From Candidatus Obscuribacter phosphatis (lineage in GTDB: Bacteria > Cyanobacteriota > Vampirovibrionia > Obscuribacterales > Obscuribacteraceae), in contig MOYA01000005.1 in the NCBI GenBank assembly GCA_001899315.1, positions 109,994-173,993 of the forward strand: 64,000 nucleotides of DNA, written 5' to 3'. The number at the start of each line of letters is the position of its first letter. Within the stretch, counting starts at the first letter, position 1. The position numbers were made by a program, and so were the translations under genes. Positions 1 through 64,000 of the stretch are shown here, piece by piece. Under the pieces are notes generated by a model that had not been told where the DNA came from, did not search any database, and saw only the letters and a program-made list of their open reading frames with translations.

Positions 1-3
1 TCT

Positions 4-34
4 GAAAAGAGGCGCCCTGCGCCTCTTTTCTTTC
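4..34 (+). terminator. Rho-independent terminator of an upstream gene
   Basis: A perfect 12-bp stem (GAAAAGAGGCGC at 4-15 with GCGCCTCTTTTC at 19-30) has a 3-base loop and runs into a short T-rich stretch. It presumably ends a gene that lies before the window. Confidence 0.75.
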
Positions 35-555
35 GAAGAACTTATTATAGGTTATCGTAGTAACGCAATTGAAGGAGCAACAGAAACAGCAATTGAGAGG
101 GACTCTTTCTAAAGCCGCTCTAAAGTTCACGGCGGCTTCCTTTCCAGATTAACTACTAATAGCCTTGGGCTTAGCGAGCCTAGCTCAACCGGTCAAAAAA
201 TCGGGGAAAGCCATAGGTTGCGGTGCCAGCTCTTAGAAACCATCACCAAGATAGGAAGAATCAGCTTCTCGCCCCCTTGAAAGCCTTTAAAAATAGATCA
301 CTCTTCTTTTTAGCCATAGATTCAGCTGCATGTCGCGCCCTAAGCTCAGGGTCCTAAATTAAATCCTTTCATCAAGAACCCCCAGCAGACTTCTTTCCTT
401 TCTCTTAGCTAAATACCCGGTCAAACAACTTCGGTCGACACCGAAGGGAGTTGAGCGCCGGTCAGCCGATCAAGAGCTAACTGAAAGGACCGCTGCAGGT
501 TTCTGGTGAGAGCGATTTGGCTCATCAATGTCTAACCTAACGGAAGGATACTAAT
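35..555. other. Leader region of the MoxR/VWA operon, no gene seen
   Basis: I see no convincing coding sequence here. A 7-bp hairpin with a CGAC loop lies at 429-446 (CTTCGGT/ACCGAAG). The ribosome binding site GGAAGGA at 542-548 precedes the ATG at 556. The long leader could carry a promoter or a structured 5' UTR, but I recognise no known riboswitch. Confidence 0.5.
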
Positions 556-1656
556 ATGTCAGATTCTGTCGCCCCCGGCGCCACCATCGTGGTGCACTGG
601 GAAGCCAACAAGACCAGTCAGACGCCCAACGCCGTCAAGTCGAACAAGACCGAGAGCGGTCGCACCCGCAAGATCATTCTGGTGGCAGACCCCAACAAGG
701 GTGTGCAACCGCAGCCGGGTGAAGTTTGGGTCTGCAAGGTCGAACGCATCACCAATCCCAAGTCTGAGAGCCGCGGAGCCATTTTCGTGCGCCCGGTCTC
801 ACGTAAGGTGGAATATCAGTTCGCCGGTGTCTACATCGACCCCGTCAAAGCGCAGCTGATCGCCACCATCCTGCAAGACCCGCGCCGCAACCTGATGCTG
901 GAAGGCGATCAGGGCGTGGGCAAATCGACCATCGCAGCCGCCATCGCTCGCACTCTGGGCTGGGAATACCGCAAGGTGAGCGGCGGTCTGATCAAGAAGT
1001 TCGTCTTCATGCTCGGCCGCTACATTCCCACCTCCGACAGCAACACCCTCAACTTCCGCTGGGCTGACTCAAAGCTGGTTGCTTCCTTGCGGGAAGCCCA
1101 GTCCAACCCCCGGCGCAAGTTCCTGGTGATGATCGACGAATTCACCCGCATCGACGAAGATGCGCGTGACGCCCTGCTCGACATCATCGAAGGCAGCGTG
1201 CGCGTGCTGCGTCTGCCCACCGGCGAAGAAATCACAGTCGGCAACAATGTGGTCTTCATGGCTGCGGGCAACGTCGGTGAGGGCTTCACCCTGCGCCGCG
1301 AAGACGCTGCCGCCAAGGACCGCTGGGCGATCATCAAGATCTTGGTCATGCCGCAGGAAGAAGAGCTGGCTCACTGCCTGCGCCTCTATCCCACTTGCAG
1401 CCGCACCGAACTGGACCGAGCCATCACCATCATCAACCAGGTGCGCTCCGCCCGTCGCGACCCCAAGATGCGTCTTTCCAAGACGGTTTCCACCCGCGGC
1501 GCCGAGACCATCGCCATGTTCCTGACCAACGGCTTCCCCATCGAAGTGGCTCTGGACACGGCTGTGGTCAACCAATACGCCGGCACCGCCGACGACCCCA
1601 ACTCGGAAGCCGGTCGGGTGCACAAGCTCATCCAGGATGCCCTGGCCAAGAAGTAA
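556..1656 (+). CDS. MoxR-type AAA+ ATPase
   Basis: This 366-residue ATPase is likely the motor of a MoxR/VWA pair, remodelling or inserting cofactors into partner proteins. The Walker A motif GDQGVGKST is at residues 117-125, and Walker B ends in Asp194-Glu195 (FLVMIDEF). Further on are a sensor-like segment (VVFMAAGNVGEG) and an arginine-rich region. The first ~90 residues form a separate, probably beta-rich N-terminal domain. The start has a good Shine-Dalgarno site eight bases upstream. It is followed after 43 bases by a VWA-domain protein, the usual partner of MoxR ATPases. The family call is firm; the substrate is unknown. Confidence 0.88.
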   Translation: MSDSVAPGATIVVHWEANKTSQTPNAVKSNKTESGRTRKIILVADPNKGVQPQPGEVWVCKVERITNPKSESRGAIFVRPVSRKVEYQFAGVYIDPVKAQLIATILQDPRRNLMLEGDQGVGKSTIAAAIARTLGWEYRKVSGGLIKKFVFMLGRYIPTSDSNTLNFRWADSKLVASLREAQSNPRRKFLVMIDEFTRIDEDARDALLDIIEGSVRVLRLPTGEEITVGNNVVFMAAGNVGEGFTLRREDAAAKDRWAIIKILVMPQEEELAHCLRLYPTCSRTELDRAITIINQVRSARRDPKMRLSKTVSTRGAETIAMFLTNGFPIEVALDTAVVNQYAGTADDPNSEAGRVHKLIQDALAKK

Positions 1657-1699
1657 CTCTATCTAAACAGCGCCCCGGCGCTTGATATAAGGAGTAGCC

Positions 1700-4429
1700 A
1701 TGGTCAAATTTCTATGCGGCCTGACCCTCGAAGAACTCGAGCGCGAAACAGGCAAACTGGCTTCAGACCTGGCTTTCTACGCCAGGAGACCAGTGAACAT
1801 ACAAATGGTGGCAGGCAAGCATATTGCCTTCACCTACGGCACCGACCAGCTCAAGAAGGCTATTCCGGTCGTGATGAATCCCCAGGTACTGGAGAAGATT
1901 CGCAATCGAGAAAGAGCCCTCAAAATCTGGCGCGGCATCGGCTTCCATGAACTGGCCCATCATCTGTGGCCGGCCGATGCCGAGTACAAAACTGCTCACA
2001 CCGAAGGCTTCCGCCATCTCTTCAATCTGGTCGACGACGAACAGAACGAAAGACGAGGCAGAGCTCTCGACCCAAGCTGGGGCGCTTGCTTCCAGAGCGT
2101 GTGCGCGCATATTTTCCCGTCTCGTGACCAGGCAAAGGTTTCGACCGGTCTCACAGACGGCGGTGAAGAAGAAAAGAAACCCTGGGGTGTGGCGGCTCAC
2201 GAGGTCTATGCCAAACGCTGGGGCATCTTTGCCTACCACTTCCGCCGCCATATGCCCGACTGCCAAGACCCTGTCGTGGCTAAGGCTTTGGCACTGATTC
2301 CGGCCAACTTCAAAGACCTGGAAAAGGCAGAGCTGCTCAAGCTTACCCGCCAGATTCACTTGGCTCTTTCCTCAGGCATCGAACTGCCTGCTGAAGTCGC
2401 GCCTCCCGAGCCAGAAGAGGCCGAAGAAGAAGAGAAGAAAGACGAGAAGAACGAGAAGCCGGATGAAGAGAAAGGCAACGGCGAAGAAGAATTGCCGCCG
2501 CCCCTGCCTCCGTCCACCTGGAACGTCAAGAAACTCCTCACTTCCAAGTGGATGCTCATTCCGCTTGGCGCCTTCGTCTTGGGCTGGTCCATTCTCTTCC
2601 TGCAAAAGGATGTGGACTTCTGGGTGCAGGTCGCTCTCATCGGCGGACTAGCCTTCTCAGCCCTAGCCGTCTTCCTTTATCTGCGAAGGGCCTATATCAA
2701 GGCCCAGCTGGCAGCTCTGAAAGAAGCCATGAAAGGCGGTTCACCGGCACCACCGGCCAGCCCCAAGAGAAAAGCAACAGTGGTTCTCACTTTGTTGCTC
2801 ATGCTTCTCGCCCTGGGTGGTTATGCCCTCTACAAGATGGGCTTCCATCTCAGTCTCGACTGGCTATTCATGGCCGGCACATTGCTGCTCTTCGGCGGCT
2901 TCCTTTATGCCGGCAACTTGCTCTCGAAAGAGGCAGACCGCAAGAAGGAACCGCTTGGCTGGCTCACTTTTGTCGTCATGGTGCCCTGCTGCTTGCTCTC
3001 TCTGGGCGGGCTTATTTTTATGGGGCGCTACTTCAACATGGGCGAGTTCTGGCTGTACAGCCTTGTCGGCATGGCTTTCCTCGTCATCATGGGCATGCTC
3101 GTCATCATGCTCGGCTCGGGCAAAAACAAGCATGCAAGCGAGAGCGACAGCCTCAGCGAGAGATTGCAGCGCGGCGCCGGTCCCCTCCTTTCACTGCCGT
3201 TGCGCCTAGCCGCCTACCTGGGCAGCTTGGTCTGGGCGGTGACCGGCAAGCCGCTCCTGGCCTTCACCCGCTATGTCTGGCGAATGCTCACCGCTTGCTT
3301 GAGCTTCATCTGGCACAAGATAAAAGCGGCAGCCAGCTTCATCTGGCACCACATCCGACGCACCTACTGGAAGCTGCAACCTTACTTTGCCAGATGGTGG
3401 CGCAACCAGTACTTCCGACTGGCGGTGGTGGCCATGCCTATCGCGCTCATCGGTGTGATTATCTATGCCCTCATCGTCAAAGCAGCATCGATAAGCTGGT
3501 GGTTGGTAGCGGCTCTCATCCTGCTGCTCCTGCTCTTGCTGGCGCTGCTCTGGTTCTTCCGCAAGAAAATCAGCAAGTTCATCTTGAACGAGCTGTTCAT
3601 GCCGATGCCCGACTTGATGCAGATGTTCATCCAGCCGCCGCTCGACATGAAGACCGACTGGTTTATCCAGATTGACGACGTTAGTCAGGTGCAAGCAGAC
3701 CAAGAAGTGGTCGATGAACTCTTGCCCGAGACCTACGCGCTGGCAAACCAGTTGCGCAAATACCTGGCCGACTGCGGCAGTGCGCTGGTTGATCGCGAAG
3801 ACCAACCGGACGGTCACGACCTAGTGGACGAAGCCGAACTCGCTCTCATAGGCGAGTCGAACATCTTCGTAGACGACGACCGCTACCCCAGAGCCTCAGT
3901 GCATCTGGAAGTAGCGCTGGACTGCTCTGGTTCCATGGGTAGTCCCACCCTCTCTCTGCCTGCCGGTGAAAAGTTTCGGCTGGGCAAGCTCTTCGCCATG
4001 GTTATCGAGCAGGCTGTGATCAACCTGCCCGGCGTTTCAGCGAGATTCTGGGGCTTCACCTCAGACACAATCTTCGACTGCGGCGTGGCCGGCGAACGCA
4101 AGGTCTCCGGGCTGAAATGCGGCGGTGGTAACAACGACGCTGCCATGCTCTGGAAAATGGGACAGTCGGCAAGACAAAGCGGCAAAGACGTGAAGATTCT
4201 GCTCATGCTCTCCGATGGTCAGCCTTCCGAATGCTCCTGGTTGTCTCTGCACAACCTGGTGCTCAAGTTCGAACAAGAAGGCATGATTCCCTGGAACTTC
4301 GGGCTCGACGTCATCGAAACGCCGGCCTTCGAGCGCTTCTTCACCGACTTGGTCGGTCAGTCCAAAGACGAGGCGGTGCTGACCATGGGGCAAACCCTGG
4401 CAGCCATCGCCCAGAGCAGCCAAGACTAA
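1700..4429 (+). CDS. Membrane-anchored VWA protein with zincin-like N-terminal domain
   Basis: This 909-residue protein has three parts. The N-terminal region carries HELAH at residues 83-87 followed by NLVDDEQNERR at 109-119, the arrangement of the metallopeptidase-like domain found in VWA proteins such as CobT or NorD. A charged Glu/Lys linker lies near 235-265, and eight or nine hydrophobic segments lie between about 280 and 645. The C-terminal VWA domain has the metal-site motif DCSGS at 741-745. VWA proteins of this kind act with MoxR ATPases, and one is encoded just upstream. The long membrane insertion between the two domains is unusual. Peptidase activity is possible but not shown; the fold may only bind metal. 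It is separated by 21 bases from the next gene. Confidence 0.85.
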   Translation: MVKFLCGLTLEELERETGKLASDLAFYARRPVNIQMVAGKHIAFTYGTDQLKKAIPVVMNPQVLEKIRNRERALKIWRGIGFHELAHHLWPADAEYKTAHTEGFRHLFNLVDDEQNERRGRALDPSWGACFQSVCAHIFPSRDQAKVSTGLTDGGEEEKKPWGVAAHEVYAKRWGIFAYHFRRHMPDCQDPVVAKALALIPANFKDLEKAELLKLTRQIHLALSSGIELPAEVAPPEPEEAEEEEKKDEKNEKPDEEKGNGEEELPPPLPPSTWNVKKLLTSKWMLIPLGAFVLGWSILFLQKDVDFWVQVALIGGLAFSALAVFLYLRRAYIKAQLAALKEAMKGGSPAPPASPKRKATVVLTLLLMLLALGGYALYKMGFHLSLDWLFMAGTLLLFGGFLYAGNLLSKEADRKKEPLGWLTFVVMVPCCLLSLGGLIFMGRYFNMGEFWLYSLVGMAFLVIMGMLVIMLGSGKNKHASESDSLSERLQRGAGPLLSLPLRLAAYLGSLVWAVTGKPLLAFTRYVWRMLTACLSFIWHKIKAAASFIWHHIRRTYWKLQPYFARWWRNQYFRLAVVAMPIALIGVIIYALIVKAASISWWLVAALILLLLLLLALLWFFRKKISKFILNELFMPMPDLMQMFIQPPLDMKTDWFIQIDDVSQVQADQEVVDELLPETYALANQLRKYLADCGSALVDREDQPDGHDLVDEAELALIGESNIFVDDDRYPRASVHLEVALDCSGSMGSPTLSLPAGEKFRLGKLFAMVIEQAVINLPGVSARFWGFTSDTIFDCGVAGERKVSGLKCGGGNNDAAMLWKMGQSARQSGKDVKILLMLSDGQPSECSWLSLHNLVLKFEQEGMIPWNFGLDVIETPAFERFFTDLVGQSKDEAVLTMGQTLAAIAQSSQD

Positions 4430-4450
4430 GAACAATCTGAGGATGTGTAT

Positions 4451-5902
4451 ATGCAAAAGCAGACTGTATTAGACGCATCTGCGGATGCGTCGGCATCAAT
4501 GCCAACCATGGAAGCCCTGATGGGGAACGTGCTCAAAGCGCACCGCCCCCTGAAGGAGCTTTCGGTCTCGCTGGCACAAGTGCAAGCCAGAGAAAACTTG
4601 CGCTGGCAAACCTTCAAGAGCGGCGAGCTACCGACCACAAGTGACCGCAAGCTGATTGCCGCTTGCGTCGAACGCATGCTCGGCGAATACTGCGAGTTTC
4701 TGGTGGCACGCAAGGAGCACATCGCCGTCAAAAGCGATGTGCTCGCCGCCGAAAGTCGCCTCAACGAAGAAGTGCAGAAACTGGCTCAGGCAGTTCTGGC
4801 AAGCGCAGCGGGCGGTGAAAGCAATGCCCACATTGCCGCAGCCAGTCACCTGGTCACCCTGGGCAAGGGCTACCAAAGCCTGTTACAGAGCCGCAACCAG
4901 CATGGTCCCATGCCGGCGTTCCAAGCTCTGGAAGCACTGGAAGCACTTGCACCAGAGCTAGCCGAGAAAATCGTCCAGCTCAAAGAGGCTCTTATCGAGG
5001 CGCTCTGCGTCTATGTTCAAGCCATAGAACTGCAAAGCATCCTCGAACCTATTGCCAGAGAACTCTATGGCGGTACCGAACTGCACAAGGTGAAGACACC
5101 GGTTCGACCGATAGAAGAAGAGGTGCAGCGCTATCTGAGCGAGTTGGAAGCTCGGGTGAAATGGCGACGCGACTTGCATGCAAAAATCTATCCGCTCTGT
5201 AAGGAAAGACTGGCATGCAAAGCTGCTCTAGCTCAAGCACAGAGCAAGCTCGAAACCATGCTGGCTGAGGAGCAGTTCCAGGAGCCGGCCCTGTCTGAGA
5301 ACGGCGCCTTCGCTCTGGTGCACGGGGTAAAGTCCATAAAACAGCACCTCATGCCCAACTTGCGTAAGGAGCTGGGCATGCTCGAATCCTACTTCTACAC
5401 CGGAGTGGGAGCCGACAATCCTGAGCATTTCGACAGTTTCAGCCGCCCGACAGCCACAGCCGTCGAGAAAGATCAGATCGATTTTCTGCGCAAACAGTTC
5501 CGTGAAGTAGCTTTCGCCATGGGGCATCGCAACGAAGCGCAGAGCGCACGTAACGCGCATCCCGACCGGGAAGTCGTCGTCCCTTGCCGCGACGTGACCA
5601 GCGTGGAAGACTTCCAAGCACTGATGACCTGGCACGAAAGCTATCAGGCCCGTTGCCGGAAAGCCGAGCTGGAAAACCACCAGAATCGCACGAAAGCGCA
5701 GCTTCTGGCAGACACTATCCAGCACTGGGAAGAGAAAACCAAGGAAGAAATGGTCAAGCTCTACAAAGGGCTTTGCGCCATGCTTCCGCGCGACATTGCC
5801 ACAGCGCCCAAACCCTGCGACGAACTGCGCGACCTGATCAACACCGGTGCCTATATCGCCAAGCCCCTCGAAGGCGGCGAAGCCAACTATCCCGTCTACT
5901 GA
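4451..5902 (+). CDS. Coiled-coil protein of the MoxR/VWA operon
   Basis: This is a 483-residue, mostly alpha-helical, soluble protein with no signal peptide, membrane segment or family I recognise. The ATG at 4451 is preferred over a GTG six bases earlier, because GAGGA at 4439-4443 is well spaced from the ATG. Long stretches of Glu, Lys, Ala, Leu and Gln suggest coiled coils throughout. It lies 21 bases after the VWA gene and 11 bases before another coiled-coil gene, so co-transcription is likely. It may be an adaptor or scaffold for the ATPase/VWA pair; that is inferred from position only. Confidence 0.7.
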   Translation: MQKQTVLDASADASASMPTMEALMGNVLKAHRPLKELSVSLAQVQARENLRWQTFKSGELPTTSDRKLIAACVERMLGEYCEFLVARKEHIAVKSDVLAAESRLNEEVQKLAQAVLASAAGGESNAHIAAASHLVTLGKGYQSLLQSRNQHGPMPAFQALEALEALAPELAEKIVQLKEALIEALCVYVQAIELQSILEPIARELYGGTELHKVKTPVRPIEEEVQRYLSELEARVKWRRDLHAKIYPLCKERLACKAALAQAQSKLETMLAEEQFQEPALSENGAFALVHGVKSIKQHLMPNLRKELGMLESYFYTGVGADNPEHFDSFSRPTATAVEKDQIDFLRKQFREVAFAMGHRNEAQSARNAHPDREVVVPCRDVTSVEDFQALMTWHESYQARCRKAELENHQNRTKAQLLADTIQHWEEKTKEEMVKLYKGLCAMLPRDIATAPKPCDELRDLINTGAYIAKPLEGGEANYPVY

Positions 5903-5913
5903 GGAGGTAAACC

Positions 5914-7575
5914 ATGTCTACTGTGATATTCATAGTGGCGATGGCCATCATCGTCCTCTTGGGCGCATGGTGGCTGAAGCGCGAACGCGTCAAACAAAAA
6001 GAAGAACTTTTGGCCAAAGGGCGCATTGCTCAGGGCAGCCTCGAGCAGGTGGAAGAAGAACTGAACAAGGTGAAACCGCGCGCCAAGCGTAAGCGCAAGC
6101 GCGCTGTACGTGGGCTGGACGGTCAGAAAATAGACCTTATCGAACCAGACCAGCTCATGCTGGACAATTGGCTCAAGCGGGTCACCGTCCTCGTCAACTC
6201 GCTCTTGCAGACCGTGCGCGAGCATCAGCAAGCCAAGGCGGAAAAGAGCCGATTGGACGAAAGAGCGGAGCAGCTCAAGTCGAGCCCCCTCAACGTCCAG
6301 ACTCGGCTCTGCACTTCGCAAGAAGCGGCCGCTCAATGGCTACAGGCTGTGCGCCAAGCCTGCCTGGAATGCCGGGAAAGTAGTGAACAAGCGCAAGAAG
6401 CGGGCACAGCGGCCGACAAAGTTCAGCGCCAGGTGGAAGACCTGCTGCGAGAACTCTTTCACAAGAAGTTGGTAGCAGAAGGCTGGGAGCTTTACCGCGC
6501 CCCCGAAAGCTTCCACCAGAGCCTGAGCATGGTCGGCATTTTGGTTAGCGAGATCGACCGCGGCTACCATGTCTTCGATTCGATGAAGGCAGAAGCAGCC
6601 GACGCCAAGATCAAGCCAAGCAAGCCCTGGCCGCGACCGCCGGCTTACGAGCCGCCCCAACTCTCCGAAACTGCAGAAGCAGAGCTGGGCAAGATGGCGG
6701 CGCTCATCGAAGAGGCCCTCAGCGATCTGGTTGCGGTCTTGCCACTGCAGCCGGAAGCCACTGTCTTGCAAAACAGCTACAACGCCAAGGCGAAAGAGCC
6801 GGAGGTGGAGAAACCCAGCCGTCCTTTGCAAGACGAAATCGACTCGCTTCTCGAGACCCTGGACCAATGGGCGAAGGAACTCTATGGCGCCGAGCAGAAA
6901 GCAGCCGCTATGGCTGTTCTAATCGGTGGTCGGCTGGACGCGATGCAAGAACGTCTTTCGCAATTGCATGACGGACTCTCTGACCTGGAAGACCATGTGG
7001 TCACCCGCCAGCAGTCCATCGAAAGACACGCGCTCAACACCGCGCACATGCTCTTGAGCTGGCAAGCTTCCGGCATACGTTCAGCCCTGTCCGCCCTGCT
7101 CAAGACCAGATCAACCGTCAAGAACAAGGGCGAGACCACCGCCCAAGACCCGGCACAAAGCCGCGCCGAGCGCGAGGCCCTCACTTCGCTGCGCAACAAC
7201 ATGCGCAAAGCTTGCTTTGCCTTTGCGCAGCTGAAAACAGCCCAGCAGGCATTAGAGCGCGCCAAAGCCAATCGACCGGCATTGGCGGAAGTAGTAGCCC
7301 CGAGCCTGAACCAGACCAGTGCCAATGCTTTCCTCAACACTCATGCCCGCATGAGTGAAATCACAGCCCGCAATCAGCTCAAAACAAAACAACACGGCGA
7401 GCGGGTAAATGAAGCTCAAGCACAGGTCAACGAGCGCAGCAAGCTCGTTCAAGCTGCTCTCAAGTCAGCCGATGCCGCCTTGAAAACAGCCATCGACAAA
7501 AACCAAGACAACGCCGAATTGGCAATTGCCATAAAGGCTGCGACACTGCTCTTGGGTAAAGTCCTAAAGGGCTGA
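5914..7575 (+). CDS. Membrane-anchored coiled-coil protein
   Basis: This 553-residue protein has one N-terminal membrane segment at about residues 3-20, a basic stretch, and then a long helical, coiled-coil region to the C-terminus. A strong ribosome site (GAGGAGG) precedes the ATG. It is the last gene of the operon and is followed at once by a strong terminator. The anchor would place the coiled coil on the cytoplasmic side next to the membrane VWA protein, if the positive-inside rule holds (KRERVKQK follows the segment). I recognise no family, and the function is unknown. Confidence 0.7.
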   Translation: MSTVIFIVAMAIIVLLGAWWLKRERVKQKEELLAKGRIAQGSLEQVEEELNKVKPRAKRKRKRAVRGLDGQKIDLIEPDQLMLDNWLKRVTVLVNSLLQTVREHQQAKAEKSRLDERAEQLKSSPLNVQTRLCTSQEAAAQWLQAVRQACLECRESSEQAQEAGTAADKVQRQVEDLLRELFHKKLVAEGWELYRAPESFHQSLSMVGILVSEIDRGYHVFDSMKAEAADAKIKPSKPWPRPPAYEPPQLSETAEAELGKMAALIEEALSDLVAVLPLQPEATVLQNSYNAKAKEPEVEKPSRPLQDEIDSLLETLDQWAKELYGAEQKAAAMAVLIGGRLDAMQERLSQLHDGLSDLEDHVVTRQQSIERHALNTAHMLLSWQASGIRSALSALLKTRSTVKNKGETTAQDPAQSRAEREALTSLRNNMRKACFAFAQLKTAQQALERAKANRPALAEVVAPSLNQTSANAFLNTHARMSEITARNQLKTKQHGERVNEAQAQVNERSKLVQAALKSADAALKTAIDKNQDNAELAIAIKAATLLLGKVLKG

Positions 7576-7603
7576 GTCAAGGCTCTATCGGCAAAGTCAG
7601 TAA

Positions 7604-7647
7604 GAGCGCCTACTGAGAACAAAATCAGTAGGCGCTCTCCTTTTCTT
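7604..7647 (+). terminator. Rho-independent terminator ending the MoxR/VWA operon
   Basis: A perfect 13-bp stem (GAGCGCCTACTGA at 7604-7616, TCAGTAGGCGCTC at 7625-7637) has an 8-base loop and is followed by a T-rich run. It starts 28 bases after the stop codon at 7575. Confidence 0.9.
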
Positions 7648-8708
7648 AGTGCCGAAATCATCAGTGACGGCATCACCGTATCTGGTGCCCTCACTCATGA
7701 CTTCGGTCATGGCCGGTTTTCTCATCTGTCGCAAGACTCTTGAGTTTTTCCCGGCGCGACACTGTTTCAGCATCAAACCGGCAAACTGACAGACTGGGGT
7801 AAGCACTCAATTGCCCCGTTTGCCGGCCCCTCTTTCTAGCGCACGGGTTACTCCCTAGAAGGCGTCACAACCTGGCTCCAGTTTCGGCGGTGTCGTTCTT
7901 TTACTTAGGTCTCTGGCTTAAGTCTTCGAACTTCACTCCCGCTTCTGTCCACTCGTCACGCTGACTGCGGCCTACACCCCGACTGAGGAGCTAGTTTGGC
8001 TTTGGCTATCGGTGGCTTTTCCAGGAAGCCAGACCGGTGCAGCTTGCTGCACGAATTGTCCGTCTCCCCTCTCCTTCTTCTTCCGATGAAGGAACGGTTG
8101 GCACTTGGGCTATCAATCCCTCACGGGCGCCCTCGTTCTCTCCGACTCTTCCGTCTGGTCTCGGAATGCTGTTTCAGCCCATTACCTTCCCGGTGAATAA
8201 TGTCCGGTCTTCTCTACGGTCCTTGTTCCAGCTTCACCGCTGGTCTGTTCGCCGTATTGATTCGCTCGAGGAACAGAAAGGTGTTTTCCCACCCTTTCAA
8301 TCTCAACATCGGGTCCAGACTCTCCCATCCGCCTGAGGCTGCCTCGGCCGCCTCACTGGGTCTTTGCTCCTCCCCTATGTTGCTTCGCGCAGCATTGGAG
8401 CATTGGCTCTCCGGCACCGGCTCCGGTCTGGATTTACCCACGACGACATCTGCAACCCTACGGTAAGGTCGCACTGCTGGGCCGCCCTCCTTCTGCTTCG
8501 GCAGTCGGCGGGCGGCACTTCAGTTCTACTCACCACTTTTCAAATTTTTAAAATCGCGCATTCTCTTATATGTCTTAGTATTTGCCGCGAAAAAATCTGT
8601 CACATTCTCATACTAGCGACAGCAGCGGTTTTCAGCCCCATGCCCGGGCAAGAAGAAAAAGACCAATTGACAGAAAGTCGACTGATTACCTAGACTTAGC
8701 TCATATAT
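7648..8708. other. Gene-free, pyrimidine-rich interval with many inverted repeats
   Basis: About 1.06 kb without a convincing gene. Short frames overlap in several phases, and none has a ribosome site or recognisable protein. The + strand is pyrimidine-rich between about 7840 and 8530. Hairpins visible include CATGAC-TTCG-GTCATG at 7696-7711 (UUCG loop), a nested pair at 7778-7826 (CCGGCAAAC/GTTTGCCGG enclosing GGGGTAA/TTGCCCC), and GTGCAGC/GCTGCAC at 8037-8052. I do not find the signature sequences of RNase P RNA or tmRNA. It could be an unknown structured RNA or decayed DNA. Confidence 0.45.
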
Positions 8709-8780
8709 TGGGGTGTCGCCAAGTGGTAAGGCATCAGGTTCTGGCCCTGACATTCCGAGGTTCGAATCCTTGCACCCCAG
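8709..8780 (+). tRNA. tRNA-Gln (anticodon CUG)
   Basis: A complete 72-base cloverleaf. The acceptor stem is TGGGGTG/CACCCCA with G as discriminator at 8780, and the D stem is GCC/GGC. The anticodon stem is TCAGG/CCTGA with anticodon CTG at 8741-8743. The T arm is CGAGG-TTCGAAT-CCTTG. The CCA end is not encoded. A T-rich run follows. It sits convergent to the glnS gene, four bases from its stop codon. Confidence 0.95.
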
Positions 8781-8783
8781 TTT

Positions 8784-10511
8784 TTATTTTTTCTGAGAAC
8801 GAGCCCAACTATCTTTCAAGGTGACAATGCGGTTGAAGACCAAATTGCCCGGCTTGCTGTCTTTGCTATCGGCGACGAAATAGCCCTGGCGCTCAAACTG
8901 AAAACGATCGCCCGGCTTGGACTCACCTAGACTACGTTCTACTCTGGCACCTTTGATGGTGACAAGCGCTTCCGGATTGATAGCCTTGAGAAACTCGCTG
9001 TCTTTACCTACAGGCGGCGCTTCCAGCGACAACAAGCGGTCATAAAGACGCACTTCCGCTTCCTGAGAATGAGCGGCATCGACCCAATGAATTGTTCCTT
9101 TCACTTTGCGACCAACCGGGTTGGCTCCAAGTGTTTCAGGGTCGTAGGTGCATCTCAGTTCGACAACATTACCGGCTTCGTCTTTAATTACGTCGGTGCA
9201 TGTAATGCAATAAGCATAACGCAAACGCACTTCCTTACCGGGTCCCAGTCGATAGAAATCTTTAGGAGGTTCAAGCATAAAGTCATCTTGCTCGATGAAA
9301 ATCTCGCGACTAAAGGGCACTGGACGCGAACCCTCCTTCGGCACATCATGGGGCCAATAAGAAGCATCCAACTCTTCAACTTTTCCTTCCGGATAATTCT
9401 CAATTACTACTTTCAAGGGTTTGAGAACCGCCATAACTCTTGGTGCCTTTTGGTTTAGATCATCGCGAATACAAAATTCAAGCTGCGCCATATCAACCGT
9501 GCTGTTTGCCTTAGCAACACCCACCATAGAGCAGAAATTACGAATAGACTCAGCGGTTATGCCACGGCGCCGCATACCGGCAATCGTCGGCAAGCGGGGA
9601 TCGTCCCAACCAGAAACATGCTTACCTTCCACCAATTCCAAGAGACGACGCTTGCTCATCACTGTGTAATTGAGATTGAGTCTGGCAAACTCATACTGCT
9701 TAGGACGGCTGGGAAACTTAGCAAAATCGATCAAGTTGTCTATAACCCAGTCGTATAGCTCTCTGTTGTTCTCAAACTCTAGAGTGCAGATACTATGGGT
9801 GATGCCTTCAATAGCATCCGAAATAGGATGGGCATAATCGTACATCGGATAAATGCACCATTTATCGCCGGTCATATGATGGGCAGTATGCCTGATGCGA
9901 TAAAGCATCGGGTCACGCATCTTCATATTGGCGGCGGACATATCTATCTTTGCTCTGAGAACATGCTCTCCGTCTTTAAACTCTCCCGCTCTCATTTTTC
10001 TAAAGAGGTCGAGATTCTCTTCTACAGAACGGTCGCGATAGGGGCTGTTCTTACCTGGCGTGGTGACTGTGCCGCGATACTCTTTTGTTTCGGCGTCAGA
10101 AAGACTGCACACATAGGCTTTTCCAGCACCAATTAGATGCTCGGCATATTCATACATCTTCTCAAAATAATCACTGGCATGATAAAGACCATCCCATTCA
10201 AAGCCCAGCCAGCGCACATCTTCCTGAATACCTTCTTCAAAAAGAGTGTCTTCTTTAGCCGGGTCGGTATCATCAAATCTTAGGTGACATCTACTTTTAC
10301 CAAGACGCTCTTTGTATTCGACGGCAAGCCCAAAGTTTAAGCAAATAGACTTAGCATGTCCGATATGCAAAAAGCCATTTGGCTCTGGAGGAAAACGTGT
10401 GATCACCTGGCTGTGACGCTGGGCTTCGAGGTCGTCATTGATTATGTCTCTGATGAAATCTGACCCTTTTGGGGTAGCCGGTGCGGAGGAATTCACGTTC
10501 TGTCCCTTCAT
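8784..10511 (-). CDS. glnS: Glutaminyl-tRNA synthetase
   Basis: This enzyme joins glutamine to tRNA-Gln in the cytoplasm. The 575-residue protein is close to the usual bacterial length (about 555). It has the class I signature HIGH (in [10 protein letters not shown]), the second signature VMSKRR, and the C-terminal beta-barrel region that reads the anticodon. A roughly 20-residue N-terminal extension precedes the catalytic core. Many bacteria, including most relatives of cyanobacteria, lack GlnRS and use Glu-tRNA amidation, so the gene may have been acquired by transfer. The matching tRNA-Gln lies convergently at its 3' end, which supports a functional pair. Confidence 0.96.
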
Positions 10512-10764
10512 AAAAGAAATCCTGAGTTGACTATTTTACTGCATGCCTTGAAAAGAACCGAGCCCAATGAAACTGTCAAAAGCCCCCGACTCTTGACAGA
10601 CGAGAAAAGCAGGCGCCAGTTGGCAATTTCATCAAACGGGTAAAGAATCATCTGCTTAACGCCTCTTCACGCTTGCAACTCCGAACAGGAGAGAGATTAG
10701 ACCGCATAAATATTCGGACTTTGGGGTAAGTCTCATTCAGGTGGTGGGCGCTGGGCGCTGTGAG

Positions 10765-11175
10765 ATGTACGAAGACGACGACCTTAGCTTTGAAAAAAAC
10801 TATAAGCAGCTTGAGTCGAGCCTCAAGCCAGGCTTGATTAAGTATGACCAAAAGCCTCTCTACAGCCCGGCGTCAAGTCGCGAAAAAGACCTTCTTATGC
10901 ATGAAAATCTGCATAATATCTCACTGCTAAGCAGCTTTCTCTTTACCAACCCCCTCGGCGTCAGCGCCCTGCTAACCACCGCAATCACTATCGCCGTCTG
11001 GGTCTACTCCTGGTTTTTGCCTACTGAAATCTACAAATTGCAAAAGCACTTTCTCGATTTACTTAGTCAAAATCCAATCCACGCCAGCATGATCATCATG
11101 GCCGCGCTCATTATCATTTTTGCTTGCGCACTCTTTATCACAGTCTTTACCCGTACAATTCGGGCGCAGAAATAG
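10765..11175 (+). CDS. Small two-helix membrane protein
   Basis: This 136-residue hypothetical protein has an acidic N-terminus (MYEDDD), a soluble N-terminal half, and two hydrophobic segments in the second half (one around GVSALLTTAITIAVWVYSWF, one around IIMAALIIIFACALF). The ATG at 10765 is chosen. A GTG 24 bases upstream is possible, and neither has a strong ribosome site. It lies divergent from glnS and 175 bases before the LysM gene. I recognise no family. Confidence 0.55.
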   Translation: MYEDDDLSFEKNYKQLESSLKPGLIKYDQKPLYSPASSREKDLLMHENLHNISLLSSFLFTNPLGVSALLTTAITIAVWVYSWFLPTEIYKLQKHFLDLLSQNPIHASMIIMAALIIIFACALFITVFTRTIRAQK

Positions 11176-11183
11176 GCGACCAG

Positions 11184-11219
11184 ACCGGCCACACCGACCA
11201 CACCGACCACACGGACCAC
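11184..11219 (+). repeat. Four tandem 9-bp units
   Basis: Four near-identical units run without gaps: ACCGGCCAC, ACCGACCAC twice, then ACGGACCAC. They lie in the short gap after the two-helix protein and before the LysM gene. No coding role is apparent. Confidence 0.8.
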
Positions 11220-11350
11220 ACATAGATATAGGCTGCAATAGCATTGGCAGCCGACCGAGCAAGAGTCTCTCAAAACAATCTGGAAACGGCCTAAGCAAAC
11301 CGTACAACCTGTCATACAGTAGTACTGGCATAGCACGGAGGTTTACTGCT

Positions 11351-12004
11351 GTGGGCAAAACTTTAGAATACCAAGAAACCAGCGAAGAAAGAGGCGAAGA
11401 CACAGTCACTCAAAAGCTGTTCGATGACTCTTATCAGATCTCGGTGAAACAATCCCCACTGGAAGCGAATCACAAAGAGACCATGGACCGCCTGGATCGC
11501 TTAGTAATTGTCGACCGGGGCGATAGCCTCTGGCGTATTGCCAAACAAAGCCTGGAAAAAGAGTATGCCGCCAGCGTGGCTGAAAATCCTATTTCTGATG
11601 CCGAAGTAAAGTCGAAGGTGAAAGAAATAGTGGCACTGAACAAAGAGCGCTATCCGTCTATTGGCGGTGCCGGGCATCCCATTTTCGAAGGACAGATCTT
11701 GCAGGTAAAGACTGAACCAAGCGAAGAAGAGAAACGACTAGCCAGACAAGAGTACTGCGCCTCTCTCGACTGGCAGCAAGCACCGGCAGGCAAAACCACC
11801 CATGTGGGTGAATGCCAAAAAGTAAAAGCAACAGCAAGTGCAAAAGTGATTGCCCATGAAGGCTCGGAAGTAATGGCCCAAAACGGTTCCTTTGTGCTGG
11901 CGCTCAAGGGGTCGAAAGTAAAGGCTCTGCATGGCTCTAGAGTGGCAAACTACGGCGGCGATGTCGAAGCCTGGAACGGAGCCATGGTTTTAGATGTGAA
12001 TTAG
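11351..12004 (+). CDS. LysM-domain protein
   Basis: This 217-residue protein contains a LysM-like segment at about residues 60-120 (VIVDRGDSLWRIAKQSL, then NKERYPSI and the closing GQILQV). LysM domains bind peptidoglycan or other N-acetylglucosamine polymers. The GTG at 11351 is preferred because GGAGG at 11337-11341 is ideally spaced; upstream codons in the same frame cross a low-complexity repeat. No signal peptide is evident, so it may act inside the cell or be exported another way. The C-terminal 60 residues are rich in short Val/Ala/Gly/Ser repeats (VKATASAKVIAHEGSEV) that look like a small beta-solenoid. A terminator follows. Confidence 0.7.
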   Translation: MGKTLEYQETSEERGEDTVTQKLFDDSYQISVKQSPLEANHKETMDRLDRLVIVDRGDSLWRIAKQSLEKEYAASVAENPISDAEVKSKVKEIVALNKERYPSIGGAGHPIFEGQILQVKTEPSEEEKRLARQEYCASLDWQQAPAGKTTHVGECQKVKATASAKVIAHEGSEVMAQNGSFVLALKGSKVKALHGSRVANYGGDVEAWNGAMVLDVN

Positions 12005-12044
12005 AACCTCAAAAGCCAGAGCAAACTACCAACCCAAATCTAAA

Positions 12045-12076
12045 GAAGCCACGCAACAAGCGTGGCTTCTTTTTTT
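12045..12076 (+). terminator. Rho-independent terminator after the LysM gene
   Basis: A 10-bp perfect stem (GAAGCCACGC/GCGTGGCTTC) with loop AACAA is followed by a seven-T run. Confidence 0.9.
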
Positions 12077-12469
12077 AGCTGCACTAGTTGCCGCAGCAAA
12101 GCTTTACTTCTGCAGACGATACAAAGCTCAAGACGAGAGACAGTGAAAGTGTAACCAGCCGACCTTGGTCTTTATCTCTGCAAAAAACATGCAAGCGAAC
12201 TCTTAAGCGAAGCAGTCAAAACCGCTAAGACGCCTCTTTCCAGGCACCTAAGCCTTATCGCGCCATGCTTCACTTTGCTTCAAATTAGTTGGTACTTCAA
12301 GCTCGTCAGTCGCTAAAACTTAAGCACTATCTGTTTTTCCCAATCCACACGAGAACCACCGCCAAACCGCTAAAGCATTAGCAAATCAATCTATTGAAAT
12401 GGAATTCGAAGCGACTTAGTCGTCGGAACAATTACAGATAGAATCCAACTAAATAACTTCAGGACAAAT
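12077..12469. other. Intergenic region upstream of the secreted repeat-protein genes
   Basis: About 390 bases without a gene. It must hold the promoter of the 12470 operon, but I see no clear consensus promoter, operator or RNA structure. Confidence 0.4.
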
Positions 12470-13186
12470 ATGAAAAACAAGTTGAATAGCGGCTTAGGCA
12501 GCCTTGCTCTTAGCGCAATCTTAGTCATCTTCGCCACCTACGCTAGCCCAGCGACAGCAGGAGGCTACGACAGCTATACCCCGCCCACAGGCGGCGTAAG
12601 CAATCAGAGCAGCAACACCAACATCAGTCAGATGAATGGGCAGCTAGGGCAAGACCAGAGCCAGGTCAACGATAGTCATAATACCGCCATCGCCGCCCCC
12701 CAACTTGGTCAGGGACAAGAGCAAAATCAATTGCAGCAAAACCTTGCTACAGGCGGCGCCCTTAACGTTGACAGCCATGATCGAGTAACAAATAAGTCTT
12801 ACACCACCTTTGGTCCGCCGGCCAATGCCTTTCGCAGCGGCGATTGTGCCGGCACCGCCGACGGTTTCTCGCTCTATACATATTTAGGCGGCATCGGTTA
12901 CTCCCACGCTCCTGAAAGCATGCCATGTCGTATGCAGCAACAGATTCAGTTGACTTGCGGTGTTGCCAACACTCTTGTGCAAACAGGCACAGTGCTGGCT
13001 CAGAACAATCAACTCAATCAGACCGGCTTTCGCATTCTTACCCGCGCCATTGAAGCCCTAGACCAATGCATCATTCAACTGAAAGGTGCGCCCTTAGCTG
13101 TAGAGTTGGCTCAAAACTACGGCAAGACCTATGGCACCGCCCCAATCACCTCCCAAACCCTACATAGAGACGATCAGCGACACTAA
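12470..13186 (+). CDS. Secreted Gln/Asn-rich protein
   Basis: This 238-residue protein starts with a clear signal peptide (cleavage expected after ASPATA, near residue 30). The first mature half is low-complexity and rich in Gln, Asn and Ser, with scattered QxGQxQ and QLGQ motifs. The second half is more globular and contains four cysteines that could form disulfides (in SGDC, MPC, LTC and DQC). It lies 80 bases before the curlin-like repeat protein and shares its export signal and Gln/Asn bias, so the two are probably made and used together. I recognise no family; a role as nucleator, chaperone or minor subunit is conjecture. Confidence 0.7.
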   Translation: MKNKLNSGLGSLALSAILVIFATYASPATAGGYDSYTPPTGGVSNQSSNTNISQMNGQLGQDQSQVNDSHNTAIAAPQLGQGQEQNQLQQNLATGGALNVDSHDRVTNKSYTTFGPPANAFRSGDCAGTADGFSLYTYLGGIGYSHAPESMPCRMQQQIQLTCGVANTLVQTGTVLAQNNQLNQTGFRILTRAIEALDQCIIQLKGAPLAVELAQNYGKTYGTAPITSQTLHRDDQRH

Positions 13187-13266
13187 TCTAAATCAAGTAA
13201 AGGCCCAAGATACTCGGAACAAATACCGAAGTCAGAACCAAAACTCAAAAACAAAAGAGACCAAAT

Positions 13267-13902
13267 ATGAACAAAACAAACAAAACTGCAATGATCCAAG
13301 TAATCGCTCTGACACTGGCTTTCCTTGCCACACCCAGCTTGGCCTGGCAGGTTCCTGGCGCAAACTTTGTCGATCAGTCTCAGCTAAGCCGGCAGACAGG
13401 CGGCTTTAACGACGCCTCGCAAGCCCAGAAGACTCAACAGTTTGGCGGTTTCAACGATGCCAGCCAGGGTCAGTGGAACAAGCAATTTGGCGGCTTCAAC
13501 GACGCCACTCAGGGTCAGTGGAACCAACAGAGCGGGCACGTTAACGACGCCAGCCAAGGTCAGTGGAACAAGCAATTTGGCAGCTTCAACGATGCCACTC
13601 AAGGTCAATGGAACCAACAGAGCGGGCGCTTTAACGACGCCACTCAAGGTCAATGGAACCAACAGAGCGGGCACGTTAACGACGCCAGCCAAGGTCAGTG
13701 GAACAAGCAATTTGGCAGCTTCAACGACGCCACTCAGGGTCAATGGAACCAACAGAGCGGACATAACAATCAAGCCGAACAAGGTCAGTTCAATTTCCAG
13801 TCGGGTTCTCACAACAACTACAGCGGCAACCAGTTTAGTCAACAGACCGGTGCGAACAACAGCTCTCTGCAAATTCAAGAGAGCATTCAGATTAGCCACT
13901 AA
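13267..13902 (+). CDS. Secreted curlin-like tandem-repeat protein
   Basis: This 211-residue protein has a signal peptide (likely cleavage after TPSLA, residue 26). From residue 43 to 192 it is ten repeats of exactly 15 residues, followed by a partial eleventh. The unit consensus is Q-[FST]-G-x-x-N-D-A-[ST]-Q-G-Q-W-N-[KQ]. Within it, Q-x-G-x2-N-x-A-x3-Q matches the core of curlin repeats of CsgA-type amyloid subunits, whose units are longer (about 22 residues). A Trp recurs in seven of the middle repeats, and the last units are more degenerate. A beta-solenoid or amyloid fibre subunit on the surface is a reasonable inference. No CsgG, CsgB or CsgF homolog is seen in the window. Confidence 0.75.
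   Translation: MNKTNKTAMIQVIALTLAFLATPSLAWQVPGANFVDQSQLSRQTGGFNDASQAQKTQQFGGFNDASQGQWNKQFGGFNDATQGQWNQQSGHVNDASQGQWNKQFGSFNDATQGQWNQQSGRFNDATQGQWNQQSGHVNDASQGQWNKQFGSFNDATQGQWNQQSGHNNQAEQGQFNFQSGSHNNYSGNQFSQQTGANNSSLQIQESIQISH
13393..13842 (+). repeat. 45-bp coding tandem repeat, ten copies
   Basis: Ten in-frame copies of a 45-bp unit encode the 15-residue repeat. Several copies are almost identical in DNA (for example the 'Q..G.FNDATQGQWNQ' units), which points to recent expansion or gene conversion. The last two or three have diverged. Confidence 0.9.
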
Positions 13903-13937
13903 TTTTTAGGCTAACTGCCAACTCTAATTAACTAACA

Positions 13938-13976
13938 GCGAACCGGACGGTCATTTACTGTCCGGTTCGCATTTTT
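13938..13976 (+). terminator. Rho-independent terminator after the curlin-like gene
   Basis: An 11-bp perfect stem (GCGAACCGGAC at 13938-13948, GTCCGGTTCGC at 13960-13970) is followed by A and five Ts. Confidence 0.9.
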
Positions 13977-14003
13977 ATCTTTAAACCAAAGTGAAGCCAC
14001 CTG

Positions 14004-14357
14004 ATGAACCTAAATGCAACAATTGATCTGGACCGCAATCAGACTGTCGCTCTTCTGGCTAAAGCCCTAGCCAAACGTCAAATTGAAATCATTGATACGC
14101 CTGTATTTATTCAAAGAGGTCAACGAAAACAACACATAAAGATGGAAGTCACCGCCAAGGACAACCAAAGAGGCCTGGTCGAAAAGCTAACAATAGATAG
14201 CGACCAAATCAAGACACTTCTGCGGGAGTCCTTGAACGAGTGCCCTTACGACGTGGTACGCCCCTTTGTTCAGCTTACTTTAGAGTCTCCGGCTCTACGC
14301 GCGCAAGCAAGCGAGGTCTTCGCCAAAGTTTTCATCAGGCTGGCATTATCGGCATAA
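14004..14357 (+). CDS. Hypothetical small soluble protein
   Basis: A 117-residue protein with no signal peptide or membrane segment; mixed alpha/beta composition. It begins 27 bases after a terminator, with no strong ribosome site, and is followed by its own terminator. I recognise no domain. Its codon use resembles that of its neighbours, and the frame is open over the whole interval. Confidence 0.6.
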   Translation: MNLNATIDLDRNQTVALLAKALAKRQIEIIDTPVFIQRGQRKQHIKMEVTAKDNQRGLVEKLTIDSDQIKTLLRESLNECPYDVVRPFVQLTLESPALRAQASEVFAKVFIRLALSA

Positions 14358-14376
14358 AGCAGGAAGCAACAGCAGC

Positions 14377-14404
14377 AAAGAGGAACTCTAGAGAGTTCCT
14401 CTTT
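14377..14404 (+). terminator. Terminator hairpin between convergent genes
   Basis: A perfect 12-bp stem (AAAGAGGAACTC/GAGTTCCTCTTT) has a TAGA loop. Because the stem ends are A- and T-rich it could work in both directions, serving the 14004 gene and the convergent 14455 gene. Confidence 0.75.
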
Positions 14405-14454
14405 CACTACTAAAAAAATCGCCGCTCTCTACTATCACTTTTAATACCAAAAAT

Positions 14455-15201
14455 CTACCAGAGGCCTTCTTCTTTCAGCTCTTCTTCCAATCTTTCATAC
14501 TCTGCCGAACCGATAGTCCATAGAAAGCTTTGTATGTCGTGAAAGTCTTTAGGCTGCAAGTCGGCTATGGCATTAGATACCAAGCCGGCAAAAGTCAAAA
14601 GACTGTCATAAGTGGTGAAATTGACCGAGGCGGTATAGTCGAGATCAAAATCAAGAGCGAGGGCAGCCGCTTTCATTGCTGTAGGTTTGAGAATTATGAA
14701 ATTCTTCGGCTGCGCGATAAAGGGAAAGAAAGTCGCCACAGGCCAGGAAAGAATGCGCGATTGGCGCACCGGCATCTCGGAAAGGTTGACTATCCACTGA
14801 GCGAAGCGCTCACGCAGAGGCGCCTTTGTATAGAGCAAAGCAAAGAGACCTTCGGCAAATAGTTGAGCCCCTCTAGGGCTTCTTACACCGTCTCTTAATG
14901 CCATTTTTTGAAAAGAAAAAATGAAGTTGGTTTTTCCTTCCACCTGTAAGGCTCTATTTGCGATCTCGCTATAGTCACCGCTGCGCAATAGCGCTTGGCA
15001 CTTACTCTTGCTCAGATGCTCCATAAAGAGCTCATGCGCCTTCCACTTATATGTCCGCTCCCAAGCGATATAGCGCTCATCAGCAAACCCCTGGGGAAAG
15101 AACTTAAGAAACCTCGCTTTGTGCTTTTTGAGTGCGCCTAGGTTTATTTGTTCTTTCTTCTGCTTAGTCGGAACATTAGGCTTAGCAGGGCTCCTACTCA
15201 A
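14455..15201 (-). CDS. Conserved-type hypothetical protein
   Basis: This 248-residue soluble protein has a basic N-terminus (about 30 residues) and then a compact globular body rich in aromatic residues. Notable segments are FADERYIAWERTYKWKAHE (about 42-60), MALRDGVRSPRGAQLFAEGL, WPVATFFPFIAQP and the C-terminal KDFHDIQSFLWTIGS. These read like conserved motifs of a real family, but I cannot name one or propose a reaction. It is transcribed alone, convergent with the 14004 gene. Confidence 0.7.
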   Translation of the reverse strand: MSRSPAKPNVPTKQKKEQINLGALKKHKARFLKFFPQGFADERYIAWERTYKWKAHELFMEHLSKSKCQALLRSGDYSEIANRALQVEGKTNFIFSFQKMALRDGVRSPRGAQLFAEGLFALLYTKAPLRERFAQWIVNLSEMPVRQSRILSWPVATFFPFIAQPKNFIILKPTAMKAAALALDFDLDYTASVNFTTYDSLLTFAGLVSNAIADLQPKDFHDIQSFLWTIGSAEYERLEEELKEEGLW

Positions 15202-15659
15202 AACCGATCTCCTTTGCTATGGCTTCCTTTCTAATATGGTACCCAAATCATGGAAAACCAGAACCAAATCAAGACCTAAATCTAGCTCGACAAGAGGCCG
15301 CCTCGGCAAGCAAGCAAGAGACAATTCAATCGGCGCGAAGCTATAAATTGCCGCCTTAGCGCATGATTGAAAGCGAAGCTATCGAGTTCTCTACTTTCCA
15401 GATCTTGTAAAGCGAAACCAGAGGCGCAATAGCGCAATCACTAAGAAATACTTAGGGCAAAAGCGCCTATTGCAGCCACATTTAAGAACATAGTCAAATG
15501 AAAACATCTGTTTCTCCATCAGCCAAAGCCAAGCACAAGCTTTTCTAAATAGCGAATGTCCGATTCTTCCAAATAAGTCTTCCGCTTTCGAGTGGAAGAA
15601 GCTTTTGCGTGCAGAAACAGTGAAACTCCATCAAACTTACCCTTAGACTCAAGACAACT
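15202..15659. other. Intergenic region, no gene seen
   Basis: About 460 bases between divergent genes. I see no RNA gene, repeat or clear promoter; it must contain start signals for both flanking genes. Confidence 0.4.
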
Positions 15660-16298
15660 ATGAACTTCGACAATATCAAAACCCACATTCTCCGCGGCGC
15701 CGGCTTGTTCTTTCCATTCGCCGCCATCATATACGGTTTCAATTTAGCTCTCAGTATCGCCGACGGCTGGTTCGGTAGTATCGTTGCCGCTGTCTGGTCG
15801 AGGATTTTTCCCAGTGCCCCGGTGCCACTGCATAGCCCCATACTAAGTCTCACCTTCATGCTCTTGCTGCTCTACTCCATCAGCCTTGTCGTTTCTTGGA
15901 AGCTGGGGCGCATCTTCTTCAACTGGCTTGAGGCGCGCATCTACAACATACGCGGTCTTGGTCAGATCTATGGTTCGCTGCGTAAAGGCATTGACATGGT
16001 GGCAAATTCAGACCACAAGCAAAGCTTCAAACGGGTTGTGATGGTGCCCTTCACGGCAGGCAAAGGCAAAACAATTGCCTTCGTCACCAATGAAATAGTC
16101 GACTCGATCTCTCAGCAGGTCTATGTCGTGGTCATGATTCCCACACCACCAAATCCGATTAGCGGGCTCGAGGTCTACTTTCCCAAAGAAGAAGTTGTAG
16201 AGACCGACCTGACCATCGACCAGGCTCTGCAAATGTGCATGACATTGGGCATTGCTGCACCAGCTTCTCTACCGTTGAGCCAAGCAGCAAAGAACTAG
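15660..16298 (+). CDS. DUF502 family membrane protein
   Basis: This 212-residue protein has two N-terminal membrane helices (about residues 12-35 and 60-85) followed by a soluble domain. Typical DUF502 features are the LGRIFFNWLEARI segment after the second helix, RVVMVPF, IAFVTNE, and IPTPPNPISG near residue 160. The family is widespread in bacteria and plants and of unsettled function, with suggestions of a role in membrane trafficking or stress. No strong ribosome site is visible before the ATG. It heads a run of three small + strand genes. Confidence 0.85.
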   Translation: MNFDNIKTHILRGAGLFFPFAAIIYGFNLALSIADGWFGSIVAAVWSRIFPSAPVPLHSPILSLTFMLLLLYSISLVVSWKLGRIFFNWLEARIYNIRGLGQIYGSLRKGIDMVANSDHKQSFKRVVMVPFTAGKGKTIAFVTNEIVDSISQQVYVVVMIPTPPNPISGLEVYFPKEEVVETDLTIDQALQMCMTLGIAAPASLPLSQAAKN

Positions 16299-16354
16299 AA
16301 ACTAGAACTTTCAGCAAACCTCAGTGACAATTTCAATTAATCAAAAGGTTTTAA

Positions 16355-16702
16355 ATGACAGAAAGCAAAATTAGCCCCATCGCCATCGAGGCAAACGCAC
16401 CAGCCCTTCAAACACTGGCAGCAAGACTAAAAGCATTGGAGCAAAGCGGTCACAGCACTCACTGCTTTGATGCCGGCTATTATGTCGGACTCTTCCGTGC
16501 AGTCTTGCCAATTAGGCAAATCTGTCTAAACATGCCGAAAATCACAAACAACCTCAACGAAGGCCGGGCGCTTGACCTAAGCGGGGCACGCAGCATCTGT
16601 CTTGAATACTTAAGAGTAACCGACTGCAAAGGACCGGTCGCCGAAATGGTTCTAGATTTGCTCGACCTTACCTCAGCCTTTAACACCGACGAACAAAAAT
16701 AA
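16355..16702 (+). CDS. Hypothetical small helical protein
   Basis: A 115-residue soluble protein with predicted mostly helical content and four cysteines. No signal peptide, membrane helix or known domain. It lies 56 bases after the DUF502 gene and 14 bases before a small membrane protein gene, so co-transcription is likely. Confidence 0.6.
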   Translation: MTESKISPIAIEANAPALQTLAARLKALEQSGHSTHCFDAGYYVGLFRAVLPIRQICLNMPKITNNLNEGRALDLSGARSICLEYLRVTDCKGPVAEMVLDLLDLTSAFNTDEQK

Positions 16703-16716
16703 TCACGGAGCCTCCC

Positions 16717-17031
16717 ATGATCACCGCAACCACAATCATCACAATCATTGCCATAATCATTTTGGTCTTGTTTCTGGTCTTTTTCGCCTGCAGGCGCGTC
16801 GCCAAAAGTCGCCGCCAGAATAGCTCCGGCAGTCACTTCTCTAGCAGTGGCTCGGCCTCCGGCGCCAACAAAGATTCATCAGATAATGCAAGCGGCTTCT
16901 TAGCCGGACTCTTCGATTCGGACGGCTCAAGCTCGAAGAGCAATCACAGCGGAGGCAGTTCTTGCAGCGGCGGCAGTTCTTGCGGCGGCGGCAGCTCTTG
17001 CGGTGGTGGTAGCTCTTGCGGTGGTGACTAA
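16717..17031 (+). CDS. Small membrane protein with Gly/Ser/Cys repeat tail
   Basis: This 104-residue protein has one N-terminal membrane helix (about residues 3-24), a basic patch, a Ser/Gly-rich linker, and a C-terminal tail with five GGSSC-type units containing four evenly spaced cysteines. Similar Gly/Cys-rich tails occur on several uncharacterised bacterial membrane proteins. A metal-binding or cross-linking role is possible. The start ATG follows the weak ribosome site GGAG. It ends the three-gene run. Confidence 0.7.
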   Translation: MITATTIITIIAIIILVLFLVFFACRRVAKSRRQNSSGSHFSSSGSASGANKDSSDNASGFLAGLFDSDGSSSKSNHSGGSSCSGGSSCGGGSSCGGGSSCGGD

Positions 17032-17417
17032 TATCTCACAAGCAGCGACTAATGTCTCACGAGAGACGACGAAAGCGGCCTAAACGGCAATTTTCGCCAC
17101 AACTCCGACACAACTACAATCGGCTTGTTATGCCCACCTCCATAATTTTATCCAAGCAGAAAGCCTACTATCTACGGGGCTGACGATGGTATCACCGGCG
17201 ATTCTAGGAGAGATTAAAAAGAGTTCCTATTGACATCACCTTAAGGCGAACCAATAATGAGGCTCATCTAATTCAGCTGGAGCTGAAACAATCTGCGGAG
17301 CGCCACCCCGAAGTATCCCCGGCGCTTCGCAGACCGGCCCTTGAAAAATTCGGAAGTGAAACAGTTCGCCTAAAGCGAATAGTTTTACTGCGCTTGCTGC
17401 GCCATAAGGAGGTTAGG
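17032..17417. other. Intergenic region with a leader hairpin
   Basis: About 385 bases without a gene. It contains a 13-bp stem at 17292-17333 (TCTGCGGAGCGCC with GGCGCTTCGCAGA, one G-T pair) with no T-run, and a weaker hairpin just upstream of the HAD gene (TTCGC-CTAAA-GCGAA at about 17367-17381). These may be 5' UTR structures of the next gene. Confidence 0.5.
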
Positions 17418-18404
17418 ATGAAGAGCCATCAAATTCGCCACGAACAAAGTGTGCTTTTGCTTGATATGGATAACACTCTCACCGACACCCGGGCCTGGTT
17501 TGCAGACTTTATTCTGCAGGCCACCGAGGAAGTCTCGACTCTTCTAAAGGAGGAGCACCGCTCTTTCAACCAACTCTTTGCCGATGTGGCCCAGTCGACT
17601 ACATTGCACGAATATGCCTATGTCATTGAAGCAATTGCCTCTAAGCTCAAGAAGCATCGCAGCATCAGTCATCGGTCTATAGAACGGGCTTCTAGAGGCT
17701 TTTGGCAGAGCTTTCATCATGCCCATCGCCAAATCAAAATTTACGACGGTGTGCATGAAGTGCTTGTCTCTATAAGGAAACGTTTTCCTGGTTTGAGACT
17801 GGTAATTCTCACCGACTCACCTGAATGGGTGACTATGGAAAGACTTGCCCTTACTGGTCTTATGCCGCTCATCGATGGCGTCGTAGCTATACGTACCGAC
17901 ATGCCAAAACTAAGAAATCGGGGTTATCAAAGAGGTCTCAAAGTAAGGCATGACGAAATCATCGAGCGCATGAGTCAAATTGATCGCCGCCACCTGCAAT
18001 TGCAAATGGCCATTCCTGCCGCTTACGCCAAGCCAAGTTCGGCCGGTGTAGAACTAGCGGCGCGAAGACTGAATGCCGAAGACAAGCTCATCATCGTCGG
18101 TGACAAAGAGAGCAAAGAAGGACTGGCAGCCGAGAACTGGCGACAAAACAAAGCCGACAAAGCCAAAGCAGAATGTTCATTAGAGCAGTGCAGCATAGAT
18201 TTCATCAAAGCCGACTGGGGTAATTACGACCTTGATCATCACCGCTACAGAGAACTGCAAAGTCATATCCCTTCTCTCAAAGCAGGCTCCGCGCCCCTAG
18301 ATAGAGAAGTGAGAATCAGGTCGACGGCGGCATCACTTGCTCAACTGCCCGAACTAATCGCCGAGATTTTGTATGGGCGGGTGCAAGAAGCAATTGCCGC
18401 CTAG
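17418..18404 (+). CDS. HAD-superfamily hydrolase
   Basis: This 328-residue protein is probably a phosphatase. HAD motif I is DMDNTLTDT near residue 17. Motif II is probably the Thr of VILTDSPEW, and motif IV is IIVGDKESKEG near residue 230. The ATG at 17418 is chosen because AAGGAGG lies at 17406-17412; a TTG 24 bases upstream is less likely. The substrate cannot be told. A terminator separates it from mdh, so it is its own unit. Confidence 0.8.
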   Translation: MKSHQIRHEQSVLLLDMDNTLTDTRAWFADFILQATEEVSTLLKEEHRSFNQLFADVAQSTTLHEYAYVIEAIASKLKKHRSISHRSIERASRGFWQSFHHAHRQIKIYDGVHEVLVSIRKRFPGLRLVILTDSPEWVTMERLALTGLMPLIDGVVAIRTDMPKLRNRGYQRGLKVRHDEIIERMSQIDRRHLQLQMAIPAAYAKPSSAGVELAARRLNAEDKLIIVGDKESKEGLAAENWRQNKADKAKAECSLEQCSIDFIKADWGNYDLDHHRYRELQSHIPSLKAGSAPLDREVRIRSTAASLAQLPELIAEILYGRVQEAIAA

Positions 18405-18430
18405 CCTCAAATTCAAAAGCAATGCAACCG

Positions 18431-18466
18431 GAACTCGACAGACTTATCTGTCGAGTTCTTTCTTTT
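18431..18466 (+). terminator. Rho-independent terminator between the HAD gene and mdh
   Basis: A perfect 11-bp stem (GAACTCGACAG/CTGTCGAGTTC) with a 6-base loop is followed by TTTCTTTT. Confidence 0.88.
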
Positions 18467-18498
18467 CCAAACAAATTTCAATCTTGAGGATAAACATC

Positions 18499-19506
18499 AT
18501 GTTTAAAGTAACCATCATCGGTGCCGGCAATGTCGGCACTACCGCCGGTCAATACCTGCACATGAGAGGTATCGCCGACTTAGTTTTCATCGACATCAAT
18601 GAAGAAATGGCTAAAGGCAAAGCCCTCGATCTCAGTCAAACGGCATCAATTAGCTCGGGCTCGGCAGGCTTGCTTGGCACTTCATCTTACGGCGAAAGCG
18701 CCGATTCAGACATCGTCGTCATTACGGCAGGCATCGCCAGAAAGCCCAATATGAGCCGCGATGATCTGCTCAGTATAAACGCCGGTATCGTCTCTCAGGC
18801 AGCGAAAGAAGCAATCAAATATTCACCCAATGCCATTTTCATCGTGGTCACCAATCCGCTCGACATCATGACCGACTTGGTACAGAAAACCACCCAGCTC
18901 GACAGCAAAAGAGTTTTGGGCATGGCCGGCGTGCTCGACAGCGCCAGGCTGGAAGCCTTTATAGCCGCCCACTTACAAATATCACCAGCCGATGTAAGAG
19001 CCATGGTTCTAGGCGGACATGGCGACTTGATGGTGCCGCTAAAGCGTCATTCGTCGGTAAAGGGTATTCCGGTCACCGAGCTGATTGAAGCCGAAGCTTT
19101 GCACAAGATTATGGAGCGCACTCGCAACGGCGGCGCTGAAATAGTCAGCTTGCTGAAATCGGGCAGCGCCTATTATGCGCCGGGAGCTTCGGTGGCTCAG
19201 ATGGTGGAAGCCATCTTGCTGGACGAACAGCGCCTTTTGCCCTGTTGTGTCAAAGCAAGCGGGCAGTATGGCTTGCAAGATATCTATATCGGTCTGCCCG
19301 CCATAGTAGGCAGAAACGGTGTGGAAAAAATTGTAGAACTGGCCTTGAACGAAGAAGAAAGCCGAGCCCTAGCGGCATCGGCACAGTCTATCGCCGACAA
19401 CATCGCCCTGCTCGAGAGTCTGCGCCAACCTAAACCGCAAGCGCCTTCTGAAACTGACAACAAAGAAGAAACAGCAGCAGAAGCCGACTCTCAGAAAAGC
19501 AGTTAG
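18499..19506 (+). CDS. mdh: Malate dehydrogenase (LDH-like type)
   Basis: This enzyme interconverts malate and oxaloacetate with NAD in the cytoplasm. The 335-residue protein has the NAD-binding GAGNVG near the start. It has the malate-type loop GIARKPNMSRDD with two arginines, NPLD, the substrate Arg in VLDSARL, and the catalytic His in GGHGDLMVP. The ATG at 18499 starts right at the Rossmann fold and has a TTGAGGAT ribosome site; the open frame upstream crosses a terminator and is not used. The last ~30 residues are an acidic, polar tail beyond the usual end. Confidence 0.95.
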   Translation: MFKVTIIGAGNVGTTAGQYLHMRGIADLVFIDINEEMAKGKALDLSQTASISSGSAGLLGTSSYGESADSDIVVITAGIARKPNMSRDDLLSINAGIVSQAAKEAIKYSPNAIFIVVTNPLDIMTDLVQKTTQLDSKRVLGMAGVLDSARLEAFIAAHLQISPADVRAMVLGGHGDLMVPLKRHSSVKGIPVTELIEAEALHKIMERTRNGGAEIVSLLKSGSAYYAPGASVAQMVEAILLDEQRLLPCCVKASGQYGLQDIYIGLPAIVGRNGVEKIVELALNEEESRALAASAQSIADNIALLESLRQPKPQAPSETDNKEETAAEADSQKSS

Positions 19507-19533
19507 AAAATCAGTAAACCAAATGGTATCACT

Positions 19534-22500
19534 ATGAAAGCCTCAGACTTATTTGTACAGGCCCTGGAAAAAGAAGGTGTTGAATACATCTTCGGTATTC
19601 CAGGCGAAGAAAACCTTGACTTTATCAACTCGCTGAGCCGCTCTTCAATAAAGCTCATTGTCACTAGGCATGAGCAAGCAGCAGGCTTTATGGCAGCCAC
19701 CTACGGCCGCAAGACCGGCAAACCGGGGGTCTGTCTATCGACACTCGGTCCCGGCGCCACCAACCTGGTAACTGCGGCCGCTTATGCCCAGCTAGGCGGC
19801 ATGCCGATTGTGATGATCACCGGTCAAAAGCCGATCAAGCATAGCAAACAGGGACAGTTTCAGATAATCGACGTGGTCGAGATGATGCGCCCTCTCACCA
19901 AGTTCACAAGACAAATTGTAGACGGCAGCCGCATTCCAGCAATTGTGCGGGAAGCCTTTCGCCTGGCCGCCGAGGAAAAACCCGGCGCTTGTCATATTGA
20001 GCTACCCGAAGACGTAGCACGCGAGGAAGTGGACGGTGCTCCCATGGAGATACACCAGGTTAGACGCCCTCGACCAGATAAGCTGGCCATCAAGCAAGCC
20101 TGCGAAATGATTCTCAAGGCGAAAGCACCTCTGCTCTTAGTTGGAGCAGCCGCCAATCGGAAACGCACCAGTCGAGCCCTGGTTGACTTTGTAGACAAGA
20201 CTGGTATTCCGTTTTTCAACACACAAATGGGCGTGGGCGTCATCGACGAAAGGCACCCGCTCTACCTCGGCACAGCCGCACTTTCTTCAGGCGATATCGT
20301 GCACCGTGCTGTAGAGCATGCCGATCTAATTATCAATGTCGGTCACGACATTGTTGAAAAGCCACCGTTCTTGATGCAGCCTGGCAAAACCAAGGTTCTA
20401 CATGTCAACTTCTTTTCGGCGCGGGTCGACGAAGTTTACTTCCCACAATTAGAGCTTGTCGGCGACATCGCCAACAGCATGCAGGCCTTGACCAGAAACT
20501 TGGTGGACAGCCTGGACCAAGCCAGTTTCGACTTCGATCTATTTATGCAGGTAAAGGCTGCCGGCGAGCGCCTAATTGCAGCCCAAGCCCAAATCGCCAC
20601 CTTCCCGGTCACACCACCGCGCTTGGTGGCAGATATTCGAGCCGCCTTGCCCTCAGACGGCATAGTCACCCTCGATAACGGGCTCTACAAGCTGTGGTTT
20701 GCCCGCAACTATCGCGCCCATATGCCCAACACTTTGTTGCTCGATAATGCCTTGGCCACTATGGGCGCCGGACTACCCTCGGCTATAGCAGCCAAAATGC
20801 TCAATCCCCATCGCCAAGTGATATCGGTCTCGGGCGACGGCGGCTTTATGATGAATGCCCAAGAGCTAGAGACAGCCATCAGACTAGGTCTAGACCTAGT
20901 GGTACTGGTCTTGAATGATAACGCCTACGGCATGATCAAATGGAAACAAGCCGAAATGGGACAAGCCAGTTTCGGACTAGATTTTTCCAACCCCGACTTT
21001 GTGCAGTTGGCGCAGGCGCACGGAGCCAAAGGCTACAGAGTGCAATCTACCGAAAGCCTGCGTCCCCTTATCGAAAAATGTCTTTCCCAACCGGGAGTTC
21101 ATGTTATCGATGTTCCTTTCGAGTACGATTCTACAAACATTGCTTCGATAATAGAGGAGACAAGCTTGTCGAGCCCAATTCAGAAAGAGACCTTAACGGT
21201 CAAGAACCCCTCGGATGGTTCAACTGTCGCCACGGTCGCCTGCAATACAGCGGCAGATCTGGAAGAGGCTCTCAGTGCCGCCCAGGCTCTCTATCTAGAC
21301 CGGGACCGTTGGCTTGCCCCACATGAGCGCATCGCCATTCTGGAGCGCCTGGCTGAATTGATGATGGAAAACCGCCAGTTTCTCATTGATCAAGCAGTGA
21401 AAGAGGGAGGCAAGCCCTATAAAGATACAGTCATCGAAATCGACCGCGCTATTCAGGGGGTAAAACTGGGCATTGGCGCCATTCACAATCTCAAGGGCGA
21501 AGAAGTACCCATGGGATTGAGCGCTGCATCCACAGGCAGATTGGCCTTTACCACCCGCGAACCAATCGGCGTGGTGGTTTCGCTTAGTGCCTTCAACCAC
21601 CCGCTCAACTTGATAGTGCACCAGACTATACCGGCACTGGCAGCAGGTTCGCCCGTAATAGTAAAGCCGGCCGCCGCCACACCGCTTTCCTGCCTCAGTC
21701 TGGTCGAACTGATGTACAAAGCCGGGCTACCGCGTCACTACTGCCAAGCCCTGATTTTAGATAATAGCCTAGCTGAAAAGCTTGCCACCGATAGTCGAGT
21801 TGCCTATCTCTCTTTCATCGGCTCGGCCAAAGTAGGCTGGTATCTGCGGTCAAAACTTGCCCCTGGCACACGCTGCGCCCTTGAACACGGCGGAGTGGCA
21901 CCGGTCATTGTCGATATCGAGCCTTCCATGCCCCCTGCCGAGGTAGAAGATTTTCTAGACAAACTGGTGCCGCCGCTTAGTAAGGGCGCTTTCTATCATG
22001 CCGGACAAGTCTGTGTCTCGGTCAAAAGAATCTATCTGCCGCAAGCGCATGCGGCAAGATTTGCCGAAAAACTAGCTGAGGCAGCGGCCAAATTGAAAGT
22101 AGGCAAGGCCGAGGACAAAGATACCGATATCGGTCCGCTTATTCGAGAGAGCGAATGCGACCGCGTGCACGCCTGGGTAAGCGAAGCCACCAGTGAAGGT
22201 GCAGTTATTTTGACGGGTGGTAAGAAGGCACCGGCTGGAGCAAATTACTATCTGCCGACAGTCTTGCTCAATCCACATGCCAATTCAAAGGTTTCGCAGT
22301 TAGAGACCTTTGGTCCCTTGGTCTGCATCTATGGCTATGAAGATATCGCTTCCGCCATAGCAAGCGCCAATAGCCTAAGCTGTGCCTTTCAGGCGGCGGT
22401 CTTCGGCAAGGACATGGCTCGCCTGATCAAGTGTGCCACCGCCCTCAATGCCACTGCTGTGATGATCAACGATCACACTGCCTTTCGGGTAGACTGGATG

Positions 22501-22602
22501 CCCTTTGGCGGACGCAAAGAGTCGGGGCTAGGCATGGGAGGTATCTACCATAGCGCCCTGGAAATGAGTCAAGAAAAGCTGATGGTGCTCAAGTACCAGT
22601 AA
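19534..22602 (+). CDS. Acetolactate-synthase-like ThDP enzyme fused to aldehyde dehydrogenase
   Basis: One 1022-residue frame joins two enzymes. Residues 1 to about 545 are a thiamine-diphosphate enzyme of the acetolactate synthase type: catalytic Glu47 in TRHEQAAG, the FQIIDVVEMMRPLTK segment, and the cofactor motif from GDG at 434-436 to Asn461/Asn463. Residues from about 555 to the end are an aldehyde dehydrogenase: Asn688 in SAFNHPL, Glu784 in LEHGG, and catalytic Cys827 in GQVC. All key residues of both halves are present, so both may be active. The pairing could pass an aldehyde made by decarboxylation of a 2-oxo acid to the dehydrogenase, or just fix a stoichiometry. It is 27 bases after mdh. 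Confidence 0.92.
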   Translation: MKASDLFVQALEKEGVEYIFGIPGEENLDFINSLSRSSIKLIVTRHEQAAGFMAATYGRKTGKPGVCLSTLGPGATNLVTAAAYAQLGGMPIVMITGQKPIKHSKQGQFQIIDVVEMMRPLTKFTRQIVDGSRIPAIVREAFRLAAEEKPGACHIELPEDVAREEVDGAPMEIHQVRRPRPDKLAIKQACEMILKAKAPLLLVGAAANRKRTSRALVDFVDKTGIPFFNTQMGVGVIDERHPLYLGTAALSSGDIVHRAVEHADLIINVGHDIVEKPPFLMQPGKTKVLHVNFFSARVDEVYFPQLELVGDIANSMQALTRNLVDSLDQASFDFDLFMQVKAAGERLIAAQAQIATFPVTPPRLVADIRAALPSDGIVTLDNGLYKLWFARNYRAHMPNTLLLDNALATMGAGLPSAIAAKMLNPHRQVISVSGDGGFMMNAQELETAIRLGLDLVVLVLNDNAYGMIKWKQAEMGQASFGLDFSNPDFVQLAQAHGAKGYRVQSTESLRPLIEKCLSQPGVHVIDVPFEYDSTNIASIIEETSLSSPIQKETLTVKNPSDGSTVATVACNTAADLEEALSAAQALYLDRDRWLAPHERIAILERLAELMMENRQFLIDQAVKEGGKPYKDTVIEIDRAIQGVKLGIGAIHNLKGEEVPMGLSAASTGRLAFTTREPIGVVVSLSAFNHPLNLIVHQTIPALAAGSPVIVKPAAATPLSCLSLVELMYKAGLPRHYCQALILDNSLAEKLATDSRVAYLSFIGSAKVGWYLRSKLAPGTRCALEHGGVAPVIVDIEPSMPPAEVEDFLDKLVPPLSKGAFYHAGQVCVSVKRIYLPQAHAARFAEKLAEAAAKLKVGKAEDKDTDIGPLIRESECDRVHAWVSEATSEGAVILTGGKKAPAGANYYLPTVLLNPHANSKVSQLETFGPLVCIYGYEDIASAIASANSLSCAFQAAVFGKDMARLIKCATALNATAVMINDHTAFRVDWMPFGGRKESGLGMGGIYHSALEMSQEKLMVLKYQ

Positions 22603-22655
22603 AGCGCTTTCTCGATCTCTAACTCTCTCAAAAAGCTTCTTACGAAAACGAAATA

Positions 22656-22687
22656 AAAACGGCTCGGCAATTCTGTCGAGCCGTTTT
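22656..22687 (+). terminator. Terminator after the ThDP/ALDH fusion gene
   Basis: A perfect 11-bp stem (AAAACGGCTCG/CGAGCCGTTTT) with a 10-base loop; its last Ts act as the T-run. Confidence 0.8.
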
Positions 22688-22710
22688 AACAAGCAATGAG
22701 GAAACCTAAA

Positions 22711-24585
22711 ATGAGCAAGCAAAACAACAATCAAGAACCTGATCTGATCAAAGACGCCCTTGAAAAGGCTGGTAAGAGTCAAGAAGAAATAGATATCGTC
22801 AGCCAACTAGACAAAGCCCAAGACAAAGCAGATGAACACCGCCTCAAAACTGGTGTTCTGCAAACTGCCCTTTTGGCTGGAGCCCTGCCTTTCTCTCTCT
22901 TTGCCGTACAAAAGCAGGCAGTCGACGAGACAATGGCAGAGCAGTCGCTGGAAAATTGCCTGACAGCCCTGCCAGGCAAAACCCTCTTGGATGGCGACGG
23001 CAAGGTCTCTGGCGAAGTAATAGAGGCACTTTCGGCAGCCGGTTATTGGGGCTTACCGATTGAGAAAAAATACGGTGGCAGCGGCGCCTCAAAACACTTC
23101 CTTGCCAAAGCCATGCTGGAAGTCGGCTCAAAAGGCGCCGAAATATTGGGCGGACTGCTCTCTATAGAAAGACTAATAGGCGCAGCCGGGCCTCTTATGT
23201 TTAGGGGCACTGAGGCGCAAAAGCAAGAGTTTCTGCCGTCTCTTGCCGACGGCACTTTGCGCTCTGGCTTTGGCGGTACCGAACCCTCGGCCGGCTGCAA
23301 CATCACCAAGATCACCACCTATGGAAAAGATAGTGACGACGGTGAAAACATTCTGATCTACGGCGACAAGCTTTTCATCTCGAATGCCTGGTATGGGCAT
23401 TTGATCGCCCTTCTAATCAGATACAAAGACAATCTGAGAGTGCTGCTAGTCAAGCTTCCCGACTGCGACAGCCAAGAGTTCAACATAGTCAACTATGAAA
23501 TTCATGCCCTGCGTCAGATTCACAACAAAGGGCTGCATTTCAACGGCTTGAAAGTACCGGCTAAAAATCTGCTGCCGGGTGATGGACTCTCGCTTATCTT
23601 TCACGACCTCGATGATGGTCGCTTTGCCGTCGCGGCCAGCGCAGCAGTGCGCATGCGTCGCATTCTCGCCAGCTGCCTTCCTTGGGTCGATAGTCGCATC
23701 ACATTTGGCGTCAAGCTGAAAGAACGGCAATACATCAAGCACTTATTGGCCATGCAGGCCGCCTACATTGCCGGCAGCGAAGCCCTGGTATACTGGGCGG
23801 CTTCGCTAATCGACAGCGGCTTTCAGGGTGATGTCTCATCGATGATCACTAAAACTCGCGCCACAGATTGGCTGCGCGAAATCTCCACCAATTACGGCAT
23901 GTTCACCCACGGCGGGCGCTTCGTGCTCAAGGGACATACTATCGGCGACAACCTGGCAGACGACATGGTAGCAAGCGTCTACGAAGGTCCCAACCCGATG
24001 CTGGGCAAAGCTGCGGTAAAGTCCATCTCTAAAGCCTTTGCCGAGTCTTATCTCAAGCCCATATTGTCGGGCAAAAGCAGCCTCTGGGTAAAAATGAAAG
24101 CCCTAGGCGAACTTTCTTTCTACTTCATGAGACTACTGGCTCCGGCAAAGGCAGAGTCAGTGCCGGAAGCATTAGCGGCAGAACTACCCAAGGCTTTCAA
24201 AGCCTATCTAAGCTTTGCCCTGACTGCCTGGCACCGTTGGCGTATCAGCTTGATCTATAACTTGATCAAATATCAAGAAAAGATGGCCGACGAAGACTTG
24301 GTCATGCTTGAATCTATCTATGAGCCGCTCACCGCCATCACCTCAATGTTTGTTGCTATAAACGCCGCTGCCGATGCAGCCAAGACCGGTGACTTAGCTA
24401 AAATCGACGCATTGTCTCTGCTTTGCATGGAGATGCGCATCAAGCTTGCCCCGCATCGCTTCAAACGCACCGATAAGGCTTATAAGGCACTGACCGAAAA
24501 GTTAGCTGAGCATATCCTTGCTGGTAGATTCCAGCCCATCGAAGCAGTGCCGCAAGGTACAATCCTGCAACCATATAATCAATAA
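22711..24585 (+). CDS. Acyl-CoA dehydrogenase family protein
   Basis: This 624-residue flavoprotein probably oxidises an acyl-CoA to the 2-enoyl-CoA. The central signature GFGGTEPSAGCNI near residue 200 matches the family's TEPxAGSD region. The N-terminal all-helical domain (WGLPIEKKYGGSG) and the C-terminal helical domain (YEGPNPMLGKAA) are both recognisable. At over 600 residues it is longer than the classic ~380-residue enzymes, like FadE-type members with an extra C-terminal domain. The ATG at 22711 is chosen over one 15 bases upstream because TGAGGAA precedes it at the right distance. The substrate is unknown. Confidence 0.85.
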   Translation: MSKQNNNQEPDLIKDALEKAGKSQEEIDIVSQLDKAQDKADEHRLKTGVLQTALLAGALPFSLFAVQKQAVDETMAEQSLENCLTALPGKTLLDGDGKVSGEVIEALSAAGYWGLPIEKKYGGSGASKHFLAKAMLEVGSKGAEILGGLLSIERLIGAAGPLMFRGTEAQKQEFLPSLADGTLRSGFGGTEPSAGCNITKITTYGKDSDDGENILIYGDKLFISNAWYGHLIALLIRYKDNLRVLLVKLPDCDSQEFNIVNYEIHALRQIHNKGLHFNGLKVPAKNLLPGDGLSLIFHDLDDGRFAVAASAAVRMRRILASCLPWVDSRITFGVKLKERQYIKHLLAMQAAYIAGSEALVYWAASLIDSGFQGDVSSMITKTRATDWLREISTNYGMFTHGGRFVLKGHTIGDNLADDMVASVYEGPNPMLGKAAVKSISKAFAESYLKPILSGKSSLWVKMKALGELSFYFMRLLAPAKAESVPEALAAELPKAFKAYLSFALTAWHRWRISLIYNLIKYQEKMADEDLVMLESIYEPLTAITSMFVAINAAADAAKTGDLAKIDALSLLCMEMRIKLAPHRFKRTDKAYKALTEKLAEHILAGRFQPIEAVPQGTILQPYNQ

Positions 24586-24604
24586 AAAAAACCAATAGAT
24601 AAAT

Positions 24605-26611
24605 ATGAAAGAAGCCCTGCAAACCCCTGCAAACATAGAAGCCGAAGAAAGTCGCGAATGGCTCCTCACCAACGGTCTTGGCTCTTTTGCCGCCGGTTCA
24701 ATATCAACGGCTAATACCAGGCGTTATCACGGTCTTTTTGTAGCGGCTTTCTGTCCACCAGTAGACCGGGTCAATCTGGTCAGCCATCTCGACGAAATAG
24801 TGGCAGGCAAGGCACTGGCAGTAAACGCCTGGAAAAGCGGAGCGATAGCCCCAGAGGGACTAGAGTTCCTAGAAAGCTTCACACCACTGCCGGTGCCAAC
24901 TTGGCGCTACAAATTGGACGATTATTATCTAGTCAAACAAGTCTTGATGGTGCACAAACGACAATCTGTCTATGTGCGCTACAAGCTGGAAAAGAGAGGA
25001 TTAGACGACAAAGTTCGGATGTCGGTGCCAATCGAAATTGCGGTTATCTCCAACTATCGCGATTTTCATGGTCAAACCAAGGGTGCCGACAACTGGCTTT
25101 TCCAACAGCAAATCAAAAATGGGCAAGGTGATCTCGATGTACAGATTGAAGCCTTCCCAGGAGCTGTGCCCTTTTATCTGCGCTCCCAAGGCGGTGACAC
25201 CTCGTACCAGGCTTGCCAAGCCTGGTATCGAGATTATTTCTACCGTCGCGAATGGGAACGCGGCCTGCCCGACAGTGAAGACTGCCTGCGCCTGGGCTTT
25301 GTCAAAAGCGCTCTAAAACTGGGTGAAAGCCTCACCCTGGAATTCTCTTTAGAGCCCGGGGCGAAAGAGCTGAACTTTGAGCGTCTGCTTAGCGAAGTGC
25401 AAGAGAGACAAACCTCTCTCTTGCAGCAAGCCAAGTTAGAAAAGGCACCGCGTTATATGCAACAACTGGTGCTGGCAGCCGACCAGTTCTTGGTGGAGCG
25501 CCGCTCCACAGGTCAAACTTCGGTAGTGGCCGGTTATCCCTGGTTCTCAGACTGGGGCAGAGATGCAATGATCAGCCTCAATGGTCTTTGCTTGGCCACA
25601 GGCAGATATGAAGAAGCCAAAGGCATACTGGCGACATTCTCAAAATATCTAAGCGAGGGCATGATTCCCAACTTTTTTCCTGACAAAGGAGAGCCCACCT
25701 ATAACACTGCCGATGCCACTTTCCTCTGGGGAGAAGCCCTCTATCGTTACTACCTGGCCACAGACGACCTCGACTTTGTAGCCAGTCAAGTTCATAACTT
25801 CTTTGAGATCATCAAGCGGCATCAATGCGGCACCAGGCATGGTCTAAAGGTCGACACAGACAGCCTTATCAGAGGAGGCGACCGCCGAGTGCAACTAACC
25901 TGGATGGACGCAAAATGCGGCGATCTGGTGGTCACACCAAGACATGGCAAAGCGGTGGAAATCAATGCTCTCTGGCATAACTTCGCCATAATCGCCCGCA
26001 AACTCTATGCGGCAGTCTATGGCAATATGACTATTTATGCCGGTTATGACCAAGCCATCCAAAAGTCTATGGAAATATTCTGGAGTGACGAAAAAGGCTA
26101 TTTAGCCGACGTTCTTCAAGATGACGGCAATCTGGACTGGAGCCTCAGACCCAACCAACTTTTTGCCGCCGCGCTCTCTTTCCCGCTCATCAGCAAAGAA
26201 AGGGCAAGACGCATGCTTGAAACCATCGAACCAAAGTTGCTTACCTCATATGGACTGCGCACCCTCAGCCCCGATGATGCCGCCTATCGGGGTCGTTATG
26301 GTGATAAAGTACCGGCTGACCAATTGCACCGTGATCTCACCTATCACCAAGGCACTGTCTGGCCCTGGCTGCTTGGCATTTGGGTGGATGCCAGAATCTA
26401 TGCCTTCGGCAAGACCGAAGACAATTTCGCCGTGATTAGAGAAAGGCTGCGCCCCTTGATAGAGCACATAGATAATGCTGCCTGTCTAGGCTCTATCAGC
26501 GAGATATTTGATGGGTCACCACCCCATCAGGCTCAAGGCTGCGTCAGTCAAGCCTGGTCTGTGGCAGAGCTCTTGCGAGTGCTCAAGACCTATCCTGAGA
26601 TTAAAATTTGA
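24605..26611 (+). CDS. Glycogen debranching enzyme (amylo-alpha-1,6-glucosidase type)
   Basis: This 668-residue enzyme should hydrolyse alpha-1,6 branch residues of glycogen. The N-terminal domain (about 10-290) begins with EWLLTNGLGSFAAGS and RRYHGLF, the signature of the archaeal/bacterial-type N domain. The C-terminal (alpha/alpha)6-barrel, typical of GH133, contains WFSDWGRDAM and YHQGTVWPWLLG. No signal peptide, so it is cytoplasmic. It lies 19 bases after the acyl-CoA dehydrogenase gene with no clear ribosome site of its own. It is followed by a hairpin-rich convergent gap. Confidence 0.93.
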   Translation: MKEALQTPANIEAEESREWLLTNGLGSFAAGSISTANTRRYHGLFVAAFCPPVDRVNLVSHLDEIVAGKALAVNAWKSGAIAPEGLEFLESFTPLPVPTWRYKLDDYYLVKQVLMVHKRQSVYVRYKLEKRGLDDKVRMSVPIEIAVISNYRDFHGQTKGADNWLFQQQIKNGQGDLDVQIEAFPGAVPFYLRSQGGDTSYQACQAWYRDYFYRREWERGLPDSEDCLRLGFVKSALKLGESLTLEFSLEPGAKELNFERLLSEVQERQTSLLQQAKLEKAPRYMQQLVLAADQFLVERRSTGQTSVVAGYPWFSDWGRDAMISLNGLCLATGRYEEAKGILATFSKYLSEGMIPNFFPDKGEPTYNTADATFLWGEALYRYYLATDDLDFVASQVHNFFEIIKRHQCGTRHGLKVDTDSLIRGGDRRVQLTWMDAKCGDLVVTPRHGKAVEINALWHNFAIIARKLYAAVYGNMTIYAGYDQAIQKSMEIFWSDEKGYLADVLQDDGNLDWSLRPNQLFAAALSFPLISKERARRMLETIEPKLLTSYGLRTLSPDDAAYRGRYGDKVPADQLHRDLTYHQGTVWPWLLGIWVDARIYAFGKTEDNFAVIRERLRPLIEHIDNAACLGSISEIFDGSPPHQAQGCVSQAWSVAELLRVLKTYPEIKI

Positions 26612-26669
26612 GATTAAGCTGGTTAGGAACAGCCTCTAGCTCTAGTCTTCTCTGACCCTATCTCAATTT

Positions 26670-26731
26670 GGAAACGACCGCTCCTCTGCGTGCATGCCCT
26701 CAGGCATTTAACGCTTGGGGCGGTCATTTCC
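26670..26731 (+). terminator. Long hairpin, probable terminator of the debranching gene
   Basis: GGAAACGACCGC at 26670-26681 pairs with GCGGTCATTTCC at 26720-26731, with one mismatch. An inner small stem (TGCC/GGCA) fills part of the loop. There is no strong T-run after it. Confidence 0.5.
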
Positions 26732-26849
26732 GCTTTGCACTCTCCAAAAGTGATACTGCAAACAAACTTTTTTCCTTTTTGCTTACTACATTTTATAATA
26801 CCCAACGACAAAAAAAACGAAAAAATTGAAAGTAAATCAAGTCCATGAA

Positions 26850-26887
26850 AATTGCGGAGAGAAGGACTATCCTGTTCCATCTCTCCG
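26850..26887 (-). terminator. Terminator of the FtsH-like gene
   Basis: On the minus strand CGGAGAGA and TCTCTCCG (26855-26862 and 26880-26887) pair and are followed by CAATTTTC. The hairpin lies about 43 bases after the stop codon. Confidence 0.65.
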
Positions 26888-26929
26888 TTGACCAAGACCG
26901 GTCTAGTTAACTAGTCATTTCCGTCTTAC

Positions 26930-29194
26930 TTATTGCACTTCCAGAGCCTGATAGCGGGCTCTCAGAATGTCCACTTTTGATTTGATGTAAGCACGGTCAG
27001 CAGCATCCATGGCAGCCGGAGTCCAAGAATGCGGATCGGCTTTCACAGCTGCCATCAACTCCTCAAGCGAACCTTTTTGCCATTCGGGATGAGCGCTGAG
27101 TTCCTTCATCGCTTGGGCGAAAAGTTCCTCGAAGCGGTCTTCGCGCATGATCTTACCTTCCAGAAGCTCCCAGAACATGGACCAGACAGCTTCGGAACGA
27201 ATGAACAGTTGCATTATCCACCAGGTGCGAGCGTAAAGCTCTTTGGTTTTGACTCGCACCTCTTCGTCGATTTCATCACGCAGCTTAGCGCCCATTTCGG
27301 TAGAGCTGGTCATACCGCGCTGACCAAGCGAGATAGGACCAAGCTTCTCAGAACCATACCAACGACCGATGGCACGGTAAATGCTACCGCTTACCACCTC
27401 AAAGTCGTTGTCGGGGCCTGAGTCTTTGGTATCCAGCCAGACCAGTTGTGCAGCACTGCCGCCGAAGCCGCAGACCGCGTTGGCATAGACATTATCTAAA
27501 GTCTTGGTAAAGCTATCACCGCACGGTGTTTTGAAAGTCAGACCACCGGCGCGTCCGCGAGGTTCAACGGCGATGAAACGTACTTTCTCATCGGTACGGC
27601 CACAGCTTGCCTCGAAAGCAACGCCTAGGGCATGACCGACTTCGTGCACAGTGGTGTTGAAGATCTGGTCGAAAGTCTGTGTCACCTCAGTCTTAACACC
27701 CATCAAATGACGCAGTAACCCTTCAAAGAAGTCTTCTTGAGTGACTGTAGATTTAGCCAGTTCAACACTCATGCCTTTGCCTTTCAGCTTTGCTTTTTCA
27801 AGCTCAGCCAGTTCTTCGGCATAGAGCGCTGTCTCGTTCACTACGTTTTCCAACTCAGCACCGGTTAAACCACCCAACACACTGGCGATTGCCGGAAAAC
27901 TGACATTGGCATCAAGAGGCACTTCGCGCTTGGCGGCATGCACTTTCAAGATTTCAACACGACCGGCCAGATGCGGCGGATCTACCTTGATCTTCCAAGT
28001 GAACCGACCAGGACGCAAAAGAGCAGGGTCCAAGATATCGACACGGTTGGTGGCACCAAAAATCCACAAACCAAAGTTCTGGTTGCCGGTGTTCAGACCT
28101 TGCAATTCAACCAAAATCTGGTTCAAAGTTTGGTCGGCTTCAGGGTGCGCCACTGGTCCGTTCGAACGGGCGCGTCCAACTGCATCAAGCTCGTCGATAA
28201 AGATGATACAAGGGCGCTTTTCACGAGCGTCGGCAAACATTTCGCGGACACGGTTAGCACCAAGCCCGACAAACATCTCCACAAAGTCTGAGCCAGAGAT
28301 AACGAAAACCGGCACGCCGCACTCTTTTGCCAGAGCAGTAATGAGCAGGGTTTTACCAGTTCCTGGAGGTCCTTCCAGCAAGACGCATTGGGGCAAGTTA
28401 CCGCCAAAGCGAGACTTCTTGCTCAAGCTCTGCAACTGTTGCATCAGCTCGTTAGCCGAAACCTTCAATGGCAAGTTTGCCCCGTTCTGTCCACTTTGGC
28501 GGCCTTTGCTCCTTTTCTCTTCTTCTTCGGCGCGCAACTTGTTGACTATTTCGGCTTGTTCCTGAATTTTCAGCTTGACCTTTTTCATCTGCCTGATGGC
28601 TTCGGGCACACCGGCAACATCGTCAAAACCATTGCCTTTGATTTCATCAGGTTTGATCCACTGACCGAAAGACTTGTCGGCTATGCCTTGAGCATCACCG
28701 GCACCGCCGCGGTTTGGCATCAAACCCCGACGAGGGCCACCAAACAAATTGCGCCACTGACCGGTGAAGATCATAAAGAAGAAGCTGATGATGAGAAAAC
28801 CGAGAAGCAGTTTGGCTATCCACCAAACTCCATTCATAAAGGTTTCGGCCACCGTCGTAAGCGAAGTCGGGCTATGACCAAGATCATTGGCAGCATCATC
28901 ACCGGCGATACTGCGTCTGTCCTTAATAATGATTTCGATTGGCTTACCGTCTGCTGTCGCAGCAACAACTGAATCATTAGTAAACTGAGGCGCTGATTTT
29001 TCAGCAGTTTTCTCTTTCTGTTCAGCAAATGCCGGGGTGCCTGGCATAGGGCCTTTGTCATAGGCACTGTGCTCGGTGTTGTTGAAATTGACCGGTGGTC
29101 CTTGCGATATCACGCCATTGTCCATACGCGAGATACCGAAAAGAGCCAGACCAACCAACCCAACAAAAAATGCGGGTACTATGTAGTTTTTCAT
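26930..29194 (-). CDS. Divergent FtsH-like AAA+ zinc protease
   Basis: This 754-residue membrane protease should unfold and degrade membrane or soluble proteins with ATP. It has an N-terminal membrane helix, a roughly 80-residue non-cytoplasmic loop, a second helix (about 122-143), then the AAA domain. Motifs: Walker A GPPGTGKT, pore loop FVEMFVGLGANR, Walker B IIFIDELD, and second-region TNRVDILDPALLRPGRF. The zinc site is HEVGH at 517-521, with a later Asp in GPDNDFE as likely third ligand. All catalytic parts are present. It differs from standard FtsH in a charged Arg/Glu-rich insertion before the AAA core and low similarity in the protease domain, so it is probably a specialised paralog. 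Confidence 0.88.
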   Translation of the reverse strand: MKNYIVPAFFVGLVGLALFGISRMDNGVISQGPPVNFNNTEHSAYDKGPMPGTPAFAEQKEKTAEKSAPQFTNDSVVAATADGKPIEIIIKDRRSIAGDDAANDLGHSPTSLTTVAETFMNGVWWIAKLLLGFLIISFFFMIFTGQWRNLFGGPRRGLMPNRGGAGDAQGIADKSFGQWIKPDEIKGNGFDDVAGVPEAIRQMKKVKLKIQEQAEIVNKLRAEEEEKRSKGRQSGQNGANLPLKVSANELMQQLQSLSKKSRFGGNLPQCVLLEGPPGTGKTLLITALAKECGVPVFVISGSDFVEMFVGLGANRVREMFADAREKRPCIIFIDELDAVGRARSNGPVAHPEADQTLNQILVELQGLNTGNQNFGLWIFGATNRVDILDPALLRPGRFTWKIKVDPPHLAGRVEILKVHAAKREVPLDANVSFPAIASVLGGLTGAELENVVNETALYAEELAELEKAKLKGKGMSVELAKSTVTQEDFFEGLLRHLMGVKTEVTQTFDQIFNTTVHEVGHALGVAFEASCGRTDEKVRFIAVEPRGRAGGLTFKTPCGDSFTKTLDNVYANAVCGFGGSAAQLVWLDTKDSGPDNDFEVVSGSIYRAIGRWYGSEKLGPISLGQRGMTSSTEMGAKLRDEIDEEVRVKTKELYARTWWIMQLFIRSEAVWSMFWELLEGKIMREDRFEELFAQAMKELSAHPEWQKGSLEELMAAVKADPHSWTPAAMDAADRAYIKSKVDILRARYQALEVQ

Positions 29195-29499
29195 AAAGAC
29201 TCCTAGTTCCCTTAGCGCGGGAACCGTTTATAGAAAAGTGGGAAAAACATCCGCTCAAATGAACTGCGGATGCACCGGGAAATTAAGTAATATGATTGCG
29301 TCATATCTATTTGCTTGGCATTTTGGTGTGTGTGTTTTTTCCTCGGTAAAAGATCGGTTGAAAGATACCTCCAACCTAAAGAAAAGCTGAAGGAAGGGCA
29401 AGCTCTTGCAGCAACAAGGTTGTACATCTGCAAAATTACTGCTGCCCGAGCGGTGCAAGGAGCGGCCACTCGGGCAGTTTTTATTGAGACAGCTTGAAC
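29195..29499. other. Gap upstream of the FtsH-like gene
   Basis: About 305 bases. It contains the start signals of the FtsH-like gene on the minus strand and a strong + strand terminator-like hairpin at 29442-29482 with no annotated + gene ahead of it. Confidence 0.5.
29442..29482 (+). terminator. Strong terminator-like hairpin, + strand T-run
   Basis: CTGCCCGAG (29442-29450) pairs with CTCGGGCAG (29469-29477), with an inner GG/CC pair, and five Ts follow on the + strand. It lies just beyond the 3' end of the SDR gene on the minus strand, where the T-run is weaker. It could serve both strands or end an unannotated + strand RNA. Confidence 0.7.
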
Positions 29500-30486
29500 T
29501 TAGCCGAAGACTAGGAAACAACCCAAGCCAAAAGCCAGAAGCGCGAGCGACCCAACCAAGAGATAGCCGCTCAATGTAGGCGGCTGCCTATAGGGCTGCC
29601 TGTAAGTCTGACTATAAGGCTGTTTCTTATCCAATATTCCGCTCAGACTGGCAGGCGGCTCACCCAGAAAGAAGTCGGGCATGAGGGCAGCTCCAGGTTC
29701 GCAGGAATAAGCAGCGAAGTCGGTGACACCGGACTTTCTAAGCACCGCTGTATCGATATAGAAACAGCCGGTATTGGCCGGCGTTTTATCGGTAAAGATA
29801 TGCCAGGCGGCATCGGCGACTATTTCTGGTCGCCGCGACATCTTTGCCACAGCCTCTCCTCCCAGCTTGTTGCGTACGGCACTGGTATCAATGGTGGTTT
29901 CAGGCCAGAGCGAGTTGACCTTGATGCCGTAAGGCTCAAACTCTGCCGCCAGACCAAGGGTGGTCAAACTCATACCATACTTAGAGAGAGTATAGGCCAC
30001 ATGCCGCTTGAACCAACCCGGAAGAAGATTGAGCGGCGGCGAGAGATTGAGAATATGACCGTTCTCACTCTTGCGCAAATAGGGCAGAGCATGACGAGCC
30101 AAAAGAAACACCGCCCGCATATTGATGGCATGCATCAAATCATAATGCTTGCTTTCGGTGCTAGGTGTGTCTGACAAACGAATGGCGCCGGCATTGTTGA
30201 CCAATATATCGATGCCGCCAAAGGTTTCCACAGCTTTGTTTATGGCGGCGACAATCTGCGCCTCATCCCGCACATCGAGAGGAACGGCAAGGGCTTCACC
30301 ACCGGCGGCACGCACTGCATCGCAGGCTGTATAAATAGTGCCGGGCAATGTAGGCTGCTCGCTGACAGTTTTAGCGGCAATAACCACCTTGGCACCATCG
30401 GCGGCGGCACGCAAGGCAATAGCCAGGCCAATGCCACGCGAGCCACCTGTGATGAAGACTACTTTATTCTTGAGATTCTTTTCCAT
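29500..30486 (-). CDS. Tail-anchored short-chain dehydrogenase/reductase
   Basis: This 328-residue protein is an NAD(P)-dependent oxidoreductase of the SDR superfamily. It has GGSRGIG near residue 15, NNAG near 100, and the catalytic Tyr165/Lys169 in YTLSK. The pattern is closest to the HSDL2-like group. The last ~22 residues (YLLVGSLALLAFGLGCFLVF) form a hydrophobic helix, so the enzyme is likely anchored to a membrane by its C-terminus. A Tyr/Arg/Gln/Pro-rich linker precedes the helix. Its start overlaps the end of the rhomboid gene by 23 bases, so translation is probably coupled. Confidence 0.88.
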   Translation of the reverse strand: MEKNLKNKVVFITGGSRGIGLAIALRAAADGAKVVIAAKTVSEQPTLPGTIYTACDAVRAAGGEALAVPLDVRDEAQIVAAINKAVETFGGIDILVNNAGAIRLSDTPSTESKHYDLMHAINMRAVFLLARHALPYLRKSENGHILNLSPPLNLLPGWFKRHVAYTLSKYGMSLTTLGLAAEFEPYGIKVNSLWPETTIDTSAVRNKLGGEAVAKMSRRPEIVADAAWHIFTDKTPANTGCFYIDTAVLRKSGVTDFAAYSCEPGAALMPDFFLGEPPASLSGILDKKQPYSQTYRQPYRQPPTLSGYLLVGSLALLAFGLGCFLVFG

Positions 30487-31123
30487 GTTTGTCTCCTGAG
30501 AAGCGCGTTACGACATAGCCGATAAACAAGCCGACCAAATGCACTAGGGCAGAGCCGCTGGGACCGGCGTCGAGAGGCAGCGAAGTGAGGACGGTCACCT
30601 GTTCGAAATAAAAGAACAAGACCACCATCCAAGCTTTGATATAAAAATTGACCACCGGCAAAAAGCCGATGATGCTTTGCGGTGCTACGGCAAGTACCCC
30701 GCCCATAACGCTGGAAACCGCAGCAGAGGCACCCAGATAAACGACAGCTTCGCCCTCTGGTCCAAGCGGACTGAGAAAGACGAGGACGGCCAAAGCCGAC
30801 AAAAGAGCACCGGCGACATAGACAAGCAAAAACCGTCTAGCCCCTAAGACTCTTTCTAAGATCGGCCCCATCGCTAAAAAGAACAGCATATTACCGATTA
30901 GGTGACCCCATCCGGCATGAGCCAGGGTGTGAGTGAACATGCTGGGCAGCACATAGAGAAAAGCCGGCAGCCAGAAATAATTCTCGCGAATCTGAAAGAA
31001 CTGCTCTGGAATAAAAGTGAAGGCGAAGCCGTTCACCAGACCGGCTCTATCGAGTAGAAAACAGAACACAGTGACAGCGATGAGCTGGGCTGTTATTGAA
31101 GGGAAGGTAGATTTGGCGGACAT
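30464..31123 (-). CDS. Rhomboid-family intramembrane serine protease
   Basis: This 219-residue protein has about six membrane helices. The rhomboid features are HTLAHAGWGHLIGNM in the second helix, the catalytic Ser133 in GASAAV, and the catalytic His195 in VHLVGL. Rhomboids cut within or next to the membrane helices of other proteins. The ATG at 31123 has AAGGAG six bases upstream, better than a GTG overlapping that site. It lies 23 bases after an upstream membrane protein gene and overlaps a tail-anchored SDR gene downstream. Confidence 0.9.
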   Translation of the reverse strand: MSAKSTFPSITAQLIAVTVFCFLLDRAGLVNGFAFTFIPEQFFQIRENYFWLPAFLYVLPSMFTHTLAHAGWGHLIGNMLFFLAMGPILERVLGARRFLLVYVAGALLSALAVLVFLSPLGPEGEAVVYLGASAAVSSVMGGVLAVAPQSIIGFLPVVNFYIKAWMVVLFFYFEQVTVLTSLPLDAGPSGSALVHLVGLFIGYVVTRFSGDKHGKESQE

Positions 31124-31146
31124 TGTCACTCCTTACCAAAAACTGG

Positions 31147-32574
31147 TTAGTTTGGGCCTCTCAAAAATGAGTCGACACTCTCTTGCGAATCAAAAGCAAA
31201 GGGAGTCAACTCGCGAGCATCGACCAGCACAAGCTTGGCGAAGACGCTTTGATCGGCGGTGATGTTAACGACGGTGAAAAGCCAATAGACCTTACCGTCC
31301 GCTCCTGTTTTAATGCGGGCCTCGACTGCTTTGTACTTTTCATGAGGAAAAGTCGGTAGAGCAGTCCAGACCTGTTTTTCAGCCTTACGCGGTCCATTCA
31401 AGGAAAATTCGGCACCAGGAATGTAGCTGCGCACAGCGCCTGTGCCGCCATCAAAAAGCAGCACTTCGGAAAGAGCGAAACTGGGACCAACTGGTTCCAG
31501 GGGAATCATCTGGGTCAAACCAAGTCCTTCAAAGACCTGGTAGAAAGGGAAGCGGTTGTCAGCAGCCACATGCACATCGTCAGGACTATAGCCGCCGGCA
31601 ACTGAGTCTTCGCTTACTTCGTAGATATTGTTGCGACCCAAGACTGTGTCGTAGTAGTTGACCAAACCGCTTTTGAACTTGCCATAACTCTCAGCATAAA
31701 GACGCCCCAATTCAAGCGGGAAAAGCGGCGCTCCCGGGAAGTTGCGGCCGGCCTCTTCGGGGGACCAAACGTTGTACCAACCACTGGGCAAAACTTCCAA
31801 GACGCTTGAGAAATAGGGAATCATGGCACCGGTGACCGACAGTTTGTAGCTGATGGCCGGAATGAGTAAAGTCCAGTTACCATCAGGCTTGAGATAATAC
31901 TGAGCATGGCTTGGACGAGAAAGCGGCAGACGCATGGCAAAAAGAGTGCGCACAAAATAAGACTCTTCGCCAAAATAGAACTGGGCAGCTTCGCCGCTAT
32001 GCAAATCGACCGACATACCGGGGTTATCGGCGTCGATTCGAACAATCTTAGAGACTGAGCCCATGAAATAATTGAGCCCCTCACGGTAATAAAACGGCAC
32101 CTGCCACCACATGCGCGGATGCAGCGGGTCTTTCATATCGGCGGTGATGTGCGGGTGTCCGGCACGCAAGAGACTCTCGTGGTTGGAGTTCTGTGCATAA
32201 ATTGTGGCAGTGGCCTTATTGAGCGCCCGACTGTCTTTGCTTACAGGCAAGAGATCCAGATTCTCAGGCTGAAGCGATAGGGCAATACTCCACTGATTGA
32301 GAGGCTCGACAAAGCTAACCGAAAACAACCAGACCGGCGTGGAAAAAAGTAGCACTGCCACAGTGACTATCCAGGCGCGACGAGGTTTGATTAGCCAGAA
32401 ACGCCAGGTCAAATAAGCCGAAAGAAAAATAGCCAGAGCGAAGGGCAGATATTTGTAGGCAGGCAATAGATATGGCTGCACCAAGGGCCAGATTGTCACA
32501 CCAAAGATAGTCATGCCAAAGACGGTGGCGACGACGGCCATCAGCGAAATCATGCGAAAAGGTCGCGTGTTCAT
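31147..32574 (-). CDS. Hypothetical membrane protein with large extracytoplasmic domain
   Basis: This 475-residue protein has three N-terminal membrane helices (about residues 8-30, 38-55 and 65-90) followed by a soluble domain of nearly 390 residues with beta-rich character and many aromatic residues. I recognise no family. The ATG at 32574 fits GAGG at the right distance; a GTG six bases upstream overlaps that site. It is the first gene of an operon with the rhomboid protease and the SDR. Confidence 0.75.
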   Translation of the reverse strand: MNTRPFRMISLMAVVATVFGMTIFGVTIWPLVQPYLLPAYKYLPFALAIFLSAYLTWRFWLIKPRRAWIVTVAVLLFSTPVWLFSVSFVEPLNQWSIALSLQPENLDLLPVSKDSRALNKATATIYAQNSNHESLLRAGHPHITADMKDPLHPRMWWQVPFYYREGLNYFMGSVSKIVRIDADNPGMSVDLHSGEAAQFYFGEESYFVRTLFAMRLPLSRPSHAQYYLKPDGNWTLLIPAISYKLSVTGAMIPYFSSVLEVLPSGWYNVWSPEEAGRNFPGAPLFPLELGRLYAESYGKFKSGLVNYYDTVLGRNNIYEVSEDSVAGGYSPDDVHVAADNRFPFYQVFEGLGLTQMIPLEPVGPSFALSEVLLFDGGTGAVRSYIPGAEFSLNGPRKAEKQVWTALPTFPHEKYKAVEARIKTGADGKVYWLFTVVNITADQSVFAKLVLVDARELTPFAFDSQESVDSFLRGPN

Positions 32575-32924
32575 TTGCACCTCGTTTTTGAGTGTTTGAT
32601 TAAAATTAAGGGTAGTAAGTGGTACCGTTCAGACGAAGCAATACAGAGCTCGGGCAAGAGCAGACAGACTGTTCATAGACATTAGATAGAGCCAAATAGA
32701 AGTAACCGGTATGCTTTCTCGCTTTGCTTGCTTTGAATGAAATAAGACACAGTACAAACTGACTATCAGACAAAGTTAGCTGCAGAAGCAATGAAAAGAA
32801 GTCGCCATTCGAGTATCGCGCCAAAAAGCTCTCCACTCATTTGAAAGAGTCTCAAAGAAAGTTCGCCCATGCGTACTAAGCCAAGAAAGTCTTGCTTGGC
32901 TTAGTACGCACTGCCCACAAAAGG
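32575..32924. other. Intergenic region with a 15-bp hairpin
   Basis: About 350 bases between two minus-strand genes. The upstream part shows no gene; the lower part holds the perfect hairpin at 32871-32909. Confidence 0.5.
32871..32909 (-). terminator. Hairpin after the secreted-protein gene
   Basis: A perfect 15-bp stem (GCGTACTAAGCCAAG with CTTGGCTTAGTACGC) and 9-base loop lies 15 bases beyond the stop codon of the 32925 gene. No T-run follows on either strand, so it may protect the mRNA end rather than terminate by itself. Confidence 0.6.
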
Positions 32925-33680
32925 CTAGAAGTCTTTGCTGTCGATATCTCTGAGAAGTGTATCCATGGAAGAGTCTTCTCCACCGGCACGTAGAATTTCT
33001 TTGTCGTTGAGAGCCCTTTTATATCCTGCCGGTAAGCGATAAGCGCTTAATGGAATCTCAGTCTTGTCCACCTTTGTAGAATTAACAATAAACTGGCTTA
33101 CAGTGCGTCTTTTCACACTCATATAGAGAGGAAAGCCGGCTTGCTGCGGCAAATTGTAATGGCGACGCATAAACAAACAAGCTTGTTCGGGTAACTTCCA
33201 GGCAGCAGTATCGGCCACACAATAACGACAATCTCTCAGGGTATCGATGCCTCGTTCCAGTTTCTCTTTCTCAGAAAGCTTTTCTTTCATCTTATAAATT
33301 TGCACCGGCGCACCATATTTAGTGCTTTTCTCAACAAAAGTCAAAGGAATGCGACTGAGACTAAAGCCCCAAAATATAACCGAAGACCTGAGCATATAAC
33401 CCTCATGACCGCTCAAGCTCGACTCAATGTACTTTCTATTGTTGCTATTGTAAGTAAAGACTTGCCACTGCGGAGCAGCTGCACAAATAGTCATGCCGTT
33501 AGCCGGATTGGACCAACTAAAGCCGTGAGCCCCGACCAAAAAACGAATACCGGGTCCATAGACCTGGCTATCTTGGCAGACTAGATAGCCGCTTTCTTTC
33601 GGCGGCAAGCCGGCAAAAGCCGGCAGGGCCGAGATTGCCAAAATCACTAGCAAAGAAAGCGCCTTTCTCAAATTTTTCAT
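32925..33680 (-). CDS. Secreted hypothetical protein coupled to MocR genes
   Basis: This 251-residue protein has a clear signal peptide (cleavage near PAFA, residue 23). The mature part has several cysteines (VCQD, TICAAA, DCRYC, QACLF) that could form disulfides. No domain is recognised. Its ATG overlaps the stop of the upstream MocR gene by four bases (ATGA), so it is translated with the regulators, which is an unusual neighbour for a secreted protein. Confidence 0.7.
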   Translation of the reverse strand: MKNLRKALSLLVILAISALPAFAGLPPKESGYLVCQDSQVYGPGIRFLVGAHGFSWSNPANGMTICAAAPQWQVFTYNSNNRKYIESSLSGHEGYMLRSSVIFWGFSLSRIPLTFVEKSTKYGAPVQIYKMKEKLSEKEKLERGIDTLRDCRYCVADTAAWKLPEQACLFMRRHYNLPQQAGFPLYMSVKRRTVSQFIVNSTKVDKTEIPLSAYRLPAGYKRALNDKEILRAGGEDSSMDTLLRDIDSKDF

Positions 33681-35158
33681 GCACTGAGCAAACTGGCAAA
33701 ATGCTCTAGACGCTTAGCCATCTCTTCTTCACCCAACCAGGTGAAAGAAATCGTATATTCCAGCGGTCGCGGATTGCCGAAGTACCACCAAGAAGTATTG
33801 GTGATTGGAAAGCCGGACTGCAGTGCCGCGCTCTCTATAGTCTGGCTATCAAAACCATCTTGGAAGCGCACAAGTAATTCCAGCCCTGCGCTTTCAGGGG
33901 CAGTCCAGATTTGGCGATCAAAAATAGACTCTAATTTTGAGATCAAACTCTGCCGACAAGAGGCATAGACCTGACGCTTCTGCCTGATTAGTTTCTCTAG
34001 GTGGCCCTCGTTGATAAAGTCAGACAATGCCGCCTGCTCTATGTAAGACACATCTCTTTCCACAAGGCTCTTACAGGCATGTACGGCTTGCACCATACCG
34101 GCAGGCAAGACCATAAAACCCAGCCTGGTCACAGGTGCCAAGACATTCCAAAGACAGGATAGATAAATTACCCTATCGCTGCTATCCATGCCTTGCAGAG
34201 ACGGCAGCGGTCTTCCATCATAACGAAACTCACTGTCATAGTCGTCTTCGATGATGTAAGCGCCGCATTTAGCAGCATAATCAAGCAGTTGCTTGCGCCT
34301 TATCATCGATAAAACGGCCCCGGTAGGTTCTTGGTGCGAAGGGGTGACATAGATTAGCTTAACGGGACCGGCCGCAATAAGCTCGTCTACTTTCATGCCT
34401 TGACTATCCACGCCAATCGGCAAAACTGTCGCGCCCCTAGCCAAAAGCTGCTCACGGGCTGTAGAGAAACCAGGTTCTTCGACAGCGACCAGATCGCCTT
34501 CTGAAAGCAGCAAGCGGGCAATCAAATCAAGACGCAAATTGCGTGAGGCAAAGACAACCAAACGCTCAGCATTTACTTTGACTGCACGGGCGCGGGTCAA
34601 ATAAGAGGCATAGGCTTCACGCAATGGTGGATAACCAAAAGGCTCGGGGGCATAAGACAACTGACTGGCAGATGATGAATCGACCTCGACACCGGCGCGG
34701 CAATGCCTGGCAATTAAGTCGCGCCAGATACCTAGTGGTACATCTTTGAGGCTGGGACCGTTATAAGAAACCAGGGTGGAAATTGCGCCGCTAGCCTGCC
34801 GAGACATCAGTCGGCGGGCAAAAGCCGAAAGCTCTACTTCTTTCAGGGGGGCATGCTCGTCCCGTACCGAAGGCTTCTCTTCTAATTCACCGGGCAGACG
34901 GGCAGCCACTTTTGTACCTGAGCCCATCTCGGCCACCACATAGCCTTGAGCCGATAATTCTTCGATGGCACGTGCCGCGGTTGAGCGCGACACACCAAGC
35001 TGCACAGCCATCTCTCGCACCGAAGGCAAAATAATATTGGGGCTGACCAGACCATCGATAATGCCCTGTCTAAGGCATTCGGCAATCTGTTTGCTCACTG
35101 GTCCATCACCATTAAAAGCAGCAGGCAGCTCTAAACGATCAATCAACACCGGCCGCAC
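33677..35158 (-). CDS. MocR-type regulator lacking the PLP lysine
   Basis: This 493-residue protein has an N-terminal GntR-type winged helix (ILPSVREMAVQLGVSRSTAARA) and a large aminotransferase-like domain (EDDYDSEFRY). In this family the PLP cofactor is bound by a lysine in a G-T-F-S-K type segment. Here the matching segment reads SCLWN, with Asn338 in place of lysine (codon at 34145-34147). The adjacent paralog keeps Lys338. This protein therefore probably cannot form the usual PLP imine. The GTG start follows the previous stop directly; a second GTG three codons later is also possible. Confidence 0.88.
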   Translation of the reverse strand: MRPVLIDRLELPAAFNGDGPVSKQIAECLRQGIIDGLVSPNIILPSVREMAVQLGVSRSTAARAIEELSAQGYVVAEMGSGTKVAARLPGELEEKPSVRDEHAPLKEVELSAFARRLMSRQASGAISTLVSYNGPSLKDVPLGIWRDLIARHCRAGVEVDSSSASQLSYAPEPFGYPPLREAYASYLTRARAVKVNAERLVVFASRNLRLDLIARLLLSEGDLVAVEEPGFSTAREQLLARGATVLPIGVDSQGMKVDELIAAGPVKLIYVTPSHQEPTGAVLSMIRRKQLLDYAAKCGAYIIEDDYDSEFRYDGRPLPSLQGMDSSDRVIYLSCLWNVLAPVTRLGFMVLPAGMVQAVHACKSLVERDVSYIEQAALSDFINEGHLEKLIRQKRQVYASCRQSLISKLESIFDRQIWTAPESAGLELLVRFQDGFDSQTIESAALQSGFPITNTSWWYFGNPRPLEYTISFTWLGEEEMAKRLEHFASLLSA

Positions 35159-35159
35159 C

Positions 35160-36647
35160 TCACCTTATTTCTCTAAGCAATTGAGCGAACTTCTTTACGG
35201 TATCGTCAATGGTATCGATATTGATATCGGCAAAGGGCACAATAAACTGCCCTTCTACGCTCTCGGTGGCATAATAACTATCGGTAGAAACAAGATTCCA
35301 GCCGACCAAGCCCGCCGCTTTACTAACCACCCCAGTAGATACACCACTTTTAAAATTGAGAATTATATGGGTGCCGCCGCCCTCACCCAGAGGTTCGAGC
35401 ATTTCGCGTAAATGGCGTGTAATAGCCAAAATGAGCGATTGTCTGCGGTGAGCCAATATTCTTTGCGAACGTTTTAAATGTTTTTCTAGATGTCCATCAT
35501 TGACTAGGTCGGTCAATGCCAATTGATCAATAAGAGGCAGATGCCTCTCTAGATAACCCTTGACCAAAAGGGCAGGCTGGCTCAAACAGCGAGGAAAGAT
35601 TACGTAGGACAGGCGCAGGGACTGATAGAGAATCTTCCAGAAAGAAGACATATAGATAACACAATCATGATGATCTAAAGCTTTCAAAGATGGCAGTATC
35701 GGCTTGCCGTAACGAAACTCACTATCATAATCATCTTCCAAAATGAAGGCGCCGACTGCTGCGGCATATTCAATTAGTTCCTGCCGGCGCGGCATACTCA
35801 TGACCATGGTCAAAGGATCTTGATGAGAAGGCGTCACATAGATTAGCTTCGGGGGTCTGCTGAAGCGCCTGATATAAGAAACCTGTATGCCTTCATTATC
35901 GACCGGCACGGGCACAACTTGGGCGGCGAGCGCCTCCAGCGTATGACGACTTTCAGGATAGCCTGGCTCTTCGTAAGCAACCACATCACCCGGATTAAGC
36001 AAAAGGCGACCGATAAGTTCCATGCGCATCTGCTTAGAGCCAAAGACAAAAACTTCTTCGGGCGAAGATTCTATACTGCGACGACGCTTAGAATAGTTAC
36101 TCAGAGCCAGTCTTAGATTGGGCAAACCAGCCGGTTCAATCATAAAGGGCACTTGATCATCTTCATGTATGTCGCAATGCTTGAGCATAAGCGACTTCCA
36201 TTCACGTGCCGGCGAGAGTTCCACCGGGGTACCGCCATAACCTATTTCGGGTAAATGAACATGCTCTTCTTGCTGCTTACAGCCCACTTCCTTCAATAGT
36301 CTTCCAGTCTGCGACAGTTCTGAAGCACTTATAAAAGAAGCTGGAGATCTCTGACTTTCTTCTTGCAGCCTTTCTTTTAATAAGTCACCCAAGTCACCGG
36401 GTAAATGGGACGAGACATAGGTACCTGAGCCGCTTTGACTGACCACAAGCCCTTGAATCTGCAGATCTTCATAGGCCTTTAAAACTGTTGCTCGTGAGAG
36501 TTTAAGACTCTCAGCCAGATCTCTAACAGACGGCATCGGCTCGCCCAGTCCCAAACGTCCTTCCAAAATAGCTTTACGCAGCGCATCGGAAAGCCTGCGG
36601 TAAAGGGCGACATAAGGTTTGTATTCAAGGTTAATAGCTATCGACAT
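35160..36647 (-). CDS. MocR-type (GntR/aminotransferase) transcription regulator
   Basis: This 495-residue DNA-binding protein has a winged-helix domain at about 15-80 (MPSVRDLAESLKLSRATVLKA) and a fold-type I aminotransferase domain, including EDDYDSEFRYG and the PLP lysine Lys338 in SSFWK. Members of this family, such as GabR and PdxR, sense amine or vitamin B6 compounds through PLP. The target is unknown; the downstream genes in the same operon are a second MocR protein and a secreted protein, so self-regulation is likely. It ends one base before the next start codon. Confidence 0.92.
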   Translation of the reverse strand: MSIAINLEYKPYVALYRRLSDALRKAILEGRLGLGEPMPSVRDLAESLKLSRATVLKAYEDLQIQGLVVSQSGSGTYVSSHLPGDLGDLLKERLQEESQRSPASFISASELSQTGRLLKEVGCKQQEEHVHLPEIGYGGTPVELSPAREWKSLMLKHCDIHEDDQVPFMIEPAGLPNLRLALSNYSKRRRSIESSPEEVFVFGSKQMRMELIGRLLLNPGDVVAYEEPGYPESRHTLEALAAQVVPVPVDNEGIQVSYIRRFSRPPKLIYVTPSHQDPLTMVMSMPRRQELIEYAAAVGAFILEDDYDSEFRYGKPILPSLKALDHHDCVIYMSSFWKILYQSLRLSYVIFPRCLSQPALLVKGYLERHLPLIDQLALTDLVNDGHLEKHLKRSQRILAHRRQSLILAITRHLREMLEPLGEGGGTHIILNFKSGVSTGVVSKAAGLVGWNLVSTDSYYATESVEGQFIVPFADINIDTIDDTVKKFAQLLREIR

Positions 36648-36948
36648 CTAACATACCTGCTGGCGTTCAATTACGATATCAGAGAAAATTGCAGGCAAAA
36701 GTTAGCGCGAACGCTTACTAATCTGCTCAACCTAAGCCCATACAAAGGTTTCGGGTTATTTTAGAGCTTTCTAAATAGGCCCCCCTTTTTGGCACTTTAA
36801 AGACTGCAAAGCATTTTCAGCAAAAAAGTTACCTAGATGCAAAGCAAGAAAAAGAAAAGAGAGCACCTAAAAAAGAGAGACCAAGAGAGAGAGAGACCAA
36901 GAGAGAGACAAGAGTTTCCTTGTCTCTCTCCTCGGTCTTTCTACATAC
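36648..36948. other. Intergenic region, purine-rich lower part
   Basis: About 300 bases. The region upstream of the MocR operon must hold its promoter. From about 36830 the + strand is a run of GA-rich repeats (AGAGAGACCAAG units) leading into a hairpin. Confidence 0.5.
36901..36930 (-). terminator. GA/TC-rich hairpin after the 36949 gene
   Basis: A perfect 12-bp stem (GAGAGAGACAAG/CTTGTCTCTCTC) with a 6-base loop lies 18 bases beyond the stop codon of the minus-strand gene. On that strand T-rich sequence follows only after a gap, so termination strength is uncertain. Confidence 0.45.
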
Positions 36949-37233
36949 TTATCTGCCCTTAGCAAGAACATAGACAAATAGTGCGAACTTCCACAGTACT
37001 GTGAGAGTCACCCTAATTCCATCTGCAACGAACTTGCAGAGAACCGGGCTGATTTCTATTAGAAACTCAAGCAACTTTCCAAGCAAATCAAAGAGACAGT
37101 TGACCAATTCTCTCAGCAAGTCGACGGCCATAGAAAGACCGTCAACCTTAGAGCCACTCAGCAAAGCCAGCATAGACAACATAAAAAAAGGCAGGCTGAG
37201 GGCGGCAAAAATTCCAATAATAGACTCAAGCAT
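36949..37233 (-). CDS. Small hydrophobic membrane protein
   Basis: A 94-residue protein with a hydrophobic N-terminal helix (about 4-27), a middle amphipathic part and a second hydrophobic segment near the C-terminus. A strong ribosome site (AAGGAGGT) precedes the ATG, which supports a real gene. It stands alone between two hairpin-bounded regions. No family recognised. Confidence 0.65.
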   Translation of the reverse strand: MLESIIGIFAALSLPFFMLSMLALLSGSKVDGLSMAVDLLRELVNCLFDLLGKLLEFLIEISPVLCKFVADGIRVTLTVLWKFALFVYVLAKGR

Positions 37234-37588
37234 GTTCTACCTCCTTAGGGTAAAGCGTGGGGTAAAGCAAGCTGGAAAAATCGCCGCAAGCAGGACGAAG
37301 ACGGGCAACCACAGTTGCTCTTGCTCTTCATCCCATTCAATATCAATTGACTTTCTTTGCTCTGACGATTCTTGCAACTCATGAAAACAAGAAATAAACG
37401 AAGTCTCAAACTAGCCGTCCGCACAAAACCAAAACCAGCCTCTAGAGGGCAATACTGGCAAGTCAGCCCCGCTTTCAAGATGAAAACATGGGGCATCTAC
37501 GAAAGCAGAATTTATGAAATTACAGGCAGAGCTAGGCAAATAAACAGTCGAAACATCACTTAAAAGATGGCGACCACTTGGGCAAAAT
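37234..37588. other. Intergenic region, no supported gene
   Basis: About 355 bases. Short overlapping frames on both strands lack ribosome sites and recognisable protein features. No RNA gene or repeat seen. Confidence 0.4.
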
Positions 37589-39187
37589 TTAGCGGGACTC
37601 TTTTAACAAGTTGCTTGATGAGATCAGTCCAACATTGCGCAACAAGTCAACTTGGGCATCGTTAAAGGCAACCAGAGCTCGGGCTTTCTCAATCAGAGCC
37701 CCGGTATAGTCTTGCTGCGCCCGCAAGACATCGATGTTTTTGCCAACGCCGTTTTGATAACGCAAACTAGCCAGTCTCAACTCCTCATCAGCCGAACGCA
37801 CTTGGGCAATGGCTTCCTCAATTTTGCGCTCCGATGAAAGTGACTTGAGATACGAACGTCTCACCTCAGAAACAACTTGGTTGAGTAAACGTTGCGACTC
37901 CAAAGCGGCTTTCCTGGCGTCTAATTTGGCGGCATAAATGTTAGCGGCATCCACCGTGCCCAGGCCCTGAAAGTTCCAATTGACATTGAAACCCAAGGTG
38001 TACAGTGCAGTTATTTGTCTTTGCCTAGGAACTTGCGTCACACTATTTCCACCTGCGGCGGCAAGGGTTACCGGCGCCAATTCAGTGCTCTTCGAGAGAG
38101 TCTCACCGATGCCTAGAACATTGCCGTTAAAGGCAAAACTAGGCTGCAAATTGGCAGCATTAATCATTATCTGCTTTTTGGCAGCCAAGCGCAGTTCTTC
38201 ATATTGCTTCAGTTCGGGACGATTATCTATGGCCTGCGAAACCAGCTTACCAACCAGCTGGTCATCGCTCACCAGTCGCCACTTCTCAATTACTTCGGCG
38301 GTTGGTCTAAGATCGACATCTTGGGGCAAGCTTAAATGGTCTGATAGTCTGATAGCAGCGTCACGCCTGGCAATCTGCTGATCAATGAGATTCTGCCTAT
38401 CTTGCGAAAGCTGCGTCTCAGCCTGCAATACCTCTAACCTTGTCGCCAGACCACCGGCTTGTAGGTCTCGGCTCAGGCTAAGCTGAGACTCCGATGTTTC
38501 CACGGCTCGAATGCGAATACGCAAGATCGCCTCTTGCAAGATAAGTTCGTTATACAGATGCACAGTCTCGCGCAAGGCATCGGCAATAGTGGCTTTCTTC
38601 TTTTCTTTCTCGGCACGCAGTTGATTGCGCCCTTTCAAGGCAGAAAACAAAACGCTGCCGCCGCGATAGCCGTAATATTTAAAACCGGCACTGGTGATGA
38701 TAAACGGATTATTGAAGCGCAAGGGTTCGAGACTTGAACCAAAGGGCACATTAGCCTTGCCTTTTAGATAGTTGTACTGATAACTGAGTGCAATATCCGG
38801 CAGAAACTTACCATAGGCACCAAGCAGCCTGGCCTTAGCCGCCTGACGGTCGTAGTCGACAATACCAATGTCGAGGTTATTGGCTAGAGTAGTATCTATT
38901 GCCTCTTTCAAGGTAAAAGAACGGCTGCTCTGAGCATCTAGACTAAAGGGGTCGATGCGCCTGTCGATTGTGATCAGCGCCTTAAGGCTGTCACGTTTCA
39001 AATCCAATCTCTCAGCCGAAAATGCATTATTCTCCGCCCCGGAGTTAAGTTCTTTGATTGATTCGGGCTCTTTAATTGAGTTAGTCTCATTAATAGAACC
39101 AGTCTCGGCCAAGGCAGCCGACCAAGAGCTCAAGGTCAGCAATAAAGATAAAGCGGCAAAGCGGCTTGCTCTAAATTTACTTTTCAT
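37589..39187 (-). CDS. TolC-family outer-membrane efflux channel
   Basis: This 532-residue protein forms the outer-membrane exit duct of a tripartite exporter. It has a signal peptide (cleavage near AALAE, residue 28), a short repetitive Ser/Ile/Asn/Glu linker at about 29-50, and then the two long helical repeats of the family (for example LRETVHLYNELILQEA and YQNGVGKNIDVLRAQQDY). The ATG at 39187 is chosen because it overlaps the stop of the permease gene (ATGA) and begins the signal peptide. It is the last gene of the efflux operon. Confidence 0.9.
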   Translation of the reverse strand: MKSKFRASRFAALSLLLTLSSWSAALAETGSINETNSIKEPESIKELNSGAENNAFSAERLDLKRDSLKALITIDRRIDPFSLDAQSSRSFTLKEAIDTTLANNLDIGIVDYDRQAAKARLLGAYGKFLPDIALSYQYNYLKGKANVPFGSSLEPLRFNNPFIITSAGFKYYGYRGGSVLFSALKGRNQLRAEKEKKKATIADALRETVHLYNELILQEAILRIRIRAVETSESQLSLSRDLQAGGLATRLEVLQAETQLSQDRQNLIDQQIARRDAAIRLSDHLSLPQDVDLRPTAEVIEKWRLVSDDQLVGKLVSQAIDNRPELKQYEELRLAAKKQIMINAANLQPSFAFNGNVLGIGETLSKSTELAPVTLAAAGGNSVTQVPRQRQITALYTLGFNVNWNFQGLGTVDAANIYAAKLDARKAALESQRLLNQVVSEVRRSYLKSLSSERKIEEAIAQVRSADEELRLASLRYQNGVGKNIDVLRAQQDYTGALIEKARALVAFNDAQVDLLRNVGLISSSNLLKESR

Positions 39188-40308
39188 TTCAATTGTTTCC
39201 TGAATCGCGAAGAGCTCAAAGACAAAAGCACAAAGGCATAGACCGAAAGTGAAAGCACTTCGATCCAAATTTCGGAAAAACCGCCGCCTTTGAGCAAGAG
39301 GGCGCGCACGCAGATAACGTAATAGCGCAAAGGGTCAAGATAAGAAAGATACTGAAAAAACTCGGGCATACTCTCCATCGGTGCTATCGCACCAGAAAGC
39401 TGAATCACCGGCAAATTAATAAAGAAAGAAGTTAAGAGACTCTGGCGCTGGTTTTCAGAATAGGCAGCCAGGGCTATGCCGATTGATATACCAACAAGCA
39501 CAGCCAAGAAAGAAACGAAGAGAAATAAAAGCAGATTACCGCGGAAGGGCACGTGAAAGACCAGCACCGAAACAAGCAAAGCCACTGCCACTGTAATCAT
39601 TAGAAGAGCCGCCAGGGGCACAATTTTAGCCAGCAAGATCTGCTTTGAGCTAACCGGTGTCATGAGCAACTGCTCTAAGGTACCCGAATCTTTCTCGCGC
39701 ACAAGAGCAGCACTGCTCACCAGGGTCGAAACCAAATTGAGCACCAGAGCAATCACACCAGGCACAAAAAACCAAGAGCTTATCAAGCCCGGATTGTAGG
39801 CAAAACTAATCTGGGGACTGATTATTTCTCGCGATTCCTGGCTGCCCGAGCTGAGATTGCGATTGAAAGAAGCAAGAATCTGACTGACATAACCGGCAGC
39901 AATTCCTGCACTATTGGCATCGACGCCATCAATAAAGACCTGCACATTCGTTTTCAGTCCGGCTCGATAGCGTCTTTCTAAATCAGCTGGAATGATAAGC
40001 CCGGCATCGAGAGCACCATCGCGTACTAGGGCAGCAAGAGCCGCGTCTCTGCCGCCGCTTTCTTTAAGTTCGAATACATCATTGACCACAAGTGCCGCTG
40101 TAAGAGCACGGCTTACAGTAGAAGAAGCATGGTCCACAACTCCAAGCCTAAGCCTGTCTACTTCGGGGCTGAGGGCGAAACCATAAATAAAGAGCTGCAA
40201 AATCGGCATAAAAAAGAGCAGGAAAAGCAACTGTTTGTCGCGCAAAATCTGCTGCACTTCTTTGCGCATCAGAGCCTTGAGCTGGGTGAAATAGTTGAGC
40301 TTATTCAT
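39184..40308 (-). CDS. ABC-2 type permease (YbhR-like)
   Basis: This 374-residue membrane protein is one half of an ABC exporter channel. It has one N-terminal helix, a large extracytoplasmic domain (about 45-175) and five C-terminal helices. The ABC-2 signature region VREKDSGTLEQLLMTPVS lies just after the second helix. It follows the second permease gene and overlaps the TolC gene by four bases. The pairing of two different permeases fits a heterodimeric channel. Confidence 0.9.
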   Translation of the reverse strand: MNKLNYFTQLKALMRKEVQQILRDKQLLFLLFFMPILQLFIYGFALSPEVDRLRLGVVDHASSTVSRALTAALVVNDVFELKESGGRDAALAALVRDGALDAGLIIPADLERRYRAGLKTNVQVFIDGVDANSAGIAAGYVSQILASFNRNLSSGSQESREIISPQISFAYNPGLISSWFFVPGVIALVLNLVSTLVSSAALVREKDSGTLEQLLMTPVSSKQILLAKIVPLAALLMITVAVALLVSVLVFHVPFRGNLLLFLFVSFLAVLVGISIGIALAAYSENQRQSLLTSFFINLPVIQLSGAIAPMESMPEFFQYLSYLDPLRYYVICVRALLLKGGGFSEIWIEVLSLSVYAFVLLSLSSSRFRKQLK

Positions 40309-40347
40309 TGTCTTTTCTAGATTTCCTTGCTTTTCTCGCTCAATTCT

Positions 40348-41457
40348 TCAACCTTTCAACTGCATGCGGCGCAAAATTTTGGACGCCGCCATATAAAGAA
40401 CAAAAGCGGCAATAGCAATAGAAACTGGAATATAGAGCTGGCTGCCAAAATCGGAACCGCGCACAAAAGCGTTACGCGCCGCCGAGACAAAATAACGCGC
40501 AGGCAAAACATTTGAAATAAGAGAAAGGGGATAAGTGATATTGCGCAGCGGATACAAAAAGCCAGATAGAAGCAGGGCTGTAGTGAAGCCGGTAGTAGCC
40601 ACGATCTGCACCGCCGCACTCTGGGTGGTGGCGCGTGTACCGGCAAATACACCAAAAGCCACCGCACTATATAAGAACAAAACCAGGGAAAGAAAAAAGA
40701 CAGTTATATCGCCGACAAAACGCAGCCCAAACAAGAGAAAAGAAGCTGAAATAATCAAAGCCGCCTGCATGAGGGCAATGAGAGTGTAGGCGATTGTTTT
40801 ACCGGCGATAAGTTCAAAAGAAGAGAGACTGGAAGCATAGAGCTGCAAAATCGTGCCTTGCTCCTTTTCTCTAGCCATCGCCAAAGCAGCAAGCAAGCAA
40901 GGGAAGATCCAAAGAATTACCGCTATCGCCCCCGGTGCCACATAAAGAGCCTCGTCTCGGCCTGGATTAAACCAAAGGCGCACTTGAGGCGAGATTAGAT
41001 TACGGGTGGTCTGCAAGTCTTTGCTGCGCAAAAAATAATTGGTCGAAGCAATAATGCAGTTCTTCACCACCCTGGCATTGTTGACGTCGCAAGCGTCAAT
41101 TACTACCTGCACTTGCGCCCGCTCGCGCCGACTGACCTTGCGAGAAAACTCCGGGGGAATGACTATGGCAGCCTTGACACCGTCTTTGTCAAGAGGCTCC
41201 ATAATGTCGACGCCGCTGCCTCTAAATGGCGCCGCCTGCAACTGTCCCGTGGCAAACAAAGTGTCTATATAGTCGCGACTAAGACTGCCTGTGTCGAAAT
41301 TCTTCACTGCCACAAGAATATTCTTTGACTCTAATCTAGTGGCGTATCCGTACAAAAGCAGGGCAACAAAAGGCAAGAAAAAAGCCAATGCCAGAGTCAG
41401 CTTATCTCTTCTAAACTGGGCTATTTCTTTGCCTATCTGAGCCAAAACTTTCTTCAT
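40348..41457 (-). CDS. ABC-2 type permease (YbhS-like)
   Basis: This 369-residue membrane protein is the other half of the exporter channel. It has an N-terminal helix, a large soluble loop and a five-helix C-terminal part, with the ABC-2 signature AREKEQGTILQLYASSLS. It overlaps the ATPase gene by four bases and is separated by 39 bases from the next permease, so all are in one operon. Confidence 0.9.
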   Translation of the reverse strand: MKKVLAQIGKEIAQFRRDKLTLALAFFLPFVALLLYGYATRLESKNILVAVKNFDTGSLSRDYIDTLFATGQLQAAPFRGSGVDIMEPLDKDGVKAAIVIPPEFSRKVSRRERAQVQVVIDACDVNNARVVKNCIIASTNYFLRSKDLQTTRNLISPQVRLWFNPGRDEALYVAPGAIAVILWIFPCLLAALAMAREKEQGTILQLYASSLSSFELIAGKTIAYTLIALMQAALIISASFLLFGLRFVGDITVFFLSLVLFLYSAVAFGVFAGTRATTQSAAVQIVATTGFTTALLLSGFLYPLRNITYPLSLISNVLPARYFVSAARNAFVRGSDFGSQLYIPVSIAIAAFVLYMAASKILRRMQLKG

Positions 41458-43481
41458 TTTTGACCACCCGATTGCGGTGGCTGAGGCTTTGCCGCTATAT
41501 CAAAATGAGCCCGCTGGGCCCGCTGCACAATCGAAATGAAGCAATCTTCCAAGCTGAAAGGCACTTGCCTATGAGACCTAATCTTGACGCCTTCTGCGCT
41601 TAGTGCCGAGAGCACTGCGGGCAGTTCGCTCGCCCCGTCATCTAGAACCACATGCAAACAATCGGCGAACATTGAAGTGCGCCAGTCTTCCAATTGCCCT
41701 TTCAAGCGAGCGTAGGCCCCCTGCAAGTCATCACAGACCAGCTCATAGAGAGTACCCGGCTGTTCTTCTTTGATGCGCGAGGGCGAACCTTCGGCCACCA
41801 ATTCTCCGGCCACCATAAAGCCAAGATTATTGCAATTTTCGGCTTCTTCCAAAAAATGCGTAGTAACCAAAATGGCCGTGCCTTGCCTAGAGAAATCTCT
41901 AATCAGCTTCCACATTTCACGCCGGGCAAGAGGGTCTACACCCGAGGTCGGTTCGTCCAAAAAAAGTACCTGCGGCTGGTGCAATACGGCCGCCCCAAAA
42001 GAAAGCCGCTGTTTCCATCCGCCCGGCAGCTTGCCTGCCAAAAGCCCCTCTTGTCCGGTCAACTCCGAACTGCGCAAAACCCAGGCGATGCGCTCTTTAC
42101 GCAGAGCTTCGGGCACACAATAGACACCGCAGTAAAACTCTAGATTTTCTCTGATTGTCAGATCATCATAAAGAGTAAACTTCTGGCTCATATAGCCCAG
42201 TTTCTGCCTGAGCGATTCTTGACGCAGGTCTGATACTTGACCACAAAGAGCCATACTGCCGCCCGAGGGCTTAATCAGACCGCAAAGTATCTTGATAGTG
42301 GTGGTTTTACCAGCGCCATTGGCGCCTAAAAGCCCATAGATTTCGCCATACTCGACCCTTAAGCTGACCGAGCGCACAGCCTGAAAATTACCAAATCGTT
42401 TAGACACAGCGCTCGCCTCAATAGCACCATATTTGGCACTATTTCCCAAACCCGGCGAATTTGTTTCACTCAGCTCTCTATTGACAGCTACAAAAGGAAA
42501 CGGCTTTTGCTCTTCTTCCGGCAGATCATGCTTGAGACGGGCGACAAAAACGTTCTCCAAAGTCGGTTCTTGCTCACTGAGTAGAGGCTCGCTCAAACCG
42601 GCTTTCTGACTTAGTTGTCGCACCAGAGCCCTACCTTGCTCTAGGTCGGGCACCAAGACATCGAGGCGATCGCCAAAAGTCTGGACATCAAACAAAACCC
42701 TCTCGGCTCCATTACTCTTTGCTTGCAGCGATTGAGCCTCGATCAAGACTTTTTCCATTTCATGCAATTTACCCGAGCGCACTTCCAAACGGTGCATACC
42801 AAGCCGCTCTTTCAGCCCAGCAGGCGAGCCCTCTTCTAAGATTCGCCCTTCATGCATGAGAATCAATCGTCCGCAACGCTCGGCTTCGTCAAGATAAGGT
42901 GTGGCTACAGCCACTGTCACACCCTCGCTGCAAACCCGCGAGAGCAGATCCCAAAATTCGCGCCTAGATACAGGGTCAACGCCTGTTGTAGGTTCGTCCA
43001 GCAAAAGCAATTTAGGATCGCCCACCAAAGCGCAACAAAGAGCCAGCTTCTGCTTCATGCCCCCCGATAGTTGACCGGCCAACCTATTAGGAAAGCGGTC
43101 TAGGTCCATAAGCTTGAGGTAGCGCGCCGCTCTTTCTTCAAACAAACGCCCTGTGACATCGCGCAAACCGGCTACATAACGCAGATTTTCTATTAGACTC
43201 AGGTCTAAGTAAAGCGAAAACTGTTGGGTGAGATAACCGATAGATAAGCGCATATTGCGCGGGCTACCGCCCAGAACAGCTATCTCACCGCTGTTTTTTT
43301 CGAGCACGCCGCCCATTATATGAAAAGTGGTGGTCTTACCGGCTCCGTCAGGACCAATCAAGCCAAAGATCTCGCCTTGCCTGATTTCAAAGTCTATACC
43401 TTTGACTGCCGCAAGCGCACCATAGCTCTTACCGAGCCCTCTCGCTCTCACTATTTCAGGCTCTAAAAGCGCATTAGTCAT
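41454..43481 (-). CDS. Dual ABC ATPase of the exporter (YbhF-like)
   Basis: This 675-residue protein fuses two ATP-binding domains. Domain 1 has Walker A GPDGAGKT near residue 43, signature LSGGMKQ and Walker B LLLLDEP. Domain 2, beginning near 355, has GANGAGKT, the altered signature LPGGWKQ and LFLDEP. It supplies energy for the two permeases. A linker of about 120 residues joins the halves. The gene starts six bases after the adaptor gene. Confidence 0.95.
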   Translation of the reverse strand: MTNALLEPEIVRARGLGKSYGALAAVKGIDFEIRQGEIFGLIGPDGAGKTTTFHIMGGVLEKNSGEIAVLGGSPRNMRLSIGYLTQQFSLYLDLSLIENLRYVAGLRDVTGRLFEERAARYLKLMDLDRFPNRLAGQLSGGMKQKLALCCALVGDPKLLLLDEPTTGVDPVSRREFWDLLSRVCSEGVTVAVATPYLDEAERCGRLILMHEGRILEEGSPAGLKERLGMHRLEVRSGKLHEMEKVLIEAQSLQAKSNGAERVLFDVQTFGDRLDVLVPDLEQGRALVRQLSQKAGLSEPLLSEQEPTLENVFVARLKHDLPEEEQKPFPFVAVNRELSETNSPGLGNSAKYGAIEASAVSKRFGNFQAVRSVSLRVEYGEIYGLLGANGAGKTTTIKILCGLIKPSGGSMALCGQVSDLRQESLRQKLGYMSQKFTLYDDLTIRENLEFYCGVYCVPEALRKERIAWVLRSSELTGQEGLLAGKLPGGWKQRLSFGAAVLHQPQVLFLDEPTSGVDPLARREMWKLIRDFSRQGTAILVTTHFLEEAENCNNLGFMVAGELVAEGSPSRIKEEQPGTLYELVCDDLQGAYARLKGQLEDWRTSMFADCLHVVLDDGASELPAVLSALSAEGVKIRSHRQVPFSLEDCFISIVQRAQRAHFDIAAKPQPPQSGGQK

Positions 43482-43487
43482 AACTAT

Positions 43488-44738
43488 CTACTTGATGATA
43501 ATTTCGGCATCGGCAGGCATGCCGGGTTTAGCAAAGCCGACACCATCTTTGTTCTCGATGCTTATCTTGATGCCAAAAACCTGCTTGACACGGTCGTCTT
43601 TAAAATAAATATTCTCAGGCGTAAAAGAACCTTCCGGATCAATCTGAATCACTTTTCCATCAATAGCTTTATTAGGGTCGCTATCCAGCTTGATTAGTGC
43701 TTTCTGACCAACTCTTACCAGACCAATCTTGCCTTCCGGTATATAACCGCGCAGATAAACCACACGCAGGTCTATGAGCGAAAGCAAAGTTTGCCCAGGC
43801 ACCACAACGGCACCGGGCTCCACCGAGCGAGCGGTGACAATGCCGTCAATAGGACTCTTGATATTGAGATAGGCAATATTAGCCTTAATCTGATCAATAT
43901 CGGCTTGGGCAGCCACAACTTCGTGCTCAGCGCTCTTTAGTTTAAAACGAGCCTGAGCCAACTGTCCTTCCAATACCCCAGCTTGAGCCTTGATCATACC
44001 CGGGTTAAGACGCGTACTGCGGGCTTGCTTAAGGCTGGCTTCGGCTATATGCAACTGTCTTTGAGCCGCCTCTAGAGCGCTTTCACGCGACTTAACCAGG
44101 GCTTCCTGACTTTGATGATTAGTCTGCGCTTGGTCATTCTCATCGGTGGTAACGGCTCCACGACTGGCTAAAAAGGCATAGCGTTCTTTGCGTATGCGGG
44201 CAAGAGAAAGATCTGCTTTAGCCTGGGTCAACTGCGCTTCCGCCTCCGACAAGCGGGCTTGCGCCTGCGAAAGCGAAGCTTCAGCCTCATTGACACGAGC
44301 CTGAGTATCTTCACTTGATTGCATGAGCCTCAGCCTAGATTCTTCCAACTGGCGATCGACTACATTAATCTGATAGGCGCATTCTTCCACATTTTCGACC
44401 GCTTTCTCTTTGCGCGCCTGGGCACTCTTGAGCTGGGCTTGAATATCGGCATCGCTCAACTGCACCAAAAGATCGCCTACTTTGACACTGTCGCCTTCTC
44501 TAAAGCCGACAAAATCGATTCTGCCGCCAACTTTAGGACCAATATTTGTTTCATAGCCTTCGATGCGCCCGCTCACCGGCAATCTATCGGTTGGCAGATC
44601 GGCAAGCTTTTTGCCCGAATAAAAGTAATAAGCACCGCCCAAGACCAACAAAAGCACCAAGATCAAGGCGGGCAAAGGCGGCTTCCGCCCTCCACCCTGT
44701 ACGACCTGGCTTTCCGCCTTCTCTTTAATAGCCGCCAT
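43488..44738 (-). CDS. HlyD-family periplasmic adaptor (YbhG-like)
   Basis: This 416-residue adaptor links the inner-membrane exporter to the TolC channel. One N-terminal membrane helix (about 24-42) is followed by a lipoyl/barrel part (VSGRIEGYETNIGPKVGG), a long coiled-coil hairpin at about 100-270, then the second lipoyl half (NIKSPIDGIVTARSVEPG) and the C-terminal barrel. It is the first gene of the efflux operon and is divergent from the TetR regulator. Confidence 0.93.
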   Translation of the reverse strand: MAAIKEKAESQVVQGGGRKPPLPALILVLLLVLGGAYYFYSGKKLADLPTDRLPVSGRIEGYETNIGPKVGGRIDFVGFREGDSVKVGDLLVQLSDADIQAQLKSAQARKEKAVENVEECAYQINVVDRQLEESRLRLMQSSEDTQARVNEAEASLSQAQARLSEAEAQLTQAKADLSLARIRKERYAFLASRGAVTTDENDQAQTNHQSQEALVKSRESALEAAQRQLHIAEASLKQARSTRLNPGMIKAQAGVLEGQLAQARFKLKSAEHEVVAAQADIDQIKANIAYLNIKSPIDGIVTARSVEPGAVVVPGQTLLSLIDLRVVYLRGYIPEGKIGLVRVGQKALIKLDSDPNKAIDGKVIQIDPEGSFTPENIYFKDDRVKQVFGIKISIENKDGVGFAKPGMPADAEIIIK

Positions 44739-44790
44739 AAAAATGCCCTTACTCTTTTGAAATTACTTATTCAATTTGCACCACGAAGTA

Positions 44791-44821
44791 ATCATACCAA
44801 CCGGTATGTATTGTTTGTCAA
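44791..44821 (-). promoter_or_regulatory. Probable promoter of the efflux operon
   Basis: On the minus strand TTGACA (44821-44816) is followed after 19 bases by TATGAT (44796-44791). The spacing is longer than the usual 17. The palindrome at 44793-44808 lies inside this promoter, about 55 bases before the adaptor start codon, where a bound repressor would block transcription. Confidence 0.5.
44793..44808. promoter_or_regulatory. Palindromic operator, probable TetR site
   Basis: CATACC-AACC-GGTATG is an inverted repeat between the divergent efflux operon and TetR gene, a layout typical of a TetR repressor controlling the exporter and itself. Confidence 0.65.
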
Positions 44822-44846
44822 CTAATATTGTCGTAAAATCAGTCAA

Positions 44847-45473
44847 ATGGAAGAAAGTCTCTACAAAGAAAAAGGCGGCGGACGCCGCAGCAAGCGCGAT
44901 CAGATAGTGAAAGCGGCTGTCGAGACCTTTCTAGAGAACGGCTATGACGGCACCAGCATGAACAAAGTGGCCGAGAAAGCCGGGGTAATCAAGGCCACTA
45001 TTTATAGTCACTTCAAAGACAAAGAGCAGCTCTTTACAGCCATCATCGAAGAATTGACCATAAATAAGGTCTCCATAGATTTTTCCAATCCAGAGGCCAT
45101 GCTCAGCCTCGCCCCGGAAGAATTTATGGATGTGATCACGGCAAAATTCTGCGTCCTCATGGCCGATGCCGAATACCATTCACTTTTCCGCGTCTTGGTA
45201 GGCGAATCAGAAAGATTTCCAGAGCTGGCGCAAATTTATGTGCGCACTGTCATATTGAGGGGCATGGGCTTGGCGAGCAAATATCTTTCTCAACAAAAAG
45301 AGCTGGAGATAAAAGACCCCGAAGCCATGGCTCATATAATTGCCGGCTCTTTTATTTCACTGATGGTCTGGCAGCAAGTCTTAGGGGGCAAAAAGCTAAA
45401 AGAGCTGGAAGTAAATAGAGTAAAAGAAATGCTCAAGCAGCTGCTTATGAGCCAGCGCAAAAAAACCATCTAA
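44847..45473 (+). CDS. TetR-family transcription regulator
   Basis: This 208-residue repressor-type protein has an N-terminal helix-turn-helix (about 15-62: IVKAAVETFLENGYDGTSM, then AGVIKATIYSHFKDKEQLF) and a helical ligand-binding domain. It is divergent from the YbhGFSR-type operon and a palindrome lies between them, so it probably represses the exporter until a substrate binds. The E. coli counterpart of this arrangement is CecR, but the substrate here is not known. Confidence 0.92.
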   Translation: MEESLYKEKGGGRRSKRDQIVKAAVETFLENGYDGTSMNKVAEKAGVIKATIYSHFKDKEQLFTAIIEELTINKVSIDFSNPEAMLSLAPEEFMDVITAKFCVLMADAEYHSLFRVLVGESERFPELAQIYVRTVILRGMGLASKYLSQQKELEIKDPEAMAHIIAGSFISLMVWQQVLGGKKLKELEVNRVKEMLKQLLMSQRKKTI

Positions 45474-45514
45474 ATGCAACTTAGACAGCACCCGCACTAG
45501 AACTAGTACTACTT

Positions 45515-46411
45515 CTAATTTAGCTCTAGATCTTTCTTTAATTCGATCGTCAAAATATCGCCTTTATGCAATTCCAAATCTTTACCGCTGGTGGTCACTC
45601 CCGATATCAAGGCGCCGCCCGGCAAGCCGCGCTCCACGCCCATGATGAACCCCTTTTTCTTTGAAAACTGTTCGTCATCTTCCACCGGGCGACCGGCGGC
45701 AAAGTTTTTATTGGCACTCCCGGCGACACCAGAGACCAGGGCGCTGGTCAAGATACCGATAGGTCCGGTGGCGATACCGACAGCGCCGATAGCCAGGTCC
45801 ATAGCGGCATATTTGCCGACGGCATACTTAACCACATACTCACCGTTTTTATTGGCCACCAACTGCGCCCGTGTTTTCTTGACCTGTATCACACTGGTCT
45901 TTTCACTGGGCATGGCATCAATACTCAATACTTTGCCATGAGGGTCGACAAGTCCACTAAAGCTAAAGCCGATACGCCCTTGCGCATCGAGCCAGTGCTT
46001 GCCGGGAACATAAGACTTGATGGTGCGCCGACTATGACTGACAGCCGCAATCACACCAAGCACCTGAGCGCCGCTATGGGCAATTGTTTTGTGCTTGTCG
46101 AACTTTAGGTCTTCAGTGAGAACACAAGCCACCGGTTGACCACTCTCAGCATCGTCACTGGAGACTTCTTGCTCTAATCTCACTCTAAACTGGCTACCGG
46201 CTAATACTTTCTTGCGCCCATCGCTTTCATCAATGTTCCAGACCAAACTCTCAGGCTGGCTATTAGCCTCAGCTTGATCCACCGACTGCTCTAAAGTCTG
46301 GCTTATTTCACCCTGCTGCACATGAGACTGAGAGTCACCGGCAAAAACCGGCATGGCAGCGCCAAATAAAGTCAAAGAAACAAGAAAACTCGAAAGTATA
46401 CGTATCTGCAT
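45515..46411 (-). CDS. Secreted hypothetical protein
   Basis: A 298-residue protein with a signal peptide (cleavage near PVFA, residue 24). The ATG at 46411 begins that peptide; an ATG or GTG upstream would add a non-signal extension. The mature part has an acidic beginning, then a beta-rich region (GSQFRVRLEQEV, VLGVIAAVSHSRR) and a Gly/Ala-rich stretch with possible membrane affinity (AIGAVGIATGPIGILTSALVSG). No family is recognised. It converges with the TetR gene. Confidence 0.65.
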   Translation of the reverse strand: MQIRILSSFLVSLTLFGAAMPVFAGDSQSHVQQGEISQTLEQSVDQAEANSQPESLVWNIDESDGRKKVLAGSQFRVRLEQEVSSDDAESGQPVACVLTEDLKFDKHKTIAHSGAQVLGVIAAVSHSRRTIKSYVPGKHWLDAQGRIGFSFSGLVDPHGKVLSIDAMPSEKTSVIQVKKTRAQLVANKNGEYVVKYAVGKYAAMDLAIGAVGIATGPIGILTSALVSGVAGSANKNFAAGRPVEDDEQFSKKKGFIMGVERGLPGGALISGVTTSGKDLELHKGDILTIELKKDLELN

Positions 46412-46531
46412 AGCTAGGTATGTGCGCTCCCGAGGCAAACCGAGCTTTATTCTAGCACTAAAAAATAGATTTCAAGCCGAGCACTTTACCATAAATAGTA
46501 AGCAAAAAAACACGACAAAAGAAGCAGAAAC

Positions 46532-46565
46532 AAAACGGGGAAGAAAGCTTGCACCTCCTTCCCCG
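46532..46565 (-). terminator. Rho-independent terminator of the oxidoreductase gene
   Basis: On the minus strand CGGGGAAG and CTTCCCCG pair across 14 bases and are followed by TTTTG. It lies 6 bases beyond the stop codon at 46572. Confidence 0.8.
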
Positions 46566-46571
46566 CCTGCC

Positions 46572-47132
46572 TTAAACGACTTTGGCGGCAAGCGCCCGAG
46601 GCGATGGACGCCCCGAGATGCCGACACCGGCAAGACGCCTGGCCGAATCGACAAGATCGTCCATACGAGCCAGGGCTCGCTTATCGACCAACACCCCCTT
46701 GTCGAAGGAACTGCGGTCGGCGTAGACAAAGTTGGGAATGAGCAGACAACGAAAGTCGAAGACTAGACTCATGGCCAGCCCGCTCACAGCCATGAAACTC
46801 GACTTGCCGCCGGCAGCCGAGAGAAAACCGACGGTCTTCTCCTGCCAGGCATCGCCGGTGAGCTCAATCATGTTCTTGACCACCGAGCCGACATCATAGT
46901 TATAAATCGGCACAGCCAGAATGACGCAACGAGCCTTTTCGATGCGGGCAGCCAGACGCTTCACATTGCGATGGCTGAGCGCTTTGTCGCCGTCGCAATG
47001 CGGCAGATTGACCTGGCGCAGGTCGACGAAATCCACCGTTCCATACTGCTGCAGCCGCTTGACGGTCTCCAACGCCAAAATATAGCTCTGGCTATTGGGA
47101 TTGAGACTGGTACTGATGACCAGATAAGTCAT
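46572..47132 (-). CDS. NAD(P)H-dependent FMN reductase-like oxidoreductase
   Basis: This 186-residue flavodoxin-fold protein probably moves electrons from NAD(P)H to a flavin or quinone. It has the N-terminal FMN phosphate loop (STSLNPNSQS near residue 7) and the AVPIYNYDVGSVVKNMIEL segment near 80, typical of the NADPH-dependent FMN reductase family. The ATG at 47132 has AGGAG seven bases upstream; the longer frame from a GTG is less likely. A terminator-like hairpin lies between it and the gene before it. Confidence 0.85.
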   Translation of the reverse strand: MTYLVISTSLNPNSQSYILALETVKRLQQYGTVDFVDLRQVNLPHCDGDKALSHRNVKRLAARIEKARCVILAVPIYNYDVGSVVKNMIELTGDAWQEKTVGFLSAAGGKSSFMAVSGLAMSLVFDFRCLLIPNFVYADRSSFDKGVLVDKRALARMDDLVDSARRLAGVGISGRPSPRALAAKVV

Positions 47133-47144
47133 AGGTATCTCCTC

Positions 47145-47184
47145 AAAAACGAGGGGCGACACACTCCCATGAGCATGCCGCCCC
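47145..47184 (-). terminator. Terminator-like hairpin upstream of the oxidoreductase
   Basis: On the minus strand GGGGCGGCA and TGTCGCCCC pair (47176-47184 with 47153-47161, one mismatch), and TCGTTTTT follows. It ends just before the ribosome site of the oxidoreductase, so it may attenuate read-through from the upstream gene. Confidence 0.5.
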
Positions 47185-47232
47185 CCGCGAACACATCACA
47201 AATTTGCAGAATTTCAGTTTGCAGAAAAGATT

Positions 47233-47751
47233 TTACGACTGCTCGCTCTGGGCAAGCAGGGCGGAAATGCGGTCGTGGATGGCACGGGCGGCGCGCACAT
47301 GCTCTTCCACCATGAACATGTCGGCGACACCGACAGCTTCGGCGGAGAAGCCCATGAGAGGACCATAGGCGATGTCGTCCCGGGCCGAATCGAGCATATG
47401 CTCGACCATCGCTGGCTCGATCTCAGCCTTGATGCTGTCGAAAGCACGGCGGTTGTGGGCCAGGCAAGAAAGGGCCGCATCGATATGGGTGCCGGCGAAG
47501 ACCTGCAGAGACTGCCCCATGGAAAGCGCCACCTCTTCGGCAAGAGAAAGCGGCTGAACCGGAGCGGGGGACTGGTCGCCGGACTCTTCCGAGCCCGAGC
47601 CCGAGTCCGAGACCTGGGTGCGCAGCTGCAGTGACTGCAGCCGGGCGAAAAGAGAATCACGCTCCTGCAGCAGCTGCTTCAGTGCCGAAACCGAACGTTC
47701 CGAAACACCAAGAGCAAGACTGCGGCTGAGCGGCAGCGTTTGATTGGACAT
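47233..47751 (-). CDS. Hypothetical helical protein
   Basis: A 172-residue soluble protein, helical except for a Ser/Glu/Gly/Pro-rich linker at about 45-65. The C-terminal half (HIDAALSCLAHNRRAF, VEEHVRAARAIHDRI) looks like a four-helix bundle and includes His and Glu residues that could bind metal. The ribosome site GAGGAG is well placed. It lies between an aminotransferase and an oxidoreductase gene on the same strand. Family unknown. Confidence 0.65.
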   Translation of the reverse strand: MSNQTLPLSRSLALGVSERSVSALKQLLQERDSLFARLQSLQLRTQVSDSGSGSEESGDQSPAPVQPLSLAEEVALSMGQSLQVFAGTHIDAALSCLAHNRRAFDSIKAEIEPAMVEHMLDSARDDIAYGPLMGFSAEAVGVADMFMVEEHVRAARAIHDRISALLAQSEQS

Positions 47752-47805
47752 AGTGCACTCCTCTTTAGTTTGATGCAGAGTTATTGTTGGTTGACAGCCG
47801 GTAAG

Positions 47806-49098
47806 CTAGAGCGAACCGATACGACGACAAGCCTCGGCAATCACCTCGGAGCTGCGAGCGATGCAGAGACGCACCCAGAGCCGACCTTGGTCGCCCTGAA
47901 AGCATGACTGCCCGGGTGCAGCTTTGATGCCGCAGGCACCAAGAAGATACGAGGCGAGGTCGGCATCAGGCTTAAGCGCCAGTGCCGGTAGAGAGGCGAA
48001 GATATAGGCGGCTCCCTGCGGTCGACTGAAAAGAAAGCCGGCCTGAGCCAGAGCCTGCCCGAGAGCCTGCGCATTGGCTTGCAACTGCAAACGGTTGTCT
48101 TGCAGCTGCGCGGCAAGCGCTTGGCCATCGGGGCTAGCCTGATCGTAAGCCAAGCGACTTGCCACCATGAGCGGTGTGGGCGCCGCCAGACCAAGAGCAG
48201 CAACAATGCGTCGCAACTGGCTGGTGATCGCAGGCGGCGCCAAGACCATACCGATGCGCCAACCGCTGGCATTGTGGGTCTTGGAGAGCCCATCGATAAC
48301 CACCGTGCGGTCGGCCATGCCGGGCAGATCGCGCATACTCAGAGGCGCATTTTCGCCAAAAGCGAGCAGACCATAGACCTCGTCAGAAACAACCAGCAGA
48401 TCGTTCTCAAGCGCCACCCGAGCCACCACAGCCAATTCGGCGGCAGAAAAGACTCGCCCTGTTGGATTGTGCGGACTGTTGACGATGATCACCTTACTGC
48501 GCTTGGTGATCCGTGCTCGCAGAGCGGCCTCGTTTATCGTCCAGTGGCAAGCGGCCATGCCCTCGCCTTGCGAGAGAGGCACCGGCACAGTGATCGCCTG
48601 GGCCATGGCCACAGCCTGCAGATAGCCCTCGAAGTAGGGCTCGAAGACCAAGACTTCGTCTCCAGCATCGAGCACACTGAGCAAGACAGCTCCGAGACCG
48701 GCAGAAGTACCCGCCACCACTGTGATCTGATTCTCAGCCAGCGCAGACTGCTCACTAGACCAACCACGGGCGCCGGCATAGAGCCTGCGCAGCTGCAGAT
48801 CGCCATTGGTTTGACCATACTGATTCTCACCACTCTCGATAGCAAGACAGGCAGCCCGACGCAAGACTGCAGGCGTGTCCTGAGACGGTGCCCCAGAAGC
48901 GAGATCGAGCAGAGACGGATACCTCCCTTGACTACCAGTCGTAAGCACTTCTGCCTTCTCTTGGGAGCTGGCGCGAAGCTTGGGAATAGGCAGGTGATCA
49001 AGACGAGCCGAGTAGAAACGGCGATGCCCAGAATTTGCCCGGCGAGAACCGCGGCGCAACCAACTGGACACCCTTGACAGCATAGATTTGAGGGACAT
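47806..49098 (-). CDS. PLP-dependent class I/II aminotransferase
   Basis: This 430-residue protein is a fold-type I aminotransferase. It contains the NSPHNPTGR substrate-phosphate region, DEVYG, and the PLP lysine in GLSKTHNASGWRIG. The first ~55 residues are a basic extension before the catalytic core (MSLKSMLSRVSSWLRRGSRR), which could be a targeting or amphipathic segment. The ATG at 49098 has a GGAAGGA site. The substrate amino acid is not evident. It is the first gene of a three-gene minus-strand cluster. Confidence 0.9.
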   Translation of the reverse strand: MSLKSMLSRVSSWLRRGSRRANSGHRRFYSARLDHLPIPKLRASSQEKAEVLTTGSQGRYPSLLDLASGAPSQDTPAVLRRAACLAIESGENQYGQTNGDLQLRRLYAGARGWSSEQSALAENQITVVAGTSAGLGAVLLSVLDAGDEVLVFEPYFEGYLQAVAMAQAITVPVPLSQGEGMAACHWTINEAALRARITKRSKVIIVNSPHNPTGRVFSAAELAVVARVALENDLLVVSDEVYGLLAFGENAPLSMRDLPGMADRTVVIDGLSKTHNASGWRIGMVLAPPAITSQLRRIVAALGLAAPTPLMVASRLAYDQASPDGQALAAQLQDNRLQLQANAQALGQALAQAGFLFSRPQGAAYIFASLPALALKPDADLASYLLGACGIKAAPGQSCFQGDQGRLWVRLCIARSSEVIAEACRRIGSL

Positions 49099-49415
49099 AG
49101 AAACATCCTTCCAAAACACAGAACAGAAACGCCCCCGGGCAACCTTTGCTCGGGACGGCGACGGCTTATTTGGGAAGCAGAAAAATTTTCAGGACTTCCT
49201 TGAAAATCATCTAAGTGACACTACCTCGGATTTCCAGGGGCGAGAGAGCTTTACTCTCACCTCTTCAGAACTTGTATTAGTTGCCCGGATAGTGTTTAGT
49301 TACTAGATAAGAAGATGAATCAAAAAACTACTGAAAACTCAGCTCGAATCTATGCTGTTGGATCAGATGTTTTCAAGATTCTCAGTTTATATTCGGTTAA
49401 GAAATTAAATTGGTA
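49099..49415. other. Divergent intergenic region
   Basis: About 315 bases between the aminotransferase (-) and folC (+). I see no gene, hairpin or clear promoter. Confidence 0.4.
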
Positions 49416-50789
49416 ATGACTTACGAGGACGCCCTGAAATTCATACAGTCTTTTCCAGACATGGAAAGGGCTACATTCGGAGCAAGAGGTCCCACTATGG
49501 GACTGCCCTCGATGAAATCGCTTCTAGCGCGCCTAGGCGACCCTCACAAAGGCACCAAGACAATTCATATTGCCGGTTCGAAAGGCAAAGGCTCGACCAG
49601 CACCTTTGTTGCTTCTATTTTGAAGGAAGCAGGGCAAACCACAGCCCTTTACACCAGTCCGCACCTACATGATTATTCAGAGCGAATTGCTTTCGACTTG
49701 GAAGCTATTTCAGAAGAAGATTTTGCCAGAGGCATAAGCGAAATCGAGAAACAAGTGGAAGCCGAGCGCGAAAGCGGCAACGCCAGCATCTCAACTTTCG
49801 GCATTTTGACGGCTTTATTCTTTCATCTGGTCAAGACCTGGAAAGTACCGGTCCAGTGGCAAGTGGTTGAAGTTGGTCTAGGTGGACGTTATGACGTCAC
49901 CAATGTTTTTGATAGCAAAGAAGTTGCCATTATTACTCCTATCAGCCTTGAGCATGTGGAAATTCTCGGCAGCACGCAAACCGAGATTGCCGCCAACAAA
50001 GCCGGCATCATTGTTCCGCATTGCGTTTCCATTTTGGCACCGCAGAAAGACGCTGGAGCCCGCACGGCAGTGGGCAGACGCTGCCACGAAGTCGATTCTG
50101 AACTTATAGACGTGGGCAAGAAATTCAAACTCAAACCCCTCAGCCATAGCCTCAGCGAACAGACTTTCAGCATGGAAGGTCTGCAACAGTCTATAGAACT
50201 GACAATCGGTATGCTTGGCGCCCATCAAATGAGCAACGCCGCTACTGCCGTAGCTGCGATTTTGGCTCTGCGCAGCAAAGGTAAGCTTGACATCACCGAT
50301 GCCCAAATTCAGGCAGGCGTCAGAAAAGCCTCAATAAAGGGGCGGCTTGAAATATTGAAAGAGAAAGGACCGGTAATTGTTGCCGACGGGGCTCACAACC
50401 ATGAGTCAGCCCAAGCCTTGAGACAAAGTTTGCAGCATTTCTTCAATGCCAAAAACTGCATTTTCATCGTTGGCGTCAATAACGATAAGAATATTTCAGC
50501 CATATGGAAAGAGCTTTCGCCGATAAGCAAAGCCGTTATAGCCACTCGCTCCGACAACCCCAGATCAATGGAACCAGCTGAGATTATCGACACAATCAGT
50601 GTCTTCGAATCGGAAAATCCAAATCTCTTCACTACCGCCGGCGTCGGTGAAGCCCTCGAAAAAGCCCTAGCTATGGCTCAAGAAGATGACATAATCTGCA
50701 TCACAGGCTCGCTTTATGTAGTAGCGGAAGCCCGCAACATAATTTTGAAAGAGGCAGCCCACAAGTCAGCCAGCTCATTTAGCAGCTGA
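49416..50789 (+). CDS. folC: Folylpolyglutamate synthase / dihydrofolate synthase
   Basis: This enzyme adds glutamate to dihydropteroate or folates with ATP in the cytoplasm. The 457-residue protein has the P-loop AGSKGKGSTS near residue 50, the following SPHLHDYSERI, the VVEVGLGGRYDVTN motif, and the ligase C-terminal domain with DGAHNHES. The ATG at 49416 fits the family start (YEDALKF); a TTG six bases upstream is in frame but less likely. It converges with the thioredoxin gene. Confidence 0.93.
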   Translation: MTYEDALKFIQSFPDMERATFGARGPTMGLPSMKSLLARLGDPHKGTKTIHIAGSKGKGSTSTFVASILKEAGQTTALYTSPHLHDYSERIAFDLEAISEEDFARGISEIEKQVEAERESGNASISTFGILTALFFHLVKTWKVPVQWQVVEVGLGGRYDVTNVFDSKEVAIITPISLEHVEILGSTQTEIAANKAGIIVPHCVSILAPQKDAGARTAVGRRCHEVDSELIDVGKKFKLKPLSHSLSEQTFSMEGLQQSIELTIGMLGAHQMSNAATAVAAILALRSKGKLDITDAQIQAGVRKASIKGRLEILKEKGPVIVADGAHNHESAQALRQSLQHFFNAKNCIFIVGVNNDKNISAIWKELSPISKAVIATRSDNPRSMEPAEIIDTISVFESENPNLFTTAGVGEALEKALAMAQEDDIICITGSLYVVAEARNIILKEAAHKSASSFSS

Positions 50790-50803
50790 TTTCTCTCAAA
50801 GCC

Positions 50804-51262
50804 CTATTTACTTTTGGCTTCAGCCTTTGCTTTTGTCGCCTTCAAAGAGCGATCGATAAAGTCTTTGATCTGCTCACGGTTCTTATAGCCGACAGCAACT
50901 AAAGGAGCCTTCACCCCAGGCAGAAACAAAGCCAAGTAAGGGTACATCTCTATGTCGTAGAAGGCAGCAGTTTTTTCAGCTTCATCGGCATCAACCCGGA
51001 CGAATTTAACCTTGCCACTATACTCGGTGGCAAGGTCTTCCAAGACAGGCGCCATTTTTTTACAGGGCACACAGTACTTGGTGTAAAAGTCCACTAGCAC
51101 AGGCATTTTCGACTCATTCACTTCTTTTTTGAAAGTCTTGTCGTTTACGGCTGCGATTTCAGCTTGAGCAGCACTCCAAAGAAGCCCGCCACCAGAAGTG
51201 AAGAAAGAAGCAAGCAGTGAAAGAGTTAAAGCAGAAGAACCAAAGCGGCAAACCCTTGACAT
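50804..51262 (-). CDS. Exported thioredoxin-like protein
   Basis: This 152-residue protein has a signal peptide (cleavage near AAQA, residue 34) and a thioredoxin fold with active site CVPC in the usual position (FYTKYCVPCKK), followed by the cis-proline region MYPYLALF. It should reduce or isomerise disulfides outside the cytoplasm. A Lys/Ala-rich tail ends the protein. It stands alone, convergent with folC. Confidence 0.92.
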   Translation of the reverse strand: MSRVCRFGSSALTLSLLASFFTSGGGLLWSAAQAEIAAVNDKTFKKEVNESKMPVLVDFYTKYCVPCKKMAPVLEDLATEYSGKVKFVRVDADEAEKTAAFYDIEMYPYLALFLPGVKAPLVAVGYKNREQIKDFIDRSLKATKAKAEAKSK

Positions 51263-51888
51263 CGCAATCTCCCCAGCATTATTAGTACTTTCATCCAGTG
51301 TAACCGCTTAGCAGCTAGTTTGCCTTCGCTAAAAGCAACACAGAGCCAGAATGCCAAAAGTTTCGAAGGCTCAAGAGTTTTTGTCAGCCTGCAATAGAGC
51401 AGACTGACGACATTTTAGCGAACCAAGGCTAGTAAGCAGCTGGCCAAGCCGGGCTTGTCAAGACGTAGCGAGGCTAAGATATGCAGTTAATAAATACTCT
51501 ATGACTGAAAGATGGAATGAGCTTAACTTGCAGTTCCTAGTTGTCAGTTAATAGGCTCAATACGTTCTTTTACACCTTTGTTCTTTTTCGACGATATAGC
51601 ACCAAAGATTTTTTCTTAAGAGCCCATGGACCATACCAATATCACGCACCAGCGAATGCTGTGCGCGATGTTTCTGCGGCATCAAAGCAAATTCACGCAG
51701 CTTGCCGTCTCCTAGCTCGCCATCGTCGAAACGACTAGCTTGCAGTCATGCGAGCTCCACCGCAACGCCACTCAACCGGCGCTGCTTGTCATCAACAATC
51801 AACGCCGCTTTGAACGATGCGCCTGGTTGATTAGCCAGTTCGCACGCAGAGCGGTGCAGCTCATTGAAGCTGTTTCAAGGTAAATGCC
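51263..51888. other. Intergenic region upstream of ctpA, no gene seen
   Basis: About 625 bases between divergent genes. A 65-codon frame at 51541-51738 has no ribosome site and no family features. I see no tRNA, repeat or clear hairpin. Confidence 0.4.
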
Positions 51889-53310
51889 ATGAAATACGGA
51901 CCTGACCTGCCGCAGGATAAGCGGCTGCTTTCTCGGGCCGGTCGTTTGCTCCAGACCATTGGTCTGGGCTTTGCGGCCACCTTTCTTTTCTCAGTTGCTC
52001 TTTCCCTCTACCTCGTCTTTCCGCTTGCCAGCCTGAGCCCTGTCGAGCTCTACCACAACGCTTGGGAGCAAGCTCGCGCTCACGTCTATGACGAAGCCAC
52101 CCTGAAGGACTGGGACAAGTGGGAGCACAAGTATGACGGCCAGATCAAGACGCAAGAAGACGCCGTCAAATACATCAACGAAATGCTCAAGTCGACCGGC
52201 GACCACTACGCCGTCTATCTGGACGCCAAGGACACTCGCGCCGAACGCGACCAGATGAGGGGTGAATTTGCCGGTATCGGTATCGAAGTGCAGCCGCGCG
52301 TCGACGACGCCGGCGAACTGGTCTTCGGCGCCGACAAGAACAAGGGTCCCCTCATGCTCTCCGACAAGGACGGTTATCCGGTCTTGAAGGTGATCGAAGG
52401 CGGGCCTTCGCACAAAGCCGGCATCAAGGACGGCGACGTGGTCTTGTCGATCAATGGCACCACTGCGAAAGACATCAGCACCGAAGACTTCGTCTCGAAG
52501 GCTCGCGGCAAGGTGGGCACCGAAGTGCTGCTGCGTGTGCGCAATGACCAGGGTGAGCGCAATGTCACCATCGTGCGCGGCATGGTGCAGACCAAGGCTG
52601 TGTCGAGCAAGGTGCTCACCAGCGCCAACGGCACCAAGGTCGGCTATATCCGCCTCGACTCCTTCATCCAGAGCGACACGGCAAGCGAAATGCACAACGC
52701 TCTCGCTTCACTGGGTTCGGTCGATAAGGTCATCCTCGACCTGCGCTACAACCCTGGCGGCGATGTGCGTGTCTGCGTCGAATTGATGAGCATGTTCATC
52801 GAAAAGGGCATTCTTGTCTCGACTCGTGAGCGCGATCCTGGTGCCGGACACGTGAAGCAGACCTTCTCGGTGGACGGCAACGAGATCATTCTCACCCGCG
52901 AAGTGGAAGGCTCGAACCGGGTGGAGAAGGCGAAGATGGAACGTCCGCCTCACCTGGGTACCAGTAAGAAGGTCGTCATTCTGGTGAACGGCAAGTCGGC
53001 TTCGGCTGCCGAAATGTTCACCGGCGCTCTCAAGGACAACGGTCGCGCCGTGGTCGTGGGCGAGCGTACCTTCGGCAAGGGTATCGGCCAGGTGGTCATG
53101 CCCATGCCCAACGGCACCACCATGCACATCACCAGCCTGCGCTACTTCACCCCGAACGGCACCTGGCTCGGGGACGGCGGCAACGGCAATGAAAAGTTCG
53201 GTGTCGAGCCCCACCATGAGGTAGAGCTCAAGACCACGCCCAAGCCTCGCCTGGGCGACCCCAGCCGCGACAGCCAGCTCCAGTACGCGCTCGAGTTGCT
53301 TTCGCAGTAA
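51889..53310 (+). CDS. ctpA: C-terminal processing protease (S41 family)
   Basis: This 473-residue serine protease trims exported proteins outside the cytoplasm. It has an N-terminal membrane helix or uncleaved signal (about 27-50), a PDZ domain at about 125-215, and the S41 catalytic core with Ser372 in KSASAAE and Lys397 in TFGKG, the usual Ser/Lys dyad at the usual spacing of 25. It is the first of a GC-rich + strand block that is rich in peptidases. The ribosome site before the ATG is weak. Confidence 0.93.
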   Translation: MKYGPDLPQDKRLLSRAGRLLQTIGLGFAATFLFSVALSLYLVFPLASLSPVELYHNAWEQARAHVYDEATLKDWDKWEHKYDGQIKTQEDAVKYINEMLKSTGDHYAVYLDAKDTRAERDQMRGEFAGIGIEVQPRVDDAGELVFGADKNKGPLMLSDKDGYPVLKVIEGGPSHKAGIKDGDVVLSINGTTAKDISTEDFVSKARGKVGTEVLLRVRNDQGERNVTIVRGMVQTKAVSSKVLTSANGTKVGYIRLDSFIQSDTASEMHNALASLGSVDKVILDLRYNPGGDVRVCVELMSMFIEKGILVSTRERDPGAGHVKQTFSVDGNEIILTREVEGSNRVEKAKMERPPHLGTSKKVVILVNGKSASAAEMFTGALKDNGRAVVVGERTFGKGIGQVVMPMPNGTTMHITSLRYFTPNGTWLGDGGNGNEKFGVEPHHEVELKTTPKPRLGDPSRDSQLQYALELLSQ

Positions 53311-53452
53311 GTCTTTCAGTCAGTCTACAACCAACGCAACAACCAACAAACTGACAGGTCAGGGCCTATCGGTCGCGGTATTGTTCTTGTTCTGTCAAGA
53401 ACGAGAATTATTCACGCCCGAAAAGCTCCTGCCCTGTCGGGAGGAGAGTCTT

Positions 53453-56095
53453 ATGTCTCAAAACGGTTTCACCTTCGTGAAAGAACGCGAAGGAATCAGT
53501 GAGTTTGTTCTCGACGCCAATGGCTTGAAAGTGCTGCTTGCCCCCAACAAGGCAAGCGAAGTTGCCACCGTCATGATCGTCTATCATGTCGGCTCCCGCA
53601 ACGAAGCAGTCGGTTACACCGGCTCCACGCACTTCCTCGAGCACATGATGTTCAAGGGCAGCAAAAACTTCGGCAATTACGCCGAGGTTCTCACGCCCCT
53701 GGGCGGTGACTACAACGCCACCACCTCCTACGACCGCACCAACTACTTCGCCAAGGTGCCTCGCCGGCACCTGAAGCAGCTCATCGCCATGGAAGCGGAC
53801 CGCATGCGCAACCTCAAGTTGCGCCGCGAAGACCGCGACTCGGAGATGACCGTGGTGCGCAACGAGTTCGAACGCGGACAGAACAGCCCCTATTCGGTGC
53901 TGTATGAAGAGCTCGGCGCCTGCGCCTTCCGCGCTCACCCCTACCACCATCCCATCATCGGCTGGCTCTCCGATGTCGAAAACGTTCCCCTGGAGCGGAT
54001 GCAGGCTTTCTACGACCAGTTCTACTGGCCCAACAATGCCACCATCATGGTCACCGGCGCCTTCACCATCGAGGAAGCGCTGGGCATGATCATGGAGAGC
54101 TTCGGCAGCATCCCCAGCTCCCCGGCTCCGATTCCGGAGATGTACACGGTGGAACCGCCTCAGGAAGGCGAGCGCCGTGTCACCGTCGAGCGCACCAGCA
54201 CCGAACCGGGCATGGTCCTGATCGGTTATCGTGTGCCCGGCACCACCCACGCAGACAGCGCTGCGCTCGCCGTCATTGCCGACATCCTGGGCGGCTCCAG
54301 CAGCAAAGCCAGCCGTTTCTACGCTGCTCTCATCAAGAGCGGCAAGGCGGTGGAAGCCTTCGTCAGCGGCAACGAGCTCAAGGACGAGTTCCTCTTCCGC
54401 GCCGGCGCCATCGTGCATCCGGAGGGCAACCTGGCTGAGCTCGAGCAAGCTCTGCTTTCAGAAATGGACCGCCTCTGCCATGAGCCGGTCTCGGAAGAAG
54501 AGCTGAGCCGTGTCAAGAAGGCTTATCGCAAGCGCGTTCTCTTCGCTACCGACAATCAGATGAGCTTCCTCAGCTCACTCTGCGAAGCGGAAGCGGCGGG
54601 GAACTGGGAAGACTTCCTCGACAACACCGCCCGCTACGAGGCGGTCACCGCCGAAATGGTGCAGGCAGCCGCCAAGCGCTACTTCGTGCGCAAAAACCGC
54701 ACCGTGGGCGCCTTCACGCCCATTCAGCCTGGTCAGTCCAATCATGCAGACACTGAGCCGAGCCAGCCGGAAACCGCTGTCACGGCGAGCGAGGGCAAGG
54801 CTGCAGGCGGCTTCACCTACGAAGGGGAGACAGTCACCAAGGTCTACCCGAACGGCATGAAGGTGCAGGTTCTGACCATGGAGAGCGCCCGCACCGTCGG
54901 CATCTCGCTCAGCATGCTGGGCGGCGACACACACAGCCCGACTGAGAAGCCTCTCACCGCCACCCTGACGGCGATGATGCTCAATCGCGGCGCCAAGCAC
55001 GCCAGCGCCACCGAAATGGCGGCCATGCTGGAAGAAATGGGTGCCTCGATCAGCTTCAGCTGCGACGAGTTCCGAGTGGGCAGCCGCGGCAAAGTGGTAC
55101 CCGAAGACCTCGGCGTCTACATCGCTCTTCTGGGCGACTGCGTGCGCAACCCGCTCTTCCCCGAAAGCGAGCTGGAACAGGTGAAAGCCCTTCTGGGCAG
55201 CAACCTGAGCCAATCGCTGAGCGACACCGGCAGCCTGGCTTCCGGCGAGCTTTCGCGGCGCATTTACGCGGCGGGCACTCCTTACCACCAGCTCAAGGTG
55301 GAAGACCTGCTCGCCAACCTGGACGGCACCACGGTGGAAGACCTGAAGCAGTTCCATGCTTCTCACTACACCCCCAAGTCGGTGCTCATCACCATCGCCG
55401 GCAATATCGCCCCTGAAGCCGCTTTCCACGCAGTGGAATTGGCCCTGGGCAGCTGGCAAGGTGGTGAGGCGCCTGCCATGACGGTGCCACCCCAGTCCGA
55501 AGAGACTGTGAAGAGCGCCGGCGGCAAGCACGTTGTCTTCGTTCCCGAGATGACCAGCTGTGACATCCGCATCGGTCGTTATGCTCCGGTGCGCATGGGC
55601 ACCCCGGAGTTCTTCGTGGCCAAGTTGGCCAACGATGCGCTCGGCGAAAACACCCTCTCAGCAAGACTCGGACTCTCGATTCGGGTCAAGCATGGCCTCA
55701 CCTATGGCATCAGCTCGCACTTCGAAGGTGCGCTGCTGGGCAATGGCGGATGGATGGTCGAACTGACCGTACACCCCGACAATGTCAACCGCGCCATCGA
55801 GCTGGTCAATGCCGAGATCGAGCGTTACCTTGCCGAAGGAGTAAGTCAGGAAGAGCTGGACCGCTGGGTCGAGAACGTCGTCGGAGGCTTCCAGGTCTCT
55901 CTCGACAATCCGCTGGCGGTGGCTTCCACGCTCAACCGCTACACCTTCTACCTGGGTGACGGCGGAGCGCGATACATGGACGAACTGCCCGCCGGCTACC
56001 GCAAGGTCACCGTCGAAGCAGTGAACGACTATGCACGCCGCATGTTCAAGCCGGAAGCACTGACCACGGTTGTGGCCGGCACCGTTCGTACGTAA
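53453..56095 (+). CDS. M16 family zinc protease, two-domain
   Basis: This 880-residue protein is a tandem of two M16 domains. The first has the inverted zinc motif HFLEH at residues 60-64 and the distal Glu ligand near 138 (VVRNEFERG), so it should be active. The second, beginning near 460, lacks the HxxEH motif and is the structural half, as in pitrilysin-like enzymes. A linker of Glu/Ser/Pro/Thr residues joins them. The ATG at 53453 has a strong GGAGGAG site. No signal peptide is seen, so the location is uncertain. It follows ctpA by 142 bases. Confidence 0.9.
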   Translation: MSQNGFTFVKEREGISEFVLDANGLKVLLAPNKASEVATVMIVYHVGSRNEAVGYTGSTHFLEHMMFKGSKNFGNYAEVLTPLGGDYNATTSYDRTNYFAKVPRRHLKQLIAMEADRMRNLKLRREDRDSEMTVVRNEFERGQNSPYSVLYEELGACAFRAHPYHHPIIGWLSDVENVPLERMQAFYDQFYWPNNATIMVTGAFTIEEALGMIMESFGSIPSSPAPIPEMYTVEPPQEGERRVTVERTSTEPGMVLIGYRVPGTTHADSAALAVIADILGGSSSKASRFYAALIKSGKAVEAFVSGNELKDEFLFRAGAIVHPEGNLAELEQALLSEMDRLCHEPVSEEELSRVKKAYRKRVLFATDNQMSFLSSLCEAEAAGNWEDFLDNTARYEAVTAEMVQAAAKRYFVRKNRTVGAFTPIQPGQSNHADTEPSQPETAVTASEGKAAGGFTYEGETVTKVYPNGMKVQVLTMESARTVGISLSMLGGDTHSPTEKPLTATLTAMMLNRGAKHASATEMAAMLEEMGASISFSCDEFRVGSRGKVVPEDLGVYIALLGDCVRNPLFPESELEQVKALLGSNLSQSLSDTGSLASGELSRRIYAAGTPYHQLKVEDLLANLDGTTVEDLKQFHASHYTPKSVLITIAGNIAPEAAFHAVELALGSWQGGEAPAMTVPPQSEETVKSAGGKHVVFVPEMTSCDIRIGRYAPVRMGTPEFFVAKLANDALGENTLSARLGLSIRVKHGLTYGISSHFEGALLGNGGWMVELTVHPDNVNRAIELVNAEIERYLAEGVSQEELDRWVENVVGGFQVSLDNPLAVASTLNRYTFYLGDGGARYMDELPAGYRKVTVEAVNDYARRMFKPEALTTVVAGTVRT

Positions 56096-56113
56096 GCATC
56101 GTACGTAAGCATC
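56088..56113 (+). repeat. 13-bp tandem duplication across the stop codon
   Basis: GTACGTAAGCATC occurs twice in direct succession, at 56088-56100 and 56101-56113. The first copy holds the stop codon of the M16 protease gene and the second copies it just downstream. Confidence 0.9.
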
Positions 56114-56266
56114 GGGCTTAAGCCCAAAGACTGCAGAACTGCATTTCGCAAAGTCTGCATTGCCAACTGCCTGTGGCGGGTGGCGGCAAATTCAACAAGT
56201 CAAGCAATGCCTTGCCCGAGACTTGGGGAGCCGCCATCCGCTACAATTTCAGCAAGGAGAATCGTT

Positions 56267-57706
56267 ATGGCAAAGAAAGCACAAGTTCATGTGTTCAAGC
56301 AGCCCAAGCGGCCGCTTCTGGCTGCCGACGTTTTCGCTCGCCGGCGCAAGGAATTCTTGCGTCGCATGCCTGCGAATTCGGTGGCAATCATCGTTACCAG
56401 TCCGGAGCGCACCCGCTCCAATGACACCGAGTATCAGTACCGTCCCGCCTCCGACGTGCTCTATCTGAGCAATTTCCACGAGCCCGAAGCGGCTCTGGTT
56501 TTCGTCAAGGACGGCGATGGCAAGGGTCGTTTCCTCATGTTCGTCCGTCCCAAGGACCGCGCCCGCGAAATCTGGACCGGCATTCGCCAGGGTCCGGAAG
56601 GCGCGGTGGGCAACTTCGGCGCCGACGAAGCCTTCAACGTCGAAGACTTCGAGAAGGTGGTTCGTCCCCTTCTCGGCGAATGCGACCGGGTCTACTACAA
56701 GTTCCGCCGCGACGAGCATTTCGACAAGATCTTCCGCTCGATGTGGGAAGACAACCAGCGCGACCTGCTCAACCCCGAAACCATCATCCACGAAATGCGC
56801 CTCTTCAAGAGCGCTGAAGAAGTGGAGATGATGCGCTACGCCGGCAAGGTCTCAGCCGAGGCCCACTGCGAAGCGATGCGCTTGGTTCGTCCCGGCATGA
56901 TGGAGTACCAGCTGCAAGCCTCGATGGAAGCGGTCTTCAAGTTCAACGGCGCCCTCTACCCCGCCTACACCAGCATCGTGGGTGGTGGCGCCAACGCCGT
57001 CATCCTGCACTATGTCGAGAACAACTGCGAACTCAAGGACGGCGATCTGGTCCTGATCGACGCCGCCTGCGAGTACCAGGGTTATGCCTCCGACATCACG
57101 CGCACCTTCCCGGTGAACGGCAAGTTCTCGAAGGCGCAGCGCGAGATCTATGAAGTGGTGCTCGCCGCCGAGAAGGCAGGCATCGCCATGGCTCGCCCCG
57201 GCGCCAAGCTGCAGCAGGTGCATGACCGTGCCAGCGAAGTGCTGCGCGATGGTCTGGTCAAGCTCGGCATTCTGCCCAAGACGCACCTGACCGTGCAGGG
57301 CGAAAAGAAAGCCCTCGAGACCTGGAAGAAGGAAGGCAGCAAGGGCGCCAAGCCGCTCACGCTGCACGACTTCTTCATGCACGGCACCAGCCACTTCATC
57401 GGCATGGACGTGCACGATGTGGGCACCGGCGGCACCCGCGACCCGCGCGGCAAGAAGCGCGCGCTCAAGCCCGGCATGGCCTTCACGGTCGAACCGGGCA
57501 TCTACATCGCCCCCGGCGAAGAGCGTGTCGCCGCCAAGTACCGCGGCATCGGCATTCGCATCGAAGACGATGTGGTGATTACCGCCGACGGCTGCGAAGT
57601 GCTCACCGGTGCCGTGCCCAAGGACGTGGACGCCATCGAAAAGCTCATGGCCGAAGGTCGGGCTCACTGTCTCGATGTGGAGAAGAAGTTCGCCGTCAAG
57701 GCATAA
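56267..57706 (+). CDS. pepP: Xaa-Pro aminopeptidase (M24B, PepP-type)
   Basis: This 479-residue enzyme removes the first residue of peptides with proline in the second position. The N-terminal domain covers about 1-170, followed by the pita-bread catalytic domain. The five metal ligands are visible: two Asp in IDAACEYQGYASDITR, His in HGTSHFIGMDVHD, Glu in TVEPGIYI and Glu in IRIEDDVV. The ATG at 56267 has AAGGAGA just upstream. A paralog lies at 61628. Confidence 0.93.
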   Translation: MAKKAQVHVFKQPKRPLLAADVFARRRKEFLRRMPANSVAIIVTSPERTRSNDTEYQYRPASDVLYLSNFHEPEAALVFVKDGDGKGRFLMFVRPKDRAREIWTGIRQGPEGAVGNFGADEAFNVEDFEKVVRPLLGECDRVYYKFRRDEHFDKIFRSMWEDNQRDLLNPETIIHEMRLFKSAEEVEMMRYAGKVSAEAHCEAMRLVRPGMMEYQLQASMEAVFKFNGALYPAYTSIVGGGANAVILHYVENNCELKDGDLVLIDAACEYQGYASDITRTFPVNGKFSKAQREIYEVVLAAEKAGIAMARPGAKLQQVHDRASEVLRDGLVKLGILPKTHLTVQGEKKALETWKKEGSKGAKPLTLHDFFMHGTSHFIGMDVHDVGTGGTRDPRGKKRALKPGMAFTVEPGIYIAPGEERVAAKYRGIGIRIEDDVVITADGCEVLTGAVPKDVDAIEKLMAEGRAHCLDVEKKFAVKA

Positions 57707-57740
57707 CTGTCTTCGGTCGAGACAGGTAACAAGCACAGAG

Positions 57741-57770
57741 AGAGGGGCTTCTTCACCGGAGCCCCTCTTT
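57741..57770 (+). terminator. Terminator after the first pepP gene
   Basis: AGAGGGGCT (57741-57749) pairs with AGCCCCTCT (57760-57768) and a short T stretch follows. Confidence 0.65.
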
Positions 57771-57847
57771 CGCATAAAGAAAAGAGATGGCAAGCCGACT
57801 TATGCGGCTTGCTGAATGTGCAACCTATAACCTGACGGAAGAACAGA

Positions 57848-59518
57848 ATGACGGGTCTACTCCAAGACTTACTCGTTGTCTTCGGTCTGGGAATGCTCAT
57901 GGTGGTCGTCTTCCACCGTTTCAACCTACCTTCGGTTCTGGGTTTTCTGATCACTGGCGTGATCACGGGACCTTTTGGACTGAAGCTGGTGGACGACGTA
58001 CATGCCATCGAAATTCTCGCCGAAATAGGTCTAGTGATGCTGCTTTTCGAAGCAGGCATCGAATTTTCGGTTCAGACATTCATCAGAATGCGCAGGTTCT
58101 TGCTGATTGCAGGCAGTCTGCAGCTTCTGCTCACCATAGCAGCCGGCGCAGCCGTTGCTCACTTTGGCGGGCTCGCTCTGAAACCGGCAATTTTCATCGG
58201 CATGCTCACCTCGCTATCAAGCACAGCGCTGGTGATCAGGCTTCTGGAGTACCGCGGCAGCTTCGACTCGATTCATGGTCGTGCCGCCATGGGTATCCTC
58301 ATCTTTCAAGACCTCTGCATCGTACCATTGGTGCTAATCACACCTTATCTGGGCGGAGTCGGAGGTAGTATCACCGATGTCTTCCTTCTCACCGGCAAAG
58401 CCTTGCTCTTCGTGGCCGTAGCCGGTACCCTGGCTCGCTTCATGATTCCCTGGCTGCTCGGTCATGTGGCACGACTGAAACGTCGCGAGGCCTTTGTCTT
58501 GAGCATCATTTTGCTCTGCTTGGGCACTGCCTTCGCCACCTCCCACTTCGGTCTGTCCATGGCTCTCGGCGCCTTCATCGCCGGCTTGGTCATCTCCGAT
58601 TCGAAGTACAGTCATCAGGCTTTGTCTGAGGTCTTGCCGATTCGAGAAGTGCTCAACTGCTTGGTCTTCGTCTCGATTGGTATGCTCTTCGACGTGAGAG
58701 TACTGCTGAGCAACCCGGTCTTGGTACTGACTCTGGTGGCAACGGTGCTGCTGGTGAAAACACTCACCGGCTTCATCGCCACTATGGCCAGCGGACATTC
58801 ATGGCGGGTGGCTCTGCTCACCAGCGTTACCATCGCCCAAGCCAGTGAGTTCGCCTTTGTCCTTTCCAAGCTGGGCTTCACGGCCGGCATCGTCGATGCT
58901 CGCGTCAACCAACTCTTCTTGGCCACAGCCATTCTCACCATGTTCGTCACGCCAGGCTTCATCAGCCTCGGCACGCGGGCAGAGAAACTGCTGAGCCGCG
59001 TTCTCCCAGATTCCTGGGGCGGCAAAGAGAAAGAAGAGAAGCCGGAAAAGCTCAGTGGTCACACCGTGATCATTGGCTACGGTGAAGCCGGTAAAAACGT
59101 AGCAATGGCGCTGAAAGAGCAAGAATTGCCCTTCATCGTCGTCGACTACGATCCGCTCGTGGTCAAAGCAGAGAGACGAAAAGGCACGCCTATCGTCTTC
59201 GGTGATGCGGCTCGCCCAGAGGTCTTGCAGTATGCCGGCATCGAACGAGCCAGGGTCTTCATGATCACTGTGTCAGACCAAGAAGTCTCGGTAGCAGCAA
59301 CCGAGTTGGCAAGGCGGCTCAATCCAAGCGTTCAGCTCTTGACCAGAGCGCGGCACGCCCGACTTGGTGCTGCCCTAAAAGTGCGGGGAGCCAACGTTGT
59401 CGTCGCTGACGACTTCGAAAGCACTCTCACCCTGGTGGACGAAGCCCTCTCAACCTTGGCAGTCTCGAGCGAAAAGCGACAGCTTGCCATCGAGAACCTC
59501 AAGCGCCGGGCACCTTGA
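57848..59518 (+). CDS. CPA2-family cation/proton antiporter with RCK domain (KefB-like)
   Basis: This 556-residue membrane transporter exchanges K+ or Na+ for protons. About 11-12 helices occupy residues 5-385, and a cytoplasmic TrkA-N/RCK domain follows, with the NAD-binding pattern IIGYGEAGKNVA near 410 and VVDYDP. The RCK domain would gate transport in response to nucleotide or redox state. It stands between the two pepP paralogs and is bounded by terminators on both sides, so it is probably a unit on its own. Confidence 0.92.
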   Translation: MTGLLQDLLVVFGLGMLMVVVFHRFNLPSVLGFLITGVITGPFGLKLVDDVHAIEILAEIGLVMLLFEAGIEFSVQTFIRMRRFLLIAGSLQLLLTIAAGAAVAHFGGLALKPAIFIGMLTSLSSTALVIRLLEYRGSFDSIHGRAAMGILIFQDLCIVPLVLITPYLGGVGGSITDVFLLTGKALLFVAVAGTLARFMIPWLLGHVARLKRREAFVLSIILLCLGTAFATSHFGLSMALGAFIAGLVISDSKYSHQALSEVLPIREVLNCLVFVSIGMLFDVRVLLSNPVLVLTLVATVLLVKTLTGFIATMASGHSWRVALLTSVTIAQASEFAFVLSKLGFTAGIVDARVNQLFLATAILTMFVTPGFISLGTRAEKLLSRVLPDSWGGKEKEEKPEKLSGHTVIIGYGEAGKNVAMALKEQELPFIVVDYDPLVVKAERRKGTPIVFGDAARPEVLQYAGIERARVFMITVSDQEVSVAATELARRLNPSVQLLTRARHARLGAALKVRGANVVVADDFESTLTLVDEALSTLAVSSEKRQLAIENLKRRAP

Positions 59519-59917
59519 CCATAACAGACTAAAGCTTTTGTAGAGGCATTCGAGCGTAACAGCTTGGATGCCTCTCTTTTTCTTTCGGCTTACTACATTC
59601 TATAGTGTCACAGGCGACAGAGCAGCCGAAAGTTACCACCAAGGCCCACTAGAAGAAAATCTCGGGGTTAGCGCGAGCACGGCCAATTAGTGGATAAAGT
59701 TAATAAGCACTAAGAGAACCGATGATGTCAAGTTTTTAAGTTGCTTACTAGCTCTAAACTCAGCCAGGTTGAAATTGTCTCTTTTCACCATCTCTGCTTT
59801 AAGGCTAAGTATCCAAACAAACCATAAGCCACAAGCACAACAGTCTCTGCGTTTAACCAACTGATGCCAATCGGAAGAGATGGTCCGACCGGCACAGCCT
59901 GCTAATCAGGAGAGTTT
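59519..59917. other. Intergenic region upstream of nupC
   Basis: About 400 bases. It begins with a terminator at 59542-59583; the rest has no gene and no structure that I recognise. The ribosome site CAGGAGAG lies before the nupC ATG. Confidence 0.45.
59542..59583 (+). terminator. Terminator of the antiporter gene
   Basis: A 14-bp stem with two imperfect pairs (AGAGGCATTCGAGC/GCTTGGATGCCTCT) and a 6-base loop is followed by a T-rich run. Confidence 0.8.
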
Positions 59918-61156
59918 ATGAACCTACAAGCTTTGCTTGGGGTGGCTCAGCCACTCCTCGGTATCGCCGCCATCCTTGGCGCCGCCTACCTCATGTCGAA
60001 CAACCGCAACGAGATCAAGTGGCGCCCCGTGCTGTCCGGTCTCGGTTTGACAGTGCTCATCTGCCTGCTCGTCTTGAAAGTGCCGCTCACCAAGGAGCTT
60101 TTCGCTGCCATGGGCGCTGGCATCAACAAGCTGCTCGACTTTGCCGTCGACGGCGCCGCCTTCGTGGTCGGTGATGAACTGGCGCACGGCAAATGGATTT
60201 TCCTCGTCCGCATCGGCTCGAGCATCATCTTCATCTCGGCGCTGAGCGGTCTGCTTTACTATCTGGGAATCCTGCAATTCATCGTTCGCAAGATGGCTTA
60301 TGTGCTCATGCGCACCATGGGTATCAGCGCCCCGGAAGCGCTTTCGAGCGCCTCAGCCATCTTCGTCGGACAAGTGGAATGCCAGGTTCTCATCCGCCCC
60401 TACATGTCGACCTTGTCCTCGTCCGAGCTATTCACCTCGATGGCAGCCGCAATGGCGACCATCTCAGGCTCGGCCCTGGTCGCCTACACCTCCCTCGGTA
60501 TGCCCGCCCCCTGGCTCATCGCCGCCTCGATCATGTCGGCTCCCGCCGGCATCCTCGTGGCCAAAGTGATGTGGCCGGAAACCGACAGGCGAGTCTTATC
60601 CGGTGAGGTGGAAATGGCGGACAAGGGTGATGCATCGAACCTCTTCGACGCTATCGCCAAGGGTGCCATGACCGGCTTCGAAATCGCCGTAAACGTCTGC
60701 GTCATGGTGCTTGTCGCCATCGCCTTCGTGAAGATGATCAACTTCGGCTTTGCCGAGCTGTTCTCCTTCACCGGCTCCAAGCTGGAAATCCAGGACGTCT
60801 TCGGCTATGTCTTCATGCCTCTGGCCTGGCTGCTGGGTGTGCCGTGGAACGAATGTTTCCACGTCGGTCGCCTGATCGCAACCGAGATCTTGGTGAACGA
60901 GTTCGTCAGCTATGCCGAATTGGCTCAAGTGCTGCAGGGCAAGGCCGCCTATGTACTCGCCATCAAGACCCAGCTGATTGCCACCGTCGCCCTCTGCGGC
61001 TTCGCCAACCTGGGCTCGATCGGCATCAACATCGGCGGCTTGGGCGCCATGGCACCTGAGCGCCGCGGCGAAATCGCCCGCATGGCCTTCAAAGCCATGA
61101 TCGCCGCCAATATGGGGACCTGGATCACGGCAGCGATAGCCGGAATGATCGGGTGA
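59918..61156 (+). CDS. NupC-type concentrative nucleoside transporter
   Basis: This 412-residue inner-membrane protein imports nucleosides with protons or Na+. It follows the CNT family layout: an N-terminal region of about three helices, a gate domain, and the core motif EALSSASAIFVGQVECQVLIRPYM, where the usual Gly-Gln-Thr-Glu reads Gly-Gln-Val-Glu. The usual two positions after that Glu are also changed to Cys-Gln, which may alter nucleoside choice. The last codons (encoding TAAIAGMIG) and the stop are repeated five more times downstream in a tandem array. Confidence 0.9.
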   Translation: MNLQALLGVAQPLLGIAAILGAAYLMSNNRNEIKWRPVLSGLGLTVLICLLVLKVPLTKELFAAMGAGINKLLDFAVDGAAFVVGDELAHGKWIFLVRIGSSIIFISALSGLLYYLGILQFIVRKMAYVLMRTMGISAPEALSSASAIFVGQVECQVLIRPYMSTLSSSELFTSMAAAMATISGSALVAYTSLGMPAPWLIAASIMSAPAGILVAKVMWPETDRRVLSGEVEMADKGDASNLFDAIAKGAMTGFEIAVNVCVMVLVAIAFVKMINFGFAELFSFTGSKLEIQDVFGYVFMPLAWLLGVPWNECFHVGRLIATEILVNEFVSYAELAQVLQGKAAYVLAIKTQLIATVALCGFANLGSIGINIGGLGAMAPERRGEIARMAFKAMIAANMGTWITAAIAGMIG

Positions 61157-61543
61157 CCAACTTGGACTACGTGCAGCTGCCGTGATCCAGATATGTGTTA
61201 TCCACGGCAGCGATAGCCGGAATGATTGGGTGACCAACTTAGGTGACGCGCAGCTGCCGTGATCCAGATATGTGTTATCCACGGCAGCGATAGCCGGAAT
61301 GATCGGGTGACCAACTTGGACTACGTACAGCTGCCGTGATCCAGTCTCATCTAATCCACGGCAGCGATAGCCGGAATGATCGGGTGACCAACTTAGGTGA
61401 CGCGCAGCTGCCGTGATCCAGCCTAATCTAATCCACGGCAGCGATAGCCGGAATGATCGGGTGACCAACTTGGACTACGTGCAGCTGCCGTGATCCAGAT
61501 ATGTGTTATCCACGGCAGCGATAGCCGGAATGATCGGGTGACC
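61126..61543 (+). repeat. 77-bp tandem array built on the nupC 3' end
   Basis: Six copies start at 61126, 61203, 61280, 61357, 61434 and 61511, with an exact 77-bp period; the last is partial. Each begins with CACGGCAGCGATAGCCGG and contains the nupC stop codon TGA. The middle part alternates between two versions: copies 1, 3 and 5 have CTTGGACTACGT, copies 2 and 4 have CTTAGGTGACGC. Each unit carries CACGGCAGC and its reverse complement GCTGCCGTG, so neighbouring units can fold into hairpins. The first copy is partly coding; the others are not. Confidence 0.95.
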
Positions 61544-61627
61544 GCTTCGTCAGCCGATCCGTCAATTTGTTTCAGTAAATCGAGGGTGCCAATCCGGTAC
61601 CCTCGAATCTCTTCCTAGGAAACAACT
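61544..61627. other. Leader of the second pepP gene
   Basis: About 80 bases between the array and the start codon, with GAGGGTGCCAATCCGGTACCCTC at 61582-61604 forming a hairpin (GAGGGT/ACCCTC with GCC/GGT-rich centre) and a weak AGGA ribosome site. Confidence 0.5.
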
Positions 61628-62977
61628 ATGGAAACCTTCAAACCAGAGGAGTACCAGAAAAGGCGTCTTGCTCTGTTGTCACTGATGCCGCTCGGCAGCA
61701 CAGCCTGCTTTCCTGCGGCAGACAACAAAGTACGCAATGGTACAGCCAACCATTATCTCTATCGTCAGGCGTCGGACGTGCTCTACCTGAGCGGCTTCAA
61801 CGAAGACGAGTCAACCCTGGTTCTGCACAAAGACAGAGCCGGTAAGTGTCAGACGCTGCTCTTCGCCAAAGAGGCAAACGCCAAAGAAGACCAGTGGAAC
61901 GGCGCGCGCATGGGACTGGATGCAGCGCGTAAACTCGGCTTCAATCGAGTACACGAAAGTCGGCAGCTGAAGAGAGTGCTGAATCGGCTCCTGAAAGAGA
62001 CCGACAGAATCTTCATCTCGTCCGGTGCCAACCTGGATGCAGAGGAAAGTCTGATTGCAACGGCTGCGGCAAAGGGTCTCCAACCGACCCAAATCCACTG
62101 CACGTCCAGACTGACTGGTCCGCTGCGCCTGGTGAAATCGCCGGAAGAACAGAAGGTGATGGAGCGAAGCGCCTCTATCGGTACCCATGCCCACAACGCA
62201 GCCATGCTGCAATGTCATCCGGGTATGACCGAGAATCAGCTGCGCGCCTGCCTCGAATACATCTTCGTCATGAACGGCGCCTCTGCCCCCGCTTACAGCG
62301 TCATCGTTGCCGGTGGCGAAAATGCCTACGTGCTGCATCATCCCGCCGACGACACCATCCTCGCCGATGGCGACCTCGTTTTGGTCGATGCCGGCTGCGA
62401 ATATCTGGGCTATGCCAGCGACATCACCCGCACCTATCCGGTGAACGGTGTTTTCAGCCCGGCCCAGAAAGAGATCTATGAACTGGTCCTCGCGGCTCAA
62501 AAGGCTGCTATCGCCGCAGTCAAACCTGGCATCACCTGGTCCGAGTTGGAAGCAGTCGTCGAAGACATCCTGACCAAGGGGCTCAAGAAACTGGGCTTCA
62601 GAGGTCAGAAAGCCGGTGACTACATGCCTCATACGCTTGGGCACTGGCTGGGTATGGATGTACACGATGTGGGCAGCTACGAGACCGGCAAGGGCAAAGC
62701 CAAAGCCGAACGCGCTCTGCAGCCGGGCATGGTGATCACAATCGAACCGGGGCTCTACATCAGCAAGAGCGATGAGCGCGCCCCCGAAAAGTACAGAGGC
62801 ATCAGCGTGCGCATCGAAGACGACCTGCTCGTCACCGCTGACGGTGCCACGGTACTGACCCAAAGCGCCTTCAAAGAGCCTGCCGACATCGAAGAGATGA
62901 TGAAGGTCGGCAAAGGAATGCGCGAAGAACTGGGTGAAGGTCAGCTCGTGGTGCCGCCGCGCATCCGCGACTGCTAA
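61628..62977 (+). CDS. Second PepP-type Xaa-Pro aminopeptidase
   Basis: This 449-residue paralog of the 56267 enzyme has the same two-domain layout. Metal ligands are seen in VDAGCEYLGYASDITRT (two Asp), HTLGHWLGMDVHD (His), TIEPGLYI (Glu) and VRIEDDLLV (Glu). Compared with the first copy it lacks an insertion before the conserved His region and is 30 residues shorter overall. Two different enzymes may split peptide substrates or differ in expression. A strong terminator follows. Confidence 0.92.
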   Translation: METFKPEEYQKRRLALLSLMPLGSTACFPAADNKVRNGTANHYLYRQASDVLYLSGFNEDESTLVLHKDRAGKCQTLLFAKEANAKEDQWNGARMGLDAARKLGFNRVHESRQLKRVLNRLLKETDRIFISSGANLDAEESLIATAAAKGLQPTQIHCTSRLTGPLRLVKSPEEQKVMERSASIGTHAHNAAMLQCHPGMTENQLRACLEYIFVMNGASAPAYSVIVAGGENAYVLHHPADDTILADGDLVLVDAGCEYLGYASDITRTYPVNGVFSPAQKEIYELVLAAQKAAIAAVKPGITWSELEAVVEDILTKGLKKLGFRGQKAGDYMPHTLGHWLGMDVHDVGSYETGKGKAKAERALQPGMVITIEPGLYISKSDERAPEKYRGISVRIEDDLLVTADGATVLTQSAFKEPADIEEMMKVGKGMREELGEGQLVVPPRIRDC

Positions 62978-62989
62978 GCCCAAACCGCA

Positions 62990-63031
62990 AAAGAGCAGCC
63001 GCAGGTTCTCCTGTGGCTGCTCTTTGCCTTT
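62990..63031 (+). terminator. Terminator after the second pepP gene
   Basis: A 16-bp stem (AAAGAGCAGCCGCAGG/CCTGTGGCTGCTCTTT, one wobble pair) with a TTCT loop is followed by GCCTTTTC. Confidence 0.88.
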
Positions 63032-63057
63032 TCAACAAATCGACAAGGAGAAGAAAA

Positions 63058-63255
63058 ATGACCGAGAAGCATAGCCGCTTGGCTTCACTACTCAGTCAAA
63101 TGGACATTCCCGAAGGCAGGCGCAGTCTGGAAGCTCTGCAAGAGCCTCAGCATCTGCGCTGGCTGTCTCGCAACATGTTCATCCGCAACAGCAATCACCC
63201 GTCTTTCCACGAGGCTGACACGCTTCTGCGTGAACTGCTTCGACAGACGAAGTAA
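63058..63255 (+). CDS. Small helical protein next to a response regulator
   Basis: A 65-residue soluble protein, entirely helical by composition, with no known family. The ATG at 63058 follows AAGGAGA; a longer frame upstream crosses a terminator. It lies 42 bases before a receiver-domain gene and may be its partner. Confidence 0.65.
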   Translation: MTEKHSRLASLLSQMDIPEGRRSLEALQEPQHLRWLSRNMFIRNSNHPSFHEADTLLRELLRQTK

Positions 63256-63297
63256 GTCAAACGTGCCCAAGGCACAAAATCAATAGGAGCAACTACC

Positions 63298-63813
63298 ATG
63301 AAAGTACTAGTCATAGAAGACTCGCTGGCCATGGGCAAAGCCCTCAGCGAGATTCTGATTCGACAGGGTCATCAAGTCACCTGGCTCACCGGAGTCAAGA
63401 CCCTGGAACCCCTAGTTGGCACCGTACACGGTGGCAACGACTTGAGCCTCAACTTCGACGACTTCGACTTTCTCATCGAAGACGGCGAACTGAAGGGTTC
63501 AGCTTACCAAGGCGTGGAAATCGTCAACCATGCCAGTGCGCTTCTGCACTGCATCGGCTTCAGTTCTCAACCGGAGTTCAATCAGAAGATGGTGAACAAT
63601 GGCGCCGTTTTCGGAGCCAAGAAGCCTGTCCTCTTGGTTGCGCTGGAAGCCGGCGTGCTCAAGCTCGAAGAAGCCGTAGCGCAGCAAAAGGAAATCAGCC
63701 TGCTGCTTGCCGACTACGACCAGACCATGCCCAAGAATCCCCAGTTCTCTCAACCCTGGCAGCGCGTCGAACAACGCCTGCGGGAACTGATGAAGGAAGA
63801 ATTCGGGATTTAA
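63298..63813 (+). CDS. Receiver-domain (CheY-like) protein
   Basis: This 171-residue protein begins with the REC pattern VLVIEDSLAMGKAL (acidic residues near 7-8). The likely phospho-acceptor Asp follows in FDFLIEDGELKG, and Lys-Pro occurs later in GAVFGAKKPVLL, all in the expected order. A C-terminal ~50-residue helical part has no DNA-binding motif, so it is probably a stand-alone receiver that acts by protein contact. There is an insertion (VHGGNDLSLNF) before the phospho-acceptor strand. No kinase is in the window. Confidence 0.75.
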   Translation: MKVLVIEDSLAMGKALSEILIRQGHQVTWLTGVKTLEPLVGTVHGGNDLSLNFDDFDFLIEDGELKGSAYQGVEIVNHASALLHCIGFSSQPEFNQKMVNNGAVFGAKKPVLLVALEAGVLKLEEAVAQQKEISLLLADYDQTMPKNPQFSQPWQRVEQRLRELMKEEFGI

Positions 63814-63822
63814 GGAGACGAC

Positions 63823-63867
63823 ATGGAAACAAGTTACGGCTTAGGCCGACGAAGGCGTTGCGGTTGA
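63823..63867 (+). CDS. Possible 14-residue peptide
   Basis: A tiny frame, METSYGLGRRRRCG, starts 9 bases after the receiver gene stop and has the good ribosome site AAGGAG. Its last codons overlap the left arm of the operon terminator. It may be real, a remnant, or chance. Confidence 0.3.
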   Translation: METSYGLGRRRRCG

Positions 63868-63895
63868 TTCTATCAAACCCGCAACGTCTTCTTTT
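63851..63895 (+). terminator. Terminator of the receiver operon
   Basis: GAAGGCGTTGCGG (63851-63863) pairs with CCGCAACGTCTTC (63879-63891, one wobble), with an inner TTGAT/ATCAA stem, and four Ts follow. Confidence 0.82.
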
Positions 63896-64000
63896 CGGCA
63901 AATTCTACTCTATAGCATAGTATTCAAGGTTCAAATGAACATGCCAGGGCTCGAAACACGCCTTTAGTCGTACAAGGCTCTGAAAACTCTGTTTTTAAAT

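Follow-up and report, generated by a model that had tools for sequence, protein, structure and literature searches.

MoxR/VWA motors are widespread, and few of them have known clients; for the large plasmid and phage branch whose members carry a zincin-like domain we found no demonstrated client. An operon in which such a pair of genes comes with a membrane region and in the company of two further genes raises the question of what a motor of this kind might act upon, and by what means. It occupies positions 556-7575 of the window, by which we mean the whole 64,000-nucleotide stretch of DNA that was analysed. The genome carrying the window (5.5 Mb in 8 contigs) belongs to Candidatus Obscuribacterales (Melainabacteria), a non-photosynthetic relative of the cyanobacteria. 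We found no paper on this operon in the literature.

Its four tightly packed open reading frames, g1 (556-1656), g2 (1700-4429), g3 (4445-5902) and g4 (5914-7575), all lie on the + strand, as does every feature given for them below. Their positions and strand agree with those in a preliminary description of the locus, and gaps of only 43, 15 and 11 bases bear out the tight operon that it proposed. The conservation and co-occurrence of these genes in other genomes indicate that the arrangement is more than chance. Downstream of the operon are a tRNA-Gln at 8708 and then glnS (named from its sequence), on the opposite strand. The G+C content of the operon is 57.7%, against 50.1% in the next 44 kb (7576-52000).

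The ATPase and its membrane-inserted VWA partner

The g1 protein (366 amino acids) is a MoxR-class AAA+ ATPase, as had been claimed. It matches the AAA_5 model with an E-value of 6e-10 (39.7 bits, cut-off 22), and its Walker A motif GDQGVGKST (residues 117-125; 904..930) is invariant in the alignment of relatives. The other invariant residues, D194-E195, N239, R256 and R314, together with G117-K123, account for the Walker A, Walker B, sensor and Arg positions. Among solved MoxR-class structures a PDB profile search placed g1 closest to CobS (4.6e-8; structure 9ujv), NorQ (5.5e-6) and CbbQ. A McrB-like assignment (PDB E 1.7e-6) was considered and rejected because CobS is the better match and because g1 has a VWA partner and no McrC that could be recognised. 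The ATPase also has an extra N-terminal domain of about 95 residues (residues 1-95; 556..840), conserved in all relatives and lacking a family match in Pfam, NCBIfam, PADLOC or PHROG; its pattern is PGExWxC...GAIxVRP.

Four parts follow one another in the 909-residue g2 protein as modelled by AF2: an N-terminal zincin-like domain (residues 1-232; 1700..2395), an acidic low-complexity linker (237-264; 2408..2491), a polytopic membrane region (283-620; 2546..3559) and a VWA domain (734-905; 3899..4414). Confidence in the model of the whole protein is low (pLDDT 66.8, pTM 0.34), with the VWA part mostly at 80-90, and modelling of the N-terminal domain alone gave a pLDDT of 82.5 and a pTM of 0.80. 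Within the zincin-like domain are HELAH (residues 83-87; 1946..1960), a putative zinc site that is present in eight of ten full-length relatives, and NLVDDEQNERR (109-119; 2024..2056), a second putative metal helix. These motifs, like the DCSGS motif of the VWA domain, lie where they had been reported.

Searching a viral library with Foldseek matched the N-terminal domain best to phage VWFA/CobT-like proteins (probability 1.00, E 7e-4 to 0.09). The corresponding fold search of the PDB matched no zincin and returned nothing; since the viral library gave a coherent VWA/CobT set, the empty search suggests that there is no close solved relative. In hhalign comparisons the domain aligned with plasmid zincin-VWA proteins at E 3e-5 (best shuffled value 0.058), HELAH standing opposite HECSH and NLVDDEQNERR opposite NILEDIRIERL; with two phage proteins alone the alignment was too shallow for scoring. 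These fold and profile matches place g2 in the zincin-VWA class of phage CobT-like and plasmid proteins, its HExxH domain being homologous to theirs and collinear with the VWA domain. No relative exceeded 21 bits against CobT_C (PF11775; best E 0.025, 14.7 bits; none in 60 genomes), and DUF2201_N (PF13203) had no match in the genome, though two control genomes do match it.

The membrane insert proposed between the two domains is real by the measures applied here: a hydropathy scan gave 8 strong and 2 weak segments, and the AF2 model has helices that agree with them. The shortest relatives (L027 and L028) have a core of 4 membrane helices. The best-defined members have an even number of helices, and in some other relatives simple hydropathy yields an odd number, which counts against the main reading given below. 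Lysine and arginine are biased towards the loops predicted to be cytosolic (31 against 5 in the other loops of the window protein, and 30 against 2 in L027). This imbalance predicts, by the positive-inside rule, that both ends of g2, the N-terminal domain and the VWA domain, are cytosolic.

At the other end of g2 the MIDAS motif DCSGS (residues 741-745; 3920..3934) has D741, S743 and S745 invariant in ten members, and the last MIDAS aspartate, D839 in SDGQP (4211..4225), is likewise invariant. With g1 adjacent, this is the pattern of a MoxR/VWA partner, except that the threonine position of the plasmid MIDAS is occupied in all members by Asn811, part of the invariant clade signature GGNND (809-813; 4124..4138). 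The substitution means that MIDAS chemistry may differ in this group. Three cysteines of the domain (742, 794 and 845) are also invariant, and together with the asparagine they could signal an altered metal site or some redox property.

The MIDAS domains of Rea1/MDN1, like the VWA domain of NorD, act on AAA+ rings. In a Foldseek search of the PDB the top match of the g2 VWA domain was NorD in NorQD (9qhd; E 3.5e-6), followed by the Rea1/MDN1 MIDAS domains, and hhalign aligned it with the plasmid VWA domain at E 7e-13 (best shuffled value 0.079); a PDB sequence search with the g2 profile gave chance-level matches only. The structural matches of g2 to NorD and to Rea1 MIDAS domains span 250-290 columns. 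A helix and strand segment that precedes the MIDAS (residues 655-733; 3662..3898) is a candidate for a NorD-type 'finger', by analogy with the published NorQD account (PMC13036017); the pLDDT of residues 694-729, part of this supposed finger, is mostly below 50. A distant VWA relative (L032 of genome G032, 3401-4744) has SESGEQ repeats before its VWA domain and no membrane helix; it lies on a 4.7-kb contig, cut by the contig end, and is possibly a soluble cousin.

The helical partner family and its distribution

The remaining two genes had been described as a soluble and a membrane-anchored coiled-coil protein. Their difference in anchoring holds: g3 (485 amino acids, GTG start) has no membrane helix, and g4 (553 amino acids) has a single N-terminal one: residues 1-23 form a hydrophobic window and KRERVKQK comes next, so that by the positive-inside rule its helical body should be cytosolic. 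Both proteins are rich in Ala, Leu and Glu and poor in Gly and Pro; we predict them to be long helical proteins, a safer wording than coiled coil. Both are indeed present, as two members of one paralogous family. Profile-profile comparisons gave E-values from 3.5e-11 (g3 with g4) to 1.1e-17 (best shuffled-column value 0.056), and a profile of either one detects the other and the partners at distant loci, mostly above shuffled decoys. The family motifs PxxPxxEEVxRYLxxL and LRxxxRxxxFAxAQ are shared by the two proteins, which carry PVRPIEEEVQRYL (5099..5137) and LRKQFREVAFAMGH (5486..5527) in g3, and PSRPLQDEIDSLL (6814..6852) and LRNNMRKACFAFAQ (7189..7230) in g4. No model in Pfam, NCBIfam, PADLOC or PHROG covers g2, g3 or g4, and PDB sequence searches with the g3/g4 profiles gave chance-level matches only, none of them convincing. 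Assignment of g3/g4 to DUF3150 was rejected at hhalign probabilities of 0.1-0.2%.

The g2 profile was found in 11 of 50 genomes of the bacterial family to which the window genome belongs, and the operon is so far restricted to that family; across 386 Cyanobacteriota genomes it found none beyond the window's own genome, and it had no direct match among viral contigs, phages or plasmids. Nearly the same set of family genomes is recovered with the g1 and g3/g4 profiles; G039 seems to depart from it for g1, as G019 does for g3/g4, and in both the gene is at a contig end. Ten of the 50 genomes have the g3/g4 family, and nine of these also have g2, the tenth instance being on a 4-kb contig end; the probability of such an overlap by chance is 2e-7 by a hypergeometric calculation that ignores kinship. 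In all nine loci where both genes are whole, and in a tenth, cut contig, g1 lies next to g2, and the two have diverged in a correlated way (r 0.955).

The four-gene order, whose conservation in related genomes had been named as a test, is kept among near relatives: it is complete in the window, G002, G043 and G006, and in G016 as far as the contig extends. Elsewhere a looser rule applies, in which g1-g2 is followed by one or two members of the g3/g4 family; there are two such later members in G008 and one each in G012, G013 and G027, anchored by an N-terminal helix. The rule covers every locus that could be judged except G022, where g1-g2 stands without a g3/g4 gene despite sufficient flanking sequence, so that g3/g4 are not indispensable. 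Even genomes of a single genus can differ in having the operon. It is absent from G001, which belongs to the same genus as the window genome and has the tRNA-Gln and glnS; because G001 carries the upstream gene on a different contig, gain and loss are not distinguishable. The separation in G001 of tRNA-Gln/glnS from the upstream nucleoside-hydrolase-like gene (L097 and L098) points to a rearranged neighbourhood. One genus includes two diverged types of the operon (G006 and G027). In G022 the g1-g2 pair (L029, 8556-12087) has downstream of it, judged by eye, one gene resembling lipid kinases and three resembling acyltransferases, and in G002 (L023) two near-identical copies of a segment of about 600 bases lie downstream of g4, at 3455-4063 and 4310-4969.

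Kinship with known MoxR/VWA systems

The suggestion that this is a machine of an undescribed kind holds for some of its parts. Pairs of a MoxR ATPase with a zincin-like/VWA protein are already known, with published cases in phages: jumbo phages encode MoxR with an N-terminal metallopeptidase-VWA protein (PMC7824862), and cobST pairs occur more broadly in tailed phages (PMC8651126). Plasmids have AAA-DUF3150-VWA triads. The new elements here are the polytopic membrane region inserted at the position of the linker, the additional N-terminal domain of g1 and the g3/g4 family, which make the operon a variant of these pairs with a partner family of its own.

The plasmid triad, represented on pCAR1 by WP_011077956, WP_011077957 and WP_011077958, resembles the operon in having an AAA+ ATPase, a single protein with an HExxH...NxxED..IER N-terminal domain and a C-terminal VWA domain, and a third gene, for a helical protein, beside these two; the profile match to g2 is collinear at both ends. 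It differs in that its linker is acidic, of low complexity and without membrane helices, its third protein is DUF3150, by profile unrelated to g3/g4, and its ATPase lacks the extra N-terminal domain of g1. We observed the triad, in the order AAA ATPase, DUF3150, zincin-VWA, on many conjugative plasmids (L080, L083 and L088); 964 plasmid records hold 80% or more of the pCAR1 protein, and no paper on the triad was found under the name DUF3150. The phage CobS/CobT-like pairs share the ATPase and zincin-VWA architecture and the fold match to the g2 N-terminal domain. Unlike the operon, they are soluble as far as described, consist of two genes, are phage-borne and have no relatives of g3/g4.

NorQ/NorD (PDB 9qhd and 9qh6) supplies the closest structural parallel to the g2 VWA domain, with NorQ matching g1 and the same logic of a MIDAS domain on a ring. 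Unlike g2, NorD has a disordered linker and no membrane helices, and the NorQD papers mention no HExxH; its client is cNOR, and there is no g3/g4. CobS/CobT, the aerobic cobaltochelatase, provides the best MoxR-class PDB match of g1, but the CobT_C model is not reached by any g2 relative and no CobN was recognised alongside. The MoxR-vWA ternary conflict systems, which employ VMAP, iSTAND, FtsH or a beta-propeller as third component together with effectors (PMC7159879), also combine MoxR and VWA with a third protein; at the loci of the operon, in contrast, none of these components and no effector was recognised, and that paper does not describe its architecture.

A candidate motor at the membrane and its alternatives

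In NorQD a finger of the VWA domain enters the pore of the ATPase, the VWA C-terminus sits on the ring and the N-terminal domain lies on its outside (PMC13036017, PMC9976466). In the proposed mechanism the steps of ATP turnover stretch the linker and place the client under strain, the finger, rotation and linker stretch being taken from one of these studies (PMC13036017), and the MIDAS is needed (PMC9976466). By analogy, we give a probability of about 0.55 to the reading that the operon encodes a membrane-tethered remodelling motor of the NorQD/CobST kind, working at the cytosolic face with g3/g4 as clients or adaptors. The g1 protein would form a hexameric AAA+ ring, with the VWA domain of g2 docked both in it and on it, in the manner of NorD on NorQ. 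Where soluble relatives have a flexible linker, g2 would use a bundle of 4 to 8 membrane helices to join the VWA domain to a zincin-like domain that may serve as a second, client-binding lever, with both domains on the cytosolic side. Turnover of ATP by g1 would then shift the VWA domain relative to an N-terminal domain held at the membrane, and this movement would presumably act on a client on the cytoplasmic side, remodelling or assembling it. The likeliest clients, or client adaptors, would be g3/g4, since they are the sole other genes that travel with g1-g2; g4 is itself predicted to be membrane-anchored.

The motor reading is supported by the matches of g1 to CobS, NorQ and CbbQ, by the closeness of the g2 VWA domain to NorD and to the Rea1/MDN1 MIDAS domains, and by the alignment of g2 at both ends with plasmid proteins encoded beside an AAA ATPase. 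The adjacency and correlated divergence of g1 and g2, the co-occurrence of g3/g4 and the positive-inside count argue in the same direction. Low confidence in the g2 model, the MIDAS asparagine, the lack of g3/g4 in G022 and the odd segment counts weaken it. A bolder version, which we offer tentatively as doubtful, is that the operon represents a new class in which a polytopic membrane domain has replaced the NorD-type linker and carries ATP-driven movement through the bilayer to build or dismantle an assembly of g3/g4. A membrane-fixed, chromosomal branch with such near-constant company narrows the search for clients, and g3/g4 are concrete candidates.

Other readings draw on the same relatives. 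Because CobS, NorQ and NorD are its closest solved relatives, the operon might be a motor of the CobST, NorQD or ChlID kind that inserts a metal or cofactor into a membrane enzyme encoded elsewhere, g3/g4 providing an assembly scaffold; this is improbable given that the loci read showed no recognisable gene for a chelatase or a metalloenzyme next to the operon, that the CobT_C model is unmatched and that presence in 11 of 50 genomes is unlike that of a core cofactor step. Patchiness of this sort, including the absence from a genome of the same genus, would suit a biological-conflict (immune) system that senses at the membrane, and some of the known MoxR-vWA ternary systems do have membrane segments (PMC7159879). 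We regard that reading as very improbable: PADLOC and Pfam gave no notable match on g2-g4, the published architectures do not include this one, and no effector, caspase, STAND, VMAP or peptidase-cascade gene was recognised at the loci. An explanation of origin, compatible with the motor mechanism, is that an AAA/zincin-VWA module from a phage or plasmid was domesticated for a lineage-specific envelope function. Phages and conjugative plasmids carry the architectures most like it, the G+C content of the operon exceeds that of the DNA downstream and two diverged types occur in one genus; set against these are the lack of a direct phage or plasmid match for g2 and of mobile genes recognised by eye around the operon, and we consider such an origin rather unlikely.

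Proteolytic maturation, in which the ATPase would unfold a membrane or helical client for the zincin domain of g2 to cut, accords with the HELAH and acidic second helix of eight of the ten members, with the fold match to phage CobT/VWA proteins and with the peptidase role proposed for the jumbo-phage relatives (PMC7824862). In the other two full-length relatives, however, HExxH has been lost (FQLQR in L030, FQQLF in L031, where D113 has gone as well), and in both g1 and the VWA domain remain, along with a gene resembling g4. An HExxH motif with a third acidic ligand, expected in every member of a zincin metallopeptidase group, is thus found in eight of ten, and catalysis cannot be essential across the class. 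This loss argues that proteolysis is not the core activity, and the failure of any PDB zincin to match by fold also stands against it, so that maturation by cleavage seems unlikely. The two members without HExxH offer a natural case for telling apart a zincin domain that works as an enzyme from one that acts as a lever and nothing more.
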